Part shown: piece after piece, positions 1-64,000 of the stretch | Position numbering within the stretch: the first letter of the stretch is position 1 | Layout of the letters: the number at the start of each line of letters is the position of its first letter | Assembly (NCBI RefSeq): GCF_000017505.1 | Contig: NC_009675.1 | Coordinates: forward strand, 4,406,501-4,470,500 | Length of the DNA stretch: 64,000 nucleotides | Origin: Anaeromyxobacter sp. Fw109-5 | GTDB taxonomy: Bacteria; Myxococcota; Myxococcia; Myxococcales; Anaeromyxobacteraceae | Reading direction: 5' to 3' | Notes under the pieces: generated by a model | What the model was told of the DNA's origin: nothing | Seen by the model: the letters and a program-made list of their open reading frames with translations, nothing else | Database searches by the model: none | Translations under genes and position numbers: made by a program

Positions 1-1877
1 GCCAGGCCGTCGCGTGCGCGGCGCTGTGCGCGGGGGCGGCGCTGGGGATGGTGGCGGCGGGGGCGGCGCTCCTCGGCGGGGACGTCTCGGCGCCCGGCCT
101 GGGGCTGCGCGTCGACGCCCTCTCGGCGATCTTCCTTCTGCCCATCTGCGCGGTCTCGGCGCTCGGCGCGATCTACGGGCTCGGCTACCACCGGCAGGCG
201 GCGCTCGGCGCGCGCTCGGTGCGCCTGCAGATCTTCTACGGCCTGACCACGGCCGGGATGGTGCTCCTCGTCTCCGCGACGAGCGCGATCGTCTTCCTCG
301 TGGGCTGGGAGGTGATGGCCCTCGGCGGCTTCCTGCTCGTCCACACCGACCACGAGCGAGCGGAGGTGCAGCGCGCCGCCTTCGTCTACCTCGCCGCCAC
401 GCACGTCGGGACCCTCGCGCTGTTCGCGCTCTTCGCGCTGCTGCGGCAGGCGACGGGCACCTTCGACCTCGGTGGGATGGCGGGGCTCTCCGGCTCGGGG
501 CCGGTGGCGCGCGGCGCCTTCGCGCTCGCGCTCCTCGGCTTCGGCATGAAGGCGGGGGTCATGCCGCTCCACTTCTGGCTCCCCGGCGCGCACGCGGCGG
601 CGCCCTCGCACGTCTCGGCGCTCATGTCCGGGGTGCTCATCAAGACCGGCGTCTACGGGCTCCTGCGCGTGACCGGCCTCTTCGACGCCCCGCCCGCCGC
701 GTGGGGCACGGCGCTCCTCGTGCTGGGCGGCGCCTCGGCGGTGCTCGGCGTCGCGTTCGCGCTGGCGCAGCACGACCTGAAGCGGCTGCTCGCCTACCAC
801 AGCGTCGAGAACGTCGGGATCATCGTGCTCGGCGCGGGCCTCGCCCTCCTCGGGCGGGCGCGGGGAGAGCCCGCGCTCGTCGCGCTGGGGCTCGGAGGCG
901 CCGCGCTGCACGTCGTGAATCACGCGCTCTTCAAGTCCCTCCTGTTCCTCGGCGCGGGGGCCGTCCAGCACGCGACGGGCACGCGAGAGCTCGACCAGCT
1001 CGGCGGCCTCGCCCGCCCCATGCGCGCGACCGCCACCCTGTTCCTCGTGGGCGCGGCGGCGATCAGCGGGCTGCCGCCCCTGAACGGCTTCGTCTCGGAG
1101 TGGCTGGTCTACCTGGGGTTCCTGGCCGCGATGGAGCGGGGCGGGGACGACCTCCTCGCGTTCGCGGTGCTGGGCGTGCCGGCGCTCGCGCTCGTGGGCG
1201 GGCTCGCCGCCGCGTGCTTCGCGAAGGTCGTGGGGGTCGTGTTCCTCGGCAGCCCGCGGACCGCGCACGCGCGGGCGGCGCACGAGGCGCCGCGCGCGAT
1301 GCTCGTCCCCATGGCGGTCCTCGCCGCCGCCTGCGCCGCCATCGGCCTCGCCCCGGCCGCCGTCCTCCCTGCCCTCGTGCGGGCAGCCTCGGCCTGGTCG
1401 CGCCTCGATCCCGCGATCCTCGCCGGCGACGCGGCGCGCGCGAGCGCCGCGGCCTGGCGGGTGAGCGCCGTCGCCGCCGCGCTCCTCCTGGTGGCCGGCG
1501 GGATGGTCCTCCTCCGCCGGCGCCTCGGCGCCCCGCGGGCACCCGGCGTCGAGACCTGGAGCTGCGGCTACTCGGCGCCGACCGCGCGCATGCAGTACAC
1601 CGGCTCCTCGTTCGCGGAGGCGCTCGTGCGCCGGTTCTCGTGGGCGATCTTCCCTCGCGGCGAGCCCCCGCGCCTCGGCGGGCCCTTCCCGGGCGAGGCG
1701 GCGTTCCACACCGAGGTGCCGGACACGGTCCTCGACCTGGCGCTCGCCCCCGGCGCGCGCGCCGTCCGGTGGCTCGCGACGCAGGCCCACCTCCTCTACC
1801 TGCGCCGCATCCAGTTCCAGGTGCTGCTCGTCCTCGCGACGCTCGTCGCGGTCCTCGCCTGGGGATTCGTCTGGTGA
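1..1877 (+). CDS. Hydrogenase-4 subunit B-like proton-pumping membrane subunit (5' end outside window)
   Basis: This is an antiporter-like (NuoL/MrpA-MrpD type) integral membrane subunit of a group 4 hydrogenase-type complex. The frame is open from base 3 with no stop, so the true start lies upstream; the first Met inside the window is at 48 and gives 609 residues. The protein is a run of hydrophobic helices. The segment around 540-660 (GFGMKAGVMPLHFWLPGAHA, then SALMSGVLIKTGVYG) is the conserved ion-channel core with buried Lys and His residues, and HDLKRLLAYHSVENVGI near 770-830 is the broken-helix lysine region. It is followed directly by NuoH-like, HyfE-like and a second antiporter-like gene, the order of hyf/ehr operons. 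It most likely couples electron transfer to H+ or Na+ translocation. Confidence 0.9.
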   Translation, partial: QAVACAALCAGAALGMVAAGAALLGGDVSAPGLGLRVDALSAIFLLPICAVSALGAIYGLGYHRQAALGARSVRLQIFYGLTTAGMVLLVSATSAIVFLVGWEVMALGGFLLVHTDHERAEVQRAAFVYLAATHVGTLALFALFALLRQATGTFDLGGMAGLSGSGPVARGAFALALLGFGMKAGVMPLHFWLPGAHAAAPSHVSALMSGVLIKTGVYGLLRVTGLFDAPPAAWGTALLVLGGASAVLGVAFALAQHDLKRLLAYHSVENVGIIVLGAGLALLGRARGEPALVALGLGGAALHVVNHALFKSLLFLGAGAVQHATGTRELDQLGGLARPMRATATLFLVGAAAISGLPPLNGFVSEWLVYLGFLAAMERGGDDLLAFAVLGVPALALVGGLAAACFAKVVGVVFLGSPRTAHARAAHEAPRAMLVPMAVLAAACAAIGLAPAAVLPALVRAASAWSRLDPAILAGDAARASAAAWRVSAVAAALLLVAGGMVLLRRRLGAPRAPGVETWSCGYSAPTARMQYTGSSFAEALVRRFSWAIFPRGEPPRLGGPFPGEAAFHTEVPDTVLDLALAPGARAVRWLATQAHLLYLRRIQFQVLLVLATLVAVLAWGFVW

Positions 1878-1885
1878 CCCCGCCC

Positions 1886-2797
1886 ATGCTCCTCCTGCGC
1901 ACCCTCCTCCACCTCGCCGCGCTGCTCGCCGTGCCGCCGCTCCTGCTCGGCGTCGTGAACCGCACGAAGTCGATCTTCGCGGGACGCGCGGGGCCGCCGC
2001 TCCTCCAGCCCTACTTCGACCTCGCGAAGCTCCTCCGCAAGGGCGCGGTGTACAGCCGGACGACGACCTGGGTGTTCCGCGCCGGCCCGATCGTCGGCCT
2101 CGCGGCCGTCGCGTCGGCCGGGCTGCTCCTCTCCATGGGCGGCGCCCCCGCCGCGCTCTCCTTCGCCGGCGACTTCGTGCTGTTCGCGTACCTGCTCGGC
2201 CTCGCGCGCTTCTTCACCGCCCTCGCCGCCCTCGACACGGGCTCCGCGTTCGAGGGCATGGGCGCCGCCCGCGAGGTGACGTTCGCGAGCCTCGCCGAGC
2301 CGGCGCTGTTCCTGTGCCTGCTCGTGCTCGCGCGCGCGACCGGCACGCTCTCGCTCTCGGGGATGCTCGGCCCGGCGCTGCCCGGCGCGTGGGGAACCGC
2401 CGCACCGGCGCTCCTCCTCGCCGCCATCAGCCTCTTCGTCATCGCGCTCGCCGAGAACTCGCGCATCCCGGTGGACGACCCGAACACCCACCTCGAGCTC
2501 ACCATGATCCACGAGGTGATGGTGCTCGATCACGGCGGGCCGGATCTCGCCTTCATCCTCTACGGCGCCGCGCTCAAGCTCTTCCTGTTCGGCGCGATCC
2601 TCTCCCGCCTGGTCCTCGGCCGCGGCGACGGCGCGCTGGCCGCCGAGGCGCTCTTCTTCCTCGGCGTCGCGGTCTTCGCCGTGGCCGTCGGCGTCGTGGA
2701 GTCGGTGATGGCCCGGCTGCGCATCGTGCGCGTGCCGCAGCTCCTCGTGGGCGCCTCGGTCCTCTCGGTGTTCGCGCTCGTCCTCCTGCTCCGGTGA
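1886..2797 (+). CDS. NuoH/HyfC-like membrane anchor subunit of the Ehr complex
   Basis: This is a 303-residue homologue of complex I subunit NuoH and hydrogenase-4 HyfC, the membrane anchor joining the hydrophilic arm to the ion-pumping arm. The N-terminal part has the family signature NRTKSIFAGRAGPPLLQPY followed by DLAKLLRKG. A second acidic loop, ENSRIPVDDPNTHLELTMIH, matches the conserved cytoplasmic loop of NuoH-like proteins facing the quinone-like cavity. About eight hydrophobic helices are visible. The ATG at 1886 is chosen. A GTG at 1874 overlaps the previous stop as GTGA, the coupling style seen elsewhere in this operon, and would add four residues. It is a core part of the operon from 1 to 7210. 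Confidence 0.9.
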   Translation: MLLLRTLLHLAALLAVPPLLLGVVNRTKSIFAGRAGPPLLQPYFDLAKLLRKGAVYSRTTTWVFRAGPIVGLAAVASAGLLLSMGGAPAALSFAGDFVLFAYLLGLARFFTALAALDTGSAFEGMGAAREVTFASLAEPALFLCLLVLARATGTLSLSGMLGPALPGAWGTAAPALLLAAISLFVIALAENSRIPVDDPNTHLELTMIHEVMVLDHGGPDLAFILYGAALKLFLFGAILSRLVLGRGDGALAAEALFFLGVAVFAVAVGVVESVMARLRIVRVPQLLVGASVLSVFALVLLLR

Positions 2798-2802
2798 CCG
2801 CG

Positions 2803-3450
2803 ATGGCCTCCTTCGTCGACCTCGTCTTCATCCTGGTGGTGGTGATCGACCTGTTCCTGCTGGCCTCGAGCCGCCTCGGCGCGGCGATCCGGACGGTCGC
2901 CATCCAGGGGGCGCTGCTCGCCGCCCTCCCCCTCCTCCTCGTCGGCGAGGGGCACCACCTCGGCCACGCGCTCCTGCTCGCCGGCGGCGCGCTCGCCATC
3001 AAGGGCGCCTTCATCCCCTGGCTCATGTTCCGGGCCATCCGCGAGGCGTCGATCCGCCGCGAGATGGAGCCCATCGTCGGCTTCGTGCCGTCGATGGTGC
3101 TCGGCGGCGTCGGCGTCGCGCTCGCCTTCGCCTTCTCGAGCCGGCTGCCGCTCCCCTCCGCCGGCGCCCACGCCTTCCTCGTCCCCACGGCGCTCTCCAC
3201 GGTCTGGGCCGGGCTCCTCCTCGTGGTCACCCGCAAGAAGGCGGTGAGCCAGGTCCTCGGGTTCCTCGTGCTCGAGAACGGCGTCTACGTCTTCGGCCTG
3301 CTCCTCTCCGACGTCATGCCGGTGATGGTCGAGGCGGGCGTCCTGCTCGACCTGTTCGCCGCGGTGTTCGTGATGGGCATCGTCATGTTCCACATCAACC
3401 GCGAGTTCTCCTCGCTCGACACCGAGAAGCTCTCGGCGCTGAAGGACTGA
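2803..3450 (+). CDS. HyfE-like membrane subunit
   Basis: This 215-residue very hydrophobic protein lies between the NuoH-like and second NuoM/N-like genes, exactly where hyfE sits in hydrogenase-4 operons. The N-terminus (MASFVDLVFILVVVIDLFLL) is a membrane helix. A central loop around residues 70-95 carries charged residues (MFRAIREASIRREMEP), and the C-terminal part contains LGFLVLENGVYVFGLLL, which resembles the conserved Glu-containing helix of NuoK-like/HyfE proteins. A GTG at 2794 overlaps the preceding stop and is an alternative start. HyfE-type subunits are thought to contribute to the ion path. The assignment rests on position plus the LENGVY motif. Confidence 0.82.
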   Translation: MASFVDLVFILVVVIDLFLLASSRLGAAIRTVAIQGALLAALPLLLVGEGHHLGHALLLAGGALAIKGAFIPWLMFRAIREASIRREMEPIVGFVPSMVLGGVGVALAFAFSSRLPLPSAGAHAFLVPTALSTVWAGLLLVVTRKKAVSQVLGFLVLENGVYVFGLLLSDVMPVMVEAGVLLDLFAAVFVMGIVMFHINREFSSLDTEKLSALKD

Positions 3451-3457
3451 GCGCGCC

Positions 3458-4891
3458 ATGCTCTTCGTCATCGTCGCCCCGCTCGCGCTCGCCGTCGTCG
3501 CGCTCGCGATCCCCTCGAACCGGCGCCGGCCCGTGGCGCTCCTCGCGGGCGCGCTCGTGCACGCCGCGGGGATCGCCGTCCTGTTCGGCGCGCCGCCGCC
3601 CGCGCGCGCCGGCGCCTGGCTCGCGTTCGACCCGTTGGCGAAGGTGGCGCTCCTCACCACCACGGCCCTCTTCGTCGCGGCCGCGGTCTACGCGCAGGGC
3701 TACCTGGCGCGGCGCGACGACCGCGACAACCGCATCTTCGTGGGCGGGCTCCTGTTCCTCCTCTCCGCCATGACCACCGTGGCGCTGTCGCAGCACCTCG
3801 GGCTGTCCTGGGTGGCCATCGAGGCGACCACGCTCGCGAGCGCGCCGCTCATCTACTTCAACCACAACGCCCGCTCGCTCGAGGCGACCTGGAAGTACCT
3901 CCTCATCTGCTCCCTCGGCATCGCCCTCGCGCTCCTCGGCACGTTCTTCCTGGCGTTGTCCGGGGCGGGCCCCGGCGGCCCCCGCTCGCTGCTCCTCGAG
4001 GACCTCCTCGCGGCGGGGCCGTCGCTGTCGCGGCCGTGGGTGCGCGCCGCCTTCGTCTTCCTGCTCGTCGGCTACGGCACGAAGATGGGCCTCGCCCCGC
4101 TCCACTCCTGGAAGCCCGACGCCTACGGCGAGGCGCCCGGGCTGCTCGGCGCGCTGCTCGCCGGCGGCCTCACCAACTTCGCGTTCCTCGCCATCGTGCG
4201 CGTGTTCCAGGTGACCCGCGCCGCCGGCGACGAGGCCTTCGCGCGCGACGCGCTCGTCGGCCTGGGGCTGCTCTCCATCGGCCTCGCCGCGGTGTTCGTG
4301 GTCGGCCAGCGCGACTTCAAGCGGATGCTGGCGTACTCGAGCGTCGAGCACATGGGCATCCTCGCGCTCGGCGTCGGCCTCGGCGGCGCCGCGGCGGGCG
4401 GCGCGTTCTTCCACTCGATGAACAACGGGCTCACGAAGGGCGTGCTGTTCCTCACCGCCGGCAACATCCACCGCGCGTTCGGCGCGAAGACGACGGACGA
4501 GGTCCGCGGCGCGGCGCGGCGGCTCCCGGTGTCCGGCCCGCTCTTCCTGGCGGGGTTCCTGGCCATCACCGGCTCGCCGCCCTTCTCCCCGTTCTTCAGC
4601 GAGTTCGCCATCCTGAACGGCGCGTTCGGCGAGGGGCGGTTCGTGGTGGGCGGGCTCTTCCTCGCGCTGCTCGCGGTCATCTTCGTGGGGATGGCGACGA
4701 CGGTCCTCGCCGTCGTGCAGGGCGATCCGGGGGACGCGCCTCCGGTGCCGAACTCCGGCGACAGCTGGCTCACCGCGGCGCCGCCCTTCGCCCTCATGGC
4801 GCTCGTCCTCCTGCTCGGGCTGTTCCTGCCGGAGGGCCTGCGAGACCTGTTCGGCGCCGCGGCCCGCCTCGTCGGCGGCCGCTGGGAGTGA
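3458..4891 (+). CDS. HyfF-like antiporter-type membrane subunit
   Basis: This is the second antiporter-like (NuoL/M/N, Mrp) subunit of the complex, 477 residues with about 13-14 hydrophobic helices. The diagnostic core reads LLVGYGTKMGLAPLHSWKPDAY around residues 203-224, followed by ALLAGGLTNFAFL. The second half has RDFKRMLAYSSVEHMGILALG. These are the channel lysines and histidines of the family. Two such subunits (this and the gene at 1-1877) are present, so the membrane arm is of the multi-pump hydrogenase-4/Ehr type rather than the single-pump Ech/Mbh minimum. It ends 4 bp before the large-subunit gene and is certainly co-transcribed with it. Confidence 0.9.
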   Translation: MLFVIVAPLALAVVALAIPSNRRRPVALLAGALVHAAGIAVLFGAPPPARAGAWLAFDPLAKVALLTTTALFVAAAVYAQGYLARRDDRDNRIFVGGLLFLLSAMTTVALSQHLGLSWVAIEATTLASAPLIYFNHNARSLEATWKYLLICSLGIALALLGTFFLALSGAGPGGPRSLLLEDLLAAGPSLSRPWVRAAFVFLLVGYGTKMGLAPLHSWKPDAYGEAPGLLGALLAGGLTNFAFLAIVRVFQVTRAAGDEAFARDALVGLGLLSIGLAAVFVVGQRDFKRMLAYSSVEHMGILALGVGLGGAAAGGAFFHSMNNGLTKGVLFLTAGNIHRAFGAKTTDEVRGAARRLPVSGPLFLAGFLAITGSPPFSPFFSEFAILNGAFGEGRFVVGGLFLALLAVIFVGMATTVLAVVQGDPGDAPPVPNSGDSWLTAAPPFALMALVLLLGLFLPEGLRDLFGAAARLVGGRWE

Positions 4892-4895
4892 CCGG

Positions 4896-6443
4896 ATGAA
4901 CGAACCTCTTCACGATCCGCGGCCGCGCGCGCACGACGTCCTCGAGGCGTGGAACGGCGAGGCGCTGGACGCCCGCGCCGTGCCGGTCCACGCCGTCCCC
5001 CGCTTCCGCGCCCTCGTCCTCGAGGCGCTCGCCGGCGGCGGCCGGCTCGCCGCGCTCTTCGGGCGCCCGGCCGAGGGGCGCGTCCTCCTCACCGCCGTTC
5101 TCGCCGACGATCCGGAGGGGAAGCTCGCGCTCCTGTCGACCGTGGTGGACGGCGCGTACCCGTCGCTCTCCGCCGAGGCGCCCGCGGCGCAGGCCTTCGA
5201 GCGCGAGCTCGCGGAGCAGTACGGCGTGCGCCCCGAGGGCCACCCCTGGCTGAAGCCGCTGCGCTTCGAGCCGCCGCTGCGCCAGGTGCGGGACGCCTTC
5301 GGCCGCCGCGATCCGACGGCGACCATCCCCGGCGAGTACCCGTTCTTCGCGGTGGAGGGCGAGGAGGTGCACGAGGTCGCGGTCGGCCCGGTGCACGCCG
5401 GCATCATCGAGCCCGGCCACTTCCGCTTCCAGTGCCACGGCGAGCAGGTGTTCCACCTCGAGATCGTCCTCGGGTACCAGCACCGCGGGATCGAGCCCAT
5501 GCTCGCGGGCGGCCCCGACCGGCGGTCGCTCGCGCTCGTCGAGTCGATCGCCGGCGACACCGTGGTCGGCCACGGGCTCGCGCACGTGAAGGCGCTCGAG
5601 TCCCTCGCCGGACGGCCCCCGCCGGCCCGGGCGATGGCGCTCCGCGGCGTCGCCCTCGAGCTGGAGCGGCTCGCGAACCACGTCGGCGACCTCGGCGCGC
5701 TCGCGGGCGACGTCGGCTTCCTGCCGACCGCCTCCTACTGCGGCGCGCTCCGCGCCGAGTTCCTGAACGCCACCGCGGAGATCTGCGGCAACCGCTTCGG
5801 CCGCGGCCTGCTCGTGCCCGGCGGCGTCCGCTTCGACCTCGAGGAGCCCGCGGCGCTGGCGCTGGCGGAGCGCGTGCGGCGCGCGTGGGATCAGACGCGG
5901 CGCGCGGCGGGGCTGTTCTTCGAGGCGCCGTCCGCGCGCGCCCGGCTCGAGGGCACCGGCACCGTCTCGCGCGAGACCGCCCGCGCCCTCGGCCTCGTCG
6001 GACCCGCGGCGCGGGCGAGCGGCGTCGATCGCGACGTGCGGCGCGATCACGCCTTCGGCATCTACCGGTTCGTGCACGTCCCGGTGGTCACCGCGGACAC
6101 CGGCGACGTGTTCGCCCGCGCGTGGATCCGGCTCCTCGAGTGCGAGCGGAGCGCCGCGTTCGCCGTGAGCCAGCTCGAGAGCCTGCCGGAGAGCGGCGTG
6201 CGCGAGCCCGCCGGCGCGCTGGCGCCGCGCTCGCTGGTGGTCTCGATGGTGGAGGGCTGGCGCGGCGAGATCGCCCACGTCGCGGTGACCGACGAGCACG
6301 GGCGGCTCGCGCGCTACAAGGTGAAGGACCCCTCCTTCCACAACTGGCTCGGCCTCGCCATGGCGCTGCGCGGCGGGCAGATCTCCGACTTCCCGCTCTG
6401 CAACAAGAGCTTCAACCTGTCGTACGCGGGGCACGACCTGTGA
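4896..6443 (+). CDS. NuoCD/HyfG-like large subunit lacking the [NiFe] ligands (Ehr large subunit)
   Basis: This 515-residue protein fuses a NuoC-like N-terminal domain (about residues 1-130, with EQYGVRPEGHPWLKPLRF) to a NuoD/hydrogenase large-subunit domain (about 140-515, with HGEQVFHLEIVLGYQHRGIE). In catalytic [NiFe] hydrogenases the L1 motif is RxCGxC. Here the equivalent stretch at residues 216-226 reads ESIAGDTVVGH, so both cysteines are replaced (Ala219, Thr222). The C-terminal L2 motif DPCxxC is replaced by DFPLCNKSF at 498-506, with one out-of-register Cys502. H2 chemistry is therefore unlikely. The protein matches the 'energy-converting hydrogenase related' class. The C-terminus ends without a typical maturation-cleavage tail. 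Its stop overlaps the GTG of the next gene. Confidence 0.9.
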   Translation: MNEPLHDPRPRAHDVLEAWNGEALDARAVPVHAVPRFRALVLEALAGGGRLAALFGRPAEGRVLLTAVLADDPEGKLALLSTVVDGAYPSLSAEAPAAQAFERELAEQYGVRPEGHPWLKPLRFEPPLRQVRDAFGRRDPTATIPGEYPFFAVEGEEVHEVAVGPVHAGIIEPGHFRFQCHGEQVFHLEIVLGYQHRGIEPMLAGGPDRRSLALVESIAGDTVVGHGLAHVKALESLAGRPPPARAMALRGVALELERLANHVGDLGALAGDVGFLPTASYCGALRAEFLNATAEICGNRFGRGLLVPGGVRFDLEEPAALALAERVRRAWDQTRRAAGLFFEAPSARARLEGTGTVSRETARALGLVGPAARASGVDRDVRRDHAFGIYRFVHVPVVTADTGDVFARAWIRLLECERSAAFAVSQLESLPESGVREPAGALAPRSLVVSMVEGWRGEIAHVAVTDEHGRLARYKVKDPSFHNWLGLAMALRGGQISDFPLCNKSFNLSYAGHDL

Positions 6444-7210
6444 TCGACATCCTCAAGTTCAGGCTGGGCTACGGCCGCCAGACGGTCGCCTTCCCCGACG
6501 GTCCGGCGAAGTTCCCGGCGCGCTTCCGCGGCCGCCCGGTCGTCGACCCGGCGCGCTGCGCGGACGGCTGCGCCGACTGCGCGGAGCGCTGCCCGACCGA
6601 GGCGATCCTCGACCCTGGCCGGGCGTCGATGGCGGTGGACCTCGGACGTTGCCTCTTCTGCGGCGAGTGCGCCGAGGCCTGCCCCTCAGGCGCGCTGCGC
6701 TTCACGAACGACCACCGTCTCGCGGCGCGCGACAGGGAGGCGCTCGTGGTGCGCGGCGACGAGCCGGTGCTCGCGGCCGCGCTCGACGCCGAGATGCGAC
6801 GGGTGTTCGGACGCTCGCTGAAGCTCCGGCAGGTGTCGGCGGCGGGCTGCAACGGCTGCGAGGCGGAGCTGAACGCCGCCGGGAACATCCAGTTCGATCT
6901 GGGCCGCTTCGGGATCCAGTTCGTGGCCTCGCCGCGCCACGCCGACGGCATCGTCGTGACCGGCCCCGTCTCGGAGAACATGCGCCTCGCGCTGCAGAAG
7001 ACGTACGAGGCGGTCCCGGCGCCGCGGCTCGTCATCGCGGTGGGCGCCTGCGCCATCTCGGGCGGCGTGTTCCGGGAGAGTCCGGTCTCGTGCGGGGGCG
7101 CGGCGGCGGCGCTCCCTGGAGTCCGGGTGGATCTCTACGTCCCCGGTTGTCCGCCTCACCCCATCACGTTCCTCGATGGGATGCTGCGGATGCTGGGGCG
7201 GTTGGGGTGA
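6440..7210 (+). CDS. Fused ferredoxin (NuoI-like) and NuoB/HyfI-like small subunit
   Basis: This 256-residue protein joins two electron-transfer modules normally encoded separately. The first half has two [4Fe-4S] motifs, CADGCADCAERCP and CLFCGECAEACP, at about residues 35-80. The first has an unusual CxxxC spacing. The second half is the hydrogenase/complex I small-subunit fold with the proximal-cluster cysteines in CNGCE, VGACAISGG and PGCPPHP. The GTG start overlaps the upstream stop (GTGA), which forces this start. It presumably passes electrons from a soluble ferredoxin-like donor to the degenerate large subunit. It closes the operon; the sequence after it is low-complexity repeat. No separate maturation genes are seen here. 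Confidence 0.9.
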   Translation: MIDILKFRLGYGRQTVAFPDGPAKFPARFRGRPVVDPARCADGCADCAERCPTEAILDPGRASMAVDLGRCLFCGECAEACPSGALRFTNDHRLAARDREALVVRGDEPVLAAALDAEMRRVFGRSLKLRQVSAAGCNGCEAELNAAGNIQFDLGRFGIQFVASPRHADGIVVTGPVSENMRLALQKTYEAVPAPRLVIAVGACAISGGVFRESPVSCGGAAAALPGVRVDLYVPGCPPHPITFLDGMLRMLGRLG

Positions 7211-7236
7211 GGAACGGGGCGGGCGGCACGTCGCGG

Positions 7237-7425
7237 GCGAGGTCGTCGCGGTCGGGGTCGTCGGGGTCGGGGTCGTCGGGTCGCGTCGCGGGTCGCGTCG
7301 CGGGTCGCGTCGCGGGTCGGGGTCGCGGGTCGCGGTCGCGGTCGCGGTCGGGGTCGCGGGTCGCGGGTCGCGGGTCGGGGTCGACGGGTCGGGGTCGGGG
7401 GTCGCGGTCGGGGTCGCGGTCACTG
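7237..7425. repeat. GGTCGS hexanucleotide array downstream of the Ehr operon
   Basis: About 190 bp made almost only of GTCGGG, GTCGCG and related hexamers. It begins about 25 bp after the last Ehr gene. The same hexamers occur in arrays at 8263-8395, 10026-10083, 11751-11772, 36212-36425 and 44119-44148. Long ORFs predicted through it are low-complexity and not credible. Confidence 0.9.
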
Positions 7426-7554
7426 CTCGTGAACGGCGCTGTTGCCGGTCGGCAGGCTCGTGCCACCGGTGGGTGGCACTGCGCCTGCGGCTCTCGGGGC
7501 CACGCGCCGTTCGGGCGGACGGTCTTCGTCCGGGGGCTCGCAGTCGTTGGTCAT
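7420..7554 (-). CDS. Possible 44-residue ORF sharing a palindromic translation start
   Basis: A short ORF reads MTNDCEPPDEDRPPERR onward for 44 codons and stops at the edge of the hexamer array. Its start is preceded by AAGGAG seven nt upstream, because the inverted repeat at 7552-7595 puts the same Shine-Dalgarno plus ATG on both strands. There is no recognisable domain and no room for a promoter between the two divergent starts. It may be only a by-product of the palindrome. Confidence 0.2.
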   Translation of the reverse strand: MTNDCEPPDEDRPPERRVAPRAAGAVPPTGGTSLPTGNSAVHEQ

Positions 7555-7595
7555 GGGGCGGCTCCTTCTCCGGGGGTGAAAGGAGCCGCCCCATG
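7552..7595. repeat. Perfect inverted repeat holding RBS and ATG on both strands
   Basis: Arms 7552-7567 and 7580-7595 are exact reverse complements of 16 nt, with a 12-nt loop. Each arm reads AAGGAGCCGCCCCATG on its outgoing strand, that is a Shine-Dalgarno sequence and an ATG. In the plus-strand transcript the whole ribosome binding site of the four-helix-bundle gene would be locked in the stem. Confidence 0.9.
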
Positions 7596-7989
7596 GCCAA
7601 CCACCTCGCTTCCCTTGCAGACACAGCCCGCTCCAGCATTTCCTCCCGCTCCCCCGTCCCCGTCCTTCCTCACCACAAGCTCCACGCGTTCGCCGTCGCG
7701 CGTGACCTGCTCCTCGCCGTCCTCGGCTCGCCCATTCGCGACGCGAAGCTCCGTGACGAGGCGATCCGCTCGGCCAAGTCGGCCTGCCTCAACGCGGCGG
7801 AGGGCGCCGGGCGAGTGACGAGGGGCGACAAAAGCCCGCGCGTTCGCCATCGCCCGCGCGGAGACCGTCGAGGCCGCGGCGGCGGTCGAGATCGCGGCGC
7901 TGTGCGGGGACACCTCCGCCGCCCACGCGGAGGAGGTCGCCCGGATCGCGGACCGCCTCGTGGCGATGCTGACGGGGCTGGTGCGCTAG
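7593..7989 (+). pseudogene. Four-helix-bundle (S23-type, TIGR02436-like) protein, frameshifted
   Basis: The first 80 codons from ATG 7593 encode HHKLHAFAVARDLLLAV and AIRSAKSACLNAAEGAGR, typical of the small 'four helix bundle protein' family related to 23S rRNA intervening-sequence proteins. After an AAAA run at 7830-7833 the original frame becomes Arg-rich nonsense. The +1 frame continues smoothly as KARAFAIARAETVEAAAA, then EIAALCGDTSAAHAEEVARI, ending at the TAG at 7987-7989. The combined product would be about 131 residues, normal for the family. One extra A explains the break, so this is a pseudogene, a sequencing error or, less likely, a frameshifting site. The function of the family is unknown. 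A strong hairpin follows at 7997-8032. Confidence 0.75.
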
Positions 7990-7996
7990 ACCGGGA

Positions 7997-8032
7997 GCGG
8001 CGCGGTGACCCTCGCTCGGGTCACCGCGCCGC
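7997..8032 (+). terminator. Strong hairpin after the four-helix-bundle gene
   Basis: Arms 7997-8011 and 8018-8032 form a perfect 15-bp stem with the 6-nt loop TCGCTC, starting 8 bp after the stop. There is no T-run, so it may act as a transcript end or stabiliser rather than a classical intrinsic terminator. Confidence 0.65.
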
Positions 8033-8391
8033 CGTTCAGGAACGCGCTCTTGGCCGCGCGGGGGGCGTGATCGCGGAGCTCGGGGTCTTGGTGAACGCGG
8101 ACCGCGAGCTCTCGGGCGCAGCGGTAGACGTCGAGGGACTGAAAGGGAAAGGGTGGCGCAGAGAGAGTGGGAGTGAGAGTGGAGGAAGAGTGAGCTGGAC
8201 CGGGCTTCAGCCGCCGTGACGGGCAAAGCCCGGCGCGGCGGTGATTGAACGGTTCACGACGTCGCGGTCGGGGTCGAAGTCGAGGCCCTTCGACTTCGCG
8301 CCGCGGCTGACGCCCCGTCGCTACTCTCAGGTTGCCGGCCTCAGGAGATCCCGCGGGTCTCGGTCGAGGTCGCGCTCGAGGTCGCGGTGTC
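8033..8391. other. Intergenic, degenerate repeat sequence
   Basis: No credible gene is seen. 8145-8195 is purine-rich (GAGAGTGGGAGTGAGAG type). 8263-8395 holds GGTCGS/GAGGTCGAG hexamers interrupted at about 8283-8360 by a decayed copy of the REP-like element, including the CAGGAGATCC block also present in the 81-bp unit at 38278-38528. Confidence 0.6.
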
Positions 8392-8886
8392 TCAGCCGAG
8401 CGGCGGCTGGAGCGGCTTCACCATCCGGATGGCGTCCCAGCGCTCGCCGCTGCGTCGCGGATACGCGCGCCGCAAGACGCCCCGCTCCTCGAAGCCGTGC
8501 TTCCGGTACAGCGCGACCGCGCCCGTGTTGTGCGGGAAGACGTGGAGCACCACCTCGCGCGCGCCGATGCCGCGCGCCCAGGCGACGCAGGCGTCGAGCA
8601 GCGCGTCGCCGACGCCGCGCCGGCGGTGACCCTCCGCGACCAGCATGCCGAGCTCGGGCGAGGAGCGGCCCACCATCGCGGCGAGCCCGAGGGGCCCCGT
8701 CCCGTCGTCCTCCTCGGCGAGCAGCAGCGTCCCCTCGCCGGTCTCGACGAGGGCGCGCCAGCGGGCGGACACCTCGCGGCGATCGATGGGCGGCTCCGTG
8801 GCGAGCCAGCGCCCCTCCCGCGCGACCGCCTCGAAAAGGTCGAGGCAGCCCGCGAGATCCACGTCCGTCAGGGGCCGCACGCGCAC
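8392..8886 (-). CDS. GNAT-family N-acetyltransferase
   Basis: This is a GCN5-related acetyltransferase of 164 residues from GTG 8886. The acetyl-CoA binding motif A is GMLVAEGHRRRGVGDALLDA, with the R/Q-x-x-G-x-G/A pyrophosphate loop (HRRRGVG). The C-terminal motif B, VVLHVFPHNTGAVALYRKHGFEERG, is also clear. The substrate cannot be told; the fold is used for small amines, antibiotics and protein N-termini. An in-frame ATG at 8955 exists, but the extra N-terminus is Arg/Ala filler. The GTG is preferred because the domain starts there and a TAGCGT hexamer lies 7 nt upstream. It is convergent with nothing obvious and divergent from the methyltransferase at 8982. Confidence 0.85.
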   Translation of the reverse strand: MRVRPLTDVDLAGCLDLFEAVAREGRWLATEPPIDRREVSARWRALVETGEGTLLLAEEDDGTGPLGLAAMVGRSSPELGMLVAEGHRRRGVGDALLDACVAWARGIGAREVVLHVFPHNTGAVALYRKHGFEERGVLRRAYPRRSGERWDAIRMVKPLQPPLG

Positions 8887-8893
8887 CCGAGAG

Positions 8894-8899
8894 ACGCTA
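8894..8899 (-). promoter_or_regulatory. TAGCGT -10-like box, 7 nt before the GNAT GTG
   Basis: TANNNT placed so that transcription would begin at or next to the GTG at 8886. There is no Shine-Dalgarno. Candidate leaderless start. Confidence 0.4.
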
Positions 8900-8968
8900 G
8901 CACGCGCTGCCCGTGTGCGCGCGCGGCGCACCCGGGGGCGGCCGCTCCCCGCCATGGGCGTTTCGGCT

Positions 8969-8974
8969 TAGGGT
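8969..8974 (+). promoter_or_regulatory. TAGGGT -10-like box, 7 nt before the methyltransferase ATG
   Basis: TANNNT hexamer ending 7 nt before ATG 8982, with only weak purines between. Candidate leaderless promoter. Confidence 0.4.
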
Positions 8975-8981
8975 AGGGCGG

Positions 8982-9611
8982 ATGAGCGCGCCCAATCCGT
9001 GGACCGTCGTGCAGGCCGCCGACTACGAGCGGCACATGGGGCCGGAGGGCCTCGACCAGCGCGGCGCGCTCGCCGCCATCTTCCAGGAGACCTACCTCGC
9101 GGCGCAGCCGGGACGGCTGCTCGTCCTCGGCTGCGGGGCCGGCAACGGCCTCGAGCACGTCGATCCCTCCGTCACGGCGCGCGTGGTGGGCGTGGACGTG
9201 AACCTGCAGTACCTCGGGATCGCCCGGCAGCGCTTCTTCCACCTCGGGCCGAGGCTGGAGCTCTACTGCGCCGAGGCGGAGCGGTTCCGCGCCGCGCCCG
9301 GCGCGTTCGACCTGGTGCACGTGCCGCTCCTCCTCGAGTACGTCTTCGCGGAGGTGCTCGTCCGCCGCGTCGCGGAGTGGCTCGCGGAGGGCGGGAGCTG
9401 CACGACGATCGTGGAGCTGCCCGGCGGGGACGGTCCGGAGGCGCCGTCGAAGGCGCTGCGGCTCATCGAGCGGGCGAAGCGGCGCGTGCCGCCGGCCGAG
9501 CTGGAGCAGCTCTTCGAGCACTACGGGCTCCCGCTGCGGCGGGAGCGGACCGTCCCCCTCTCGCACGGACACCGCTTCTGGGTGGGCTCGTTCGGACGGC
9601 CGCTGAAATAG
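8982..9611 (+). CDS. Class I SAM-dependent methyltransferase
   Basis: A 209-residue Rossmann-type methyltransferase. Motif I is LLVLGCGAGNGLEHV at about residues 46-60. VVGVDVNLQYLGIARQRF gives the acidic residue that binds the ribose of SAM, and FDLVHVPLLLEYV corresponds to motif IV. The N-terminus (MSAPNPWTVVQAADYERHMG) resembles proteins annotated as SAM-dependent methyltransferases of unknown substrate. An upstream in-frame ATG (8913) overlaps the divergent GNAT leader and adds unrelated residues. The ATG at 8982 is preferred because the TAGGGT box sits 7 nt before it. The substrate is unknown. It is followed after 46 bp by a PspC-domain gene with a good RBS. Confidence 0.85.
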   Translation: MSAPNPWTVVQAADYERHMGPEGLDQRGALAAIFQETYLAAQPGRLLVLGCGAGNGLEHVDPSVTARVVGVDVNLQYLGIARQRFFHLGPRLELYCAEAERFRAAPGAFDLVHVPLLLEYVFAEVLVRRVAEWLAEGGSCTTIVELPGGDGPEAPSKALRLIERAKRRVPPAELEQLFEHYGLPLRRERTVPLSHGHRFWVGSFGRPLK

Positions 9612-9657
9612 CCGTCCGCGGGCGGCGTAGCATCGTCCGAGGAGGAGACCCGCCCAG

Positions 9658-9984
9658 ATGATCTGCCCCTACTGCCGAACCGAGAACCTGCCCGGCGCCA
9701 CCCGCTGCGCCGCCTGCACGAGCTGGATGGTCGAGCGGCCGCCGACGCGCGACTGGATGCGCGCGCGGGAGGGCCGGATCATCGCCGGCGTGTCGCGCGG
9801 CCTCGCGAACCGCTTCGGCGTGCCCTGCGCCGCGGTGCGGCTGGTGTTCCTGCTCTCGATCCTGTTCGGCGGGTGGGGGATCCTCGCGTACGTCGCGCTC
9901 TGGATCGCCATGCCGCTCGAGCCGCTCGCGCTGCCGCCCGCGACCATCGAGCGGAGGGAGCCGGAGGCGGTGCAGCGGGGGTGA
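9658..9984 (+). CDS. Zinc-ribbon plus PspC-domain membrane protein
   Basis: This 108-residue protein begins with a zinc ribbon (CPYC at residues 3-6 and CAAC at 17-20) and continues with a PspC domain (about 33-90: REGRIIAGVSRGLANRFGVP, then VRLVFLLSILFGGWGILAYVALWIAMP). PspC domains are membrane-embedded and are known from the phage-shock envelope stress response. The zinc ribbon suggests an added binding role at the cytoplasmic face. An RBS GGAGGAG lies about 10 nt upstream of the ATG. No other psp genes are nearby, so a link to the classical Psp response cannot be claimed. The sequence after the stop is hexamer repeat. Confidence 0.88.
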   Translation: MICPYCRTENLPGATRCAACTSWMVERPPTRDWMRAREGRIIAGVSRGLANRFGVPCAAVRLVFLLSILFGGWGILAYVALWIAMPLEPLALPPATIERREPEAVQRG

Positions 9985-10025
9985 GGGAGAGGGCGGGTCG
10001 GTGGCGGATGGCGGGTGGCGGGTGA

Positions 10026-10083
10026 TCGCGACCCCGAACTCGACCGCGACCCCGACCGCGACCCCGACCCCGACCCCGACGCC
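10026..10083. repeat. GACCCC/GACCGC hexamer array (reverse orientation)
   Basis: About ten tandem hexamers of the GGTCGS family on the minus strand, just after the PspC gene. The rest of 9985-10276 shows no gene: a GGCGGGT-rich stretch precedes the array and a plain GC-rich spacer follows. Confidence 0.85.
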
Positions 10084-10276
10084 GTCATTCGTCACATCGG
10101 CTCGCGCTGGACTCGGGACGAGGTGCCGACCGCGCGCCCGCGGTGGGCACGCGCGAGGGAGCAGCACGAGCGAGGGAAAGCGGCTACGCGGGGGCCGGAG
10201 GGGCGGCGTCGCCGCGCATCCGCCGCGTCGCCGGAAGGCGCTGCGGCCGGACTTGCTCCCGTTCCGCCGACCGCGG

Positions 10277-11494
10277 TCACGTTGCCCACAAGCCCTGCTG
10301 AATGGCAGCTGGCGCGGTGCCGGCATGCCCCGTCCGCTCGGAGACGCTCTCACGCCGGAAACGATCCATGTGCTCGCGCCCGTAGGTCCGCTCGGCATGC
10401 AACATGTTGTGCGACTTGCAAGCGACCCGAAGATTGTCGACCGTCGAGGGTCCGCCCAGGGCCTGCGGGTGGATGTGGTCGAGCTCCAGCTGCCAGCGGC
10501 TGTTGCAGCGCCGCCCGTCCGGAGCGACCCAGGCGCAGCGTCCGCCGTCGCGCTTCCAGACCTCGCGCCGCACTATCGCCGGGATCGTGCTCGTGGGCGC
10601 GGCGGGCTCGGCAGAGGGCCGTGGGTCCCGGTCCGCCTTCCGCTGACGCTGCAGCTGCGGCGCGACCGCGCCCTTGCGCTTGCCGTGCGTCTCGATGGCG
10701 CAGCGGATGGCCTCGCGGAGCACCGCCGCGAGATCGCCGTCCGGGATCTTGTGCGAGAGCAGCGCGGTGAGCGTCTCGAGGTCCTCCTTGCAGGACGCGT
10801 CGATGGTGACCCGCTGCGACCAGCCGCTCTCGCTCACGGCGCGGGTCTCCGCCCGCGTCTTCGGGCGGGGAACGTCGGGCAGCGCGGAGACCGTGGGCGG
10901 CAGCGACCCACCAGCCGCCGCCGGCGCGGGGATCGCCTCCTGCGGCTCGGCAGGTCCGTCATCCACTGCCGCCAGCGGCAGCGCCGGCGCGCTCGCGGCT
11001 GCAGCGCGGTCGGGCAGCTTGCGCAGGCCCGCCCGCGGAGCGGTGCGCGCCTGGAGCGAGGCGACGAGGTGATCCACCTCCGCCTTGGTGCGGTACGCGG
11101 CCCGGGCGACGAGGTCGGGCAGATTCTCCTCGGTCAGCACCTGGCCGAGCAGCTGGACGGTGGAGATGCAAAGGCGGCCATCCCGAAGCGCGCCCTCGAG
11201 GCTGGGGAACCGGCGCAGCACCCGCATCGCCTGGATGCGTCGCCCGGCCGCGCCCTCGCGCAGGTGGAGCACCTCCAGGCAATACCCCCAAACGCACCAG
11301 GATCGCGCCTGCGCCGTTTTCCGTCCCCGCCCCTTCGCCGTCCACGCGGCGCGCGGGACGCGCAATGCGTGCCCTGCCTGCGCTCGCGAGGAGCGTGCTC
11401 CCGACGCGCCGAAGACGTGCGAACGCGCGTCGCGGCGAACCACGTCAAGAGGGCAACGTTCACCCACCGCAACTGGGACTCGCGTGTCTCGCAA
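10277..11494 (-). CDS. HNH endonuclease (DUF222-like N-terminal region), diverged N-terminus
   Basis: The 405-residue ORF ends in a clear HNH nuclease module: CAWVAPDGRRC, then WQLELDHIHPQALGG and NLRVACKSHNMLHAER give the metal-binding His/Asn/His set at about residues 315-375. The middle part (GYCLEVLHLREGAAGRRIQA, FPSLEGALRDGRLCISTVQL, LTEENLPDLVARAAYRTKAE) matches the helical region of the large family of HNH proteins common in myxobacteria. The first ~60 residues do not resemble that family, so the N-terminus is probably truncated or the true start is internal. Such genes are abundant, often decayed and of unknown role. Location beside hexamer arrays marks this as accessory DNA. Confidence 0.75.
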   Translation of the reverse strand: MRDTRVPVAVGERCPLDVVRRDARSHVFGASGARSSRAQAGHALRVPRAAWTAKGRGRKTAQARSWCVWGYCLEVLHLREGAAGRRIQAMRVLRRFPSLEGALRDGRLCISTVQLLGQVLTEENLPDLVARAAYRTKAEVDHLVASLQARTAPRAGLRKLPDRAAAASAPALPLAAVDDGPAEPQEAIPAPAAAGGSLPPTVSALPDVPRPKTRAETRAVSESGWSQRVTIDASCKEDLETLTALLSHKIPDGDLAAVLREAIRCAIETHGKRKGAVAPQLQRQRKADRDPRPSAEPAAPTSTIPAIVRREVWKRDGGRCAWVAPDGRRCNSRWQLELDHIHPQALGGPSTVDNLRVACKSHNMLHAERTYGREHMDRFRRESVSERTGHAGTAPAAIQQGLWAT

Positions 11495-11772
11495 GAGCTA
11501 TCGCTGGAAACAGCAAGAACTATGAGTGAATTCCGCCGTCGGCCGAGCGTGCGCGCAACTTCCTCGGACCTGCTCTGCCCGCTGCCCAGTCACCGCGCCG
11601 ACGCCGGTGAAGACGCACCGCGTGATGGGCACAGGCGCGCCGGGAACCGAGTGCCTCTCCCCTCGATGCCCGAGCCCCGTCCGCGTACGGGCGACGGCAC
11701 CCGACCTGCCCGCATGCGTGTGCTGTTGCCGTGGGATGTGATGAATCGAGAGACCCCGACCCCGACCCGTCG
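11495..11772. other. Intergenic, short hexamer array at its right end
   Basis: No gene or convincing promoter is seen. GACCCC hexamers at 11751-11772 belong to the dispersed hexamer family and lie immediately after the pncB stop. Confidence 0.5.
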
Positions 11773-13248
11773 TCAGACGTCCACGCCCCGCGCCTCGAGC
11801 ACCAGCCGGGCGCGCATCTCGTGCAGCCCGCGCTCGAGGCCGACCGGGAACTGGTGCGGGTTCATGAACCGCTTCACGCCGGCGTGGAAGCGCCCGAGCT
11901 GCGCGGCGGTCCGGGCACGGACGTCGGGCAGGGGTGGCGGATCGTAGACGCGGCGGCCGCGCCGGAACACGGGGACGAGCAGATCCTCGCCGGCCAGGTC
12001 GGCCTCGAGCTCCTTGCGGCGGAGCGGGTCGAGCGGATCGAGGATCACACAGGGCGCGGGAATCCCGACCCCCTCCTCGTAGATGGCGTCGGCGACGAAC
12101 TCGCCCCCGCGCAGGAAGCGCCGGACCTGGAGCACGCCAGGGATGTTCGTCTTGGCGGTCTGGTCGGAGACCTTCACGCGCGGCTGCCACCTCCCCTCCG
12201 GACCGTCGCGAACCGCCCCGAGCTTGTACACGCCCCCCAGCGCGCCATCGCCCATGCCGGTGACGAGGCGCGTGCCGACGCCCCACATCGAGATGGTCGC
12301 GCCCTGGTCCTTGAGGCTCTGGATGACGTGCTCGTCGAGCTCGTTCGAGGCGAGGATGACCGCCTTCGGGAACCCGGCGTCGTCGAGCTTCCTGCGCGCC
12401 TGGACCGACAGCCAGGCGAGGTCGCCCGAGTCGAGCCGGATGCCGACCATCTCCTTGCCCTGCGAGCGCAGCCAGCGCCCCGCCTCGATGGCGTGGTCGA
12501 TCCCGGAGAGCGTGCCGTACGTGTCGACGAGGAACACGCAGTTGGCGGGGAGCGCGCGGGCGTAGGCCATGAACGCCTCCCGCTCGTCGCCGTGGAGCAT
12601 GACCCAGCTGTGCGCGTGCGTGCCGCGCACGGGGATCCCGTAGAGCCGCCCGGCGAGCGTGTTGGAGGTCGCGGCGCAGCCGCCCACGTACGCGGCGCGG
12701 CTCGCGGCCAGGCCGCCGTCGATGCCCTGCGCCCGGCGCAGGCCGAACTCGATCACCGGCTCGCCGCGCGCCGCGAGGCAGACGCGGGCGGCCTTGGTGG
12801 CGACGAGGGTCTGGAAGTTCACGATCGCGAGCAGCGCCGTCTCGAGGATCATCGCGGGGACGATGGGGCCCGCGACCCGCACCAGCGGCTCGTGCGGGAA
12901 CACGACCGTCCCCTCCGGCATCGCGTCCACGTCGACGTCGAGCTCCAGCGCCGCCAGGGCGTCGAGGAAGCCGCGCTCGAAGAGGGTCTGCCCGTCGATC
13001 CCCTTCTGCGCTCCCAGGAAGGCCAGGTCCTCCGCGTCGAAGCGAAGGTGCTGCACGAAGTCGACGACGTGCTCGAGCCCGGCCGCCACGCTGAAGCCGC
13101 CGGCGAACGGGTTCTTGCGGAACGAGAGGGTGAAGCAGGCCTCCTTGCGCGTGAGGCCGCTCTTCCACGCGGCGTACGCCATCGTCAGCTCGTAGAAATC
13201 GGTGAGCAGGGCGAGCGACGGGCGGTAGAGCTGCGAGGGGACGGGCAT
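11773..13248 (-). CDS. pncB: Nicotinate phosphoribosyltransferase
   Basis: The enzyme makes nicotinate mononucleotide from nicotinate, PRPP and ATP, the entry step of the Preiss-Handler NAD salvage pathway in the cytosol. The 491-residue length is normal for the bacterial/eukaryotic long form. Typical segments are ALLTDFYELTMAYAAWKSG at the N-terminus, RKNPFAGGFSVAAGLEH, GTHAHSWVMLHGDEREAF (containing the phosphorylated-His region), LVDTYGTLSG and GIRLDSGDLAWLS, and the phosphate-binding region near SNELDE and ISMWGVGTRL. The gene stands alone; the divergent region to acnA (13249-13461, 213 bp) shows no clear promoter motif. Alternative family members (NAMPT) lack this layout, so confidence is high. 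Confidence 0.95.
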   Translation of the reverse strand: MPVPSQLYRPSLALLTDFYELTMAYAAWKSGLTRKEACFTLSFRKNPFAGGFSVAAGLEHVVDFVQHLRFDAEDLAFLGAQKGIDGQTLFERGFLDALAALELDVDVDAMPEGTVVFPHEPLVRVAGPIVPAMILETALLAIVNFQTLVATKAARVCLAARGEPVIEFGLRRAQGIDGGLAASRAAYVGGCAATSNTLAGRLYGIPVRGTHAHSWVMLHGDEREAFMAYARALPANCVFLVDTYGTLSGIDHAIEAGRWLRSQGKEMVGIRLDSGDLAWLSVQARRKLDDAGFPKAVILASNELDEHVIQSLKDQGATISMWGVGTRLVTGMGDGALGGVYKLGAVRDGPEGRWQPRVKVSDQTAKTNIPGVLQVRRFLRGGEFVADAIYEEGVGIPAPCVILDPLDPLRRKELEADLAGEDLLVPVFRRGRRVYDPPPLPDVRARTAAQLGRFHAGVKRFMNPHQFPVGLERGLHEMRARLVLEARGVDV

Positions 13249-13461
13249 CGGGCCTCCGGGGACTCGATCTTGTAGCGCGGCGCGCGCCGGCGGTCTGCGG
13301 CTCCGCGGCGCAGCACCCGAGTCGCCGCTTGAACCCGGGCCGCACGCGCCTATGAACGTTGCACACCCTAGAGCCCGGCGGGACGTGACCGCCCCCCGGC
13401 CACCGGCTCCCGCCGGCGCATCCGATCAGACGGCGCCGGCGCGAGCAGAGGCGAGGACTCC

Positions 13462-16317
<2,856 letters not shown>

Positions 16318-16394
16318 GGGCGAGACGTGCGCCCATGTGCGCGCCGCGCCGTCTTCTTGCACCCCGGCCGCGGGACGGCGTAGAAGCGCGGGGC

Positions 16395-16703
16395 ATGACG
16401 CTCCACGTCGCCCTCGCCGTCTCGGCGCTCGCCGCCTCCGTGCTGCTCGTCGCCTCGTCGCAGCAGCGCGTGCTTCCGGTGATCGCCCTCGTGGCCGCCG
16501 CGGTCGAGACCGCCGTCGCCTTCGGCTACCTGCGCGTCGCCATCAACGGCGTTCCGCTGGGGCTCCTGCTCGGGCTGGCGCTCGCGCTCCCCGGCCTCGT
16601 CGGGTGGCTGCGCGCGACGGCCAAGGGCCCCATCTCCGCCGCCGCGGTCCTGGCCTTCACGGGCGTGCTGCAGGTCGCGGTGTACGTGGGCGCGCGGCTC
16701 TGA
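16395..16703 (+). CDS. Small membrane protein, unknown function
   Basis: A 102-residue protein consisting almost entirely of four hydrophobic helices: an N-terminal segment (ALAVSALAASVLLVAS), VLPVIALVAAAVETAVAF, LGLLLGLALALPGLVGWL and AAAVLAFTGVLQVAVYVG. No motif or conserved polar residue points to a function. It starts at ATG 16395, 77 bp after acnA, with little Shine-Dalgarno signal. It converges with the histidine kinase gene ending at 16743. Codon use is the same as its neighbours, so it is probably a real gene rather than a chance ORF. Confidence 0.65.
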   Translation: MTLHVALAVSALAASVLLVASSQQRVLPVIALVAAAVETAVAFGYLRVAINGVPLGLLLGLALALPGLVGWLRATAKGPISAAAVLAFTGVLQVAVYVGARL

Positions 16704-16742
16704 TCGCGGTCACCGGCGCGGCTCGTCCCCGCCGCGTCCGGA

Positions 16743-18920
16743 TCACCCCGCCGCGAGCGCGTCCTCGCCGCCCTGCTGCGGCGCGCCGGGGGCGGCGGCC
16801 GGAACCGGGCCCGACGCCGGGCGGGCTCCACCGCCGCCGCGACCGTCGCGCAGCAGGCCGGCGATCGTGGCGTGCAGGGTGGTCGGGTCGACCGGCTTGG
16901 CGAGGTGGGCGTCGAACCCCGCCGAGAGCGCGCGCTGGCGATCCTCCGGCCGTGCGAACGCCGTCAGCGCCGCCACGGGCACGGGCCGCTCGCCGCGGGC
17001 GGCCTCGAGCCGCCGCAGCTCGCGCACGAACGAGAAGCCGTCCTCGCCGGGCATCGCGATGTCGGAGACGATGAGGTCCGGCGGCTCCCGCGCGATGGCC
17101 TCGAGCGCCTCCCGCACCGACGCCGCCCCCACCGCCTGGGCGCCCCACGAGGTGAGCAGCTGCAGCAGCACGTCCCGGGAGTCCCCCTCGTCGTCGACCA
17201 CCAGGACGCGCGCGCCGCCGAGCTCCCGCCGCGTCCCGGCGACCACGGGCGCGAGCGCGGGGGTGCGGGCGGTCTCCGGGACCAGGACGCGGAAGGTGGA
17301 GCCGCGCCCGGGGCCGTCGCTCTCCGCGTGGATCGTGCCTCCGTGCAGCGCGACGAGCTGCTTGGTGATCGCCAGGCCGAGCCCGAGGCCCCCGTGGCGC
17401 CGCACGGAGGAGCCCTCCGCCTGGACGAAGGGATCGAACATTATCGGGAGGAAGTCGCGCGACATCCCGACGCCGGTGTCCTTCACCTCGAGCACCGCGG
17501 CGCCCCCCTCCCGCCCGAGGCGGACGTCGACGCTGCCGCCCGGGGGGGTGAACTTCACCGCGTTCGAGACGAGGTTCCACGCCACCTGCCGCAGGCGGCC
17601 CGCGTCGCCCACGACGCGGGGCAGCTCCGGCCCCGCCGAGCGGGAGATCGCGACGCCCTTCGCGCGCGCCGCGGCGCGCACCGCCTCGATGGCGTCGTCG
17701 ACGACCGCGAGGAGGTCCACGTCCGCGTGCTCCACCTCGATCCTGCCGGCCGCGATGCGCGACATGTCGAGCAGGTCCGAGACGAGCTGCGCGAGCGTGC
17801 GCCCGTTACGGTCGATCACGGCGAGGCCGCGCGCGAGCCGCTCCGGATCGCCCCCGGCGTCGCGCAGGAGGCCGGACCAGCCCAGGATGGCGTTGAGGGG
17901 GGTGCGCAGCTCGTGCGAGAGCGTCGCGAGGAACTCGTCCTTCGCGCGATTCGCCGACTCGGCGTGCGCCCGCGCGTCCTGCTCGCGCCGCAGCGCGTGG
18001 GCGAGCTCCTCGCGCGAGGCGGCGCGCTCCTGCTGCGCCCGGATCTTCCCCGCCTCCATCCGGTCGATCGCCACCGCGTCCCGGAGCACCAGCACGACGA
18101 ACAGCAGCGAGAGGACCACCACGAGCAGCGAGACGGCGAGCCCGCCGCCCTCGCCGGCGTCGGCCACCGCGAGGCTGGCGCCGCCGAGCAGCACCGGCAG
18201 CAGCAGGACGTACACGAGCAGCCGTCGCGCGAGCGCGCTCCCGGCGCCGGTGGAGGCGACGTTCGCGACGAACCCGCGATCGGGCCGGGCGCAGAGCAGC
18301 CCCACGTCCAGCGCGAGCAGCGACAGCGCCGTCGGGAAGGCGATCCCCGTGACGGTGGCCTGGCCGTAGAGCAGCGTGACGCCGTAGACGTGGCCCACGA
18401 CGCCGAGGAGCCCGAGGGCCGTCGCCGCGACGGCGAGCACCTGCGCGAGCCACGCGAAGCGGCGGCGCGCGTCGAGGCCGATGAGGACCGCGCCCACGAT
18501 GAGCATGTTCAGCGCCGCCGGTGGTCCCGGCCTTCCTGGGCTCGTGACGGCGGCGCTGGGGGTGAGCGCCGGCACGAGCAGCCGGTCGATCCCGAGATCC
18601 AGGCCCGTGAGGTGCTGGAACAGGGTCGCGGCCCCGAGCGCCGCCACCCCGGCGCCGATGACGCGAGAGCCGATGCGGGCCCACCGCATGGGGAGCCCGG
18701 CGAGCAGGAGGCCGACCGCAGCGGCGAGGACGCCGCTCGCGGCGTTCGGCTGCATCTCGATGGCCCTGCCGAACGAACGGAGCAACGGGGTCCCGAGAGG
18801 GTAGCTCGCGAGGGCGACGACACCAATCAGGGCCGCGATCGCCGCCGCGACCCGCGACACCTGGTGCATCCGCGCCACCGCTCCTCGATCGAGCAGCGGG
18901 ATGTCCCTCGATCCGTCCAT
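16743..18920 (-). CDS. Membrane hybrid sensor histidine kinase with C-terminal receiver
   Basis: This 725-residue two-component protein has an N-terminal membrane region of about seven or eight helices (residues 15-285) with no periplasmic sensor domain, then a coiled linker. A HisKA domain follows with SHELRTPLNAILGW (phospho-acceptor His336). The HATPase domain has NLVSNAVKFTPPGG (N box), VKDTGVGM (G1) and HGGLGLGLAITKQL (G2). The C-terminal receiver has phospho-acceptor Asp620 in LIVSDIAMPGEDGF and the conserved Lys in HLAKPVD. No partner response regulator lies next to it, so output must come from a distant regulator or phosphotransfer protein. The signal is unknown; integral-membrane sensing or membrane anchoring is inferred. 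Confidence 0.92.
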   Translation of the reverse strand: MDGSRDIPLLDRGAVARMHQVSRVAAAIAALIGVVALASYPLGTPLLRSFGRAIEMQPNAASGVLAAAVGLLLAGLPMRWARIGSRVIGAGVAALGAATLFQHLTGLDLGIDRLLVPALTPSAAVTSPGRPGPPAALNMLIVGAVLIGLDARRRFAWLAQVLAVAATALGLLGVVGHVYGVTLLYGQATVTGIAFPTALSLLALDVGLLCARPDRGFVANVASTGAGSALARRLLVYVLLLPVLLGGASLAVADAGEGGGLAVSLLVVVLSLLFVVLVLRDAVAIDRMEAGKIRAQQERAASREELAHALRREQDARAHAESANRAKDEFLATLSHELRTPLNAILGWSGLLRDAGGDPERLARGLAVIDRNGRTLAQLVSDLLDMSRIAAGRIEVEHADVDLLAVVDDAIEAVRAAARAKGVAISRSAGPELPRVVGDAGRLRQVAWNLVSNAVKFTPPGGSVDVRLGREGGAAVLEVKDTGVGMSRDFLPIMFDPFVQAEGSSVRRHGGLGLGLAITKQLVALHGGTIHAESDGPGRGSTFRVLVPETARTPALAPVVAGTRRELGGARVLVVDDEGDSRDVLLQLLTSWGAQAVGAASVREALEAIAREPPDLIVSDIAMPGEDGFSFVRELRRLEAARGERPVPVAALTAFARPEDRQRALSAGFDAHLAKPVDPTTLHATIAGLLRDGRGGGGARPASGPVPAAAPGAPQQGGEDALAAG

Positions 18921-19018
18921 CCGAACCCTTGCGGGAAGCTAGGGTCGAAGAGAGATCGGCGCCATGTATGCGATCGGGCGGTCGCGTGCTCCCTATGGGG
19001 CCGCGCCGCCGCCGGCGC

Positions 19019-19402
19019 CTACAGCGCCAGCGCCGTCAACACGAGGGTGGCGAGGAGGAGCATCGCGATCCACACGAGCATCGGCGAACGCTCGATCGCA
19101 GGGGCGGGCGGCACGAGGTCCTCGTCCGCCTCGCTCGTGGGGAGCTCGCCGCCCGGGCTCGCCAGGATCTCGCGCGCGCGGCACAGATCGCTCGCCGGTA
19201 CGAGGACGCGAACCGCTTGCCCCGCTCCCGGCAGGAGGGCGGCGTCGATCCCGTCCAGCACCGCCGCGGCGATGCCATCGGCCTCGAGCATCCCGCGGAC
19301 GAGCTCCGCGTCGGCGAGGCTTCCGAACACCGCGACGGTCCGATATTCCGGCGAGTGCTGCTCGGGCACTTCGCTCCCCCGGTGCGCCATGCTCGCATCC
19401 AC
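19019..19402 (-). CDS. DUF2007-type protein with C-terminal membrane anchor
   Basis: A 127-residue protein. Residues about 20-80 (YRTVAVFGSLADAELVRGML, then EADGIAAAVLDGIDAALLPG and AVRVLVPASDLCRAREIL) match the DUF2007 'putative signal transducing protein' domain, a small ferredoxin-like fold of unknown role. The C-terminus has one transmembrane helix (SPMLVWIAMLLLATLVLTALAL), so the domain is tethered to the membrane. The start may be the Met at residue 5 (MAHRGSEV). It lies upstream of and codirectional with the histidine kinase, with about 100 bp between; a shared transcript is possible but not shown. Confidence 0.75.
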   Translation of the reverse strand: MDASMAHRGSEVPEQHSPEYRTVAVFGSLADAELVRGMLEADGIAAAVLDGIDAALLPGAGQAVRVLVPASDLCRAREILASPGGELPTSEADEDLVPPAPAIERSPMLVWIAMLLLATLVLTALAL

Positions 19403-19507
19403 CGCGGCAGTGGTCCAGTGCGCGCCGTCGGCTGTCAGAGGGGGCCGCTAGGGTCCGCGGCCGGCCGTCCCCAGGCGGCCGGCATAGTGGCAGGAGGTCC
19501 TGAAGAG

Positions 19508-19927
19508 ATGGCCGTGAAGGTCATGGTGGCGCCCGCGATCGCGAAGGGCGAGCTGGAGAAGGCTGGCCCGAAGCCGAAGCGCGCCGCGCCCGCCGCGGCG
19601 AAGCCGAAGCGGCGACGGTCGTCCGTCTACGACGCCGATGGCAACGAGGTGTTCATCACCCTCATGTGCCTGAAGTGCCACAAGATGCGGCCGCTCGGGC
19701 AGTTCGGCCTCCGGAAGATGGCGGACGGCGCGATCCGCAACCAGCCGTGGTGCCGCACCTGCCGCTCCGGGGCCGGCTCGGAGAAGCCTCGCGACGCCAC
19801 GCCGCGCCCGGAGCCGGTGGAGGCGGAGCTCGCGACGATCCCCGACGTCGCCGACGCTCAGGAAGCGCGCGGCTCGCGCAACGTCGCCGCCGAGGTCGCG
19901 GCGGCGCTCGCGGCCGGCCGGCGCTGA
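19508..19927 (+). CDS. Small CxxC/CxxC zinc-finger-like protein, unknown function
   Basis: This 139-residue basic protein has an Ala/Lys/Pro-rich N-terminus (residues 1-38) and a central putative zinc site with MCLKCHKMRPLGQFGLRKM and, about 20 residues later, WCRTCRSG: two CxxC pairs in the C-x2-C-x3-K...F...C-x2-C layout seen in treble-clef-type fingers. The C-terminal third is acidic and low in motifs. An AGGAGG Shine-Dalgarno lies 9 nt before ATG 19508, making the start firm. Nucleic-acid binding is plausible from the basic N-terminus and the finger, but no family name can be given. Confidence 0.7.
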   Translation: MAVKVMVAPAIAKGELEKAGPKPKRAAPAAAKPKRRRSSVYDADGNEVFITLMCLKCHKMRPLGQFGLRKMADGAIRNQPWCRTCRSGAGSEKPRDATPRPEPVEAELATIPDVADAQEARGSRNVAAEVAAALAAGRR

Positions 19928-20259
19928 TCCGCCCGCGGGCGCGTGCTGATCGCGCGCGCGGCCGCCGGACACCTCGGTGCCGGGGCTGGCGTGCCTACAC
20001 GCTCGCCCCTGCGCTCGGTTGGCGCACCCCCTGTCCGGCGGCGCGACAGGCAGCCGCACCGCGACGGACGAAGCCCGGACGGTGGTCGGTCGTACCCGCG
20101 CACGCCCGCTCGTCCCCCGACGCGAAACTAGACCAGGCGGCTCCACGAGTTACGCCCGATCCCGTTTGCTCTCGCCGAAAATCGATGGGTAGGATTCGGC
20201 CCTCGGTTCACGCGCTCCGTAGTTGCAGGTCAAACCTCTACAAATGGCTGGGGTCGAAC
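19928..20259. other. 332-bp intergenic upstream of citrate synthase
   Basis: GC-rich with no credible ORF. The last ~60 bp before the citrate synthase ATG are less GC-rich than the rest and include TACAAA at 20239-20244. No good -35 at 17 bp is seen. The promoter probably lies here but cannot be placed with confidence. Confidence 0.4.
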
Positions 20260-21588
20260 ATGGCTGAGACGCTCAAGCGGAAGCTGAAGGAGAAGATCGA
20301 GGCATTCCGCCCGCGCACGCAGAAGCTGAACAAGGAGCTGGCGGAGATCGTCATCGACAAGGTCACGATCGGCCAGGCCATCGGTGGCGCTCGCGACGTG
20401 CGCTGCCTCGTGACGGACATCTCGTACCTGGACCCGCAGGAAGGCATCCGCTTCCGCGGCAAGACGATCCCTGAGACCTTCGAGGCGCTGAAGCCGCACG
20501 TGGTCGCCGGCGCGGAGATGCCGACGGTCGAGAGCTTCTTCTACTTCCTCCTCACGGGTGAGATCCCGACGAAGGACGAGGCGCAGGAGGTCTTCGCCGA
20601 CCTGAAGAAGCGCGAGGCGCTTCCCCAGTACGTCATCGACGTGCTGCGCGCGATGCCCCGCGACTCGCACCCGATGGCGATGTTCTCCGCCGGCATCGTC
20701 GCGATGCAGCGCGAGTCCGTGTTCGCGAAGCGCTACGGAGAGGGCAACCTCAAGAAGACGGAGATGTGGGACCCGATGTACGAGGACGCGATGACGCTCG
20801 TCGCGCGCCTCCCGGTGCTCGCGGCCTACATCTACCGGATGAAGTACAAGGGTGACACGCACATCCCGTCGGATCCGAAGCTCGACCTCGGCGGCAACTT
20901 CGCCCAGATGATCGGGCAGGTGAAGCCGTACGACGACGTCGCCCGCATGTACTTCATCCTCCACTCGGACCACGAGTCGGGGAACGTCTCGGCGCACACG
21001 GCGCACCTCGTCGCGTCCGCGCTCTCCGACGCGTACTACGCGTACTCGGCCGGCATCAACGGCCTCGCCGGCCCGCTCCACGGCCTGGCGAACCAGGAGG
21101 TGCTCGGCTGGATCCAGCAGACGATGAAGAAGCTGAACAACCAGGTGCCCTCGAAGGAGCAGCTGAAGCAGTTCCTCTGGGACACCCTGAACTCGGGCCA
21201 GGTCATCCCCGGCTACGGCCACGCGGTGCTCCGCAAGACGGACCCGCGCTACACGGCGCAGAACGAGTTCGCGAAGAAGCACCTGCCGAACGACCCGCTG
21301 TTCCAGCTCGTGAACATGATCTACGAGGTGGCGCCGGGCGTCCTCACGGAGCACGGGAAGACCAAGAACCCGTGGCCGAACGTCGACGCGCACTCGGGCG
21401 TGATCCAGTGGTACTACGGCGTCCGCGAGTGGGACTTCTACACGGTCCTCTTCGGCGTCGGCCGCGCCCTGGGCGTGCTCGCGAACCTCGTGTGGGACCG
21501 CGGCCTCGGCTACGCGATCGAGCGGCCGAAGTCGGTCACCACCGCGATGCTCGAGAAGTGGGCGGCCGAGGGCGGTCGCAAGATCTAG
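20260..21588 (+). CDS. gltA: Citrate synthase, eukaryotic (mitochondrial) type
   Basis: Condenses oxaloacetate and acetyl-CoA to citrate. The 442-residue sequence is of the mitochondrial type rather than the usual bacterial type: GLAGPLHGLANQEVL carries the first catalytic His, GYGHAVLRKTDPRY the second, and NPWPNVDAHSGVI the catalytic Asp. The ending IERPKSVTTAMLEKW also fits eukaryotic enzymes. Related eukaryote-like citrate synthases are known from Geobacteraceae, consistent with a delta-lineage host. The ATG at 20260 is chosen by alignment of MAETLKRKLKEKI with the family start. An ATG at 20244 is out of frame and a longer in-frame start (20191) adds unrelated residues. A strong terminator follows at 21610. 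Confidence 0.96.
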   Translation: MAETLKRKLKEKIEAFRPRTQKLNKELAEIVIDKVTIGQAIGGARDVRCLVTDISYLDPQEGIRFRGKTIPETFEALKPHVVAGAEMPTVESFFYFLLTGEIPTKDEAQEVFADLKKREALPQYVIDVLRAMPRDSHPMAMFSAGIVAMQRESVFAKRYGEGNLKKTEMWDPMYEDAMTLVARLPVLAAYIYRMKYKGDTHIPSDPKLDLGGNFAQMIGQVKPYDDVARMYFILHSDHESGNVSAHTAHLVASALSDAYYAYSAGINGLAGPLHGLANQEVLGWIQQTMKKLNNQVPSKEQLKQFLWDTLNSGQVIPGYGHAVLRKTDPRYTAQNEFAKKHLPNDPLFQLVNMIYEVAPGVLTEHGKTKNPWPNVDAHSGVIQWYYGVREWDFYTVLFGVGRALGVLANLVWDRGLGYAIERPKSVTTAMLEKWAAEGGRKI

Positions 21589-21609
21589 CCTCCCTCGCTG
21601 CGTGACATG

Positions 21610-21643
21610 AGAAAGGGCCGCCTCGCGAGAGGCGGCCCTTTCT
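21610..21643 (+). terminator. Intrinsic terminator of the citrate synthase gene
   Basis: Perfect 15-bp stem (21610-21624 with 21629-21643), GCGA tetraloop, followed by GTTTCC; the upper strand ends the stem in CCCTTTCT. It also lies beyond the stop of the convergent M23 gene, so it may serve both. Confidence 0.9.
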
Positions 21644-21783
21644 GTTTCCACCGCGGCGGTGACGGCGACGCACGCGGTTCCGAGAGAGGGGCGACCGGCT
21701 TCAGGCTCAAGGCTTTCGGGATCGGCCCGGCTTGCGAGCCTCTCCCGTGGCCCGTCGGCCTCTAGCCTGAAGCCTTCGCGGCG

Positions 21784-22983
21784 TCAGGGCGCCGGGGCGG
21801 TGTGGACGGCCGGCACGGCGGCAGCCGCCGTGGGAGCCGCCGCCCCGCCCAGCGACGCGTCGAGCGCCCCGCGTCGCGCCTCGAAGGCTGGGCGCGACGA
21901 CGCCGCGAGCGTCCGGCGCTCGGTGCGGTGGATCTCGAAGGGATCGAGCACCCGCCCGCTCGCGTCCTCCAGCTGGTAGTGCAGGTGGGGCGCGTAGGAG
22001 CGGCCGCTGTTTCCGGACAGGGCGACCTGCTCGCCCTTCTTCACGCGGCGGCCCGGCGCCATCTCCTTCGACACGACGTCCAGGTGCAGGAAGATCGCGT
22101 GGCGGCCGCTGGCGGGGTCGACGATGTCGAGGCAGTTGCCGTTCGCGCGGAAGTTCCAGTTGCGCCGCTGGATCACGCCGTCGAACGGGGCGAAGACGGG
22201 CGAGCCCACCGGCGCCTTGTAGTCGACGCCCTTGTGACGGCGGCCGTCGCGCAGGAGCGAGGTGATCTGCTCGTACTCGCCGATCGGCGCGTCGACGATG
22301 TGCTCCTCGAGCTCCGTCGAGTCCTCCCGGTAATAGCGCGCCCAGCGCGCGCCCTCGGGCTGGAACCGGTAGACCGAGAACGCCTTGCCGAGCTTCTGCG
22401 ACACGTAACGGACGGCCTCGACCACCGGCTCCGTGCTGGGCGCCATCCCCGGGGCGATGGGCGCCGCCGGCGTGTAGACGATGTCGAGCAGATCGCCCTT
22501 GCGTCCGTCGCGGGCGACCTGAAGGTCCCACACGAGCAGCCGGTTCACGACCTGCGTGAGCTCGTCGGCCAGCTTCCGGTCCTCGGGGGGCATCGCGCGC
22601 GCGATGGACTCCTCCAGCGCACCGCGGAGGACCACGTTGACGCGCTTCGCGGTCGGCGCGGCCGCCGCGGCGACGGGCGCGGGCGCGGCGGGCGCCGGCT
22701 GCGCCACGACGGGGGAGCCGGGCGCAGCGGCCGTGGACGGCGGGTTCGCTGCGGCGGGCGCGGAGCCCTGGGCCGCTTCGGCTGACCGGGCCGCCGCGGT
22801 CGCCACGGGCGCGGCGCCTGGAGTGGAGGAGAGGCTGCCGCCTGGGGCGGTGGCGCGGCCGAGCCAGAACCCTCCGGCCAGGGCGAGGAGGACGACGGTC
22901 GCGAAGAGGATGCCGAGCAGCCCGCCTCGCGAGGAACGGGGCTGGCGCGATGACGGCGGCGGATCGATCGACAGGCTGACCAT
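21784..22983 (-). CDS. M23-family peptidase, membrane-anchored
   Basis: This is a predicted zinc endopeptidase of the LytM/M23 class acting on peptidoglycan in the periplasm. There is one N-terminal transmembrane helix (GLLGILFATVVLLALAGGFWLG, about residues 22-43), an Ala/Pro-rich linker to about 110, a helical region, then the M23 domain in the last ~170 residues. RRHKGVDYKAPVG has the first zinc ligands (H-x-x-x-D), IFLHLDVV lies in the core, and HLHYQLEDA has the HxH motif, so the active site looks intact. Start ATG 22983 has GGAG 9 nt upstream; an in-frame ATG at 23007 adds 8 residues. Probable role: cell-wall remodelling. Confidence 0.9.
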   Translation of the reverse strand: MVSLSIDPPPSSRQPRSSRGGLLGILFATVVLLALAGGFWLGRATAPGGSLSSTPGAAPVATAAARSAEAAQGSAPAAANPPSTAAAPGSPVVAQPAPAAPAPVAAAAAPTAKRVNVVLRGALEESIARAMPPEDRKLADELTQVVNRLLVWDLQVARDGRKGDLLDIVYTPAAPIAPGMAPSTEPVVEAVRYVSQKLGKAFSVYRFQPEGARWARYYREDSTELEEHIVDAPIGEYEQITSLLRDGRRHKGVDYKAPVGSPVFAPFDGVIQRRNWNFRANGNCLDIVDPASGRHAIFLHLDVVSKEMAPGRRVKKGEQVALSGNSGRSYAPHLHYQLEDASGRVLDPFEIHRTERRTLAASSRPAFEARRGALDASLGGAAAPTAAAAVPAVHTAPAP

Positions 22984-23102
22984 GGAGGACTCCGGAGGGG
23001 TAAGCAAAACACCAACGCCTGGCGGCGGCGCTCTCTTCCGGGGTCCTGCTCGGCGCAGGAGGGGCCCCTCCCCCGCCCGCCGTCAGGGCGCCGGGCAGAC
23101 GG

Positions 23103-23465
23103 TCAGAAGAAGAAGCGGTCGACGACGCCGCGGCTCCACTCCACGATGGTCGGCCAGCCGACCACGGCGTCGAGCGCCTGCTCGGTCGCGGCGAGCGGGA
23201 CCTTCTCCTCCACCACGCTGGCGCTGCAGGCGACGAGCCTGCAGGTGCCCGCGCCGCGCGCCTGGTGCAGGAGCGCGCCCGGCTCGTCGGGCTCGGCCTC
23301 GTGGGCGGCGACGAGCGCCGGCACGGCCGGGCCGAAGAGGTACACGTCGACCCGGTCCCCCATGGCCGCCGCAGCCAGGGCACAGGAGCCGGCGAGCCGG
23401 AGGGCGCCGGGGTCGGCGTGCGAGAGGAAGACGACCACGCGGCGCTGGAGCATCCGGCCACTCAT
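23103..23465 (-). CDS. DsrE/DsrF-like protein
   Basis: This 120-residue protein has the small alpha/beta fold of DsrE-family proteins: an N-terminal strand RRVVVFLSHADPGALRLAGS, then AAAMGDRVDVYLFGPAVPAL, and CRLVACSASVV with a Cys in the usual position of the sulfur-relay Cys of the family (C in LVACSAS). It ends with aromatic residues (VDRFFF). DsrE-like proteins handle sulfur or act as small regulators; no sulfur-transfer partners are nearby, so the role is open. The gene is divergent from the S1-domain gene with only 37 bp between starts. Confidence 0.75.
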   Translation of the reverse strand: MSGRMLQRRVVVFLSHADPGALRLAGSCALAAAAMGDRVDVYLFGPAVPALVAAHEAEPDEPGALLHQARGAGTCRLVACSASVVEEKVPLAATEQALDAVVGWPTIVEWSRGVVDRFFF

Positions 23466-23487
23466 ACGCGGATCGGATGACGTCTGC

Positions 23488-23493
23488 TATAAG
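23488..23493 (+). promoter_or_regulatory. TATAAG -10-like box before the S1-domain gene
   Basis: In the 37-bp gap between divergent starts. It lies 9 nt before ATG 23503, so any leader would be only a few nt long. No clear -35 (it would lie within the dsrE-like gene start). Confidence 0.4.
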
Positions 23494-23502
23494 ACGCCCG
23501 CC

Positions 23503-25086
23503 ATGTCCGAGGAGAAGAAGCCCGAATCCCAGGGCCCGGTGGTGATCCGCAAGGGCCACGTGAAGCCGCCCCCTCCCGGCGCCAAGATCGAGGCGCCGCA
23601 GGAGGAGCGGCTCGAGCCCGCTCCGCAGCCCCGCGACGCCCGCCCGCTCTGGCAGCGGGTCGCGGAGGAGCGGTCCGGTGCCGGCCGTGCGGCGCCCTCC
23701 GGCGGCCCCGGCGGCCCCGGCGCCCGGCGCGGGCCGCCGCGCGGCGAGCGTCCGCCGCGAGGAAACGATCGCGGCGAGCGCCGCGATCGGCCGCGCGAGG
23801 CCCGCGGCCCCGAGGGCGAGCGGCCGCGCCCGCCCCCGCGCGCTCCGGAGCCGCCGCCGGCGCCCGAGGTGGCTGCGCCCGACGAGGGGTCCTTCGCGGA
23901 CATGCTCGCCACGTCCGAGAGCGGCGCGCCGCGCCGGCGCTTCCAGGTGGGCGAGAAGGTCGCCGGCAAGATCATCCAGCTCGGCCACGACGTCGCGTTC
24001 CTGGAGCTCGGCTCCGGCGTCGCCGAGGCGATGATCGAGGTCGCGGAGCTGAAGGACGCCGACGGGAACGTCACCGCGCGCGAAGGGGACATCCTGGACG
24101 CGGTGGTGATCCACGCGGACGACCGCGGCGTCATCGTCTCGAAGGGACACGCTCGCGCCACGCGCGATCACGCGCGCGAGGCGGTGATCGAGGCGGCCCA
24201 GACCGGGCTGCCGGTGGAGGGGCTCGTCAAGGCCGCGAACAAGGGCGGCCTCGAGGTCGAGGTGCACGGCGTCCGCGCCTTCTGTCCCATGTCGCAGATC
24301 GACGTGCGGTTCGTGGGAGACCCCTCGACGTTCGTCGGCCAGAAGCTCCAGTTCAAGGTGCAGCGCGCCGACGCGCGCGACTGCGTGCTCTCCCGCCGGG
24401 CGCTCCTCGAGGAGGAGCGCGCCGAGAGGGCGCGCGCCACCCGCGAGCGGCTGGCTCCCGGCGCGGTCTTCGACGGCGTCGTGACGAGCGTGCAGGACTA
24501 CGGCGCGTTCGTGGACATCGGCGGAGTGGAGGGGCTCGTCCACGTCTCCGAGCTGTCCTGGGACCGCGTCTCGAAGCCGCAGGACCTGCTCACGGCCGGC
24601 GACGCGGTGCAGGTGCAGGTGCTCCGCATCGACGAGGACCCGAAGAAGGGCGAGCGCATCGGCCTCTCCGTGAAGACCCTCGCGCCGAGGCCCGAGCCGG
24701 TGGCGGCTCCGGCGGGCGAGAAGCCGGCCCGCCCTGCCCCGCCTCCGCCGCCGAAGGCGGGGGACGTGGTCGACGTGTCGGTGGACAAGGTCGAGAGCTT
24801 CGGCGTGTTCGTCCGCTTCGCCGGCGGCCGCGGCCTCGTCCCGGCGAGCGAGACCGGCACGCCGCGCGGCTCCGACCTGCGCAAGTCGTTCAAGGTCGGC
24901 GACGGCTTCCGCGCGCTCGTGCTCGCCATCGACGAGCAGCACCGCATCCGCCTGTCGAAGACCGGCGCCGAGGAGGCCGCGGAGCGCGCCGAGGCGGCGG
25001 ACTACATGAAGAAGTCGCCCCGCCCCTCCGGGAAAGGCTTCGGCACGCTCGGCGATCTGCTCCGGCAGAAGCTCGAGAAGAAGTAG
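23503..25086 (+). CDS. Multi-S1-domain RNA-binding protein (ribosomal protein S1-like)
   Basis: A 527-residue protein with four S1 (OB-fold) repeats: about 145-215 (GEKVAGKIIQLGHDVAFLEL), 235-300 (LPVEGLVKAANKGGLEVEV), 325-395 (GAVFDGVVTSVQDYGAFVDI, the most canonical) and 425-490 (GDVVDVSVDKVESFGVFVRF). The first ~130 residues are a disordered Pro/Arg/Gly-rich tail (RGPPRGERPPRGNDRG) typical of RNA chaperone tails. Canonical rpsA has six repeats, so this is probably a second, S1-like translation or RNA-turnover factor. The ATG is fixed by MSEEKKPESQ. It converges with treZ, 19 bp apart. Confidence 0.88.
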   Translation: MSEEKKPESQGPVVIRKGHVKPPPPGAKIEAPQEERLEPAPQPRDARPLWQRVAEERSGAGRAAPSGGPGGPGARRGPPRGERPPRGNDRGERRDRPREARGPEGERPRPPPRAPEPPPAPEVAAPDEGSFADMLATSESGAPRRRFQVGEKVAGKIIQLGHDVAFLELGSGVAEAMIEVAELKDADGNVTAREGDILDAVVIHADDRGVIVSKGHARATRDHAREAVIEAAQTGLPVEGLVKAANKGGLEVEVHGVRAFCPMSQIDVRFVGDPSTFVGQKLQFKVQRADARDCVLSRRALLEEERAERARATRERLAPGAVFDGVVTSVQDYGAFVDIGGVEGLVHVSELSWDRVSKPQDLLTAGDAVQVQVLRIDEDPKKGERIGLSVKTLAPRPEPVAAPAGEKPARPAPPPPPKAGDVVDVSVDKVESFGVFVRFAGGRGLVPASETGTPRGSDLRKSFKVGDGFRALVLAIDEQHRIRLSKTGAEEAAERAEAADYMKKSPRPSGKGFGTLGDLLRQKLEKK

Positions 25087-25105
25087 CGACCAGCGGGCGC
25101 GCGGC

Positions 25106-26878
25106 CTACTCCGCGAGCCCCTCGCCCTTCTGGAACAGGTGCGGGGGATCCCCGCTCGCGGCCGCCTGCGCGCGAGGATCGGGCCCCGCTCCTTCCGTCC
25201 GCGCCGGGCCGCGCTCCTCGATCTCGACGCCCCACGCCGGCAGCCCGCCCGCCGGGCTCGCGCCGAGGTTCGCGCGCACCACGAGCCCGGGTCGCACGAG
25301 GGAGAAGGCCGTGCCCTCGCACTCCACGAGCGGCCACTCCCCGGTGATCTCGGCGCGGTGCGTCCTCCGGACGGCGAGCAGCCGCCGGTAGTGCTCCCGG
25401 AGCGCGCCGTGCCGGCCGTCGCGCCGATGCGTCAGCTTGGAGCGCACGAAGGTCTCCTCCTCCTGCGGATCCGGCACCTCCTCCTCGCCCTCGGCGATGA
25501 ACTCGTTCTTCCTCCCCTCGGAGACCGCCTTCGCGAGCGCGGGGTCTCCGTGGCTCGTGAAGTACAGGAACGGCCGCTGCTCGCCGTACTCCTCGCCCAT
25601 GAACAGGAGCGGGAGCCCCGCGCCCAGCACGACGAGGGTCGAGAGCGGATAGAGGGCGTCGAAGGGGACGAGGGTGGAGAGCCGCTCCCCGCGCGGCCGG
25701 TTGCCGACCTGGTCGTGGTTCTGCAGGCACGTGACGAACCGCGAGGGCGGCAGCCCCCGGACGTCGGTGCCGTGCCCCCGCTTGCGGTAGGAGGAGCGCT
25801 GGCCCTGGTACACGAAGCCCTCCGCGAGCGCGCGCGACACGTCCTCCGGGCGGCCGAAGTCGCCGAGGAAGCGCTGCCGCTCGCCGGTGACGAGCGCGTG
25901 CAGCGCGTGGTGGAGATCGTCGGCCCAGACCGCGGACGCGCCCCACCCGCGCGGCGGCGGGTCGAGCACCTTCCGGTCGTTCTCGTCGTTCTCGGCGACG
26001 ACGTGGACCTCGCGGCCGGCGGCGCGGCCCGCGGCGCGCACGGCCTCGCCGAGCTCCGCGACGAGGTGCGAAGGGGAGTCGTCCGGGATCGCGTGCGTCG
26101 CGTCGAGCCGCAGGGCGTCCACGTGGAAGTCGCGGATCCACTGCACCGCCGCGCCGATCATGAAGCCGCGGACCGGCCCGGACGCCCGTCCGTCGAAGTC
26201 GAGCCCGTCGCCCCACGGCGATCGGTGACGGTTCGTGAAGTACGGGGCGAGCTCCCCGAGGTAGTTCCCCTCCGGGCCGAGGTGGTTGTAGACGACGTCG
26301 AGACACACGGCGAGGCCGAGGCCGTGCGCGCGGTCGACGAAGCGCTGGAGCGCGACCGGGCCGCCGTACGCCTCGTGCACCGCATAGAGCTCGACGCCGT
26401 CGTAGCCCCAGTTGCGCGCGCCCGGGAACGGCTGGACGGGCATCAGCTCCACGCAGGTGACGCCGAGGTCCACGAGGTCCGGGAGGCGCGCCGCCCCCGC
26501 GTCGAGCGTCCCCTCCGGCGTGAACGTCCCCGCGTGCAGCTCGTAGAAGACGAGCGCCTCGCGCGGGAGGCCCTTCCACGCCCCGTCTCGCCACGCGTGC
26601 CGCGCCGGATCGAACAGCTGCGAGGGCCCGTGCACGCCGTCCGGCTGGCGCCGCGACGCGGGGTCCGGCCGGTTCCGGCCGTCCTCCAGCACGAGCTCGT
26701 AGCGCGCGCCGTCGCCGGCGCCGGAGACCTCGGCGGCGAACCATCCCCCCTCGCGAGGCTCGAGCGGATGCTCCCGGCCCGAGATGCGGACCGCGATGCT
26801 CCTCATCCGCGGGGCCCAGACCTCGAAACGCACGCGGCCGTCGCGCAGGAACGTGGGGCCGTGGGAATGACGCGTCAT
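25106..26878 (-). CDS. treZ: Malto-oligosyltrehalose trehalohydrolase
   Basis: Glycoside hydrolase family 13 enzyme releasing trehalose from maltooligosyl-trehalose, second step of the TreY/TreZ pathway from glycogen-type glucans. The 590-residue layout is an N-terminal CBM48-like domain ([15 protein letters not shown]), then the catalytic barrel: [26 protein letters not shown] (nucleophile Asp), [11 protein letters not shown] (acid/base Glu) and [12 protein letters not shown] (third carboxylate), with the TreZ-type [21 protein letters not shown]. The usual partner treY is not adjacent, so the pathway genes are scattered here. TAGCTT lies 6 nt before the ATG with no Shine-Dalgarno. It shares a 229-bp divergent region with pckG. 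Confidence 0.94.
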
Positions 26879-26884
26879 GTCGGG

Positions 26885-26890
26885 AAGCTA
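26885..26890 (-). promoter_or_regulatory. TAGCTT -10-like box, 6 nt before the treZ ATG
   Basis: TANNNT followed by CCCGAC then ATG. Transcription would begin at the start codon. Candidate leaderless promoter. Confidence 0.45.
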
Positions 26891-27107
26891 CGCGGCGCAG
26901 GGGCGCGGCGGAACCCGTCGACGGCCCATCCGACCACGCCAGGCGGGGTTTACCCGGCAGGCCGTCTGGTCGACATTAAAGGACCCGAATCTCGCACGCG
27001 GGGGTCGACGGGGCCCCGCCCGTGCGCTAGCTTGGCCCGCCCCCGGGCAGGTCGAACTCGGCGGAACCCAATCCTTTTCCGCCCAAACCAAAAAAGGAAA
27101 CCACGGG

Positions 27108-28895
27108 ATGGCTACCTCTTCCGATCGCCCCACGACGAACCCTCATCTCCTCGGCTGGGTCGACGAGATGGCCAAGCTGTGCAAGCCCGATCGCGTCTAC
27201 TGGTGCGACGGCTCGGAGGCCGAGAAGAAGCGGCTCACGGAGGAGGCGGTCGCCGCGAAGGTCCTGATCCCGCTCGACCAGAAGAAGTGGCCGGGCTGCT
27301 ACTACCACCACTCGAACCCGAACGACGTGGCCCGCGTCGAGCACCTCACGTTCATCTGCACGCCGACGCGCGAGGAGGCCGGCCCCACCAACAACTGGAT
27401 GGCGCCGAAGGAGGCCTACCACAAGCTCGGCCAGCTGTTCGAAGGCTCGATGAAGGGCCGAACGATGTACGTGGTGCCGTACATCATGGGCCCCGCGGCG
27501 TCGCCCTTCTCGAAGGTCGGCTTCGAGCTCACCGACTCCGTCTACGTCGCCCTGAACATGGGGATCATGACGCGCATGGGGAAGGTCGCGCTCGACCGCC
27601 TCGGCCAGTCGAACGAGTTCAACCGCGGCCTCCACTCGGTGCGCGACAGCGACCCCGACAAGCGGTTCATCTGCCACTTCCCCCAGGACAACACGATCTG
27701 GTCTGTCGGCTCGGGCTACGGCGGCAACGCGCTGCTCGGCAAGAAGTGTCTCGCGCTCCGCATCGCGAGCTACCTCGCCAGGAACGAGGGCTGGCTCGCC
27801 GAGCACATGCTCATCCTCGAGGCGGAGAGCCCGCAGGGTGAGAAGCAGTACGTCGCCGCCGCGTTCCCGTCGGCCTGCGGCAAGACCAACTTCGCCATGA
27901 TGATCCCGCCCGCCGCGTTCAAGGGCTGGAAGATCCGCACCGTCGGCGACGACATCGCCTGGATGCGGGTCGGCGAGGACGGCCGCCTCTGGGCGGTCAA
28001 CCCGGAGAACGGCTACTTCGGCGTCGCGCCGGGCACGAACCGGAAGACGAACCCGAACGCGATGGACTCGGTCCGCCAGGACACGCTGTTCACCAACGTC
28101 GCGCGCACGGCGGACGGCGACATCTGGTGGGAGGGCTGGGACAGCGAGCCGCCCGCCGAGCTCATCGACTGGAAGGGCCAGCCCTGGAAGAAGGGCTCGA
28201 AGGAGAAGGCGGCGCACCCGAACAGCCGCTTCACGGCGCCGGCGAGGAACAACCCGGCGCTCTCGCCCTCCGTCGACGATCCGAAGGGCGTGCCCATCTC
28301 GGCGCTGATCTTCGGCGGCCGCCGCTCCACCACCGTGCCGCTCGTGCTCGAGGCCTTCAACTGGACGCACGGCGTCTACCTCGGCGCGACCATGGGGTCG
28401 GAGACCACGGCCGCCGCCACCGGCGCGGTCGGGATCGTCCGCCGCGACCCGATGGCGATGCTGCCCTTCTGCGGCTACGACGCGGGCACCTACTTCCAGC
28501 ACTGGCTCGACATGCAGTCGCGCATCCCGAACCCGCCGAAGGTCTACATGGTGAACTGGTTCCGGAAGAGCGACGACGGCAAGTTCCTCTGGCCCGGCTA
28601 CGGCGACAACATGCGCGTCCTGAAGTGGATGCTCGATCGCGCCGCCGGCCGCGTGGGGGCGCAGGAGACGCTGCTCGGCAACACGCCCAAGGCCGGCGAC
28701 CTCGACCTCTCCGGCATCGACGCCACGCCGGAGGCGGTCTCCGCGGCCACCCGCATCGACCTGGGCGAGTGGGAGCAGGAGCTCGAGTCGCAGGCGGAGT
28801 GGTTCGACAAGCTGGGCGAGACGCTGCCCCGGCCCATCGCGCTCCAGCGCGAGCTCCTGCTCGAGCGCGTCCGCGCGGCGCGCAAGGTGAAGTAG
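27108..28895 (+). CDS. pckG: Phosphoenolpyruvate carboxykinase (GTP)
   Basis: Interconverts oxaloacetate and PEP with GTP/GDP and links the TCA cycle to gluconeogenesis. The 595-residue size is that of the GTP-type enzyme. [18 protein letters not shown] is the phosphate-binding loop with the hyper-reactive Cys. [14 protein letters not shown] holds the metal-binding Asp pair. [13 protein letters not shown] is a substrate-binding segment and [12 protein letters not shown] the conserved R/G loop. The start at ATG 27108 has AAAAAAGGAAA upstream, a clear purine-rich RBS in an unusually AT-rich patch. A GC-rich hairpin follows the stop. Acetate growth (see the symporters at 58-64 kb) would require this enzyme. 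Confidence 0.96.
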
Positions 28896-28916
28896 CGCCC
28901 ACCCGGCGCCGGCTCC

Positions 28917-28947
28917 GCGGGCCCGGCCGCTCGGCGGTCGGGCCCGC
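28917..28947 (+). terminator. GC-rich hairpin after pckG
   Basis: Stem GCGGGCCCG (28917-28925) with CGGGCCCGC (28939-28947), with further pairing inside, 21 bp after the stop. No T-run. Confidence 0.6.
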
Positions 28948-29015
28948 GCCGTCTGGAGCGGGGACGGCGTCCCGTCCCGTCGCGCCACGAGCCGCCACTC
29001 CCGCTCCCTGGCCGT

Positions 29016-29021
29016 TAGACT
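29016..29021 (+). promoter_or_regulatory. TAGACT -10-like box, 6 nt before the NRDE gene
   Basis: TANNNT, then CGGTGC, then ATG 29028. No Shine-Dalgarno. Candidate leaderless promoter. Confidence 0.45.
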
Positions 29022-29027
29022 CGGTGC

Positions 29028-29786
29028 ATGTGCACCCTTGCCCTCGCCTACCAGACCGACCGCCGCTGGCCGCTCGTGGTGGCCGCGAACCGCGACGAGC
29101 GGCTCGGCCGTCCGTCCGACACCTGGCGGCTGCGCCAGCTGCCCGACGGCGGACGGTACGCGGCCCCGCGGGACGCGCTGGCCGGCGGCACCTGGATCGG
29201 CCTGTCGAGCCGCGGCGTCTTCGCGGCCCTGACCAACTACCACGCGCCCGTCGCCTGGTACCCCGACCTCGACCGCCGCTCCCGGGGCGAGCTCGTTCCG
29301 CTGGCGCTCGCCGCGGGCTCCGCCGCGGCCGCGCGCGCCGCGCTCTCCGCGCTCGAGGCGGCCGCCTGGAACCCGTTCCACCTCGTGGTCGCCGACGGCG
29401 ACGCCGCGTTCGTGTGGTGGTACGACGGCGAGCGGGCGGGCCTCGAGCCGCTCGGTCGCGGACTGCACGTCGTGACCGAGAACGCCTGGGACGGCCGCTG
29501 CCCGCGCGCGGAGCTCGTCCGCACGCGCTGGCCGCTCGACCCGGCCGTCGAGCGGCTGCGTGAGGTGCTCACGATCCACGCGCCCGCCGCGGGCCCGAGC
29601 GGCGCGCCCGACCGGCGCGCCACCTGCATCCACATGGACCCGGACTACGGCACCCGCTCCTCCAGCGTGCTGCGCCTGACCGGAGATCTCTCCACCTCCG
29701 AGCTCTGGATCAGCGACGTCCGCCCCTGCCTGGGTCCGCTCGAGGACCGCTCGGCGCTCGCGATCGAGCTCGCGCGCATCGCTTGA
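29028..29786 (+). CDS. NRDE-family (TANGO2-like) protein
   Basis: A 252-residue member of the transport-and-Golgi-organisation-2/NRDE family. It begins MCTLALAYQ, so Cys2 would become N-terminal after Met removal, as in Ntn-type hydrolases. VAANRDERLGRPS at about residues 22-34 carries the name-giving NRDE motif. GGTWIGLSSRGVFAALTNY and ATCIHMDPDYGTRSSSVL are other conserved segments. Bacterial members are annotated only as NRDE proteins; mammalian TANGO2 is linked to lipid and haem handling, but a bacterial reaction is not established. It is followed 34 bp later by a DUF971 gene on the same strand, and TTGACG at the end of this gene could serve that gene. Confidence 0.88.
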   Translation: MCTLALAYQTDRRWPLVVAANRDERLGRPSDTWRLRQLPDGGRYAAPRDALAGGTWIGLSSRGVFAALTNYHAPVAWYPDLDRRSRGELVPLALAAGSAAAARAALSALEAAAWNPFHLVVADGDAAFVWWYDGERAGLEPLGRGLHVVTENAWDGRCPRAELVRTRWPLDPAVERLREVLTIHAPAAGPSGAPDRRATCIHMDPDYGTRSSSVLRLTGDLSTSELWISDVRPCLGPLEDRSALAIELARIA

Positions 29787-29820
29787 CGCGCCCGGCCCGG
29801 CGCGACATGTAAAGCGCCGC

Positions 29821-30150
29821 ATGGGCCTCCTCGACCGCATGTCCTTCAAGAAGCAGGAAGTGGAACCGCCCGAGGCGATCGACGTCGTCGACGACGGCGT
29901 GCGCATCCTCTGGCCGGGCGGACCCGAGGTGACCGTGCCACACCTCCGCCTGCGCGACTTCTGCCCGTGCGCCGGGTGCGTCGAGGAGGGGACGGGGAAG
30001 AAGATCCTGGACCCCGCCACCATCCCCGCCGACATCCGCCCGCTCGAGCTCGAGGCCATCGGCAGCTACGCGATCCGCATCCGCTGGTCGGACGGTCACG
30101 ACACCGGGCTCTACACCTGGGAGACGCTGCGCCGCGCGTCGGGGTTGTAG
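29821..30150 (+). CDS. DUF971 (gamma-butyrobetaine hydroxylase N-terminal-like) protein
   Basis: This 109-residue protein is a stand-alone DUF971/GBBH-like N-terminal domain. Residues about 20-105 contain VRILWPGGPEVTVPHLRLRDFCPCAGCVEE, with the Cys-x-Cys-x-x-Cys group that binds metal in this family, then DIRPLELEAIGSYAIRIRWSD and TGLYTWETLRR. Bacterial members are often near Mrp/ApbC FeS carriers; none is seen here. TGTAAA sits 7 nt before the ATG, preceded by TTGACG at 29783, so it may have its own promoter inside the end of the NRDE gene. The 175-bp repeat array starts just after the stop. Confidence 0.85.
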   Translation: MGLLDRMSFKKQEVEPPEAIDVVDDGVRILWPGGPEVTVPHLRLRDFCPCAGCVEEGTGKKILDPATIPADIRPLELEAIGSYAIRIRWSDGHDTGLYTWETLRRASGL

Positions 30151-30164
30151 CAGCGGGTGGCCCC

Positions 30165-30735
30165 CAGCGGCTCCGCCGCTGGGGCGGGGACGCAGTCGAG
30201 CCATCACTCTAGGTCATGTCGCGGGAGGGCCCCGCGCGAAGCGCGGGAGGGGCGGAGCCCCTCCGGCGGGGAACCTGCGCGCACCCGCGTCAGCGGGCGC
30301 GCAGGTTCACGGGCCCCGCCGAGCAGGGGGTGGGGCCCCAGCGGCTCCGCCGCTGGGGCGGGGGACGCAGTCGAGCCATCACTCTAGGTCATGTCGCGGG
30401 AGGGCCCCGCGCGAAGCGCGGGAGGGGCGGAGCCCCTCCGGCGGGGAACCTGCGCGCACCCGCGTCAGCGGGCGCGCAGGTTCACGGGCCCCGCCGAGCA
30501 GGGGGTGGGGCCCCAGCGGCTCCGCCGCTGGGGCGGGGGACGCAGTCGAGCCATCACTCTAGGTCATGTCGCGGGAGGGCCCCGCGCGAAGCGCGGGAGG
30601 GGCGGAGCCCCTCCGGCGGGGAACCTGCGCGCACCCGCGTCAGCGGCCGCGCAGGTTCACGGGCCCCGCCGAGCAGGGGGTGGGGCCCCAGCGGCTCCGC
30701 CGCTGGGGCGGGGGACGCAGTCCCCCGTGAGATCA
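30165..30735. repeat. 175-bp tandem repeat, three full copies plus partial fourth
   Basis: Units begin at 30165, 30339, 30514 and 30689 (CAGCGGCTCCGCCGCTGGGG), giving periods of 174, 175 and 175 bp. Copies are almost identical: copy 1 lacks one G, and one C/G change is seen near 30647. Each unit contains several hairpins (CAGCGGC/GCCGCTG, GGGGCGGAGCCCC, and CCTGCGCGC with GCGCGCAGG). Because 175 is not a multiple of 3, ORFs running through it change frame and are not credible. It fills the gap between a plus-strand and a minus-strand gene. Confidence 0.95.
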
Positions 30736-31638
30736 GACGTACGCCCGAGGCGGCGCCTCCACCGGCGCGTACCTGTTCACCTCGGGCGCGTGCCCCTCGC
30801 GGCCGTGTCCGAACTTCACCGCGCGAGGATCGCCGCGTCCGCCGCGCAGGGCGTGCACGAGCAGGCGGACGGTGGTGGTGTCGGCGTGGCCGGCGGCGGC
30901 GTCCGCGACGAGCACGTCCGCGGCGCCGCGCGCGCTGTAGGCAGCGGACCGGAAGGCGCGCGGCTGAGTCAGGGCGGCGAACGCGCTCGCGACCGACACC
31001 ACCTCGATCGACCGTGACGGCGGCGCGCCCAGCGCGGGGTAGCCCTGACCGCACCGCCAGTGATGGCTGCGCGCCGCTGCGACGGCGGGGTGGGCGCCGA
31101 GCACGCGCGCGAGGTGGTACGCGCCGGTGAGCGGGTGCGCCGCGATGCGAAGCGCGTCCTCGCGCGGCAGGCGCTCGGGCGGCTCGCGGAGCTTCCTCGG
31201 CAGGTGGCGCATGCCGAGATCGTGCAGGAGCGCCGCCGCGGCGAGATCGGGGAGGCCGCGGGCGGGGCCGACCACCAGCAGCAGCATCCGCACCGCCACG
31301 GCGGCGGTCGCGAAGGCGTGGGCGTGCAGGGCGGGCTGCTCGCGCCGGGCGTGGACCAGCTCCTCGACGAGCACGTCCGGGAGCATGGCGCTCTCGATCA
31401 CGCGCTGGACCGCCTCGCGCGCGGAGTCCCCGTGGAAGAGGTGCCGGTACGTCGCGTCGGTCAGCGGCGCGAGGACGTCGCGCTCCAGCGCGGTCTCCGC
31501 CAGCCGCTGCCGGTGGGCCCCCGGCGCGCCCTGCGCCACCTCCGCGATCGCCTCCGGCGAGATCACCGTCCCGCGCCGCGCCACGATCGCGCCGCGGCAA
31601 TCCAGGAGGTCCTCGGTGAGCGTGAGGCGATCGAACAT
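30733..31638 (-). CDS. HD-GYP-like domain protein
   Basis: A 301-residue protein with an HD-domain core in the C-terminal two thirds: LLHDLGMRHLPRKL holds the HD pair and AAHPLTGAYHLARVLGAHP a further His. RSHHWRCGQGYPALGAP resembles the HHxxxxGxGYP signature of HD-GYP c-di-GMP phosphodiesterases, with Gln in place of the usual Thr/Ser. The N-terminal ~90 residues (RLTLTEDLLDCRGAIVARRG) resemble the region preceding HD-GYP in one-piece proteins without a receiver. Cyclic-di-GMP hydrolysis is plausible but the degenerate GYP site makes it uncertain. The C-terminal end runs into the edge of the 175-bp repeat. Confidence 0.78.
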   Translation of the reverse strand: MFDRLTLTEDLLDCRGAIVARRGTVISPEAIAEVAQGAPGAHRQRLAETALERDVLAPLTDATYRHLFHGDSAREAVQRVIESAMLPDVLVEELVHARREQPALHAHAFATAAVAVRMLLLVVGPARGLPDLAAAALLHDLGMRHLPRKLREPPERLPREDALRIAAHPLTGAYHLARVLGAHPAVAAARSHHWRCGQGYPALGAPPSRSIEVVSVASAFAALTQPRAFRSAAYSARGAADVLVADAAAGHADTTTVRLLVHALRGGRGDPRAVKFGHGREGHAPEVNRYAPVEAPPRAYV

Positions 31639-31775
31639 GTCGCCCGATCCAACCTAGCAGAGCGGCTCGCGTCGCGGGGGACGGGCCCCAACCAGAGCCG
31701 CGGCGCACCCCGCAGGAGGGAGCCGCGGGGCGTGGGAGCGGTCGTGCCTTGGAGGGGGACCCGCGCTCCTCGGCG

Positions 31776-32273
31776 TCAGCGGCGGCGCCTCGAGATCTCG
31801 CGATCCATCTCGCGCTTCGTCTCGCGCTCGGCGATGGCGTGGCGCCGATCCTCGTGCGAGCGCCCCTTCGCGAGCCCGAGCTCGACCTTCGCCCAGCCCT
31901 GCTTGAAGTAGAGCCTGAGCGGAACGAGCGTGTAGCCTCGCTGCTCGATCTTTCCCTTCACGCGGTCGAGCTCGGGCCGGTTCATGAGGAGCTTGCGGTC
32001 GCGCAGCGGCTCGTGCCCGAAGTGGGCCGCCTGCTTGTACTCGCCGATCCGGCAGTTCACGAGGAACAGCTCGTCTCCTCTCGGCAGGGCGTAAGCGTCG
32101 GACAGGTTGACGTTCCCCTCCCGCAGCGACTTCACCTCGCTGCCCGTGAGGACGAGCCCCGCCTCCCACGAATCCTCGATCGTGAAGTCGAACCGGGCGC
32201 GGCGGTTCGTCGCGACGATCTTCTCCCCCTCGGCGCCCCGCCCCCGCGCGCCCCCCGCTCCCTTGGCGCTCAT
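31776..32273 (-). CDS. smpB: SsrA-binding protein
   Basis: SmpB binds tmRNA and brings it to stalled ribosomes in trans-translation. The 165-residue protein shows the family hallmarks: ATNRRARFDFTIEDSWEAGL at the N-terminus of the OB-like core, LTGSEVKSLREGNVNLSDAY (the tmRNA-binding strand), IGEYKQAAHFGHEPLRDRKL, and the basic tail KGRSHEDRRHAIAERETKREM that folds into the decoding centre. The first 15 residues are a Gly/Ala extension. Its start overlaps the panC stop by 4 bp (ATGA). No tmRNA gene is seen in the window. Confidence 0.95.
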   Translation of the reverse strand: MSAKGAGGARGRGAEGEKIVATNRRARFDFTIEDSWEAGLVLTGSEVKSLREGNVNLSDAYALPRGDELFLVNCRIGEYKQAAHFGHEPLRDRKLLMNRPELDRVKGKIEQRGYTLVPLRLYFKQGWAKVELGLAKGRSHEDRRHAIAERETKREMDREISRRRR

Positions 32274-33139
32274 GGCAGCCGGAGGTTGTCGATGAGGCGC
32301 GTCGCGCCGACCTGGGCGGCGACGAGCATGACGCACCCGGGATCCGCCCGAGGCACGGGGGCGAGCGAGTCGGGGTGCACGATCTCGACGTAGTCCACCC
32401 GCGCCCCCGCGTCCTCCAGGCGGGCGCGCGCGCGGGCGCGGAGCGAGGCCGCGTCCCGCTCGCCCCCGCCGGCGAGTTCGGCCGCCTCGCGGAGCGCGCG
32501 GGAGAGCGCGAGCGCGCGGCCGCGCTCCTCCGGCGAGAGGTAGACGTTGCGGGAAGAGCGGGCGAGCCCGTCCGGCTCGCGCACGATGGGCATGCCCACG
32601 ACCTCGACGTTCATGGCGAGGTCGCGCACCATCGCGCGGATCACCGCCAGCTGCTGGTAGTCCTTCTCCCCGAACAGCGCGACGTGCGGCCGGGTGAGGT
32701 TGAACAGCTTCGCGACGACGGTCGCGACGCCACGGAAGTGCCCTGGCCTCGACGCGCCGCAGAGCCCCTGCGACACCCCCTCGACCGTGACCCACGTCTG
32801 GAAGTCGGGCGGGAACACCGCCCTCGGGTCGGCCGGCGCGAGGACCCAGTCGATGCCGGCGGCCGCGCACTTCGCGAGGTCGCCCTGGAGGTCGCGCGGG
32901 TAGCGGGAGAGGTCCTCGCCCGCGCCGAACTGCGTCGGGTTCACGAAGATGCTGGCGACGGCGAGGCCGCGCCGTCCCCCCTCGTCCGCGCGGGCGCGCG
33001 CCGCGCGCAGGAGCGAGAGGTGCCCGTCGTGAAGGAACCCCATCGTCGGGACGAGCGCGAGGCGGGCGCCGCCGTCGCGCGCCGCGAAGCAGCGCGCCTG
33101 CCAGGCGGCGGGGTCGGTGATGAGCTCGGGTGCGTTCAT
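32270..33139 (-). CDS. panC: Pantothenate synthetase (pantoate-beta-alanine ligase)
   Basis: ATP-dependent joining of pantoate and beta-alanine, last step to pantothenate (coenzyme A precursor). The 289 residues contain LVPTMGFLHDGHLSLLRAA (HxGH nucleotide-binding motif as HDGH), VASIFVNPTQFGAGEDLSRY, FGEKDYQQLAVIRAMVRDL and REPDGLARSSRNVYLS (KMSKS-like loop region), all normal for the enzyme. It follows panB by 39 bp and overlaps smpB by 4 bp, so panB-panC-smpB form one transcript, probably with the deoxynucleoside kinase gene upstream. panD is not present here. Confidence 0.96.
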   Translation of the reverse strand: MNAPELITDPAAWQARCFAARDGGARLALVPTMGFLHDGHLSLLRAARARADEGGRRGLAVASIFVNPTQFGAGEDLSRYPRDLQGDLAKCAAAGIDWVLAPADPRAVFPPDFQTWVTVEGVSQGLCGASRPGHFRGVATVVAKLFNLTRPHVALFGEKDYQQLAVIRAMVRDLAMNVEVVGMPIVREPDGLARSSRNVYLSPEERGRALALSRALREAAELAGGGERDAASLRARARARLEDAGARVDYVEIVHPDSLAPVPRADPGCVMLVAAQVGATRLIDNLRLP

Positions 33140-33178
33140 CTCGGGAGGAGCGGTCGCGCCGGCGCCGGCGCAGCTCGC

Positions 33179-34096
33179 TTAGACCGGCGCGCCCATGACG
33201 CCGCCCGACGGCTCGCCGTCGTCCTCGTCGACGGGGGCGGCCGGCACGAGGCGCACGGTGGAGGAGTGGAAGCTGTGGGCGTCGTCCGGGAAGACGCGGC
33301 GCTTCACCTCGCCCACGTACGCGCCCACCGCGGTGGAGATCGCCTGCCCGATCTCGCCGAAGCGCTTCACGAACTTGGGCGTGAACGCGTCGTCCATGCC
33401 GAGGAGGTCGTTCAGCACGAGCACCTGCCCGTCGCAGTGCAGGCCCGCGCCGATGCCGATGGTGGGGATGCGCAGCTGGCTCGAGATGATCCGTGCGAGC
33501 TCCGCGGGGATGCACTCGAGCACGATGGCGTAGCACCCCGCGAGCTCGAGCGCGCGCGCGTCGCGCAGGAGCTGCTGCGCCTTCTCGGAGTCCTTCCCCT
33601 GCACGACGTAGCCGCCCATGCGGTGCACCGCCTGCGGGGTGAGGCCGATGTGGCCCATCACCGGCACGCCGGCGCGCGCGATGCGGCGGATGACCTCGAC
33701 GAACTCCGCGCCGCCCTCGAGCTTCACCGACTCGACGCCGCCCTCGGCCACGAGGCGCATCGCGGACTTCACCGCCTCGTCCGCGCTCGCCTGGTAGCTG
33801 CCGAACGGCATGTCGCCCACGAGGTGGGCGCGGCCCGAGGAGCGCGCGAGCCCGCGCCGCACGGCGGCCGAGTGGTAGATCATGTGCTCCAGCGTGACGG
33901 GCAGGGTGGACTCGTGCCCCTGCACCACCATGCCGAGCGAGTCGCCGACGAGCACCACGTCGACGCCCGCGGCGTCGGCGAGGCGGGCGGCGGTCGCGTC
34001 GTAGGCCGTGACGACGGCGATCTTCTCGCCGGCGTCCTTCATCCTGCGCAGCTCGTGGATCGTGACGCGCCTGCGCGGCGCGGTCTGGCTCGACAT
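33179..34096 (-). CDS. panB: 3-methyl-2-oxobutanoate hydroxymethyltransferase
   Basis: First committed step of pantothenate synthesis: transfer of a hydroxymethyl group from methylene-tetrahydrofolate to alpha-ketoisovalerate. The 305 residues are a TIM barrel with [40 protein letters not shown] (metal-binding Asp), [37 protein letters not shown] (catalytic Glu) and [20 protein letters not shown]. The C-terminal ~25 residues are an unconserved acidic tail. It is the first pan gene of the operon and lies 65 bp after the kinase at 34162. Confidence 0.97.
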
Positions 34097-34161
34097 GGCT
34101 CGCTTCCTCCGGTGTAGGCCCCGTAGGCGGGGTCCTGCCCTTTCGCGAGATTACGCCATCC

Positions 34162-34809
34162 TTAATACGTCCGGGTGGCCATCGGCACGTAATGCTGGGT
34201 GCCCTTGCGGTGCCGACGGATCACCGCGAGGAGCGTCTCGAGGTCCTCAGGGTTCTGCTCGGGGTCGATGTCGCTCGTGTTCACGACGAGGAGCGGGGTC
34301 TCGTCGTAGTGGAAGAAGAAGTCGTTGTAGGACTTCGCGAGCGTCGCGAGGTAGTCGGCGTCCACGGAGCGCTCGAAGTCCCGGCCGCGGCGGCGGACGC
34401 GCGAGAGGAGCACGTCGGCACGCGCCTGCAGGTACACGACCAGATCGGGCTTCACGGTGCGCGGGCCGAGCAGCTCGTAGACCCGGTCGTACAGGGCGAG
34501 CTCGTCCGCCGACAGCGTGAGCGCCGCGAAGATGCGGTCCTTCGCGAACAGGTAGTCGGCGATGGTGGACTGGGTGAACAGGTCCTGCTGGAAGAGCGCC
34601 TGCTGCTGCTGGAAGCGCGACAGCAGGAAGAAGAGCTGCGCCTGGAAGGCGTGCTTGCGGCGGTCGCCGTAGAAGCTCGCGAGGAACGGGTTCTCCTCCG
34701 CGTGCTCGAGGACGAGGCGGGCGCCGAGCCGCTCCGCGAGCGCCTGCGCGAGCGCCGTCTTGCCGACGCCGATCGGTCCCTCGACCGCGATGTACCTGGG
34801 CCGCTCCAT
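34162..34809 (-). CDS. Deoxynucleoside kinase (dNK/dGK-dCK family)
   Basis: This 215-residue P-loop kinase has Walker A GPIGVGKTAL at about residues 10-19, YFFL-like FQAQLFFLLSRFQQQQAL, a DR-containing helix (FAKDRIFAAL), and the lid region RRRGRDFERSVDADYLATLA with an ERS motif. TPLLVVNTSDIDPEQNPED is typical of bacterial deoxyadenosine/deoxyguanosine kinases. It should phosphorylate deoxynucleosides for salvage. In many genomes this family is found next to folK/panB-panC, which fits the 65-bp spacing to panB here. Substrate preference cannot be read from the sequence. Confidence 0.9.
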   Translation of the reverse strand: MERPRYIAVEGPIGVGKTALAQALAERLGARLVLEHAEENPFLASFYGDRRKHAFQAQLFFLLSRFQQQQALFQQDLFTQSTIADYLFAKDRIFAALTLSADELALYDRVYELLGPRTVKPDLVVYLQARADVLLSRVRRRGRDFERSVDADYLATLAKSYNDFFFHYDETPLLVVNTSDIDPEQNPEDLETLLAVIRRHRKGTQHYVPMATRTY

Positions 34810-34947
34810 GTCCGGGAAGCGTGGCAGCTTGCCACGCGTGGGGCGCGCCTCGCAAGGCGGCGGGATGCCTCGGGACTGAAAGGGGTCCTCGAGTGGTACC
34901 GTGACAAAACGATCGTGGATCCCGTGATCCTCCGATCAGGGTTCCCA

Positions 34948-34976
34948 TTGACAGCGCATGTCACGCCACGTATCGT
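34948..34976 (+). promoter_or_regulatory. Sigma-70-type promoter of the 88-residue gene
   Basis: TTGACA (34948-34953), exact 17-bp spacer, TATCGT (34971-34976). Predicted start near 34983, giving a leader of about 40 nt before ATG 35025. One of the best promoter matches in the window. Confidence 0.75.
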
Positions 34977-35024
34977 CATGACGCTTTCGCAGTGCGTGCA
35001 GACGAGAACCGGAGGCAGCGCGAG

Positions 35025-35291
35025 ATGGCCAACCGAGTCGCGACGCGGGACCGCACCGTGACGGTGAACGAGACGGTCGAGGACCCGGTCGACCCGGCCT
35101 TCCACCGGGCCATCCTCAAGATCGCGCTCGAGCTCAAGAAGCCGAACGCGCCGAGCTACGACGCGATCGTGGCGAGCACCATCCGCTCGATGCGGCTCGA
35201 CCCGGTCGCCTTCCGGCGCTACCTCGGCGAGAACGGCGCCCGGGGGATGAGCCTGCTCCTCGCCACCGCACGCACGACCTTCGGCTCCTAG
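35025..35291 (+). CDS. 88-residue protein, unknown function
   Basis: The protein begins MANRVATRDRTVTVNETVED and continues with two likely helices (DPAFHRAILKIALELKKPN and YDAIVASTIRSMRLDPVAFR), ending GMSLLLATARTTFGS. No family is recognised. The start is firm: GGAGG lies about 10 nt before ATG 35025, downstream of the strong promoter at 34948. A longer ORF from 34992 would begin close to the predicted transcript start and lacks an RBS. A long inverted repeat follows the stop. The strong promoter and good RBS suggest high expression for a gene of no known role. Confidence 0.7.
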   Translation: MANRVATRDRTVTVNETVEDPVDPAFHRAILKIALELKKPNAPSYDAIVASTIRSMRLDPVAFRRYLGENGARGMSLLLATARTTFGS

Positions 35292-35303
35292 GGGGCCTCG
35301 AGT

Positions 35304-35367
35304 TTCACGGGCGCCCTCCCGACTGATGGTCGTGGGCGGGCGGAGATAGCGGGTGGGCGCCCGTGAA
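35304..35367 (+). terminator. Long inverted repeat after the 88-residue gene
   Basis: TTCACGGGCGCCC (35304-35316) pairs exactly with 35355-35367; the 38-nt loop can pair further. It starts 13 bp after the stop and probably ends the transcript. No T-run. Confidence 0.6.
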
Positions 35368-35706
35368 TTACGGCGAACGATACCGGGCCTGCGGCGGGCG
35401 TCCTCGCTCGTCGCGCCTGCGCCGTACGGAGGCAGTACGGCTCGGCACTCCTCGCTGCGGGTGCCCGCCTCGGCTCCGGTCTCGTTCGCCTGCGGATGAC
35501 GAGCGGGCCCGTTCATCCCGAGCGTACGTTCCTGCGCGTAGCGCGGGAACCGGAGTCGAGGGACGGTCTCGTACGCCTGCGGATGACGAGCGTCGGCTCC
35601 CGTCTCGTGTGCCTCACGAAACGGTGGTGCTCCGGGAGTCCGATCCGCTCGCCCTGAGCCTGTCGAAGGGCGAGCGGTGCGCGGCTCGACTCGAGCGGCC
35701 AGGCGA
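35368..35706. repeat. Repeat-rich intergenic region with REP-like elements
   Basis: No gene. Contents: a 26-nt direct repeat at 35480-35505 and 35567-35592 (one mismatch); a REP-like palindrome at 35513-35564 that starts TCATCCCGAG and ends GTCGAGGGAC, in the opposite orientation to those at 38278-38528 and 44119-44222; and at 35645-35678 a palindrome with the core GCCCTGAGCCTGTCGAAGGG, a motif seen dispersed in many unrelated bacterial genomes. Confidence 0.8.
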
Positions 35707-36773
<1,067 letters not shown>

Positions 36774-36777
<4 letters not shown>

Positions 36778-37775
36778 AGGCGCCAGGCCGGATCCGCGTT
36801 GAGGTCGGCGCCCGCGCGCTCGCCGCGGAGGAACGCGTGCGTGCCGGCGACTGCGATCATCGCCGCGTTGTCCGTGCAGAGCCTGGGGGCGGGCAGGAAC
36901 ACCTCCATCCCCTCGTACTCCCGCGCGCGCTCGGCCACCGCGCCGCGCAGCCGGCTGTTCGCGGCGACGCCGCCCGAGAGCACGAGCCTGTCGTACTGCA
37001 GGCGGCGCGCGGCGCGGAACGCCTTCTCGACCAGAGCGCGGACGATCGCCTCCTGGTAGCTCGCGCACAGATCGGCGAGCCCCTTGCCCTCGGGCAGGCC
37101 GTGCTTCTTCACGTGGTGGAGCAGCGCCGTCTTCAGGCCGGAGAAGCTGAAGTCGAGGTCCGCGCCCTTCACGATCGCCTTCGGGAAGCGGATGGCGCGC
37201 GCGTCGCCCTCCTTCGCCAGCCGGTCGATGGCCACGCCTCCGGGGTACGGCAGCCCGAGCAGCTTCGCGCCCTTGTCGAACGCCTCGCCCGCGGCGTCGT
37301 CGCGGGTCTGGCCGAGCAGCCGGTAGTCGCCGAACCCGTGCGCCGCGTAGAGCGAGGTGTGGCCACCGGAGACCACGAGCCCGAGGTACGGGAAGGCCGG
37401 GGCGGTCTCGGAGAGGAAGGCGGCCACGAGGTGGCCCTCGAGGTGGTTGACGCGCACGAGCGGCTTCTGCCACGCGAGCGCGAGCGCCTTGGCGGCCTGG
37501 ACGCCGACGAGGAGCGCGCCCACCAGGCCGGGGCCGCTCGTGACCGCGATGGCGTCGAGGCCGTCCGGACCGACGCCGGCCCGGGAGAGCGCCTCGTCCA
37601 CCACCGGCATCACCTGGACGACGTGGTTCCTGCTCGCGAGCTCGGGCACCACCCCGCCCCACCGGCGGTGGATGTCGATCTGCGTGGAGATCACGTCCGC
37701 GAGCGCCCGCCGCCCGTCCTCGACGATGGCGGCCGCGGTCTCGTCGCAGGAGGTCTCGATCGCGAGGATCCTCAT
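36774..37775 (-). CDS. tsaD: tRNA N6-adenosine threonylcarbamoyltransferase
   Basis: TsaD (Gcp/YgjD) transfers the threonylcarbamoyl group to A37 of ANN-decoding tRNAs, with TsaB and TsaE. The 333 residues have ILAIETSCDETAAAIV at the start, VNHLEGHLVAAFL carrying the HxxxH metal site, LVVSGGHTSLYAA, GEAFDKGAKLLGLPYPGG and LSGGVAANSRLRGAV, all typical of the ASKHA-fold enzyme. The stop overlaps the rsmA GTG by 4 bp; tsaD-rsmA form an operon read leftwards. A tsaD-rsmA pairing makes sense as translation-fidelity genes. Confidence 0.97.
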
Positions 37776-37860
37776 CCGGAGATCCTGGTTTCCAGGTGAT
37801 TCATGCGGCCGGGAACCTAACCCGGACGCGCCCCGGGGGCGAGCGGGTCGCCCTATTGCG

Positions 37861-40068
37861 CTACCTGAGCTGCTTCGCGAGGATCTCGCGCACCGCGCGC
37901 GCCTGCTCGCCGTTGGGCGCGAGCTGGAGGAAGCGCTGGTAGGCGGCGCGCGCCTGCGGGATCTTCCCCTCCGCCTGCTTCACCTCCCCGAGGAGCAGCC
38001 AGGCGGGCGCGTACCGTCCGTCCACCGCGATGGCCTCCTCGAGCGCGCGGAGGGCTTCCGCCGAGCGGTTCGCGTCGTACAGGGCCCGGGCCAGGCCGAC
38101 GTTCGCCGGCCCGGTCGAGCGCAGCGCCACCGCGCGACGGTAATCCGCGACCGCATCGACGAACCGCCCGGCGTCGTACTTGCGCTCCGCGGCGGCCAGG
38201 ACGCGGCGGTAGTCGGCCTCGGTCGGCCCTCGACTCTGCTCCGCCGCGGTCGGCTCGGGGTGAGCGGCCGCTTGGTCCACGGTCGGGGTCCCTCGACTGC
38301 GCGTCTCCGATGTCGCGGAGACGCTGCGCTCGGGATGACCGGCCACAGGAGATCCGGTCGGGGTCGCGGTCTCTCTACTGCGCGTCTCCGCTGTCGCGGA
38401 GACGCTACGCTCGGGATGACCGGCCACAGGAGATCCGGTCGGCGTCGCGGTCTCTCTACTGCGCGTCTCCGCTGTCGCGGAGACGCGGCGCTCGGGATGA
38501 CCGGCCACAGGAGATCCGGCGGGGGTCGGGGTCTCGGTCCCCTCTCCTCCCCTCATCATCACGAACGCTCCGCCGGCGATCGCCACCACGCCGAGCGCCG
38601 CGAGCACGATCGGCGTGGCCGAGCGACGGGACGGCGGACGCGTGGGGGCATTCCGGACGGCGGCGCGCAGCGGATCGACCGGCGGGGCGGGAGCGGAGTA
38701 GGAAGCCGTCGCCGCAGCGCTCGGCTGCGGCGCGCCGCGCGGCGTCGAGGGCGTCGAGAGCGAAGGAGGCAAGGGCAGCGTCCCGGGAGGCGGGACGGGG
38801 ATCGAGTACCTCCCGTGCTGGAAGACGTGCGCCGGCGGCGGGGTCGGCGCCGGACGGTCCAGCGCAGTGGGGCGCTCCGCCTCCGGCGCGGGCGGCGCCG
38901 CGGCTGGCTCGTGAGCCGGCAGCTCCGGCTGCACGCGACGAGGGGTCGCCGCGACGGGGCCGGCGAACCAGTCCACCCCCTGGGCATCGGCGGCGGATGG
39001 CGCGGGCGACGCCGGCTCCGCGGCCGGCTCCGCCTCCGGCTCCGGCGGCTCCGCTGGCCGGAGCGCGTCGGGCGGCGGCGAAGACGTGGGCTCCGGCGGG
39101 GTCGCGGCCGGAGGCGGAGGCGCCTGCACCTCGCGGAGGATCCCCTCGAAGAAGAGCTTGGAGATCACGCCGGCCGCGGCGAGATCGTCGTAGTCCGCCT
39201 CCTCCACGACCTGCTCGAGCGTCCGCCGCCCGTCGAACAGCCGGAGCAGCGTGTTCACGTCGTCCGGGATCTCCGCGAGGCGGTCCGCGAGGAGCGCGTC
39301 GTCGATCTCGAACACCTTGTCGAGGGCCGGCAGCTGCTCGACGATGCGACCCCACTCGTCGATGCGCCGCATCCCCTCCATCAGCAGGCCCTGCGTGGAG
39401 ACGGGGATCCGCTCCTCACGATCGATCGGCTTGAACTCGATCGCGAACTCCCCATCCTGCCAGTTGAGGAGCCGGTAGAACGCGTTCTCGCCGGAGAGCT
39501 TCCCGCCGAGCTCGCAGTCGACGATCCGGCCGTCGCGGAAGTAGCAGATCGCGAGCGCGCCCCGCTTGCTGCGGACGTGCAGCGCGCCCGACTTCTTCCC
39601 CATCTCCAGCGTCTGGACGAGGTCCACGACGCCCATGTCCGAGAGGCTGCCCGCGAAGCTCGCCCTGAGATCCTTCTTCTCGAGGCGCTCCTTCTCGCGC
39701 TTCTCGAGGAGGATCTTCACGCGGGTGACGATCTCCTTGATGTAGATGGGCTTCGTCAGGTAGTCCTCGACGCCCAACTCGAGGCCCTTCACCTTGAACT
39801 CGACCGACTTCTGCCCGGTCAGGAAGATGAACGGGGTCCCGCGGTGCCGGTCGTCCTCCTTCAGCCGCCGGCAGAGCTCGAACCCGTCCATCTCCGGCAT
39901 CTTCGTGTCGGACAGGATGAGATCCGGCGGGGAGATGGCGCACTTCTCCAGCGCGTCGCGGCCGTTCACCGCGGTGGTCACGGAGAAGCCCGCCTTCTTG
40001 AGGGAGACCTCCATCACCCGCAGTGACTTCGGGTCTCCGTCGACGAGGAGCAGGTGCTGCTTCGCCAA
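37861..40068 (-). CDS. Response regulator with DUF4388, membrane helix, repeat linker and TPR domain
   Basis: A 735-residue protein. An N-terminal receiver (residues 1-120) has Asp54 in [13 protein letters not shown] and Lys in [12 protein letters not shown]4388 domain follows (about 135-330; [20 protein letters not shown], then [20 protein letters not shown]). Next come a Pro/Ala-rich linker, one transmembrane helix (about 482-503, [19 protein letters not shown]), a repeat block and a TPR domain (about 620-735). The repeat block at 516-598 contains three near-identical 27-residue units ([20 protein letters not shown] then RETATPT) made by a mobile-looking DNA element. DUF4388 with receivers is typical of myxobacterial signalling and motility proteins. 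The receiver is cytoplasmic and the TPR region would be across the membrane. Confidence 0.9.
38278..38528. repeat. 81-bp composite unit, three in-frame copies inside the response regulator gene
   Basis: GGCCACAGGAGATCC recurs at 38341, 38422 and 38503, an exact 81-bp period. Each unit is a GGTCGS hexamer block, a REP-like hairpin (CGTCTCCGCTGTCGCGGAGACG, arms CGTCTCCG and CGGAGACG), GCTCGGGATGACC and the GGCCACAGGAGATCC tail. 81 bp equals 27 codons, so the frame is kept. Confidence 0.95.
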
Positions 40069-40172
40069 GCTGTGGCCTTTCCGCGCCGCCGGCGGCGCCG
40101 TCGGCTGATCTCGCCCCGGATCGAAGCGCCCGTCAAGGCGGCGGCTGCCCGCCCGCGCCCTGGCGCCCGAGC

Positions 40173-41855
40173 TCAGCCGCGCCGCGCCGACCGGCGCGAG
40201 TCGATGGCGCGCAGCTCACGCACGGCGTCCACGTGGCGCGGGTTCACGGCCACGGCCGCCCGCAGGAGCCGCTCGGCGGCGTCGTCGTCGCCGTCGTCCC
40301 TGGCGAGGAGCCCGGCCACGTAGAGCGCGCGATCGCAGGCCGGATCCCGCGTCGCCTCCGCGAGGAGCCGCCGGGCGCGGTCGCGATCGCGCGCCCGCGG
40401 ATCGGAGAGGCAGGCGAAGGCGAGGGCGGCCTGGTACTCGGGGCGCGGATCGACCCGGACGGCCGCCTCGTAGAACGCGCGGGCCCGCGGGAGGTCCCGC
40501 GTGCGCAGGCAAGCCTCGCCCTTCTCGAAGTCCGCCCGCGCGACCGCGGTCCGCCCCGTCGCCGCCCCGGACCGCTCGGCGAGCCAGGCGGCGCGCTTGC
40601 GGTCGTCGGAGAGCACCTCGTAGGCCTCGTTCACCGCGATGAAGAGCTCGCGCACGGTGTCCGCCAGGTCGGCCGTCTCCGGGCTGACGAAGCGGTCGGG
40701 GTGGAACTGGCGCGCGAGCGCGAGGAACGCCCGCTTCACCTCTTCTCGCCCCGCGCCGTCGGCCAGGCCGAGGCGGGCGAAGAGGTCCTTCTCCCGCGCG
40801 CGCGGCGCCACCGCGAGGAGCGCCTCGCGCAGCGCGGCGTCGCCGGGTGCGCCCGAGGAGCCGGCCGCGGCGGCTGGCCCGCCGCCGGCGGTGGCGGTGA
40901 CGGCCGGGCCCGCGCCCGGGGGCCGCGCGCCGAACGGCCCGACGCCCATGTTGCGCATCGCCCGCAGCAAGAGGCGCTGCCGCCGGGCGCGCGCCTCGCC
41001 GGAGTCCGTCCGGCGCTCGACGCCGGCCCGCGCCCCGCCTTCGCCGTCGCGCGGCGCCGGCTCCGACCCTGCCGCCCCGTGCTCCGGGGCGCCCCCTGCT
41101 GCCAGATCGATCGTCTCCCGCGCTCCCGCCGACGTGGCGGGCACGGCCAGCTCGAGGAGGAGCAGCGCCGCGAGCAGGGCCATGGCGCGGTCTCGCGGCA
41201 CCCCGGCCGCGCCGAGGAACGCGTCGAGCGAGAGCGGCGCCGCGAGCCGCGCCACGAGCATGCGCTCCGTCGCCCCGAGACCCCGGGCGAGCTCGGGCTC
41301 CGACTCCGCGTACGCGCCCACGAGCCTGACGGCGCCTTCCGCGAGCGGCCGGAGCGTCACGCCGACGAGGTCGGCGGCGGCGGGCGCCGAGAGCGCGTCG
41401 GCGAGGACGCGCAGCGGCGAGAGCAGCCCGGCCCGCGTCCACTCCGGCACCTCCACGCTCGCCTCGAACGCGAAGGGCCCGGCGGCCAGCGCGGCGAGCT
41501 GGGCGACGTAGCCCGCCTGCTGCTCCTCCAGCGCGCGCTCCACCTGTACCCGTGAGGCCGCGCCCATCTCGACGAGGATCTCGCCGTGGGGCCGCCGCGT
41601 CTCCGCCATCCGCACGAGGCTGAGGGAGAGGGCGTCGATGTCGATGACGCCGGCCTGGAGCAGCATGTGCCCGAGCGGACGGAACCCGACGAACACCTGG
41701 GCGCCGACCGGGGCGCCGTCGCGGAACCACAGCCGCGAGGTGCCGCCGCCGTGCGCGATCTCGAGCACGCCGTTCGCGCGCCGCTCGCGCGCCTCGAGCA
41801 CGACGGCGGCGAGCGGCGTCCGGGCGAGGTCGCCGGGCGCGTCGAGCAGGCTCAT
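40173..41855 (-). CDS. DUF4388 / J-domain / TPR protein
   Basis: A 560-residue protein. Residues 1-130 form a DUF4388 domain ([20 protein letters not shown], then [20 protein letters not shown] and [19 protein letters not shown]). The middle is helical with an Ala/Gly-rich linker. A J-domain occupies about 355-425 ([33 protein letters not shown] with HPD at 385-387, [20 protein letters not shown]), then TPR-like repeats to the end. J-domains recruit DnaK, so this may couple a DUF4388 sensor to Hsp70 activity. It lies just upstream of and codirectional with the other DUF4388 gene (104 bp apart), suggesting a functional pair. TAAGAT lies 9 nt before the ATG. Confidence 0.88.
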
Positions 41856-41880
41856 GAGCCGGGGATCTTACACGCTCGGG

Positions 41881-42369
41881 TCAGCCGCCGCGAACCGACG
41901 CCAGCGCCGAGTACAGCGCCACCCCGGCGGCGACCGCCAGGTTGAGGCTGCGCATCCCGTCGCGCATGGGGATCCCCACCCGGCGTTCGGGCCAGGCGGC
42001 GAGCAGCGCGGGTGGCAGCCCGAGCTGCTCCTGCCCGAACACGAGGAAGTCACCAGGAGCGAACCGCGCCTCGAACAGGCTCCGTCCGGCGCGCGCCGTG
42101 AAGAGGTGCAGCTTTTCGATTTGACCCCGGAGCGCACGCGCTTCAAAGTCGGCCCAGTCCCGGTAGAGGGCCGGAGCGACCTCCGGCCAGTAGTCGAGCC
42201 CGGCCCGCCGCAGCCGCTTCTCGTCGAGGGAGAAGCCGAGCGGCCCGACGAGGTGGAGCGCCGTGCCCGTCACGGCGCAGGTCCGCGCGACGTTGCCGGT
42301 GTTGGGAGGGATCTGCGGCGAGACGAGGACGACCTGGAAGGGCGGATCGACGGAGGGCAGGGTCGGCAT
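41881..42369 (-). CDS. trmL: tRNA (cytidine(34)-2'-O)-methyltransferase
   Basis: TrmL (YibK) methylates the wobble ribose of some leucine tRNAs; SPOUT-class enzyme. The 162 residues have FQVVLVSPQIPPNTGNVART at the N-terminus, LHLVGPLGFSLDEKRLRRAG and LDYW, LVFGQEQLGLPP and the knot-forming C-terminal GIPMRDGMRSLNLAVAAGVA, all diagnostic. The start ATG at 42369 overlaps the divergent ATG of the YegS-like gene (42368) in the sequence CATG, so the two genes have essentially no space between them. Another in-frame ATG is at 42378, which would overlap even more. Confidence 0.93.
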   Translation of the reverse strand: MPTLPSVDPPFQVVLVSPQIPPNTGNVARTCAVTGTALHLVGPLGFSLDEKRLRRAGLDYWPEVAPALYRDWADFEARALRGQIEKLHLFTARAGRSLFEARFAPGDFLVFGQEQLGLPPALLAAWPERRVGIPMRDGMRSLNLAVAAGVALYSALASVRGG

Positions 42370-43309
42370 GGGCGGCATCGGGATCGTGAACAACCCGCGG
42401 TCGCGGCGCAACCGGCGCGATCCTCGCATCGCCGGCCGGCTCCGCGCGCTCCTGGGCGACGACGGCGAGGTGATCGACGCCTCGACCCCCGCCGAGCTGG
42501 CCCGCGCCGTCGCGCGCCTGCGCGCGGCGGAGATCGACGTCCTCGGCGTGAACGGGGGCGACGGGACGGCGCACGTCGTGCTCACCGCGTTCGTCCGCGC
42601 CTACGGGACGGCGCCTCTCCCGCGCCTGCTGCTCCTGCGCGGCGGCTCCATGAACACCGTCTCCCACGGGCACGGGATCCGCGGGCGTCCGGAGCGGCTC
42701 CTGCGCGAGGTGCTCCAGCGCCGGCGGCGCGGCGAGCCGCTGCGGACCGTCGAGCGCGACCTCCTCGCCGTCTCCGCCGACGGCGGCCCGCCCGGCTACG
42801 GCTTCATCTTCGGCACCGGGGCGGTCGTCTCGTTCCTGGAGGCGTACTACGCCACCGGCCGCACCTCGCCCGCGACCGCCGCGGCGCTCGTCCTCCGCGC
42901 CATCGGCTCGGCGCTGCGGCGCGGGTCGTTCGCCGAGGCGCTCATGCGGCGGCAGCGGCTGCGCGTGACCACGGACGGCGACGAGTGGCCGGACGTGCCG
43001 TACCTCGCGCTCCTCGCGGGCGCGACGCCCGACATCGGCTTCGGGTTCAAGGCGTTCGCGCGCTGCGACGAGCAGCCCGGCTCCTTCCACGCCGTCGGCG
43101 TGACGGCCAGCCTGCTCCCGCTCGCGCTCGCCCTGCCCCGCATCCGGCGCGGCGCCCCCTGGCGCCGGGCGCTCGCCCAGGACGAGGTCGCCCGCGAGCT
43201 CGTCGCGGAGGGGGACGGGATCCGCTTCACGATCGACGGCGACCTCTACGCCGCCCGGACGTCCTTGCGCGTGACGACGGGACCGGGCGTCGCCCTCGTC
43301 CTGCCGTGA
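42368..43309 (+). CDS. YegS/LCB5-type diacylglycerol/lipid kinase-like protein
   Basis: The 313-residue product begins GIGIVNNPRSRRNRRDPRIA, the first strand of the DAG-kinase catalytic fold. It contains LGVNGGDGTAHVVLTAF with the GGDGT nucleotide-binding loop, LLLRGGSMNTVSHGHGI replacing the usual PxGTxND segment, and a C-terminal beta domain (FGTGAVVSFLEAYY, then FTIDGDLYAARTSLRV, with the IDGE-like motif as IDGD). It is a likely lipid kinase of unknown substrate; the altered P-G-T-x-N segment (GGSMNTV) makes substrate prediction unsafe. The start shares CATG with trmL on the other strand. It is followed 24 bp later by a PP2C phosphatase. Confidence 0.83.
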   Translation: MGGIGIVNNPRSRRNRRDPRIAGRLRALLGDDGEVIDASTPAELARAVARLRAAEIDVLGVNGGDGTAHVVLTAFVRAYGTAPLPRLLLLRGGSMNTVSHGHGIRGRPERLLREVLQRRRRGEPLRTVERDLLAVSADGGPPGYGFIFGTGAVVSFLEAYYATGRTSPATAAALVLRAIGSALRRGSFAEALMRRQRLRVTTDGDEWPDVPYLALLAGATPDIGFGFKAFARCDEQPGSFHAVGVTASLLPLALALPRIRRGAPWRRALAQDEVARELVAEGDGIRFTIDGDLYAARTSLRVTTGPGVALVLP

Positions 43310-43333
43310 TACCCTTCGCCGGAGACCTCGACC

Positions 43334-44104
43334 ATGCGGCTCAGCCACGCGGGCATCACGGACGTCGGACGGAAGCGGGCCCACAACGAGGACGCCTACC
43401 TGCTCCTGCCCGAGGAGCAGCTCTACTGCGTGGCCGACGGGATGGGCGGCCACGCCTCCGGTGAGGTCGCGGCGCGCCTCGCCGTCGAGGAGATGGCAGA
43501 GTTCTTCCGCCTCACCGGTCGCGACGAGGAGGCGACCTGGCCGTACAAGCTCGACCCGGCCCTGAGCTACGACGAGAACCGGCTGCTCACGGCGGTGAAG
43601 CTCGCGAACGTCCGGATCCACGAGCGCGCGCAGACCGACGCGAAGCTGCACGGCATGGGCACGACGTTCGTCGCGGCGAGCTTCCCGAAGAGCGCAGAGA
43701 CGCTCCTCGTCGGCCACGTGGGCGACAGCCGCGCGTACCTGTACCGCGCCGGACAGGTGCGGCAGCTCACCGAGGACCACTCGCTCCTCAACGACTACCT
43801 GCGCACGCGCCGCCTCACGCCCGAGGAGGCCGAGGCCTTCCCGCACAAGAACGTCATCGTGCGCGCGCTCGGGATGAAGCCGGCCGTCGAGGTGGACCTC
43901 GTGAAGGAGGAGCTCCGCGACGGGGACGTCGTGCTGCTCTGCTCCGACGGGCTGTCCGGGATGGTCCCCGACGCGCACCTCGGGGACATCATCCGGGCGA
44001 GCCACGGCGATCTGAAGCGGGCCGCCCAGACGCTCGTCGAGGCGGCCAACCAGGCGGGAGGGGTGGACAACGTCACCTGCGTGCTGGTGGGCGTGGCCCG
44101 GTAG
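43334..44104 (+). CDS. PP2C-family serine/threonine phosphatase
   Basis: A 256-residue bacterial PPM phosphatase (Stp/PrpC type). The metal ligands are in KRAHNEDAYLLL, CVADGMGGHASGEVAA, LLCSDGLSGMV and GGVDNVTCVLV; GTTFVAASF and VGHVGDSRAYLYRAGQVRQL are also present, so the catalytic set is complete. There are no transmembrane segments; it acts in the cytosol against Ser/Thr kinases such as PknB-type partners, none of which is adjacent. GGAG upstream supports ATG 43334. Myxobacteria carry many such kinase/phosphatase pairs. Confidence 0.95.
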   Translation: MRLSHAGITDVGRKRAHNEDAYLLLPEEQLYCVADGMGGHASGEVAARLAVEEMAEFFRLTGRDEEATWPYKLDPALSYDENRLLTAVKLANVRIHERAQTDAKLHGMGTTFVAASFPKSAETLLVGHVGDSRAYLYRAGQVRQLTEDHSLLNDYLRTRRLTPEEAEAFPHKNVIVRALGMKPAVEVDLVKEELRDGDVVLLCSDGLSGMVPDAHLGDIIRASHGDLKRAAQTLVEAANQAGGVDNVTCVLVGVAR

Positions 44105-44118
44105 ATTCCGACGCGTGC

Positions 44119-44222
44119 CTCGGGGTCGGGGGTCGAGGTCGAGGTCCCTCGACTCCGCGGCTCCGCTGTGCGGAGGCGCTACGGCCGGCCGCGGTGAACC
44201 TCGACCACAGGTGCCGGGTCGG
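44119..44222. repeat. Composite hexamer plus REP-like element
   Basis: GGTCGS hexamers (44119-44148), then CCTCGACTCC, a hairpin GGCTCCGC-TGT-GCGGAGGC, GCTACG, and a decayed ACCACAGG tail followed by CCGGGTCGGGATCC. This is the same order of parts as the 81-bp unit in the gene at 37861-40068. Lies between convergent genes. Confidence 0.85.
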
Positions 44223-44235
44223 GATCCTGCGCCGC

Positions 44236-45270
44236 CTAACCCCTCACCCGCTCACTCCCCGCCGCGATCACCCGCACCACCTGCTCTCCCGCGGCGACCG
44301 CCGTCCCTTCCCACAAGATCGCCTCGCGGACCAGCGCGCCTGCCCCGACGCGCGACCGCTCGCCGAGCACGGTCCCCGGACCGACCACCGCGCCCGGGCC
44401 GACGTCCGCGCCGGCGCAGACGAGGGCCGGTCCGGTGACTCGCGCGGCAGCGTCCAGCCGCGCCGTCGCCGCCGCCCTCACGCCCGGCGCGATCTCGCGG
44501 GTGCCCGCGAACGGGTCGGCGCCCCCGAAGCGCGCGAGCGGGACGCGCCCGGCGAGCACGTCCGCCGTCGCCTCGAGGTAGCGCGCGGGCGTGCCGAGAT
44601 CGTTCCAGTACCCCTCGACGACGCGGCCGCGCACCGCGCCCGACGCCATGAGCGGCGGGTACACGTGCCGGTTGATGTCGCGCTCGAACGGCGCGCCGGC
44701 GACGCGATCGAGCAGCGCCGGCGACAGGACGTGCACGCCCGAGAAGTGCCACGGCGAGAGCCCTTCGCCGCCCGGCCCGTACGCACCCGCGATGCGGCGC
44801 ACGGCCCCGCCTGCGTCCGTCTCGACCGTCGCGTACCGCGCGCCGGCGGGCATGGGCAGGAGCACCATCGTGGCGAGCGCGCCGGAGGCGAGGTGCTCCG
44901 CGACGGCCGCGGCGAGATCCACGTCGAACAGGACGTCGCCGTTCACGAGCACGACGCCATCCGCGCCCGCGAGGTGCGGCCGCGCCTCCCGCAGCGCACC
45001 CCCGGTCCCAGCGATGACGGGCTCGCGCGAGACGGCGAGCGCGATCCCGAGCGCGCGCGCGGCGTCCTGCGCCGTGGCGGCCATCCCGTCCGGCAGGTGA
45101 TGGACGTTCACCACGGCGCGGCGCACCCCCGCGCCGGCGAGCAGCGCGAGCGAGAAGCGCACGAGCGGCACCCCGCAGACCGGCACCGCCGGCTTCGCCA
45201 CCCGCTCGGTCAGCGGCCGGAGCCGGGTGCCCAGCCCGGCGCAGAGCACCATCCCGACGACCTCACCCAT
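44236..45270 (-). CDS. NDP-sugar (nucleotidyl) transferase with C-terminal hexapeptide-like repeats
   Basis: The 344-residue protein starts GMVLCAGLGTRLRPLTERVA followed by KPAVPVCG, the sugar-1-phosphate nucleotidyltransferase signature. VLVNGDVLFDVDL gives the metal-binding Asp and FERDINRHVYPPLMASGAVR and VEGYWNDLGTPARYLEA are typical of mannose-1-phosphate guanylyltransferase/GlmU-like proteins. The last ~75 residues (ATARLDAAARVTGPALVCAG and on) look like a left-handed beta-helix. It makes an NDP-sugar for envelope or exopolysaccharide; the exact sugar is unknown. The ATG at 45270 is 8 bp after the GAF gene stop, forming an operon with it. Confidence 0.88.
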   Translation of the reverse strand: MGEVVGMVLCAGLGTRLRPLTERVAKPAVPVCGVPLVRFSLALLAGAGVRRAVVNVHHLPDGMAATAQDAARALGIALAVSREPVIAGTGGALREARPHLAGADGVVLVNGDVLFDVDLAAAVAEHLASGALATMVLLPMPAGARYATVETDAGGAVRRIAGAYGPGGEGLSPWHFSGVHVLSPALLDRVAGAPFERDINRHVYPPLMASGAVRGRVVEGYWNDLGTPARYLEATADVLAGRVPLARFGGADPFAGTREIAPGVRAAATARLDAAARVTGPALVCAGADVGPGAVVGPGTVLGERSRVGAGALVREAILWEGTAVAAGEQVVRVIAAGSERVRG

Positions 45271-45278
45271 CGCGTCCC

Positions 45279-45740
45279 TCAGGGGAAGACCGGCTCGAGG
45301 ATCGCCGCGGCCTCGGCGAGGAACGCGCGGTCCCCGGTCCGGAAGGCGGCCGGGTGGTCCGAGTCGACGTCGATCTGCGCGAGGTAGCGCTCGCCGCGGA
45401 GGATGGGGAAGACGATCTCGGAGCGCGTCTCCAGGTTGCAGGCGAGGTAGCGCGGATCCGCGGCGACGTCGTCCACCAGCACCACCTCCCGCGTGCGCGC
45501 GGAGAGGCCGCACAGCCCCTGGCCCACCGGGATGCGTACGTGCGGCGTCTCCCGGCCGGCGAACGCGTCGAGCTCGAGCACGTCGCCGCGGAGCACGTAG
45601 AGGTAGACGCCGGTGTACCGCGGGAGCCGCTGCAGGATGGCCGCCGCCTCGGCGAGCGCCTCGCGGTAGGGGCGGTGCGCGGCGGCGCGGAGCGCCTCGA
45701 GCGCGCCTGCGCGCTGGGAGTCCATGGTAAAGCCGAACAT
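45279..45740 (-). CDS. GAF-domain protein, free methionine-(R)-sulfoxide reductase-like
   Basis: A 153-residue single GAF domain. GQGLCGLSARTREVVLVDDV and YLACNLETRSEIVFPI keep the two cysteines that match the resolving and catalytic cysteines of fRMsr (VCG and IACDA in the E. coli enzyme), and RSEIVFPI and AQIDVDSDHPAAF are family segments. It could therefore reduce free Met-R-sulfoxide rather than just sense a ligand. The start is ATG 45740 or Met6 (45725). It is divergent from the MFS gene with 5 bp between the two ATGs. Co-transcribed with the downstream nucleotidyltransferase. Confidence 0.82.
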   Translation of the reverse strand: MFGFTMDSQRAGALEALRAAAHRPYREALAEAAAILQRLPRYTGVYLYVLRGDVLELDAFAGRETPHVRIPVGQGLCGLSARTREVVLVDDVAADPRYLACNLETRSEIVFPILRGERYLAQIDVDSDHPAAFRTGDRAFLAEAAAILEPVFP

Positions 45741-45745
45741 AACAG

Positions 45746-46960
45746 ATGGTCCCCGCGGCGCGCCTTCGCCTCTTCTACTTCCTCTATTACGGCACGGTCG
45801 GCACGAACCTGCCGTACTTCGCCGCGTACCTGCGCGGCCTCGGCTACACGGGCGAGCAGATCGGGACCGTCCAGATGCTGCCGTCGCTGGCCGCCCCCGC
45901 CGTCGCCATCTCCTGGGCCAGCTGGGCCGATCGCACCGGCTCGCCGGCCCGCGCCCTGCGCCGCGCCGCGCTCGTGGCGGTCTCCGCCGCCGCGCTGCTC
46001 CCGTTCGTGCGCTCGCCGCTCGCGATCGGCGCCGTCCTGCTCCTTCAGGCGCTCGGCGAGCGCGCGGTCGTACCGCTCGTGGACTCCGTCTCGCTGGAGT
46101 GGTCGCGCGCGCGCCCGGGGACGTCCTACACCGGGCTGCGGCTGTTCGGCTCGCTCGGCTTCGTCGCGATCGCGCTCGCCGTCGGCAGCGCGCTCGCCGC
46201 CCGGGGCGAGCGCCCGGGCGACGTGCTCGTCCCCGCCACCGTCGCGCTCGGCGTCGCGGGCTACGCCCTCGTCGCGCGCACCATCCCCGCCGCGCCAGCC
46301 CACCCCGGCGCCCGGCCCGGTCTCCGCGACCTCGGGCAGCTCGCCCGCGAGCCGCGGCTGCTGCTCTTCCTCGGCGCCTGCGCCCTGCACTGGGCGGCGT
46401 GCGCGCCCTACCACCTCTTCTTCGGCGTGCTCGTGCGCGACCGCGGCCTGCCCTCCGACGTCACCGGCCTCGGCATGGGCGCGGGCGTCGCGGCCGAGAT
46501 CGGCGCGCTGCTCCTCTTCCCGCGGCTCGCGCGCGGCCTCTCGCTCCGCCGCCTCCTCTCGGTCGCGTTCCTCGGCAGCGCGGTGCGGTGGGTGCTCGTC
46601 TCGCGCGCGGAGGCGGCGGGCGCGATCGTCGCCCTCCAGCTCCTGCACGGGCTCACCTTCGGGCTGTTCTGGGGCACCGCCATGGACGCGATGGCCGCGT
46701 TCGTGCCGGGACGGCTCCGCGCCACCGGCCAGGCGCTCTTTGCCGCGACGGTGTTCGGCGCCGGCAACGCGCTCGGCTACCAGCTCTCCGGCGCCGGCTA
46801 CGATCACTACCGCTCGGCGGCCCCGCTCTTCGCCTGGGCGGGAGGCCTGGAGGTCGTGGCGCTCGTGTTTGCGCTGTCGTTTCTCGGACGTAGACCCGAA
46901 CGGAGCGAGCCCCGATCGGGCCAGAGGACGGGCGCCTCCCCTGTGCGGCAGAATGACTAA
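45746..46960 (+). CDS. Major facilitator superfamily transporter
   Basis: The 404-residue protein has about 12 transmembrane helices. It begins LRLFYFLYYGTVGTNLPYFA, like the MFS_1-like/3-phenylpropionate-permease-type group, with SWASWADRTGSPARALRRAA as the loop 2-3 motif A equivalent and GLRLFGSLGFVAIALAVGSA in helix 5. The substrate is unknown. The C-terminal ~23 residues (RRPERSEPRSGQRTGASPVR) are hydrophilic and read through a sequence resembling the end of a dispersed repeat (GTGCGGCAGAATGAC), so the natural stop may have been lost. Start ATG 45746 is 5 bp from the divergent GAF gene start. Confidence 0.88.
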   Translation: MVPAARLRLFYFLYYGTVGTNLPYFAAYLRGLGYTGEQIGTVQMLPSLAAPAVAISWASWADRTGSPARALRRAALVAVSAAALLPFVRSPLAIGAVLLLQALGERAVVPLVDSVSLEWSRARPGTSYTGLRLFGSLGFVAIALAVGSALAARGERPGDVLVPATVALGVAGYALVARTIPAAPAHPGARPGLRDLGQLAREPRLLLFLGACALHWAACAPYHLFFGVLVRDRGLPSDVTGLGMGAGVAAEIGALLLFPRLARGLSLRRLLSVAFLGSAVRWVLVSRAEAAGAIVALQLLHGLTFGLFWGTAMDAMAAFVPGRLRATGQALFAATVFGAGNALGYQLSGAGYDHYRSAAPLFAWAGGLEVVALVFALSFLGRRPERSEPRSGQRTGASPVRQND

Positions 46961-47153
46961 TCAAGGGTGTGACGGCCAAGTGGCCGCTCGCAGGCGATCG
47001 GGATGGTCGGGCCACCATCCCATGCGATGGCGGGTTCTCGCGGACCGCGGTCGGGCCTGGGGCGCCGGTCACACGTGACACATCTGACACACCGCAGCAT
47101 CCGGCTCCTCCTCTGAACACCCACCGGAGTCCCGTCCCGCCCAGGAGGCGACG

Positions 47154-47585
47154 ATGGGTTTCCTGAGCAGCGTCTTCGGAGAGAAGAAGGACACGCATCC
47201 CGCGCTCGACCGCGACAGCGTCGCGGGGCGCCGCATCGCGCAGCGGCAGCTCGAGCTCGAGTCGTTCGTCCGCAAGGTGAAGGACCGGATCGAGCTCGTC
47301 CCGGCACAAGACGCCACCTACGTCTTCATCGGCAAGCCGCCTGGCAGCTTCGGCGTGGCCTGGCTCGCCGACGGCCGCGAGCAGAGCATGAAGACGCTCA
47401 TGCAGGAGCGCGGACTCTCCGCGGCCAACGTCCAGATCCTGTCGGACCAGCTCCGCGACGTGTACAGCGCGCACATGAACGAGGAGCGCTACCAGGCGGA
47501 CATCGCCGGGAAGAGCGTCCTCGTGACGCCATCGGACGCGCTCGCGGCGGACGTGCGCCGGATCGTCGACGCCGTCGCGAAGTGA
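47154..47585 (+). CDS. 143-residue soluble protein, unknown function
   Basis: The protein begins MGFLSSVFGEKKDTHPALDR; residues about 20-55 are a charged helix (IAQRQLELESFVRKVKDRIE). The middle is a small alpha/beta region (ATYVFIGKPPGSFGVAWLAD, then REQSMKTLMQERGLSAANVQ) and the C-terminus a helix (DALAADVRRIVDAVAK). No signal peptide, membrane segment or known motif is seen. AGGAGG 6 nt before the ATG makes the start secure. Direct repeats TGACACA-TC-TGACACA at about 47075-47090 lie upstream and could be an operator. A strong hairpin follows. Not recognised. Confidence 0.72.
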   Translation: MGFLSSVFGEKKDTHPALDRDSVAGRRIAQRQLELESFVRKVKDRIELVPAQDATYVFIGKPPGSFGVAWLADGREQSMKTLMQERGLSAANVQILSDQLRDVYSAHMNEERYQADIAGKSVLVTPSDALAADVRRIVDAVAK

Positions 47586-47605
47586 GCGCCCGCTCGGCGT
47601 GAGCG

Positions 47606-47640
47606 TGCGCCGGTCCGGCCCGCTGGGCCGGGCCGGCGCA
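47606..47640. terminator. Bidirectional hairpin between convergent genes
   Basis: 16-bp stem (47606-47621 with 47625-47640, one G-T pair) and GCT loop, between the gene ending at 47585 and the BON gene ending at 47651. Confidence 0.75.
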
Positions 47641-47650
47641 GCTCCGTCGC

Positions 47651-48283
47651 TCAGTGGATCCCCCTCCCCTCCTCGAGCTCCCTGCGCGAGACGCGGAGGT
47701 GGTTCTCCACGTCGTCCACGCCGAGCACGTCCTCGCACGCATCCTCGATGCGCCGCTTGTCGCGGCGCTCCGCGACGGTGCCGGTCAGCGTGACCTTCCC
47801 TTGCTCGACCCTGATCTCGACGTCGGCGGCGTCGATGCCGCTCCACATCAGCCGCTCGACGATGTCGTCGAGGATCCGCTCGTCCGAGCGGCGATAGCCC
47901 TTCGGCCCACGGCGGTGCCGCGGCTCCCCCGCTCGCTCCATCCGCTCGCGCTCCGGGGCGCGGCCCCACCGCGGGTGCGACTCGTGCTCCGGCCTCCCTG
48001 CGTACAGGCCGTACGCCGTGCCGAACAGCCCGCGCCCGTAGCCGGAGCCTCCCTCGGATCCTCGCACGCCGCCCGGCCAGCCGAGATCGCCGCCTTCCAT
48101 CACCTCGCGCCGCTCCTCGGACGCCGGTCGCTCGCGAGCGCCCGTCGGATCCCCCCACACGCGCCGGTACCGCTCGTCCTCCAGGTACCGCTCGTCCTCC
48201 AGGCGCCACCCCTCGCGCCCGCTCCTCCACCCGCGCTCACGACCCTCGCCCCACCCCTCGTCCTCTCTCCCGTACCGTCCCAT
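47651..48283 (-). CDS. BON-domain protein with long charged N-terminal region
   Basis: The 210-residue protein has a Gly/Arg/Glu-rich, probably disordered N-terminal 125 residues (repeated WRLEDERYLEDERYRRVWG) and one BON domain at about 133-200 (SDERILDDIVERLMWSGIDA, VEIRVEQGKVTLTGTV, DVLGVDDVENHLRV). BON domains bind phospholipid or other envelope partners; here no signal peptide is visible, so location is uncertain. GAGGAGGGG upstream fixes ATG 48283; an ATG at 48307 adds 8 residues. Similar BON proteins with charged tails are common as stress or envelope proteins. Confidence 0.82.
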   Translation of the reverse strand: MGRYGREDEGWGEGRERGWRSGREGWRLEDERYLEDERYRRVWGDPTGARERPASEERREVMEGGDLGWPGGVRGSEGGSGYGRGLFGTAYGLYAGRPEHESHPRWGRAPERERMERAGEPRHRRGPKGYRRSDERILDDIVERLMWSGIDAADVEIRVEQGKVTLTGTVAERRDKRRIEDACEDVLGVDDVENHLRVSRRELEEGRGIH

Positions 48284-48380
48284 CGCCCCTCCTCGCGGTT
48301 CATCCAAAGATTCGTCCCGGGCGGGCGCGAGGGGAAGCGGGCCGGGGAGGAGGCGGAGCAGGGGGCGGACGCGCGTTCGC

Positions 48381-48983
48381 TCAGCGGAGCTCGCGCAGAC
48401 GCCGCGCGCCGACGACGCTGCGCAGCACGAGGAACAGCTCCGCCGCGGCGATGGCGTCGGAGAGCGCGTCGTGGGCCTGGTAGTCGGGGAGGCCGTACTC
48501 GCGGCGCGCGCGAGTGAGGTTCAGGACCGGCAGCACCGGGGGGAGGTGCGGATCCTTGAAGGGGGAGCGGCGCTTCGCGCGGATGAGGAGGTCCACCGTG
48601 TCCACGACGCGCGGGGCCGGCCAGCGCATCCCGCACCGGCGATAAGCGTCCTTCAGGAACGCCACGTCGAGGGCGCGGTGGTGGACGAGCAGCACGCCTT
48701 CGCGGAGCCGTCGATCGACCTCGCGGAGCACCTCCCCGATGGCGGGCGCCTCGCGCAGCTCGCCCGCCACGAGCTGGTGCGCGCGCACCGAGTCCGGATC
48801 GATGATGCGTCCGGGCGGGGGGCGCACGAGCGAGTAGTAGGCTTCGCCGAGGCGCAGCGTCCCGTGGCGGATGGGGAGCATGCCGATCGCGATGATCGGA
48901 TCGCGACGCGCGTCGAGCCCGCCGGTCTCGAGATCGAGCGCCCAGTAGACGACGGAGTCCCAGGCCGGCGAGGAGAAGAGCAC
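48381..48983 (-). CDS. DEDDh 3'-5' exonuclease (DNA polymerase III epsilon-like)
   Basis: A 200-residue exonuclease domain alone. Exo I is YWALDLETGGLDARRDPI (DxE), Exo II lies in LVHHRALDVAFLKDAYRR (with Asp), and Exo III epsilon is YQAHDALSDAIAAAEL (HxxxxD), so all four acidic residues and the His are present. The start codon is GTG 48983 with TAGGAT 7 nt before it. It is the last gene of a minus-strand operon after three DUF294 proteins (46-bp gap). This exonuclease-plus-DUF294 pairing is commonly found beside acetate-type SSS symporters, present 10 kb away here. Confidence 0.9.
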   Translation of the reverse strand: MLFSSPAWDSVVYWALDLETGGLDARRDPIIAIGMLPIRHGTLRLGEAYYSLVRPPPGRIIDPDSVRAHQLVAGELREAPAIGEVLREVDRRLREGVLLVHHRALDVAFLKDAYRRCGMRWPAPRVVDTVDLLIRAKRRSPFKDPHLPPVLPVLNLTRARREYGLPDYQAHDALSDAIAAAELFLVLRSVVGARRLRELR

Positions 48984-48990
48984 GCTGACA

Positions 48991-48996
48991 ATCCTA
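48991..48996 (-). promoter_or_regulatory. TAGGAT -10-like box, 7 nt before the exonuclease GTG
   Basis: TANNNT in the 45-bp gap after the upstream DUF294 gene. It could give an internal leaderless transcript for the exonuclease. Confidence 0.35.
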
Positions 48997-49028
48997 CCGG
49001 CGTCGCGCCCGGTCGGGCTCGTGGCCCA

Positions 49029-50867
49029 TCAGAATTCCGTCTTGAAGTGGAACGCCCCCGCGTCCTGCCAGCTCTTCACGGCCCGGAGCGCGTCCTTGAG
49101 GCGGGTGCGCTCGAGCGGCGTGAGCTCGGCGAGCGCGACCTGGTTCGTCACCGGGTCGCCCGCGGCGATGCGGCGGAGCTGCAGCCGGAGGCGCAGGCCG
49201 ATGAGGTAGCGGTAGGCCTCCGCGACCCGCGTGGCGACCTCCTCGTCCACCTTGCCGGCGCGCTGGGCGCCGTCGATCCGCTCCAGCGTCCCGCGCGCGC
49301 GCAAGCCGGCCTCGAGGCCGTAGCAGCGCGCGAGGAAGACGATGGGCGAGATCCCGTGGGCCTTCAGGTCCACCACGGACGAGGTGCCCTTGAGCCGGAG
49401 CAGCAGGAGCGGCGGGGGGCGGAAGTCGAGCGCGGCCTTGGCGAGGAAGCGCAGGAAGACGGGGCGCCCCGCCGCCTCCGTGAGCGCCGCGTCGAGGGGG
49501 TCGAGCCCGAGCGTGCCGGCCACCCGGCGGAAGTCGAAGAAGATGGACGCCTCCAGCAGCGCCTGGGGCGCCGGGGCGTCGATCCAGCCGCGGAAGCGGC
49601 GCGTCCACTCGGAGAGCGGCCCGTGCCAGCGCTTCGCCATGTAGCCGCCGGGGCACTCCGGGAACCCGGCGGCGACGAGATCCTCGTTCACGCGCGCGGC
49701 GAGCGCCGCGTACCACTCGCGAGCGGCCTCCCCCTCGTCGGCGTACACGAGCGCGTTGTCCTGGTCGGTGAGCAGGGTCTGCTCCATCCGCCCCTCCGAC
49801 CCGAACGCGATCCAGGCCCACGGCGCGGGGGCGGCCCCCAGGTCCGCCTCGGCCCAGCGGAGGATGCGGTGCACGAGCGCGTCGTTGAGGCGCGCCACGA
49901 ACCCGGAGATGGTGGACGCCTCGAGGCCGCCGGCCAGGAGGACGGCGGTCATCTCCGCGACCTTGCGGGCGTAGCCGGGGAGGCTCTCGCGCGAGGGGAG
50001 CCGCTCGACGCTCCGGAGCACCGCGACCGGGCCGGACGCGCTGTGCTTCAGGAGGTCTCCCGCCGTCACCACGCCGACGATCTCGTCCCCGCGCACCACC
50101 GGGAGGTGGTGCACGCCGGCGTCGAGCAGCGTGCGCCAGGCCTCGTAGATGGGGGTGCCCACCGTGACGGTGCGCAGCGGACGCGAGACGATGCGCGTGA
50201 GCGACGTCTCGGGCCCGAGATCGTCGGCGAGCACGCGGTTGCGGAAGTCGCGATCCGTCACGATGCCGGCCGGCGCGCCGCGCACCAGCACCGACGAGAT
50301 CGACGCCTCGCGCATGATCCGCGCGGCGTCCCGCACGGTGGACGTCTCCTCCACCCAGACCGGCGGGCGCTTCACGAGCTGCTCCACCGCCCCCGAGACG
50401 TCCGCGCGGAAGGTCGCGACCGGCGACTGCTCCAGGCTCGCCCGCAGCCGCTCCGCGAGCCCGGCGGCGAAGTGGCCCGCGAAGCTGGCGTCGCCGAGCA
50501 GCGCGCGGAAGGCGGCGCCGGGCAGCCGGTACGCCACGAGGTCCTCCTCCACGACCACGTCCAGCGTCGCCTCGCCCGAGACGAGCGAGGTGTAGCCGAA
50601 CGTCTCGCCCTCCTCGAGGAGCTGGAGCGTCTGGCCGTCGCGCTCCAGCCGCACGGCGCCCTTGCGGATGACCCACAGGTGCTCGAGGGGCGCTCCGCCG
50701 ACGCGGACGAGCTGCTTCCCGGCCGGCTCGAACACGACCTCGACGTCCCGCACCGCCTCGTCGAAGAGCTCGCGGCGGAGCGTCGCGAAGGGCGCGGTCG
50801 CGCGGAGGTACGCCACCGGATCCACGGTCGTCGTCGGTTCGGCCACGGGGACCTCGCTCGGAATCAC
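49029..50867 (-). CDS. cNMP-binding / CBS / DUF294 nucleotidyltransferase-like protein (copy A)
   Basis: A 612-residue three-module protein. A cyclic-nucleotide-binding-like domain (about 20-135; GAVRLERDGQTLQLLEEGET, FGYTSLVSGEATLDVVV) is followed by a CBS pair (about 160-285; ISSVLVRGAPAGIVTDRDFR, HHLPVVRGDEIVGVVTAGDL). A DUF294 nucleotidyltransferase-like domain (about 300-450) has FGSEGRMEQTLLTDQDNALV, with the GSxxR and DxD residues. A DUF294 C-terminal domain follows (about 460-605). The architecture is that of GlnD-like signal-dependent nucleotidyltransferases, but the target is unknown. GTG 50867 is the longest start. Third gene of the operon. Confidence 0.9.
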   Translation of the reverse strand: MIPSEVPVAEPTTTVDPVAYLRATAPFATLRRELFDEAVRDVEVVFEPAGKQLVRVGGAPLEHLWVIRKGAVRLERDGQTLQLLEEGETFGYTSLVSGEATLDVVVEEDLVAYRLPGAAFRALLGDASFAGHFAAGLAERLRASLEQSPVATFRADVSGAVEQLVKRPPVWVEETSTVRDAARIMREASISSVLVRGAPAGIVTDRDFRNRVLADDLGPETSLTRIVSRPLRTVTVGTPIYEAWRTLLDAGVHHLPVVRGDEIVGVVTAGDLLKHSASGPVAVLRSVERLPSRESLPGYARKVAEMTAVLLAGGLEASTISGFVARLNDALVHRILRWAEADLGAAPAPWAWIAFGSEGRMEQTLLTDQDNALVYADEGEAAREWYAALAARVNEDLVAAGFPECPGGYMAKRWHGPLSEWTRRFRGWIDAPAPQALLEASIFFDFRRVAGTLGLDPLDAALTEAAGRPVFLRFLAKAALDFRPPPLLLLRLKGTSSVVDLKAHGISPIVFLARCYGLEAGLRARGTLERIDGAQRAGKVDEEVATRVAEAYRYLIGLRLRLQLRRIAAGDPVTNQVALAELTPLERTRLKDALRAVKSWQDAGAFHFKTEF

Positions 50868-50912
50868 TCCGGACCTGGCGACGGCGGCGCCCGGGCGGCG
50901 CGCCGCCTCCGC

Positions 50913-52709
50913 TCAGACCAGGTCCGTCTGGTAGTGGTACGTCGCCTTCTCCTGCCATCGTCGGATGGCGCGGAACGAGTCCTTCACCCGGGTGCGCTCC
51001 GCGCCGGAGAGCTCGTCCAGGCGCACGATGTCGAGGAGCGGCCGGTGCTCGGAGAACGCGCGGAGCTGCAGGCGCAGGCGCAGATCCAGCAGGAACCGGT
51101 AGGCCTCGGACACGGAGGCGTGGAGGGCCTCCGCCATGAGGCCGGCCGCGCGCGCCGCCTCGAGCCGCTCGAGGGTGCCGCGGGCGGTGCTCCCCACCTC
51201 GACCGCGTAGCACCGCGCGAGCATGACCACCGGCGCGATCCCGTGCTGCTTCAGGTCGACCTCGGCGCCGCCGCGCAGGCGCAGGACCATCCCGGGCGGC
51301 GGCGTGAAGCGCAGCGCCTCCCGCGCCAGCGACCGGGCGAGGTGACGGGTGCGGGCGCCGCGGGCGAGCGCGGTCTCGAGGGGCGCGACGTCGAGGGGAC
51401 CAGCCGCGCGGCGCAGGTCGTAGAGGATCGCGGCGGCGGCCGGGCGGTGCTCCACGCACGCGTCGATCTCCTCCTTCCACCAGGAGATCGTCCCGTTCCA
51501 CCGCCGCGCCATGCGGCCCCCGGGGCAGGCCGGGAACCCCGCCGCGACGAGGTCGGCGTTGAGGTGCTCGGCGAACGCGTGGAACCACGCGCGGTGCGGC
51601 GCGCCGGCGTCCTCGTAGACGAGGGCGTTGTCCTGGTCGGTGAGCAGCGTCTGCTCCATCCGGCCCTCCGAGCCGAGCGCGACCCACGCCCAGGCGCCGG
51701 GCGCTGGCCCGAGGTCCGCCTCGGCCCACCGGACCAGCCGGGCGAGCAGCGTGTCGTTCAGCCGCGCGACGAGCCCGCCGATCCGCGGCGCGTCGACGCC
51801 GCCCGCCACGAGCGCCGCGGCCATCTCGGCGACGCGAGCGGCGTAACCGCGGAGGCTGTCGCGCCCGGCGAGCCGCTCGACGGCGCGGAGGACGGCGACC
51901 GGCCCCTGGGCCGAGCAGCGCAGGAGGTCGCCCGAGGTGATCACCCCCGCGATCTCGCCGTCGGTCACCACCGGCAGGTGGTGGATGCGCGCGTCGAGGA
52001 GCGCCGTCCAGGCGGCGTGAAGCGGCGCCTCCGAGGGGACGAGCTGCAGGGGCCGCGTGAAGACCTCCGTCACGGGCGTCGCCGGCGGGAGGCCGTCCGC
52101 GAGCACGCGGTTGCGGAAGTCGCGGTCGGTGACGATCCCGGGCGGATCCGTGCGCACCAGCACCGAGGAGATGCGGTGCTCCCGCATCACCCGCGCCGCG
52201 TGCGCCACGGTGGCGTCGCGCTCGACCCAGACCGCCGGCCGCACCACGAGCCGCCCGACCTCGATCGAGAGATCCGGCTGGCCCGAGAACGCGGGCGCGT
52301 GCGCCAGGCTCGACTTGAGCCGGTCGGCGAGCCCGACGGCGAAGTGCCCGGCGAACGGGGCGTACCCGAGCAGCCTGCGGAAGTCGGCGCCCGGCAGCCG
52401 GTACGCGAGGAGATCCTCGTCGACGATCACGTCGAGCGTCGCGCGCCCGCTGATGAGCGAGGTGTAGCCGAAGCACTCGCCCTCCTCGAGGACCTGCAGC
52501 GTCTGGCCGTCGCGCTCGAGGCGCACCGCCCCTTTTCGTACGACGTACAGGTAGTCGAGGGGACGCCCTCCCGCCGACGTGAGGCGCGTACCCACCGGAT
52601 AGAAGCCGACCTCCAGGTTGCGCGTCGCCGCGGCGAACTCCGCCGCCGGCAGCGCCTGGAACGGGGGGATCGATCGCAGGTAGGCGATCGGGTCGATCGC
52701 GACGGCCAT
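50913..52709 (-). CDS. cNMP-binding / CBS / DUF294 nucleotidyltransferase-like protein (copy B)
   Basis: This 598-residue paralogue of the next gene has the same order of domains: cNMP-like (about 10-125, FGYTSLISGRATLDVIVDED), CBS pair (about 150-275, ISSVLVRTDPPGIVTDRDFR and HHLPVVTDGEIAGVITSGDL), DUF294 (about 300-440, LGSEGRMEQTLLTDQDNALV) and DUF294_C (about 450-595). Catalytic-type residues are retained, so both copies may be active. Divergence is spread over the whole length, indicating an old duplication. TAAGCT lies 9 nt before ATG 52709. Gaps to neighbours are 51 and 45 bp, so C, B, A and the exonuclease are one operon. Confidence 0.9.
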   Translation of the reverse strand: MAVAIDPIAYLRSIPPFQALPAAEFAAATRNLEVGFYPVGTRLTSAGGRPLDYLYVVRKGAVRLERDGQTLQVLEEGECFGYTSLISGRATLDVIVDEDLLAYRLPGADFRRLLGYAPFAGHFAVGLADRLKSSLAHAPAFSGQPDLSIEVGRLVVRPAVWVERDATVAHAARVMREHRISSVLVRTDPPGIVTDRDFRNRVLADGLPPATPVTEVFTRPLQLVPSEAPLHAAWTALLDARIHHLPVVTDGEIAGVITSGDLLRCSAQGPVAVLRAVERLAGRDSLRGYAARVAEMAAALVAGGVDAPRIGGLVARLNDTLLARLVRWAEADLGPAPGAWAWVALGSEGRMEQTLLTDQDNALVYEDAGAPHRAWFHAFAEHLNADLVAAGFPACPGGRMARRWNGTISWWKEEIDACVEHRPAAAAILYDLRRAAGPLDVAPLETALARGARTRHLARSLAREALRFTPPPGMVLRLRGGAEVDLKQHGIAPVVMLARCYAVEVGSTARGTLERLEAARAAGLMAEALHASVSEAYRFLLDLRLRLQLRAFSEHRPLLDIVRLDELSGAERTRVKDSFRAIRRWQEKATYHYQTDLV

Positions 52710-52760
52710 CCGCGGAGGAGCTTAGCACGCGCCCCCGCGGCGCCCTCCGCCCCGGAGCGG

Positions 52761-53762
52761 TCAGCCGAGGGTCTGGTAGTGGTACGCCGCGCGGGCCTGC
52801 CAGCGCTTCACCACGCGGAAAGCGCGCAGCAGCCCGGCGCGCTCCGGCGGGGCGAGCGCGTCGAGCCGCACCCGGTTGGCCGGCGGCTCCCCGGCCTCGA
52901 GCGCCCGGACCTGCGCCCGCAGCTGCAGCCCCAGCAGGAACCGGTACGCCTCCCCGATCTCGGCGTGCGCGTCGGCCGAGAGCACCCCCGCGCGCCGGGC
53001 CGCCTCCAGGCGCGCGAGGGTCGTGCCGGAGGTCGCGCCCGCCTCCAGGCCGTGGCAGCGCGCGAGGAAGACGAGCGGCGAGAGGCCGTGCCGCTTCAGA
53101 TCGACCTCGGCGCCGCGCCGGAGCGACAGGACGAGCGGCGAGGGCGGGCTGAGCTCGAGCGCCTCGATCGCCAGGAAGTGGAGCAGGCGCGACGCGCCGG
53201 CGCCGCGGGCCAGCTCGGCGTCGATCGCGGCGAGGGGGAGCCGCCCGGCGAGGCGGCGGCGGTCGAGCAGGATCTCCGCGTCGTGCGCGTCCGGCTTGTC
53301 CACGCAGGTGGCCGCGCGCCGGACGAACCGCGAGAGCGGCCCGTGGTCGTGCTTCGCCATGTGGCCGCCGGGGCACTCCGGGAACCCCGCCGTCACCAGC
53401 GCCTCGTTCACCCTCTCCGCGAGCGCCGCGTACCACGCCCGGGACGCGTCCCCCTCATCGGCGTACACGAGCGCGTTGTCCTGGTCCGTGAGGAGCGTCT
53501 GCTCCATCCGGCCCTGCGATCCCCAGGCGATCCACGCGAACGGCGCGGGCGGTGGGCCGAGCTCCGCCGTCCCCCAGGTCACGAGCCGGCGCAGGAGCGC
53601 GTCGTTCACTCGCGCGACGACGCGGGCCACCTCCGGCCCGTCGACGCCGCGGCGGAGCAGCGCCGAGACGATCCGCGCGACGCTCCGCGGATGGCCGGCC
53701 AGCCCGGCCCGGGAGCGGAGCCGCGCCGGGCGCAGGCAGGCCGCCGCGTCCGTGAACGCCAT
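52761..53762 (-). CDS. DUF294 protein lacking the cNMP and CBS modules (copy C)
   Basis: The 333-residue first gene of the operon keeps only the catalytic-type half: WGSQGRMEQTLLTDQDNALV at about residue 83 and the DUF294_C domain (VDLKRHGLSPLVFLARCHGL, then YRFLLGLQLRAQVRAL). The first ~30 residues (MAFTDAAACLRPARLRSRAG) do not match the regulatory modules of copies A and B. It could be a natural catalytic-only form or a duplicate with a deleted N-terminus. Position 1 in the operon and TATTCT 6 nt before the ATG argue that it is expressed as is. Confidence 0.85.
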   Translation of the reverse strand: MAFTDAAACLRPARLRSRAGLAGHPRSVARIVSALLRRGVDGPEVARVVARVNDALLRRLVTWGTAELGPPPAPFAWIAWGSQGRMEQTLLTDQDNALVYADEGDASRAWYAALAERVNEALVTAGFPECPGGHMAKHDHGPLSRFVRRAATCVDKPDAHDAEILLDRRRLAGRLPLAAIDAELARGAGASRLLHFLAIEALELSPPSPLVLSLRRGAEVDLKRHGLSPLVFLARCHGLEAGATSGTTLARLEAARRAGVLSADAHAEIGEAYRFLLGLQLRAQVRALEAGEPPANRVRLDALAPPERAGLLRAFRVVKRWQARAAYHYQTLG

Positions 53763-53768
53763 GACTCC

Positions 53769-53774
53769 AGAATA
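53769..53774 (-). promoter_or_regulatory. TATTCT -10-like box, 6 nt before DUF294 copy C
   Basis: TANNNT, then GGAGTC, then ATG. It heads the DUF294-exonuclease operon; candidate leaderless promoter, although GGAG could also act as a very close Shine-Dalgarno. Confidence 0.45.
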
Positions 53775-53820
53775 CGCGCGCGGTCGCTCGCCGTCGTGCC
53801 TACCCCCGGGCCGGTCGGGC

Positions 53821-53826
53821 TACAAT
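53821..53826 (+). promoter_or_regulatory. TACAAT -10-like box, 6 nt before the membrane protein gene
   Basis: TANNNT, then GCGCGC, then ATG 53833. Candidate leaderless promoter, divergent from the one at 53769. Confidence 0.5.
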
Positions 53827-53832
53827 GCGCGC

Positions 53833-54312
53833 ATGCGAACGAATCGGGTGCGCGTGGGGCTCTACGGGCTCGCCTTCCACGCGGTGGTGGTCGCGGCCTA
53901 CCTGGGCGTGGCGCGCTCCAATCGTGCTCCCATCGACGCCCGATTCTGGACGGTCGGCGCGCTTTCCCTCTTCGCCGCCTCATTCATCGTGTATGCCCTG
54001 CTCGTCGCGCCCTACGTCGCGCGCCGGGTTCAGAAGCGCGGCGTCGCGTTCCTCGACGCCGCCATCGGCATGGCGGCCGAGCCCGCGGTCGCGATCCTCG
54101 CCACCTTGCTCTACTCGGTGGTCTCTGCCGGGCCGGCGCTCCGCGAGGGGGCGGGCGCGTTCGCCGGAGCGCTCGGCGGCCTCACCTACGTCGGGCTCCT
54201 CTGGCTGGCGGCGAACTTCGCGACCCAGATCCTGGTCCTCGGAAACGCGGCGGGGTTCATCGGGTTCATCCTGCTGAAGCTCCTCGCCGCCCGCGCCGCG
54301 CGCACCGCGTAG
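53833..54312 (+). CDS. Four-helix membrane protein, unknown function
   Basis: The 159-residue protein has four predicted helices: VGLYGLAFHAVVVAAYLGVA, FWTVGALSLFAASFIVYALL, VAILATLLYSVVSAGPAL and GGLTYVGLLWLAANFATQIL running into GFIGFILLKLLAA. The loop RRVQKRGVAFLDAAIGMAAE is conserved-looking but not a known motif. The start ATG 53833 has no Shine-Dalgarno; the TACAAT box is 6 nt upstream. It lies between the DUF294 operon (divergent) and the nhaA module. No function can be assigned. Confidence 0.7.
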   Translation: MRTNRVRVGLYGLAFHAVVVAAYLGVARSNRAPIDARFWTVGALSLFAASFIVYALLVAPYVARRVQKRGVAFLDAAIGMAAEPAVAILATLLYSVVSAGPALREGAGAFAGALGGLTYVGLLWLAANFATQILVLGNAAGFIGFILLKLLAARAARTA

Positions 54313-54416
54313 CGCGCGCCGCCCGCGAGAGCGGGGGATGACCCGCGCGGGCTCGGCGCCGGTGCGCCCAAGCAGTCGCCGCCGTGAGCCGCGCTTCCCC
54401 GTCTCGCGCGGTCTCG

Positions 54417-54445
54417 TTGACACGGTCGACGGGTGGCCGTAACTG
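54417..54445 (+). promoter_or_regulatory. Promoter of the nhaA leader RNA
   Basis: TTGACA (54417-54422), 17-bp spacer, TAACTG (54440-54445). Identical boxes and spacing recur at 56131-56159. Predicted start about 54451, right at the first base of the conserved leader. Confidence 0.8.
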
Positions 54446-54449
54446 AAGC

Positions 54450-54590
54450 ACGGGTGCGGCGCCGGCCGGAAGCCGGCGCCGCAGGCATCCGGAGCAGTCG
54501 GGCCGCTGCTTCACGGTCGGATGGGTCCCGTCGGCGACTCGCCGCTCGTGAGACGGCAGTCGTCCTCCGTCTCCTCGAGGAGCGAGTCGC
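54450..54590 (+). ncRNA. Structured nhaA leader, candidate nhaA-I / Li+ riboswitch (copy 1)
   Basis: ACGGGTGCGGCGC, a variable hairpin (GCCGGC around GGAA), GCAGGCATCC, then GGAGCAG and CTGCTTC forming a 7-bp stem around TCGGGCCG, then ACGGTCGG (to about 54520). A second copy with the same conserved blocks but a different variable hairpin lies at 56165-56245: covariation-like evidence for RNA. It is followed by a long hairpin (54534-54542 with 54582-54590, inner stem 54550-54556 with 54567-54573) that could be the expression platform. Position before nhaA fits the nhaA-I motif, reported to sense Li+. The motif match is from memory. Confidence 0.75.
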
Positions 54591-54645
54591 TCGACGCGAT
54601 CGTCTTCGTGACGCCGCTCGCGGCTCACGCAACGGAGGCACGAGG

Positions 54646-56019
54646 ATGGGACCGACGCGGCCGACGCCGCCCCGGACGCCAGCCGTCCCGCTGTTCGCCG
54701 CGGTCGTCCGGCCGCTCCAGGCGTTCCTTCGCCTGGAGGCGGCGAGCGGGATCGTCCTGCTGAGCTGCGCGGTGGCCGCCCTCGCGCTGGCGAACTCGCC
54801 GCTCTCCGACGAGTACCGCGCGTTCTTCGACACGACCCTCGGGGTGCGGGTGGGGCCCCTCGCGGCCGAGTTCAGCCTGGCGATGCTCGTGAACGACGGG
54901 CTGATGACGATCTTCTTCTTCGTCGTCGGGATGGAGATCAAGCGCGAGCTGGCGGTCGGAGAGCTCCGCACGCTCCGCCAGGCGCTCCTGCCCCTCGTCG
55001 CGGCCCTCGGCGGGATGGCGGTCCCCGCCGCGATCTTCCTGGCGTTCAACGCGGGGACGCCGGCCGCCGCAGGGTGGGGCGTCCCGATGGCGACGGACAT
55101 CGCCTTCTGCGTGGGCGTCCTCACCCTGCTGAAGGCGCGCGTCCCGCACGCGCTCGTGGTGTTCGTCACCGCGCTCGCCATCTTCGACGACATCGGCGGG
55201 ATCCTCGTGATCGCCCTGTTCTACGGGCACGGCCTCCAGCTGACGTGGCTGGCGGCCGCGGGCGGCCTGACCGCGGCGCTCGCGCTCATGTCCCGCTCCT
55301 ACGTACGCAGCCTCGCCGCGTACGCGCTGGTGACGGCGGCGCTCTGGTACGCGCTCCACCACGGCGGCATCCACGCGACCATCGCGGGCGTCATCGCCGG
55401 CCTCGCCATCCCGGCGCGCGCGCGCGTCTCGCCGCGCGCGGTGCTCCGCGGGGTCGCCGACCACACGGCCGAGCTCCTCCGCGCCGCGGAGGACGAGGAC
55501 CTCGACAGCGCCGCCGTCCTGGAGCTCGAGGAGCGCATCGAGGACGTCGAGTCGCCGCTCGGGCGCTTCGTCCACGCGCTCCACCCCTGGGTGGCGTTCG
55601 CGATCATGCCGGTGTTCGCGCTCGCCAACTCGGGGGTGGACCTGCGCGCCCTCGAGCCCGCGCAGCTCGTGGGCCGGCTCGCCGTCGGCACGGCGCTGGC
55701 GCTCTTCGCCGGGAAGCTGGTGGGGATCTTCTGCTGCACCTGGATCGCGGTGCGCTCCGGCCTCGCGCCGATGCCCGGAGGAGCCAGCGCGGCCAAGCTC
55801 ATCGGGGTCTCCGCGGTGGCCGGGATCGGGTTCACGGTCGCCCTGTTCATCGCGGGGTTGGCGTACGGCGGCGGGACGCAGCTGCTGGACGAGGCGAAGG
55901 TGGGGATCCTCGCCGGATCGCTGGTGTCGGGCGTCGTCGGGGCGCTGGTCCTCCGCCTCACCCCGCGCGTGTCCTCGCGCTCGCCCGCGCCCGAGCTCTC
56001 GGTGGCCAGCGCGAGCTGA
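54646..56019 (+). CDS. nhaA: Na+/H+ antiporter NhaA
   Basis: Electroneutral-pH-regulated type Na+(Li+)/H+ exchanger of the inner membrane. The 457-residue protein has the NhaA fold: FFFVVGMEIKRELAVGELR, VPMATDIAFCVGVLTLL, and VTALAIFDDIGGILVIALFY with the two adjacent Asp residues of the ion site, then AAKLIGVSAVAGIGFTVALF with the conserved Lys/Gly helix. A cytoplasmic insertion between the helix bundles (about residues 265-320) is acidic (AEDEDLDSAAVLELEERIED) and longer than in E. coli. GGAGG about 8 nt upstream supports ATG 54646. It is transcribed from the riboswitch-type leader at 54450. Confidence 0.95.
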   Translation: MGPTRPTPPRTPAVPLFAAVVRPLQAFLRLEAASGIVLLSCAVAALALANSPLSDEYRAFFDTTLGVRVGPLAAEFSLAMLVNDGLMTIFFFVVGMEIKRELAVGELRTLRQALLPLVAALGGMAVPAAIFLAFNAGTPAAAGWGVPMATDIAFCVGVLTLLKARVPHALVVFVTALAIFDDIGGILVIALFYGHGLQLTWLAAAGGLTAALALMSRSYVRSLAAYALVTAALWYALHHGGIHATIAGVIAGLAIPARARVSPRAVLRGVADHTAELLRAAEDEDLDSAAVLELEERIEDVESPLGRFVHALHPWVAFAIMPVFALANSGVDLRALEPAQLVGRLAVGTALALFAGKLVGIFCCTWIAVRSGLAPMPGGASAAKLIGVSAVAGIGFTVALFIAGLAYGGGTQLLDEAKVGILAGSLVSGVVGALVLRLTPRVSSRSPAPELSVASAS

Positions 56020-56130
56020 GCGGCGGGACCTTCGCGGCGGCGAGCCCCACGGCGGGGACGGCCGCGACCGGCGTCCCCCTTCGAGGGGCTCGCACGCCCG
56101 GCAGCGCGCGCGTGCGGCGCTCGCCGGCCT

Positions 56131-56159
56131 CGTTGACAACCGGGTGATCGGGTCCTAAC
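56131..56159 (+). promoter_or_regulatory. Promoter of the second leader RNA
   Basis: TTGACA (56131-56136), 17-bp spacer, TAACTG (56154-56159). The spacer sequence differs from that at 54423-54439 but both boxes are identical. Confidence 0.8.
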
Positions 56160-56164
56160 TGACG

Positions 56165-56245
56165 AGACGGGTGCGGCGCGTACGGACGCGCAGCAGGTAC
56201 CGGAGCAGTCGGGCCGCTGCTTCACGATCGGGCTGGGTCGCGGCA
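56165..56245 (+). ncRNA. Second copy of the nhaA-type leader RNA
   Basis: ACGGGTGCGGCGC, a variable hairpin (GCGT-ACGG-ACGC), GCAGGTACC, GGAGCAG-TCGGGCCG-CTGCTTC and ACGATCGG. Conserved blocks equal those at 54450-54520 while the hairpin arms differ but still pair, which supports a real RNA structure. It precedes the small membrane protein at 56364. 56246-56363 contains GTCCC/GGGAC-type hairpins but no clear terminator. Confidence 0.75.
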
Positions 56246-56363
56246 GCGACGCGCCGTTCGTCCAACCGGGCCGCCGCGTCCCGTCGGGCAGCGTCGAGTC
56301 GTGTCGCCCTCCCACTCCGTGCCGGAGCGGTCCCTCGTGCGGGACGCTCCCGTGGAGCGGACC

Positions 56364-56873
56364 ATGTCGACCGCGCGCGTCGTCGCGGATGTTCCTCTGC
56401 ATCGGGCGCGAGCCCGACGTCACGATCTGCTGGTGGGAGCCACCGTCGCCGGCGTGCTCGCGGGAGGCGCCGCGATGGCGTGGGTCGCGGCGAGCGCCGC
56501 GCTCGCGGGCTTGCCCTCCTGGCGCCCGCTCGCCGTCGTCGCCGTGACGCTCCTCGGTGAGGAGGCGGCGAACGGAGGCGCGGGCCCCGTCCTCGGGGGC
56601 CTGCTCCTGTGGACCGGGGTCTCCACGGCGCTCGCGCTCGGCTACGCGGCGATCGTCCCCCGGGACTTCTCCTTCGCGTCGTCCGCCCTGGTGGGGGTGG
56701 CCTACTCGTTCGTCGTGATGGCGCTCATGACGACGACGGTGCTCCCTCGCGTCAACGCGCTGATGCGCGCGGAGATGGCGGAGATCGGCGGGGCGTGGGT
56801 GATCGCCTACGCCGTGTACGGCCTGGGGCTCGGGCTCGTCCCCCGCCTGCGACGGCGCTGGCTGGCCATGTAG
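56364..56873 (+). CDS. Small membrane protein under the second leader RNA
   Basis: The 169-residue protein has four predicted helices (LVGATVAGVLAGGAAMAWVA, VLGGLLLWTGVSTALALGYA, ALVGVAYSFVVMALMTTTVL, GGAWVIAYAVYGLGLGLVP). Charged residues are few: LGEEAANGG after the first region and NALMRAEMAEIGG before the last helix. No known transporter family is recognised. Start ATG 56364 has GGAG 7 nt upstream; an ATG at 56301 would start inside the leader. Its promoter and leader copy those of nhaA, so the product is likely linked to the same cation signal: perhaps a channel, an exporter accessory or a membrane stress protein. Confidence 0.7.
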   Translation: MSTARVVADVPLHRARARRHDLLVGATVAGVLAGGAAMAWVAASAALAGLPSWRPLAVVAVTLLGEEAANGGAGPVLGGLLLWTGVSTALALGYAAIVPRDFSFASSALVGVAYSFVVMALMTTTVLPRVNALMRAEMAEIGGAWVIAYAVYGLGLGLVPRLRRRWLAM

Positions 56874-56983
56874 CCCGGGTGCGCCAGGTTACCGCACTCC
56901 TCGCGCCGAGTCGGTTGGACCACCACCCATCGGCGCGCCGGGTGGCGCTGCGGGCCGTGCGACGATGAACCTCGAGGCCCTGC

Positions 56984-57895
56984 ATGACGACCCGGCGACC
57001 GCAGCTGAAGGTGACGCTCGTCGGCGACGATCTCTCCGCCGGTGCCGGATCCGCCCTGCGGAGATCCGCCGTGCTCCCCGAGGTGCGCGGGCGCGTGCTG
57101 CACGTCCTGCGGGTGCTGCCGGGAGGACACCGGAGCGCTCGAGGCGAGGAGGCGGTCGAGGAGGCCCGCGTCGCTCTGCGGGAGCGCGCCGAGCAGATCG
57201 TCGGTCAGGCGCGCCTCGACGAGCTGCCGAGAGGCGCCCTCCGCGCCACGGTCGTCGAGGGAGAGCCCTTCGTGGAGCTCATCCGGCACGCCCGCGCGGT
57301 CGACGCAGACCTCGTCCTCGTGGGCGCTCACGCGCGGAGGACGTGGCGGGACGGTGTCGTCGGCACGACCGTCGAGAGGATCATCCGCAAGGGAGACACC
57401 CCCGTGCTGGTCGTGAAGCGGCCGCCCCGCAACGCCTACCGGAGGGCCGTCGCGGCCATCGAGGCGTCGGATGCCGCGCGGCGCGTCCTCGATCTCGCGG
57501 TCGCGCTGCTCCCATCCTCGGGCGCGAAGCTCACGGCGTTGAGCTGCTTCACGGTGCCGTTCGAGACGGAGATCTCCGGCGGGGTCCGGGAGGTGGCCGC
57601 TCGGACGCGCCGGGAGTACCTGCAGGAGCGCTCTGCGGCGTGCCAGCGTCTCCTCTCGAGGATCGAGGCGCTGCGCACGGTGACGCTGGAGCTCGCGGTG
57701 GTGCACGGGGATCCCCGCGTCGAGGTGCTCCGCCGCATCGAGCGCGAGCGCGCCGATCTGCTGGTGCTCGGGACCCACGCGCGCTCGGGGCTCGCGCACG
57801 CGCTGCTCGGCAGCACGGCGGAGTGGCTCATCCGCGCCGCCCCCTGCGACGTCGCCGTCACCCGACCCGCGCGCTTCGCGTTCGAGCTGCCGTGA
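56984..57895 (+). CDS. Tandem universal stress protein (two Usp domains)
   Basis: The 303-residue protein has two UspA domains (about 8-145 and 155-300). Each ends with the Usp signature: ADLVLVGAHARRTWRDGVVG, TTVERIIRKGDTPVLVVK in the first, and ADLLVLGTHARSGLAHALLG, STAEWLIRAAPCDVAVTR in the second. The G-x2-G-x9-G(S/T) ATP loop is best kept in the second. Usp proteins bind ATP and act in stress survival; location next to ion exchangers suggests a link to ion stress. It starts at ATG 56984, 110 bp after the membrane protein; the CaCA exchanger follows 49 bp downstream. Confidence 0.9.
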   Translation: MTTRRPQLKVTLVGDDLSAGAGSALRRSAVLPEVRGRVLHVLRVLPGGHRSARGEEAVEEARVALRERAEQIVGQARLDELPRGALRATVVEGEPFVELIRHARAVDADLVLVGAHARRTWRDGVVGTTVERIIRKGDTPVLVVKRPPRNAYRRAVAAIEASDAARRVLDLAVALLPSSGAKLTALSCFTVPFETEISGGVREVAARTRREYLQERSAACQRLLSRIEALRTVTLELAVVHGDPRVEVLRRIERERADLLVLGTHARSGLAHALLGSTAEWLIRAAPCDVAVTRPARFAFELP

Positions 57896-57944
57896 GCGCC
57901 ATGCGCGCCGCGGTGCCGACTCGTTGGCCGCGGAGGGGCGCGCG

Positions 57945-58949
57945 ATGACGTGGGCCGTGCTCTTCCTCGCCAGCGCGGCCGTCGTGGTCCTCGCCGGGAC
58001 CGTCCTCTCGCGCCAGGGCGACGCCATCGCGGAGCGGACCGGCATCGGGAGGGTGTGGATCGGCTCGATCCTGCTCGCCGGCGCGACCTCGCTGCCCGAG
58101 CTCGCGACGGACGTGTCGGCGGTGCGCCTCGGCGCGGCGGACCTGGCGGCGGGCGACCTGTTCGGCAGCAGCATGGCGAACATGCTCATCCTCGCGGTGA
58201 TCGAGCTCGTGGCGCCCCGCCGCCAGGTGTTCCGCAAGGTGACGCTGGATCACGCGCTCGCGGCGTGCCTGGCCCTCGTGGTGACGGCGTCGGCGCTGGT
58301 GCTCGTCGTGCTGCGTCCGTCGGGCGCGTGGCTCGGCGTGGTCCCCCCCTCCACGCCGCTGCTCGTGGCCTACGCGCTCGGGACCCGGGCCGTCTACCGG
58401 CACGTGAGCCGCGCGGGCGACCGCGAGGGACCGCCCGCGATGGTGATCCCGCGGGCGAGCGCCGCGCCGCCGCTGGGTGCGGCCCTCGCGCGGTTCGCCG
58501 CCGCCGCGCTCGTGATCCTGCTGGCGTCGCCGCTCTTCGCCCTGTCCGCGAAGGAGATCGCCGTGCTGACCGGGCTCGGCGACAGCGTCGTCGGCGCGTG
58601 GCTGGTCGGCCTCTCCACCTCGCTGCCGGAGCTCGTCACCTCGCTGGCCGCGGTGAGGATGGGCGCGCTGGATCTCGCGGTCGGCAACCTCTTCGGGAGC
58701 AACGGGTTCAACATGGCCATCTTCCTCGCGCTCGACCTGGCGAGCCCGGGCGGATCCGTGTTCGCCTCGCTGAGCCCGGTCCACGTCGTCACGGGATTGT
58801 TCGGGGTCCTGCTCACCGGCCTCGGATTGGCGGCGATCGTGTACCGCGCCGAGCGGCGCTTCGCGATGGTCGAGCCCGACGCGCTGCTCATCGTGGTCGC
58901 CTACTTCGTCGGGTTGGGGGCCATCGGGCTCTACGCCGCGAGGATCTGA
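57945..58949 (+). CDS. CaCA-family cation exchanger (Na+/Ca2+ antiporter-like)
   Basis: The 334-residue protein has two inverted alpha repeats: GATSLPELATDVSAVRLGAA with LFGSSMANMLIL, and GLSTSLPELVTSLAAVRMGA with LFGSNGFNMAIFLALD. The Glu in each SLPEL and the Asn in each FGSxxxNM are ion ligands of the family. About ten transmembrane helices. It exchanges Ca2+ or another divalent cation for Na+/H+. A Cys-free short central loop is present (residues 150-170). GGAGGGG upstream supports ATG 57945. It is part of the cation group with NhaA and Usp; a terminator for the opposite gene lies after it. Confidence 0.92.
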   Translation: MTWAVLFLASAAVVVLAGTVLSRQGDAIAERTGIGRVWIGSILLAGATSLPELATDVSAVRLGAADLAAGDLFGSSMANMLILAVIELVAPRRQVFRKVTLDHALAACLALVVTASALVLVVLRPSGAWLGVVPPSTPLLVAYALGTRAVYRHVSRAGDREGPPAMVIPRASAAPPLGAALARFAAAALVILLASPLFALSAKEIAVLTGLGDSVVGAWLVGLSTSLPELVTSLAAVRMGALDLAVGNLFGSNGFNMAIFLALDLASPGGSVFASLSPVHVVTGLFGVLLTGLGLAAIVYRAERRFAMVEPDALLIVVAYFVGLGAIGLYAARI

Positions 58950-59034
58950 CGCCCGCCGGGGCGGGACGCTCGTGACGCGGCGATGGCTGCCTGTGCCGAG
59001 CGCCCGGCGCGAGCCGCTCGCGTGGACGAAAACA

Positions 59035-59062
59035 GGGCGGCCGCCCCGGAGGACGGCCGCCC
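59035..59062 (-). terminator. Intrinsic terminator of the SSS symporter gene
   Basis: GGGCGGCCG (59035-59043) pairs with CGGCCGCCC (59054-59062). Read on the minus strand the stem is followed by TGTTTTCG, a T-rich tail. Lies between two convergent genes. Confidence 0.85.
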
Positions 59063-59087
59063 CGGACAGCGAGGACGTATGCGAGCG

Positions 59088-60848
59088 CTAGCGCCCGCTG
59101 CCCGCCTTCGCCATCGGAACGACGGCCGGGTGCTCCGCCTCCTTGGGGTAGCGGAGGCTGCGGACCATGTCCTGGACTTCCCTCGGCGGCTCCTTCGTCG
59201 CGAGCGACACGGCCGTGAGGACGGCGAAGTTGAGGAGCATGCCGACGGTGCCGATGCCCTCGGGCGAGATGCCGAACCACCAGTGCGCGGGGATGTTCAT
59301 CGCGGGGTTCATGAACTTGAAGTAGATGATGTACGACGCGGTGAACACGATGCCGGTCGCCATGCCCGCCATCGCCCCCTCCTTCGTCGCCCGCCTCCAG
59401 AAGATGCCCATGATGATGACGGGGAAGAACGAGGAGGCCGCCAGGCCGAAGGCGAAGGCGACCACCTGCGCCACGAAGCCCGGTGGGTTGATGCCGAAGT
59501 AACCCGCGATGAGCACGGCCACGCCGGCGGCGCCGCGGGCCCACATCAGCTCCTGCTTCTCGGTCATGTCCGGCTTGAGCACGCCCTTCATGAGGTCGTG
59601 CGAGATGGCCGCCGAGATGACGAGCAGCAGGCCCGCCGCGGTCGAGAGCGCCGCCGCGAGGCCGCCCGCCGCCACGAGCGCGACGACCCAGGCCGGCAGC
59701 TTCGCGATCTGCGGGTTGGCGAGCACCATGATGTCGTTGTCCACGTGGATCTCGTTCTTCGAGGTCGGGACCTTCGCGACACCGGGCGCGTAGTTCATGA
59801 TTCCGTCGCCGTTCTTGTCGGTCCAGGCGACGAGCTTGGTCTTCTCCCAGTCCTTGAACCACTGCGGCGCGCTCGCGTACGGCTTGTTGTTGATGGTCTG
59901 GATGAAGTTCGACTTCGCGAACACCGAGACGGCCGGAGCGGTCGTGTAGAGGATCGCGATGAAGACGAGCGCCCAGCCCGCGGAGGAGCGCGCGTCGCGG
60001 ATCTTCGGCACCGTGAAGAAGCGGATGATGATGTGCGGCAGACCGGCGGTGCCGACCATGAGCGCGAAGGTGATCATGAAGACGTCGATGGAGCTCTTGA
60101 TGCCCGACGTGTAGGCCGGGAAGCCGAGGTCCTTCTGCACGTTGTCGAGGGCCTGGAGCAGGTAGGTGCCCGCCGGGACTCCCAGGATCTCCGAGCCTCC
60201 CGGGCTCACCGTGCTGCCGTACCCGAGCTGCGGGATCGGGTTCCCGGTCAGCATGATCGAGATGAAGATCGCGGGGAGCAGGTACGCCACGATGAGCACG
60301 CAGTACTGGGCGACCTGCGTATAGGTGATCCCCTTCATGCCGCCGAGCACGGCGTAGAAGAAGACGAGCGCCATGCCGAAGACGACGCCCATGTTGATCG
60401 ACGTCTCGAGGAAGCGGGAGAAGACGATGCCCACGCCGCGCATCTGGCCGGCGACGTAGGTGAACGAGACGAAGATCGCGCAGAGCAGCGCCACGATGCG
60501 CGCCGCGTTGGAGTAGTAGCGATCGCCCACGAACTGCGGGACGGTGAACTTGCCGTACTTGCGCAGGTAGGGGGCGAGGAGCACGGCGAGCAGCACGTAC
60601 CCGCCGGTCCAGCCCATCAGATACATGGAGCCGTCGCGGCCGAGGAACGAGATGAGGCCGGCCATCGAGATGAACGACGCGGCCGACATCCAGTCCGCGC
60701 CGGTCGCCATGCCGTTGAGCACCGGGTGAATCGACTTCTCTGCGACGTAGAAGTCACCGGTCGACTTCGCCTTCGCCCAGATGGCGATGCCGATGTACAG
60801 CGCGAAAGACAATCCGACGATGAGCCAAGTCCAGCCGAGGATTCCCAT
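59088..60848 (-). CDS. Sodium:solute symporter (acetate permease-like, VC_2705 type)
   Basis: A 586-residue SSS-family carrier with about 13 helices. Family marks are FYVAEKSIHPVLNGMATGAD, WMSAASFISMAGLISFLGRD, YLRKYGKFTVPQFVGDRYYS and FVSFTYVAGQMRGVGIVFSR. A soluble loop of about 60 residues (residues 315-375, WFKDWEKTKLVAWTDKNGDG, with a DxNxDG calcium-loop-like sequence) is inserted between helices, typical of this subgroup. It is paired with the DUF4212 small subunit 30 bp upstream. Na+-driven uptake of acetate or a similar monocarboxylate is inferred. A second, ActP-type carrier starts at 63702. Confidence 0.92.
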   Translation of the reverse strand: MGILGWTWLIVGLSFALYIGIAIWAKAKSTGDFYVAEKSIHPVLNGMATGADWMSAASFISMAGLISFLGRDGSMYLMGWTGGYVLLAVLLAPYLRKYGKFTVPQFVGDRYYSNAARIVALLCAIFVSFTYVAGQMRGVGIVFSRFLETSINMGVVFGMALVFFYAVLGGMKGITYTQVAQYCVLIVAYLLPAIFISIMLTGNPIPQLGYGSTVSPGGSEILGVPAGTYLLQALDNVQKDLGFPAYTSGIKSSIDVFMITFALMVGTAGLPHIIIRFFTVPKIRDARSSAGWALVFIAILYTTAPAVSVFAKSNFIQTINNKPYASAPQWFKDWEKTKLVAWTDKNGDGIMNYAPGVAKVPTSKNEIHVDNDIMVLANPQIAKLPAWVVALVAAGGLAAALSTAAGLLLVISAAISHDLMKGVLKPDMTEKQELMWARGAAGVAVLIAGYFGINPPGFVAQVVAFAFGLAASSFFPVIIMGIFWRRATKEGAMAGMATGIVFTASYIIYFKFMNPAMNIPAHWWFGISPEGIGTVGMLLNFAVLTAVSLATKEPPREVQDMVRSLRYPKEAEHPAVVPMAKAGSGR

Positions 60849-60878
60849 GTGGCGTCTCCTGTTCTCTCGCGATGTGGG

Positions 60879-61139
60879 CTACGTCTCGTAGACGCCGTAC
60901 TTCTTGTCGAGGCGGTTCATGAGCCAGACGTAGACGAAGATCAGGACGACGAAGGTCACCTCCGACCCTTGGTTGGCGAACCAGAAGCCGAGGGGGAAGC
61001 CGCCGAGCCGCCCGGCCGCGTCCAGCTGGTTCGCGAAGACGATGCCGAACAGGTAGGAGACCGCGAACCAGATCGACAGCAGCACGACGATGTAGGTGAG
61101 GTTTTGCTTCCAGTACGACAGCTGGTCTTCCGCTTTCAT
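60879..61139 (-). CDS. DUF4212 small subunit of the sodium/solute symporter
   Basis: The 86-residue protein has two transmembrane helices (NLTYIVVLLSIWFAVSYLFG and VTFVVLIFVYVWLMNRLDKK) with the conserved FPLGFWFANQGS between them, the DUF4212 signature. Such proteins are always found directly before SSS genes of the VC_2705 type. AAGGAG 8 nt before ATG 61139. A candidate promoter is TTGCGC (61244-61249 on the minus strand), 18-bp spacer, TAGGCT (61220-61225), which includes one of the TTGCGC boxes of this region. Confidence 0.92.
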   Translation of the reverse strand: MKAEDQLSYWKQNLTYIVVLLSIWFAVSYLFGIVFANQLDAAGRLGGFPLGFWFANQGSEVTFVVLIFVYVWLMNRLDKKYGVYET

Positions 61140-61519
61140 GAACCGGCTCCTTGTTCAGGTGGTGAGCGGCGATTGCTCCGGGACACTCGCCGCTCGTTCC
61201 CTTCCGTGAAGCGGAGATCAGCCTACCTCGGCGAAGTTTTTTCGCGCAAGCGCTGCGTCGAATAACCCGATTTGCGCGTGCGGCGAATTGACGCGGATCA
61301 TAGCCCGCCGCCCCCGCGACGGCGCCCGGCGGCGAAATCCGGCGCGCGCGACCGCGAGCAAGCCCCGCCGCCCGAGCGCGGACGGCCACGAAGCTCGACG
61401 CGCGACAGCCACGGCCCCCACGCGAGAGGCCGCAGGCCCAGCGCCGCGAGGCCGCGCGCGACCCGCCGCTCAGGCGAGCGGGCGAGCCCCACGCGCGCCG
61501 CGGCACGCAGGTGTTGGGG
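61140..61519. promoter_or_regulatory. Promoter region of the DUF4212/SSS operon
   Basis: No gene. The right-to-left promoter TTGCGC-18-TAGGCT lies at 61220-61249, with a second TTGCGC at 61272-61277. AT-rich islands at 61235-61245 (GTTTTTTC) and 61258-61275. 61300-61519 is plain GC-rich spacer after the antiporter gene with no clear terminator. Confidence 0.55.
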
Positions 61520-62899
61520 TCAGACGAGGAAGAGGACCGTCACCAGCACGAACAGCGGGACGAGCACGGCGCCGCTGTAGGCCATGTAGCCGAAGAAGCC
61601 CGGCATGCGGACCCCGCTCTGCTCGGCGATGGACTTCACCATGAAGTTGGGGCCGTTCCCGATGTACGTGTTCGCGCCCATGAAGACGGCGCCGAGCGAG
61701 ATGGACGCGAGGAGCCCCGCGCCGGCCTCGCTCGCCACGAGCAGGCTGAGGTTCGACGCGTCGGTTTCGAGCAGGCCGCTCGCGGCGGAGGCGAAGGTCA
61801 GATAAGTGGGCGCGTTGTCGAGGAACGACGAGAGCACCCCGGTGGCCCAGAAGAACTGCCAGGGCTCGGTGATGCCGAGCGCGCTGCCGCGGGCGTTCAG
61901 GATCTGCAGCGCCGGGATCATCGTGCAGAAGATGCCGGCGAACACCACGGCGACCTCGACGATGGGACCCCAGGTGAACCCGTTCTCGCGGCGGAGGTCA
62001 CGCGGAGTCGTCCACCAGGACAGCGCGACCATGAGGAGCATGCCCGCCTCCTGGACGCCCGCGGGGAGCCGGAGCGACCCCGCGGCGAGGAGCACCCCCA
62101 CCACGCCCGCCAGGTAGAGGAAGTTGAGCCTGCCCGCGATCGAGAGCGGGACCTTGTGCGCCTCGGCCTGCTCGTCGAGGTCGCCCGGCGTGGCGATGTC
62201 CTCCTTGCGGAAGATGGTCGAGTCCACGACGTAGAAGATCGCGACGAGCGCCCCGTTCACGAACAGCCACTCGAGCCAGAGGCGCATCGTCCAGAGGAAC
62301 GGCACGCCGCGCAGGAAGCCGAGGAAGAGCGGCGGGTCGCCGAGGGGCGTGAGCAGCCCGCCCGCGTTGCTCACCACGAAGATGAAGAACACGACGACGT
62401 GCGCCACGCGCTTCCGCACCGAGTTCGCGCGGAGGAGCGGCCGCACGAGCAGCATGGAGGCGCCGGTCGTGCCCACGATCGACGCGAGCACGGCGCCGAC
62501 CGCGAGGAGCGCCGCGTTCAGGCCCGGCGTGCCGGAGAGCGTCCCCCGCAGGACGATGCCTCCCGCGATCACGAACAGCGCGCCGAGCAGCAGGATGAAC
62601 GCGACGTACTCGTGAAGCGTGTGGAGCACGACCGTGTGATCGTGCGTGGCGATCCACGCGATCACCGGGATGCCGAGCACCGCGCTCAGGATGGCCTTGT
62701 TGTGGTTGTGCTCCCAGAAGTGCGGCGCGACGAGCGGCATCACCGCGATGGCCAGCAGGATGAGCGCGAAGGGCGCGACGCTCCACAGCGGGAGGATCTC
62801 CCCGAGCTGGGCGCCGGAGCTCGAGGCGAGCGCGGCGCCGGGTGCCGCCACCAGGGCGAGAGCGAAGGCAGCGAGCGAAGCGACGAGTGAGCGGGGCAT
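61520..62899 (-). CDS. NhaD/CitM-like sodium:proton antiporter
   Basis: The 459-residue protein has a signal-like first helix (SLVASLAAFALALVAAPGAA) then about 11-12 transmembrane helices. APHFWEHNHNKAILSAVLGI, LVRPLLRANSVRKRVAHVVV, FVVSNAGGLLTPLGDPPLFL (the SNAGG...GDPP ion-transporter core), GVLSSFLDNAPTYLTFASAA and FMGANTYIGNGPNFMVKSIA are characteristic of NhaD-type and related CitMHS-like carriers. The start at 62899 is preferred over ATG 63043, whose extra residues do not resemble the family. TAACTT lies 8 nt before the ATG. It lies between two acetate-type symporter operons, consistent with Na+ recycling for Na+-coupled uptake. Confidence 0.88.
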   Translation of the reverse strand: MPRSLVASLAAFALALVAAPGAALASSSGAQLGEILPLWSVAPFALILLAIAVMPLVAPHFWEHNHNKAILSAVLGIPVIAWIATHDHTVVLHTLHEYVAFILLLGALFVIAGGIVLRGTLSGTPGLNAALLAVGAVLASIVGTTGASMLLVRPLLRANSVRKRVAHVVVFFIFVVSNAGGLLTPLGDPPLFLGFLRGVPFLWTMRLWLEWLFVNGALVAIFYVVDSTIFRKEDIATPGDLDEQAEAHKVPLSIAGRLNFLYLAGVVGVLLAAGSLRLPAGVQEAGMLLMVALSWWTTPRDLRRENGFTWGPIVEVAVVFAGIFCTMIPALQILNARGSALGITEPWQFFWATGVLSSFLDNAPTYLTFASAASGLLETDASNLSLLVASEAGAGLLASISLGAVFMGANTYIGNGPNFMVKSIAEQSGVRMPGFFGYMAYSGAVLVPLFVLVTVLFLV

Positions 62900-63338
62900 G
62901 GCGCCGCAAGTTACCACAGCCCGAAAGTCCTCGGCGCACATGTTGCGCGCATCGGCTGCGCGCGGCCTCGCGCCGCACGTTCGCGGAGAGACAAAGACCC
63001 CAGCGCCGCCCTGTCCACGGCAATGCACCGATTGACGGCGCAAATCGCAGGCAGGCTGCCAAACGCACGCCGCGATTCGTTGCGTTCAGCGCATGACTTG
63101 CGCGCATCGGATGCGTCGCGGAATTCCTGCCGGGTGCACGCGGCAATGTGGAGCCCAACGAGTGATCATTTTGCGCGCAAATACCTCGGTGATCCTGTCC
63201 AAAGCGCAAACCCTTGCGCTAGTCTCTCGACCTCAACGCTGGCGGAGGCGGAGCCCAGGACGCACCCTCGGTGCGACACCTTGCCACCGCCGAGCAGCAC
63301 CACTCCCGCCGGCGAGCCCGGCGGAATCGGAGGAGACG
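62900..63338. promoter_or_regulatory. Divergent control region with TTGCGC boxes
   Basis: No gene. TTGCGC/GCGCAA boxes at 62943, 63038, 63098, 63171 (the palindrome TTTGCGCGCAAA, 63170-63181), 63204 and 63214. The 13-mer TTGCGCGCATCGG occurs twice (62943, 63098). AGCGCAA-ACCC-TTGCGCT (63203-63220) is an inverted repeat directly before TAGTCT (63220-63225), the likely -10 of the DUF485/actP operon. Confidence 0.65.
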
Positions 63339-63677
63339 ATGGCGGATTCTGCGGTTTCCCTCAGGCGCGACGGCCGCGCCAAGAGCGCTCACGAGGTGAT
63401 CGAGTCGAGCGACTTCAAGCAGCTCGTGAAGAAGCGCTGGACCGTGAGCATGGTCCTCCTCGCGCTGCTCTTCGTGGGCTACTACGGCTTCATCCTGCTG
63501 GTCGCGACGGCCAAGGACTTCGTGAACACCAAGGTCGGCGAGGTCACCACCCTCGCCATCCCGCTCGGGCTGGGCGCCATCGTCCTCGCGTTCACCCTCA
63601 CCGCGATCTACGTGGCGTGGGCGAACAAGTCCTACGACCCCGAGGTCGAGCGGCTCCGCTCGCAGCTGCGGCAGTAG
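63339..63677 (+). CDS. DUF485 membrane protein (YjcH-like)
   Basis: The 112-residue protein has a charged N-terminus (about 1-33, with SAHEVIESSDFKQLVKKRW) then two helices, VSMVLLALLFVGYYGFILLV and LAIPLGLGAIVLAFTLTAIY, and YVAWANKSYDPEVERL at the end: the DUF485/YjcH pattern. yjcH-type genes precede actP in acetate-uptake operons, as here (25 bp before the next ATG). AGGAG 4 nt before the ATG at 63339 fixes the start. Confidence 0.93.
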   Translation: MADSAVSLRRDGRAKSAHEVIESSDFKQLVKKRWTVSMVLLALLFVGYYGFILLVATAKDFVNTKVGEVTTLAIPLGLGAIVLAFTLTAIYVAWANKSYDPEVERLRSQLRQ

Positions 63678-63701
63678 CCCTCCTCACCCACAGGAACCTT
63701 C

Positions 63702-64000
63702 ATGACCTCGATCGACGCGATCCAGGCCGTCCTCCTCACGCAGGCCGCCACCGCCCCCGCGCCGGCAGCCGAGCAGATGCAGTCCTCGCTCGGCTCCCCG
63801 TCGCTGATGTCCATCCTCTTCTTCTTCATCATCGTCGCGGTGACGCTCGTCATCACGTACTGGGCGGCCCGGAAGACGAAGACCTCCTCCGAGTTCTACG
63901 CGGCCGGCCGCAGCGTCTCGGCGCTCCAGAACGGGTTCGCGCTCGCAGGCGACTACATGTCCGCGGCGTCGTTCCTCGGCATCTCCGGCATGGTCGCCCT
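63702..64000 (+). CDS. actP: Acetate/cation symporter ActP (3' end outside window)
   Basis: The first 99 residues are present. A short N-terminal leader ([20 protein letters not shown]) and a helix ([20 protein letters not shown]) are followed by [20 protein letters not shown] and [20 protein letters not shown], closely matching ActP of enteric bacteria ([30 protein letters not shown]). It lies directly after the DUF485 gene and is on the opposite strand from the other symporter operon. AGGA 8 nt upstream. The rest runs off the window. Confidence 0.93.

Follow-up and report, generated by a model that had tools for sequence, protein, structure and literature searches.

A GTAG-tagged palindromic repeat (REP) dispersed through the genome of Anaeromyxobacter sp. 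Fw109-5 has most likely been captured in a disordered linker of a response regulator (RR), where the one harmless reading frame was kept and the copy was then triplicated locally. The host gene lies in the window, a 64,000-nucleotide stretch of contig NC_009675.1, and relatives of its repeat are found in many other predicted genes, where nearly all of them share one orientation, sense to the gene, and one reading frame. Palindromic repeats inside genes have so far been viewed as curiosities, above all in Rickettsia. Here 27 genes contain 37 sense copies, a sister species adds others, and the constraints on strand, frame and length become measurable, and the intergenic copies of the same family serve as an internal control for the constraint within genes.

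The RR protein consists, in order, of a receiver domain, a DUF4388 domain, a Pro/Ala-rich linker, a membrane helix, the repeat linker and a TPR domain, as assigned from the open reading frame, Pfam and a structure model. Pfam places the receiver at residues 7-118, DUF4388 at 139-239 and the TPR at about 660-726. TRF detected a tandem array with a period of 81 at 38281-38535 (3.1 copies, 93% matches, score 440), and the inverted repeat GCGTCTCCGC...GCGGAGACGC is present in every unit. The features of the gene, with units numbered in the reading direction and covariance model (CM) scores in bits, are as follows.

37861-40068, minus strand: RR host gene, 735 residues, TTG start (ORF, Pfam, structure model)
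38443-38523, minus strand: unit 1, 27 residues (TRF; CM 91.6 bits; translation)
38464-38489, minus strand: GCCG tag and hairpin of unit 1 (columns 34-59 of the 32-copy alignment)
38362-38442, minus strand: unit 2, canonical GTAG kept, 27 residues (CM 97.6 bits; translation)
38383-38408, minus strand: GTAG tag and hairpin of unit 2 (alignment columns 34-59)
38281-38361, minus strand: unit 3, 27 residues (CM 95.0 bits; translation)
38302-38327, minus strand: GCAG tag and hairpin of unit 3 (alignment columns 34-59)
about 38218-38279, minus strand: tentative degraded fourth unit, in frame, 16 residues (nhmmer, CM)

The first-pass annotation had described three exact 81-bp units that encode the same 15-residue peptide three times. 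The tandem arrangement and the reading frame through the RR hold, whereas the exactness does not: the units agree pairwise at 76/81, 76/81 and 73/81 bases (90-94%), and the peptide motif is exact in one unit and carries one substitution in each of the other two. The candidate fourth unit was detected by nhmmer with an E-value of 0.009 in a small database and by the CM with 21.7 bits, which corresponds to E 0.36 genome-wide. The three full units share the private changes CTGTGGCC and GCGCAGT and are closer to each other than to the best copy outside the gene (about 90%). Because of these private changes and the greater mutual resemblance, the triplication looks, at the level of sequence, like tandem duplication of one captured copy rather than three separate captures. 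Comparison with related strains, which had been proposed for the number of units, revealed none in the RR orthologues with a complete linker, against three in this genome. The relatives found for the host gene place it in the genus Anaeromyxobacter, and the genomes treated here as A. soli and A. terrae were assigned by RR sequences identical to those of loci named for these species. The corresponding linker of A. soli is rich in Pro, Thr and Ala, with no clear hexamer tract, and the A. terrae contig stops short of the unit site.

The units span residues 516-596, preceded by a predicted membrane helix at about 487-498 and followed by TPR helices from residue 617. In an AlphaFold2 model built with 12 orthologues, the pLDDT stays below 50 over residues 317-613, units included, and the repeat linker is therefore predicted to be disordered. 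In-gene REPs elsewhere in the genome likewise occupy interdomain or terminal linkers. Pfam matched domains in 19 other host proteins, and in each of them the insert falls between the best domain stretches listed or beyond them; the host genes can be regarded as real since domains flank the inserts. These positions bear out the earlier suggestion that the unit, placed after the membrane helix, sits where it would do the least harm to a fold. The hosts include a fused ABC ATPase/permease, a DnaE-like protein (between the PHP and polymerase domains), two CheA-like kinases (Hpt/ATPase domains), the helicases Lhr and HrpB, DnaX, a protein combining TGT with a methyltransferase, and others. A ClpA-like protein contains two REP units in this genome and one in A. 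terrae. In the TGT host (locus L149, 1046-3226, plus strand), the queuine tRNA-ribosyltransferase is fused to Methyltransf_30 through a REP and a Thr-Pro tract.

The repeat is far from confined to the RR gene, and the outcome named by the first-pass annotation as refuting its reading, a unit present in this gene alone, is thereby found to be false. A 75-nt piece of the unit gave 57 BLAST matches in the 5,277,990-bp genome, and matches of the unit to other loci reach E 3e-22, which excludes a chance origin. Alignment of the copies yields, on the coding strand, the family consensus GGATCTCCTGAGGCCGGTCATCCCGAGC-GTAG-9-bp hairpin-AGTCGAGGGAC, and a (CCGACC)n tract often comes after it; in the 32-copy alignment, the consensus resolves into GGATCTCCTGAGGCCGGTCATCCCGAGC-GTAG-stem-loop-stem-AGTCGAGGGACC(CCGACC). 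The hairpin comprises a 9-bp stem and a 4-nt loop, with the GTAG tag directly 5' of the stem. Across the alignment, 91.7% of stem cells are paired, seven of the nine pairs change on both sides, and none of 500 shuffles performed as well, while versions of the stem slid along the alignment fail the covariation test. The palindrome had been called REP-like from the letters of the window, and its tag and covarying stem substantiate that description. At the RR unit, Rfam gave no curated RNA family match at the gathering score. The literature searched on Anaeromyxobacter repeats, in which subscription journals are sparsely represented, contained nothing on this family.

A CM search recovered at least 138 matches at E ≤ 1 and at least 122 at E ≤ 0.01 in this genome, so that about 120 or more relatives are dispersed in the genome. 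Family members occur in all nine Anaeromyxobacter genomes searched, from at least two in A. soli to at least 122; the counts are lower bounds since 150 candidates were scored per genome. Among 119 classified matches, 72 are intergenic, 39 lie in predicted genes and eight at gene ends, a ratio of genic to intergenic copies that is biased towards the subfamily of the RR unit from which the model was seeded. This census, which the first-pass annotation had recommended, corroborates its claim of hairpin relatives between genes. Gene calls outside the window came from a home-made codon model trained on this genome and seeded on the order GC3 > GC1 > GC2, which reproduced the known genes of the window. 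At the anchor, GTAG is present in 25/39 copies within genes and in 44/72 copies between them, and the other forms include GTGG, GCAG and GTCG. With regard to inverted dimers, head-to-head or tail-to-tail, individual REPs with a neighbour on the opposite strand were noted, for example the CM matches 428022-/428108+ and 571106-/571193+. Three intergenic members fall within the window.

8278-8356, minus strand: intergenic REP member beside GGTCGS/CCGACS hexamers (CM 74.1 bits)
35489-35571, plus strand: intergenic REP member (CM 49.3 bits)
44137-44206, minus strand: intergenic REP member (CM 50.1 bits)

Elsewhere in the window, a 175-bp sequence with GGGGCCCCAGCGGCTCCGCCGCTGGGG palindromes stands three times in tandem, nearly unchanged (98%), at 30149-30722, and three nhaA-I riboswitch matches lie within 10 kb of one another (46965-47020, 54452-54511 and 56169-56222). 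On the minus strand at 49029-53762, three successive homologous genes contain repeats of ~300 nt with 77-78% identity at a spacing of ~1.85 kb.

Inside genes, the family obeys a strict rule. With the GTAG anchor as reference, 37 of 39 copies within genes, distributed across 27 genes, lie on the coding strand, and in 37/37 of these sense copies the G of GTAG is codon position 2; the copies are thus read in a single frame as a 27-residue GHPERS-type peptide. The same orientation and frame hold for each of the six copies detected within A. terrae genes. The two antisense calls (loci L136 and L144) lie in the C-terminal tails of predicted integrases and may represent wrong gene ends. Stop codons were rejected as the cause of this frame lock: about four of the six frames are stop-free across the REP, and in the genic copies frames S1 and A3 are 97-100% stop-free and A2 about 80%. 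With each of the 27 host genes counted once, equal use of the stop-free frames has a log10 P of -16.6. Gene-finder bias was also rejected, as the host gene was still called in 56/64 simulations with other stop-free frames. The span between GTAG and the conserved 3' end, taken modulo 3, is constant in 34/37 genic copies versus 20/61 intergenic ones (P = 4e-9), which indicates that frame selection holds the length of the hairpin modulo 3 constant within genes, whereas it can vary freely outside them. The stems of genic copies remain well paired, with an average of 8.2 of nine pairs versus 7.6 in intergenic copies when the 29-nt class is compared, and this suggests that the copies were captured recently or came from families whose stems are intact.

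The second feature of the genic copies is their association with a microsatellite. CGACS hexamers adjoin 31/37 genic versus 25/61 intergenic copies (P = 5e-5), and the hexamer tracts inside genes are read in a Thr-Pro-type frame in 15/16 cases. Among copies with a clear tract, phase 1 occurs at the 3' junction of all 14 genic copies, compared with 5/8 between genes; the single junction phase is therefore a tendency and not a rule, three of the eight copies in the small intergenic sample being different. The phase of the 5' tract is fixed only in genes (13/13 genic versus 2/11 intergenic). Six in-gene copies with few adjacent hexamers keep the same frame, and the tract is thus not the whole cause of the frame rule. 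Neither the one-frame rule nor the microsatellite association was reported in the literature searched, again with few subscription journals in its scope.

Two sets of orthologues bear on the order of events. The linker of the DnaE-like protein is ordinary in five genomes. A. soli and A. terrae are the two relatives that show a Thr-Pro/Ser tract in it, and in the genome studied here the tract carries a REP at either end. Similarly, the ABC ATPase and permease are encoded in different frames in six Anaeromyxobacter genomes, whereas a Thr-Pro tract joins them into one ORF in A. soli, in A. terrae and in the genome studied here. Two REPs have been added to the fusion in this genome, whereas A. soli and A. 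terrae have none there. The position of the fused gene is given below.

Locus L023, 1190-3187, minus strand: fused ABC ATPase-permease (relatives at L229-L236)

Since orthologues of both genes have the tract in the absence of a REP, the tract precedes the REP in both of the two informative series, and the comparison of these two genes suggests that the Thr-Pro microsatellite is the older element, to which the REP was added. The idea that a REP caused the ABC gene fusion was rejected on the same ground, the A. soli and A. terrae genes being already fused by the tract with no REP. A tract of this type with no REP is also present in the window.

36191-36451, minus strand: (CCGACS)n tract in a Thr-Pro/Thr-Ser frame, without a REP, in rsmA/ksgA (TRF)

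In this 16S rRNA dimethyltransferase gene (35707-36777, minus strand), a Thr-Pro/Thr-Ser/Thr-Ala insert of ~73 residues is located just before the NLPY motif; the insert is absent in the A. soli, A. oryzae and Myxococcus orthologues.

The preferred explanation of these results is capture of a REP in a linker followed by retention of one frame. A REP copy would arrive within a Thr-Pro/Ala-Pro-type linker or next to one, and in many hosts a (CCGACC)n tract would already have been there at its side. Its strand and frame would be set by the usual single phase of the 3' junction together with the Thr-Pro frame of the genic tract. Insertions that are out of frame, truncating, or read as basic or hydrophobic peptides would be lost, and the hydrophilic, disordered frame would survive. 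In the RR, the captured copy and a short Thr-Pro spacer would have been duplicated to three 27-codon units by slippage or unequal recombination, and the translated peptide would passively extend the disordered linker from the membrane helix to the TPR domain. Candidate routes of copying are a RAYT-type HUH transposase and tract-mediated recombination. We infer that the units are translated and that the REPs are mobile; the order of events in the RR, and the shares that fall to tract guidance and to selection, would be those outlined here. 

The genome contains a sole RAYT-like gene, which encodes a HUH protein of 317 residues (locus L100, genome position about 3811190) and matches PF01797 with 22 bits and NF047646 with 54.7 bits (cut-off 80). 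No REP was found beside it. To our knowledge, a linked RAYT gene is common in GTAG REPs and is not required of every family. A. soli encodes a 295-residue relative of the RAYT-like protein, yet has only at least two REP matches.

In a stronger variant, the REP spreads frame-safely through coding sequence, into or with (CCGACC)n, whose period of 6 and Thr-Pro frame determine on which strand and in which frame the REP is read. We regard this variant as a tentative possibility. If it is true, interdomain linkers in many proteins, among them a DNA polymerase, helicases, CheA and fused ABC transporters, are the joint product of a selfish palindrome and a microsatellite. Alternatively, selection alone may account for the rule, if REPs insert anywhere and in any orientation, only the sense GHPERS frame is tolerable, and the hexamers are a separate matter or grew later. 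The frame kept by the hexamer-poor genic copies and the frame selection on hairpin length agree with this alternative, as do the different peptides specified by the other open frames, one of them rich in Cys and Arg. However, a hydrophilic, stop-free antisense frame exists and is never used, the phase of the intergenic 3' tract also leans to one value, and the tract comes before the REP in the DnaE-like and ABC series. Selection as the only factor thus appears rather unlikely.

The two functional readings are both improbable. The 27-residue unit might be a peptide module, such as a phospho-acceptor or a binding linker, that has spread for its role in proteins, as its single frame, its many signalling and DNA-transaction hosts and its triplication in the RR would allow. 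However, the same sequence with its covarying stem occupies 72 intergenic sites, the hosts are unrelated, their orthologues lack the unit or have another copy number, and the unit is predicted to be disordered in the RR. The hairpin might instead act in the mRNA, through translation pausing, stability or internal attenuation, and thereby require the sense strand. The prevalence of sense copies and their well-paired stems would fit such a role, which nevertheless demands a strand and not a codon phase, and palindromes fold in either orientation. Moreover, no transcription-strand bias was seen in intergenic copies, REPs between co-directional genes being divided 21:17 by strand. An ordinary in-gene minisatellite unrelated to dispersed repeats, although compatible with the mutual closeness of the RR units, is refuted by the dispersed homologues that share the same 60-70-bp core, by their BLAST E-values and by the CM census.

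Capture in a linker with retention of one frame, as preferred here, implies that a non-coding repeat can repeatedly turn into protein sequence under a strict one-frame rule. The orthologue series, in which the microsatellite appears to come first and the REP second, make it testable how a selfish repeat becomes a linker. For annotation, GHPERS-like motifs in unrelated proteins need not signal homology.

Three known systems invite comparison. PMC3733652 deals with REPs of the GTAG and CGTC types and also covers those within genes; many of the latter are located in genes for replication and repair, and DnaE2 is among the hosts. RPE-4 and RPE-6 are CGTC-tagged according to the same paper. As in the GTAG REPs described there, the Anaeromyxobacter family has its tag at the end of the hairpin and many dispersed copies, mostly intergenic with some in ORFs, and both have replication and repair hosts, DnaE-type proteins included. 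In contrast to that description, the Anaeromyxobacter family has a conserved core of 60-70 bp, long flanks and a frequent association with CCGACC, and its restriction to one strand and one frame in genes has no counterpart in the accessible part of that paper. It also differs from typical GTAG REPs in lacking a RAYT gene flanked by REPs. The family resembles the GTAG REPs and is probably one of them. Rickettsia palindromic elements (RPEs) insert in frame into unrelated genes and encode a conserved peptide (PMC10969869, PMC3767692). The parallel with them drawn by the first-pass annotation is apt for in-frame capture, since here too a palindrome lies in frame in unrelated genes (27 hosts) and encodes a conserved peptide. 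The elements work alike, but the Anaeromyxobacter repeat is not classed as an RPE: owing to its GTAG tag and myxobacterial context, it is placed with the GTAG REPs and not with the CGTC-type Rickettsia elements. By their descriptions, RPEs of about 100-150 bp in Rickettsiales are set apart from an 81-bp, GTAG-tagged, hexanucleotide-linked unit in a member of the Myxococcota. In-gene minisatellites and Thr-Pro linker microsatellites resemble the RR array in that their period is divisible by 3 and their copy number changes through slippage in disordered linkers, whereas the Anaeromyxobacter unit is itself a dispersed palindrome. Intragenic REPs are thus already known, and the one-frame, microsatellite-linked capture described here appears to be new.

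Follow-up and report, generated by a model that had tools for sequence, protein, structure and literature searches.

Three nhaA-I (Li+-I type) RNAs in a sodium-transport island of Anaeromyxobacter sp. Fw109-5 precede nhaA and members of two uncharacterised gene families

What do RNAs of a lithium riboswitch family control when they lie among sodium transporter genes, and to which ion do they respond? The locus that raises this question, a 64,000-nt stretch of the Anaeromyxobacter sp. Fw109-5 genome (hereafter the window), had been described in an initial annotation as carrying two promoter-plus-riboswitch-like leaders of the nhaA-I/Li+ family, one before nhaA and one before a membrane protein gene, which together formed a two-member regulon derived from one module duplication. 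Rfam 15, run over the whole window, recovers both leaders with the nhaA-I covariance model (RF03057; gathering score 37 bits), at 54452..54511 (+ strand, 47.1 bits; aptamer 1) and 56169..56222 (+ strand, 41.3 bits; aptamer 2), together with a third copy at 46965..47020 (+ strand, 45.9 bits; loop U, P1 GU...GC; aptamer 3), and all three pass the gathering score. The rest of Rfam, including the nhaA-II model that the annotation had proposed to run beside nhaA-I, gives no match at cut-off in either leader or anywhere else in the window. Judged by sequence, the two RNAs noted earlier are members of the nhaA-I/Li+-I family; the riboswitch class is already known, and the regulon members appear to be new. 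As had been claimed, the arms of the variable hairpin (P1) differ between aptamers 1 and 2 and still pair, with one internal mismatch in aptamer 2. A search of the entire genome (5,277,990 bases) finds exactly these three RF03057 copies, dispersed across one 9.3-kb island of Na+ transporters. Aptamer 1 lies in the leader of the cation-transporter gene nhaA, and copies 2 and 3 precede other genes. Because aptamer 3 leads an unrelated soluble protein, the regulon comprises at least three units, and the two-member view does not hold.

The nhaA gene (54646..56019, + strand, 457 aa; PF06965 E 7e-136, 453 bits against a cut-off of 23.5; TIGR00773 377 against 254) is the only NhaA gene of the genome. 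It follows the remainder of leader 1 (54512..54645, + strand), which contains a conserved element past P2 (a P3-like hairpin) and the Shine-Dalgarno sequence GGAGG. Other island genes encode an NhaD-like protein, DUF4212, a VC_2705 symporter (TIGR03648), DUF294 proteins, and an exchanger; on the - strand of the window, at 49029-53762, three consecutive DUF294/CBS-type nucleotidyltransferase genes stand between the soluble gene and nhaA. Behind leader 2 lie genes for a 169-aa membrane protein with four long predicted helices plus short ones (56364..56873, + strand), a universal stress protein (Usp; 56984..57895, + strand; PF00582), and a Na+/Ca2+ exchanger family protein (57924..58949, + strand; PF01699). 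Since the three share a strand and are separated by gaps of only 110 and 28 nt, it is plausible that they are carried on one transcript, and leader 2 may drive all three. The window membrane protein passes no family cut-off, and some of its homologs match DUF6789/DUF1440 weakly. One homolog in another genus (G017:C26:946584) is likewise preceded by an RNA of this kind, whose leader is homologous, so the pairing of RNA and membrane protein is not an accident of one genome. Such an RNA precedes the membrane protein family in only 2 of the 24 genomes that have the family, however, which counts against our preferred explanation. By eye, an exchanger-like protein is recognized directly behind such an RNA in genome G034, and probably in G068 as well.

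The shared promoter reported for the two leaders is located at 54417 and 56133. Copy 1 of the promoter-like TTGACA-N17-TAACTG element (54417..54446, + strand) ends 6 nt ahead of aptamer 1, copy 2 (56133..56162, + strand) has its TAACTG at 56156-56161, and both end 6-7 nt upstream of a conserved GGGTG; a strict promoter scan that requires T as the last -10 base omits both sites. A -35/-10-like pair is found 6-9 nt before the aptamer in about 10 leaders of Anaeromyxobacteraceae-like loci, and a promoter score of at least 8 is reached by 16% of all leaders versus 1.7% of shuffled upstream sequences. Leaders 1 and 2 align over ≈230 nt, starting ahead of the promoter and reaching well beyond the aptamer, with a score of 169 against 54 for the best of 200 shuffles. 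Given this extended homology and the common promoter, the simplest reading is that the two leaders are products of one duplication of a promoter-plus-leader module, the part of the earlier proposal that the alignments fit. Outside the aptamer, leader 3 has no likeness to leaders 1 and 2 (its scores of 41 and 30 fall among those of the shuffles). The next-closest leader is the one ahead of the membrane protein homolog in G017, which scores 120 and 103 against the two window leaders; the module ahead of the membrane protein is thus common to another genus, and the idea of a recent, local duplication is weakened.

To place these RNAs within their class, we compared them with their relatives. All three window RNAs have G-C as the first P1 pair, a loop U, and no terminator, the combination of the Li+ type, and the sister type found in relatives has C-G as the first pair and a loop C. 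Among 61 distinct Myxococcota RNAs, 53 combine a G-first pair with loop U and six a C- or U-first pair with loop C, leaving one exception of each kind; pair and loop base thus vary in step (Fisher p = 8.7e-7, a value that ignores shared ancestry). In four leaders of the Anaeromyxobacter relatives G017 and G015, the P2 3' arm can pair with a downstream segment that is followed by a T-rich tail, and three of these terminator-like leaders fold with z of -6.2, -3.9, and -4.4. Loop C and the terminator-like stem occur together at G017:C4:109968, G017:C4:112703, and G015:C20, with short U-runs in two of them; three C-type leaders in G140 have no clear terminator. Published Na+-II riboswitches are rare nhaA-I variants, known from Desulfobulbus propionicus, with a loop C and a terminator; they occur in Deltaproteobacteria ahead of genes of unknown function (PMC9646797). 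The fourth of these leaders, near a contig end (L099, G015:C78:3711-3766), has a U-first P1 pair and loop U along with a P2-arm stem and T-rich tail, and this stem with loop U resembles the published C54U mutant that answers several ions (PMC9646797).

The gene behind aptamer 3 encodes a 143-aa soluble protein (47154..47585, + strand; 133 nt behind the aptamer) that belongs to no Pfam or NCBIfam family. A search for its structural relatives with a model of pLDDT 88 gave only candidates that we rejected (Foldseek best E 0.02, TM <0.2; second-look Z at most 3.3). A profile built from eight members and run on 195 Myxococcota genomes finds nine loci, one of them a 43-residue fragment. At 7 of the 9, an RF03057 RNA lies 51-133 nt upstream on the same strand, a count that includes the G015:C20 RNA just below the gathering cut-off (35.7 bits) and loci that are partly non-independent (three in G140, two in G017). 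The G140:C54 RNA likewise falls just below the cut-off, at 35.2 bits. Five of the seven RNAs are Na+-II-like and two are of the Li+ type. The loci without an RNA are a paralog in the source genome (3678729) and the one in G039. In G015 and G017, the module reads DUF4212, VC_2705-type symporter, small membrane protein, soluble gene, and DUF294 protein; paralog 3678729 has the identical order without the RNAs. A narrower alignment of the family, searched against the genome collection, returned only three loci, all already known, and the plasmid collection yielded no match. Because the relatives' soluble genes mostly stand behind the sister RNA that resembles Na+-II, the soluble protein is probably part of sodium-dependent solute uptake, in modules with DUF4212, the VC_2705 symporter, and DUF294.

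How the window RNAs might act on their genes is less readily seen in the leaders themselves. No terminator-like site is predicted in 46850-47200 or 54300-56450, no stem on the P2 arm leads into a U-run in the window leaders, and Shine-Dalgarno sequestration finds no support, the ribosome-binding site being predicted as equally accessible in free and P2-forced folds. The start codons lie 133-141 nt downstream of the aptamers, a spacing that counts against the explanation we favor. Published Li+-I riboswitches sense Li+, switch genes on as Li+ rises, and activate nhaA (PMC9646797), and we assume the same ON direction for the window RNAs. On this basis, we consider it probable that the three RNAs form one ion-responsive regulon in the sodium-transport island, with Li+ as the most likely ligand and expression turned on by it. 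Aptamers 1 and 2, whose leaders would derive from the duplicated module, begin near the predicted transcription start; a bound small alkali cation, for which Li+ is the likeliest candidate, would stabilize P1 and P2 and turn expression on. NhaA, once induced, would expel the ion. Induction would extend to the 143-aa soluble protein and to the four-helix membrane protein, whose transcript probably continues into the genes for Usp and the Na+/Ca2+ exchanger.

The identity of the ligand is one point on which this reading can be challenged. Li+ is favored by the sequence type of the RNAs, sodium physiology by their neighborhood and by the sister RNAs found in relatives. Within the nhaA-I superclass, the window RNAs could instead represent a branch that responds to Na+ and could sense this ion in vivo, making the island a sodium-homeostasis regulon. 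The adjoining Na+ transporter genes would suit such a role, as would the orthologous island of G017, where Na+-II-like RNAs precede the DUF4212-symporter and soluble genes. Moreover, the C54U change gave a Na+-II RNA a broader response that takes in Li+, Na+, and NH4+ (PMC9646797), so loop U by itself is no proof of Li+ selectivity. Yet in all three RNAs the two diagnostic positions are those of the Li+ type and a terminator platform is absent, and validated Li+-I RNAs needed about a tenfold higher concentration for Na+ binding (PMC9646797); we therefore regard Na+ sensing as unlikely, albeit a serious competitor. A good deal less probable is that only the nhaA leader functions and that copy 2, as a duplicate in decay, and copy 3, as a relic, leave the membrane and soluble proteins unregulated. 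Aptamer 2 does score lowest and has the P1 mismatch, and such loci do decay, as at G010:C1, where the sequence behind the RNA looks like no more than the end of nhaA. Against decay, the conserved core bases are all intact in copies 2 and 3, and the membrane and soluble protein associations both recur in other genera.

The nhaA-I RNAs of other Myxococcota stand before a varied set of genes. Locus L084 (G140:C99, 4000-21159) has six nhaA-I matches within 15 kb, one of them ahead of a STAS-like gene followed by genes recognized by eye as HflK/HflC-like, and two more matches lie on other G140 contigs. Small membrane proteins of ≈110-126 aa, grouped by eye as a second recurrent type, directly follow such RNAs in four genomes (L084:11154-11495, L083 in G157, L080:3204-3578, and L088 in G163). 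At L070 and L027 (G193), the RNA is followed by a tiny open frame of ≈38 codons with one hydrophobic stretch, and the two frames are mutually similar (SWMERHA.../TWMERNG...). At L100, L101, and L102 (G004, G007, and G012), the RNAs precede genes that by eye resemble trehalose-6-phosphate synthase, an association of this RNA class named in PMC9646797. Finally, at L096 (G010:C1:52134-52184, - strand), only the apparent C-terminal end of nhaA follows the RNA, probably as a deletion remnant.

Two recurrent uncharacterised gene families stand behind these RNAs, and the regulon exceeds the earlier two-member view. Few genes beyond transporters are found behind alkali-ion riboswitches, and the discoverers took such non-transporter genes as clues to what lithium damages (PMC9646797); the recurrent soluble family is a concrete candidate of this kind. 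The coupled change of pair and loop suggests, as a hypothesis, that two sites let a 55-nt RNA discriminate between Li+ and Na+. We tentatively suggest, as a possibility short of even odds, that the soluble family is served by two sister sensors, one Na+-II-like with a terminator and one Li+-I-like without, that the coupled change of P1 pair (C-G versus G-C) and loop base (C versus U) is their specificity code, and that the soluble protein is a previously undescribed component dedicated to alkali-cation physiology.

Among known systems, the Na+-I riboswitch (DUF1646 motif) has a similar two-stem architecture and sodium-related genes (PMC9337991), although it has no Rfam match in the window or in six scanned loci. 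The relatives' sister RNAs ahead of the soluble gene resemble the Na+-II riboswitch in their loop C (our alignment column being matched by inference to D. propionicus position 54), and the deltaproteobacterial lineage and the association with genes of unknown function agree as well; a terminator-like stem is seen in the four G017 and G015 leaders, one of which has loop U. The window RNAs differ from the Na+-II riboswitch in having loop U and a G-first P1 pair and in lacking a terminator. The closest counterpart is the Li+-I riboswitch, that is, the nhaA-I motif RF03057 (White et al. 2022, PMC9646797), with which the window RNAs share the aptamer sequence, the two-stem structure, the loop GUCGGGCC, and, for copy 1, a position immediately ahead of nhaA. 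Unlike that precedent, the Anaeromyxobacter island holds three copies dispersed over 9.3 kb, two of which lead a membrane protein and a member of the soluble family.
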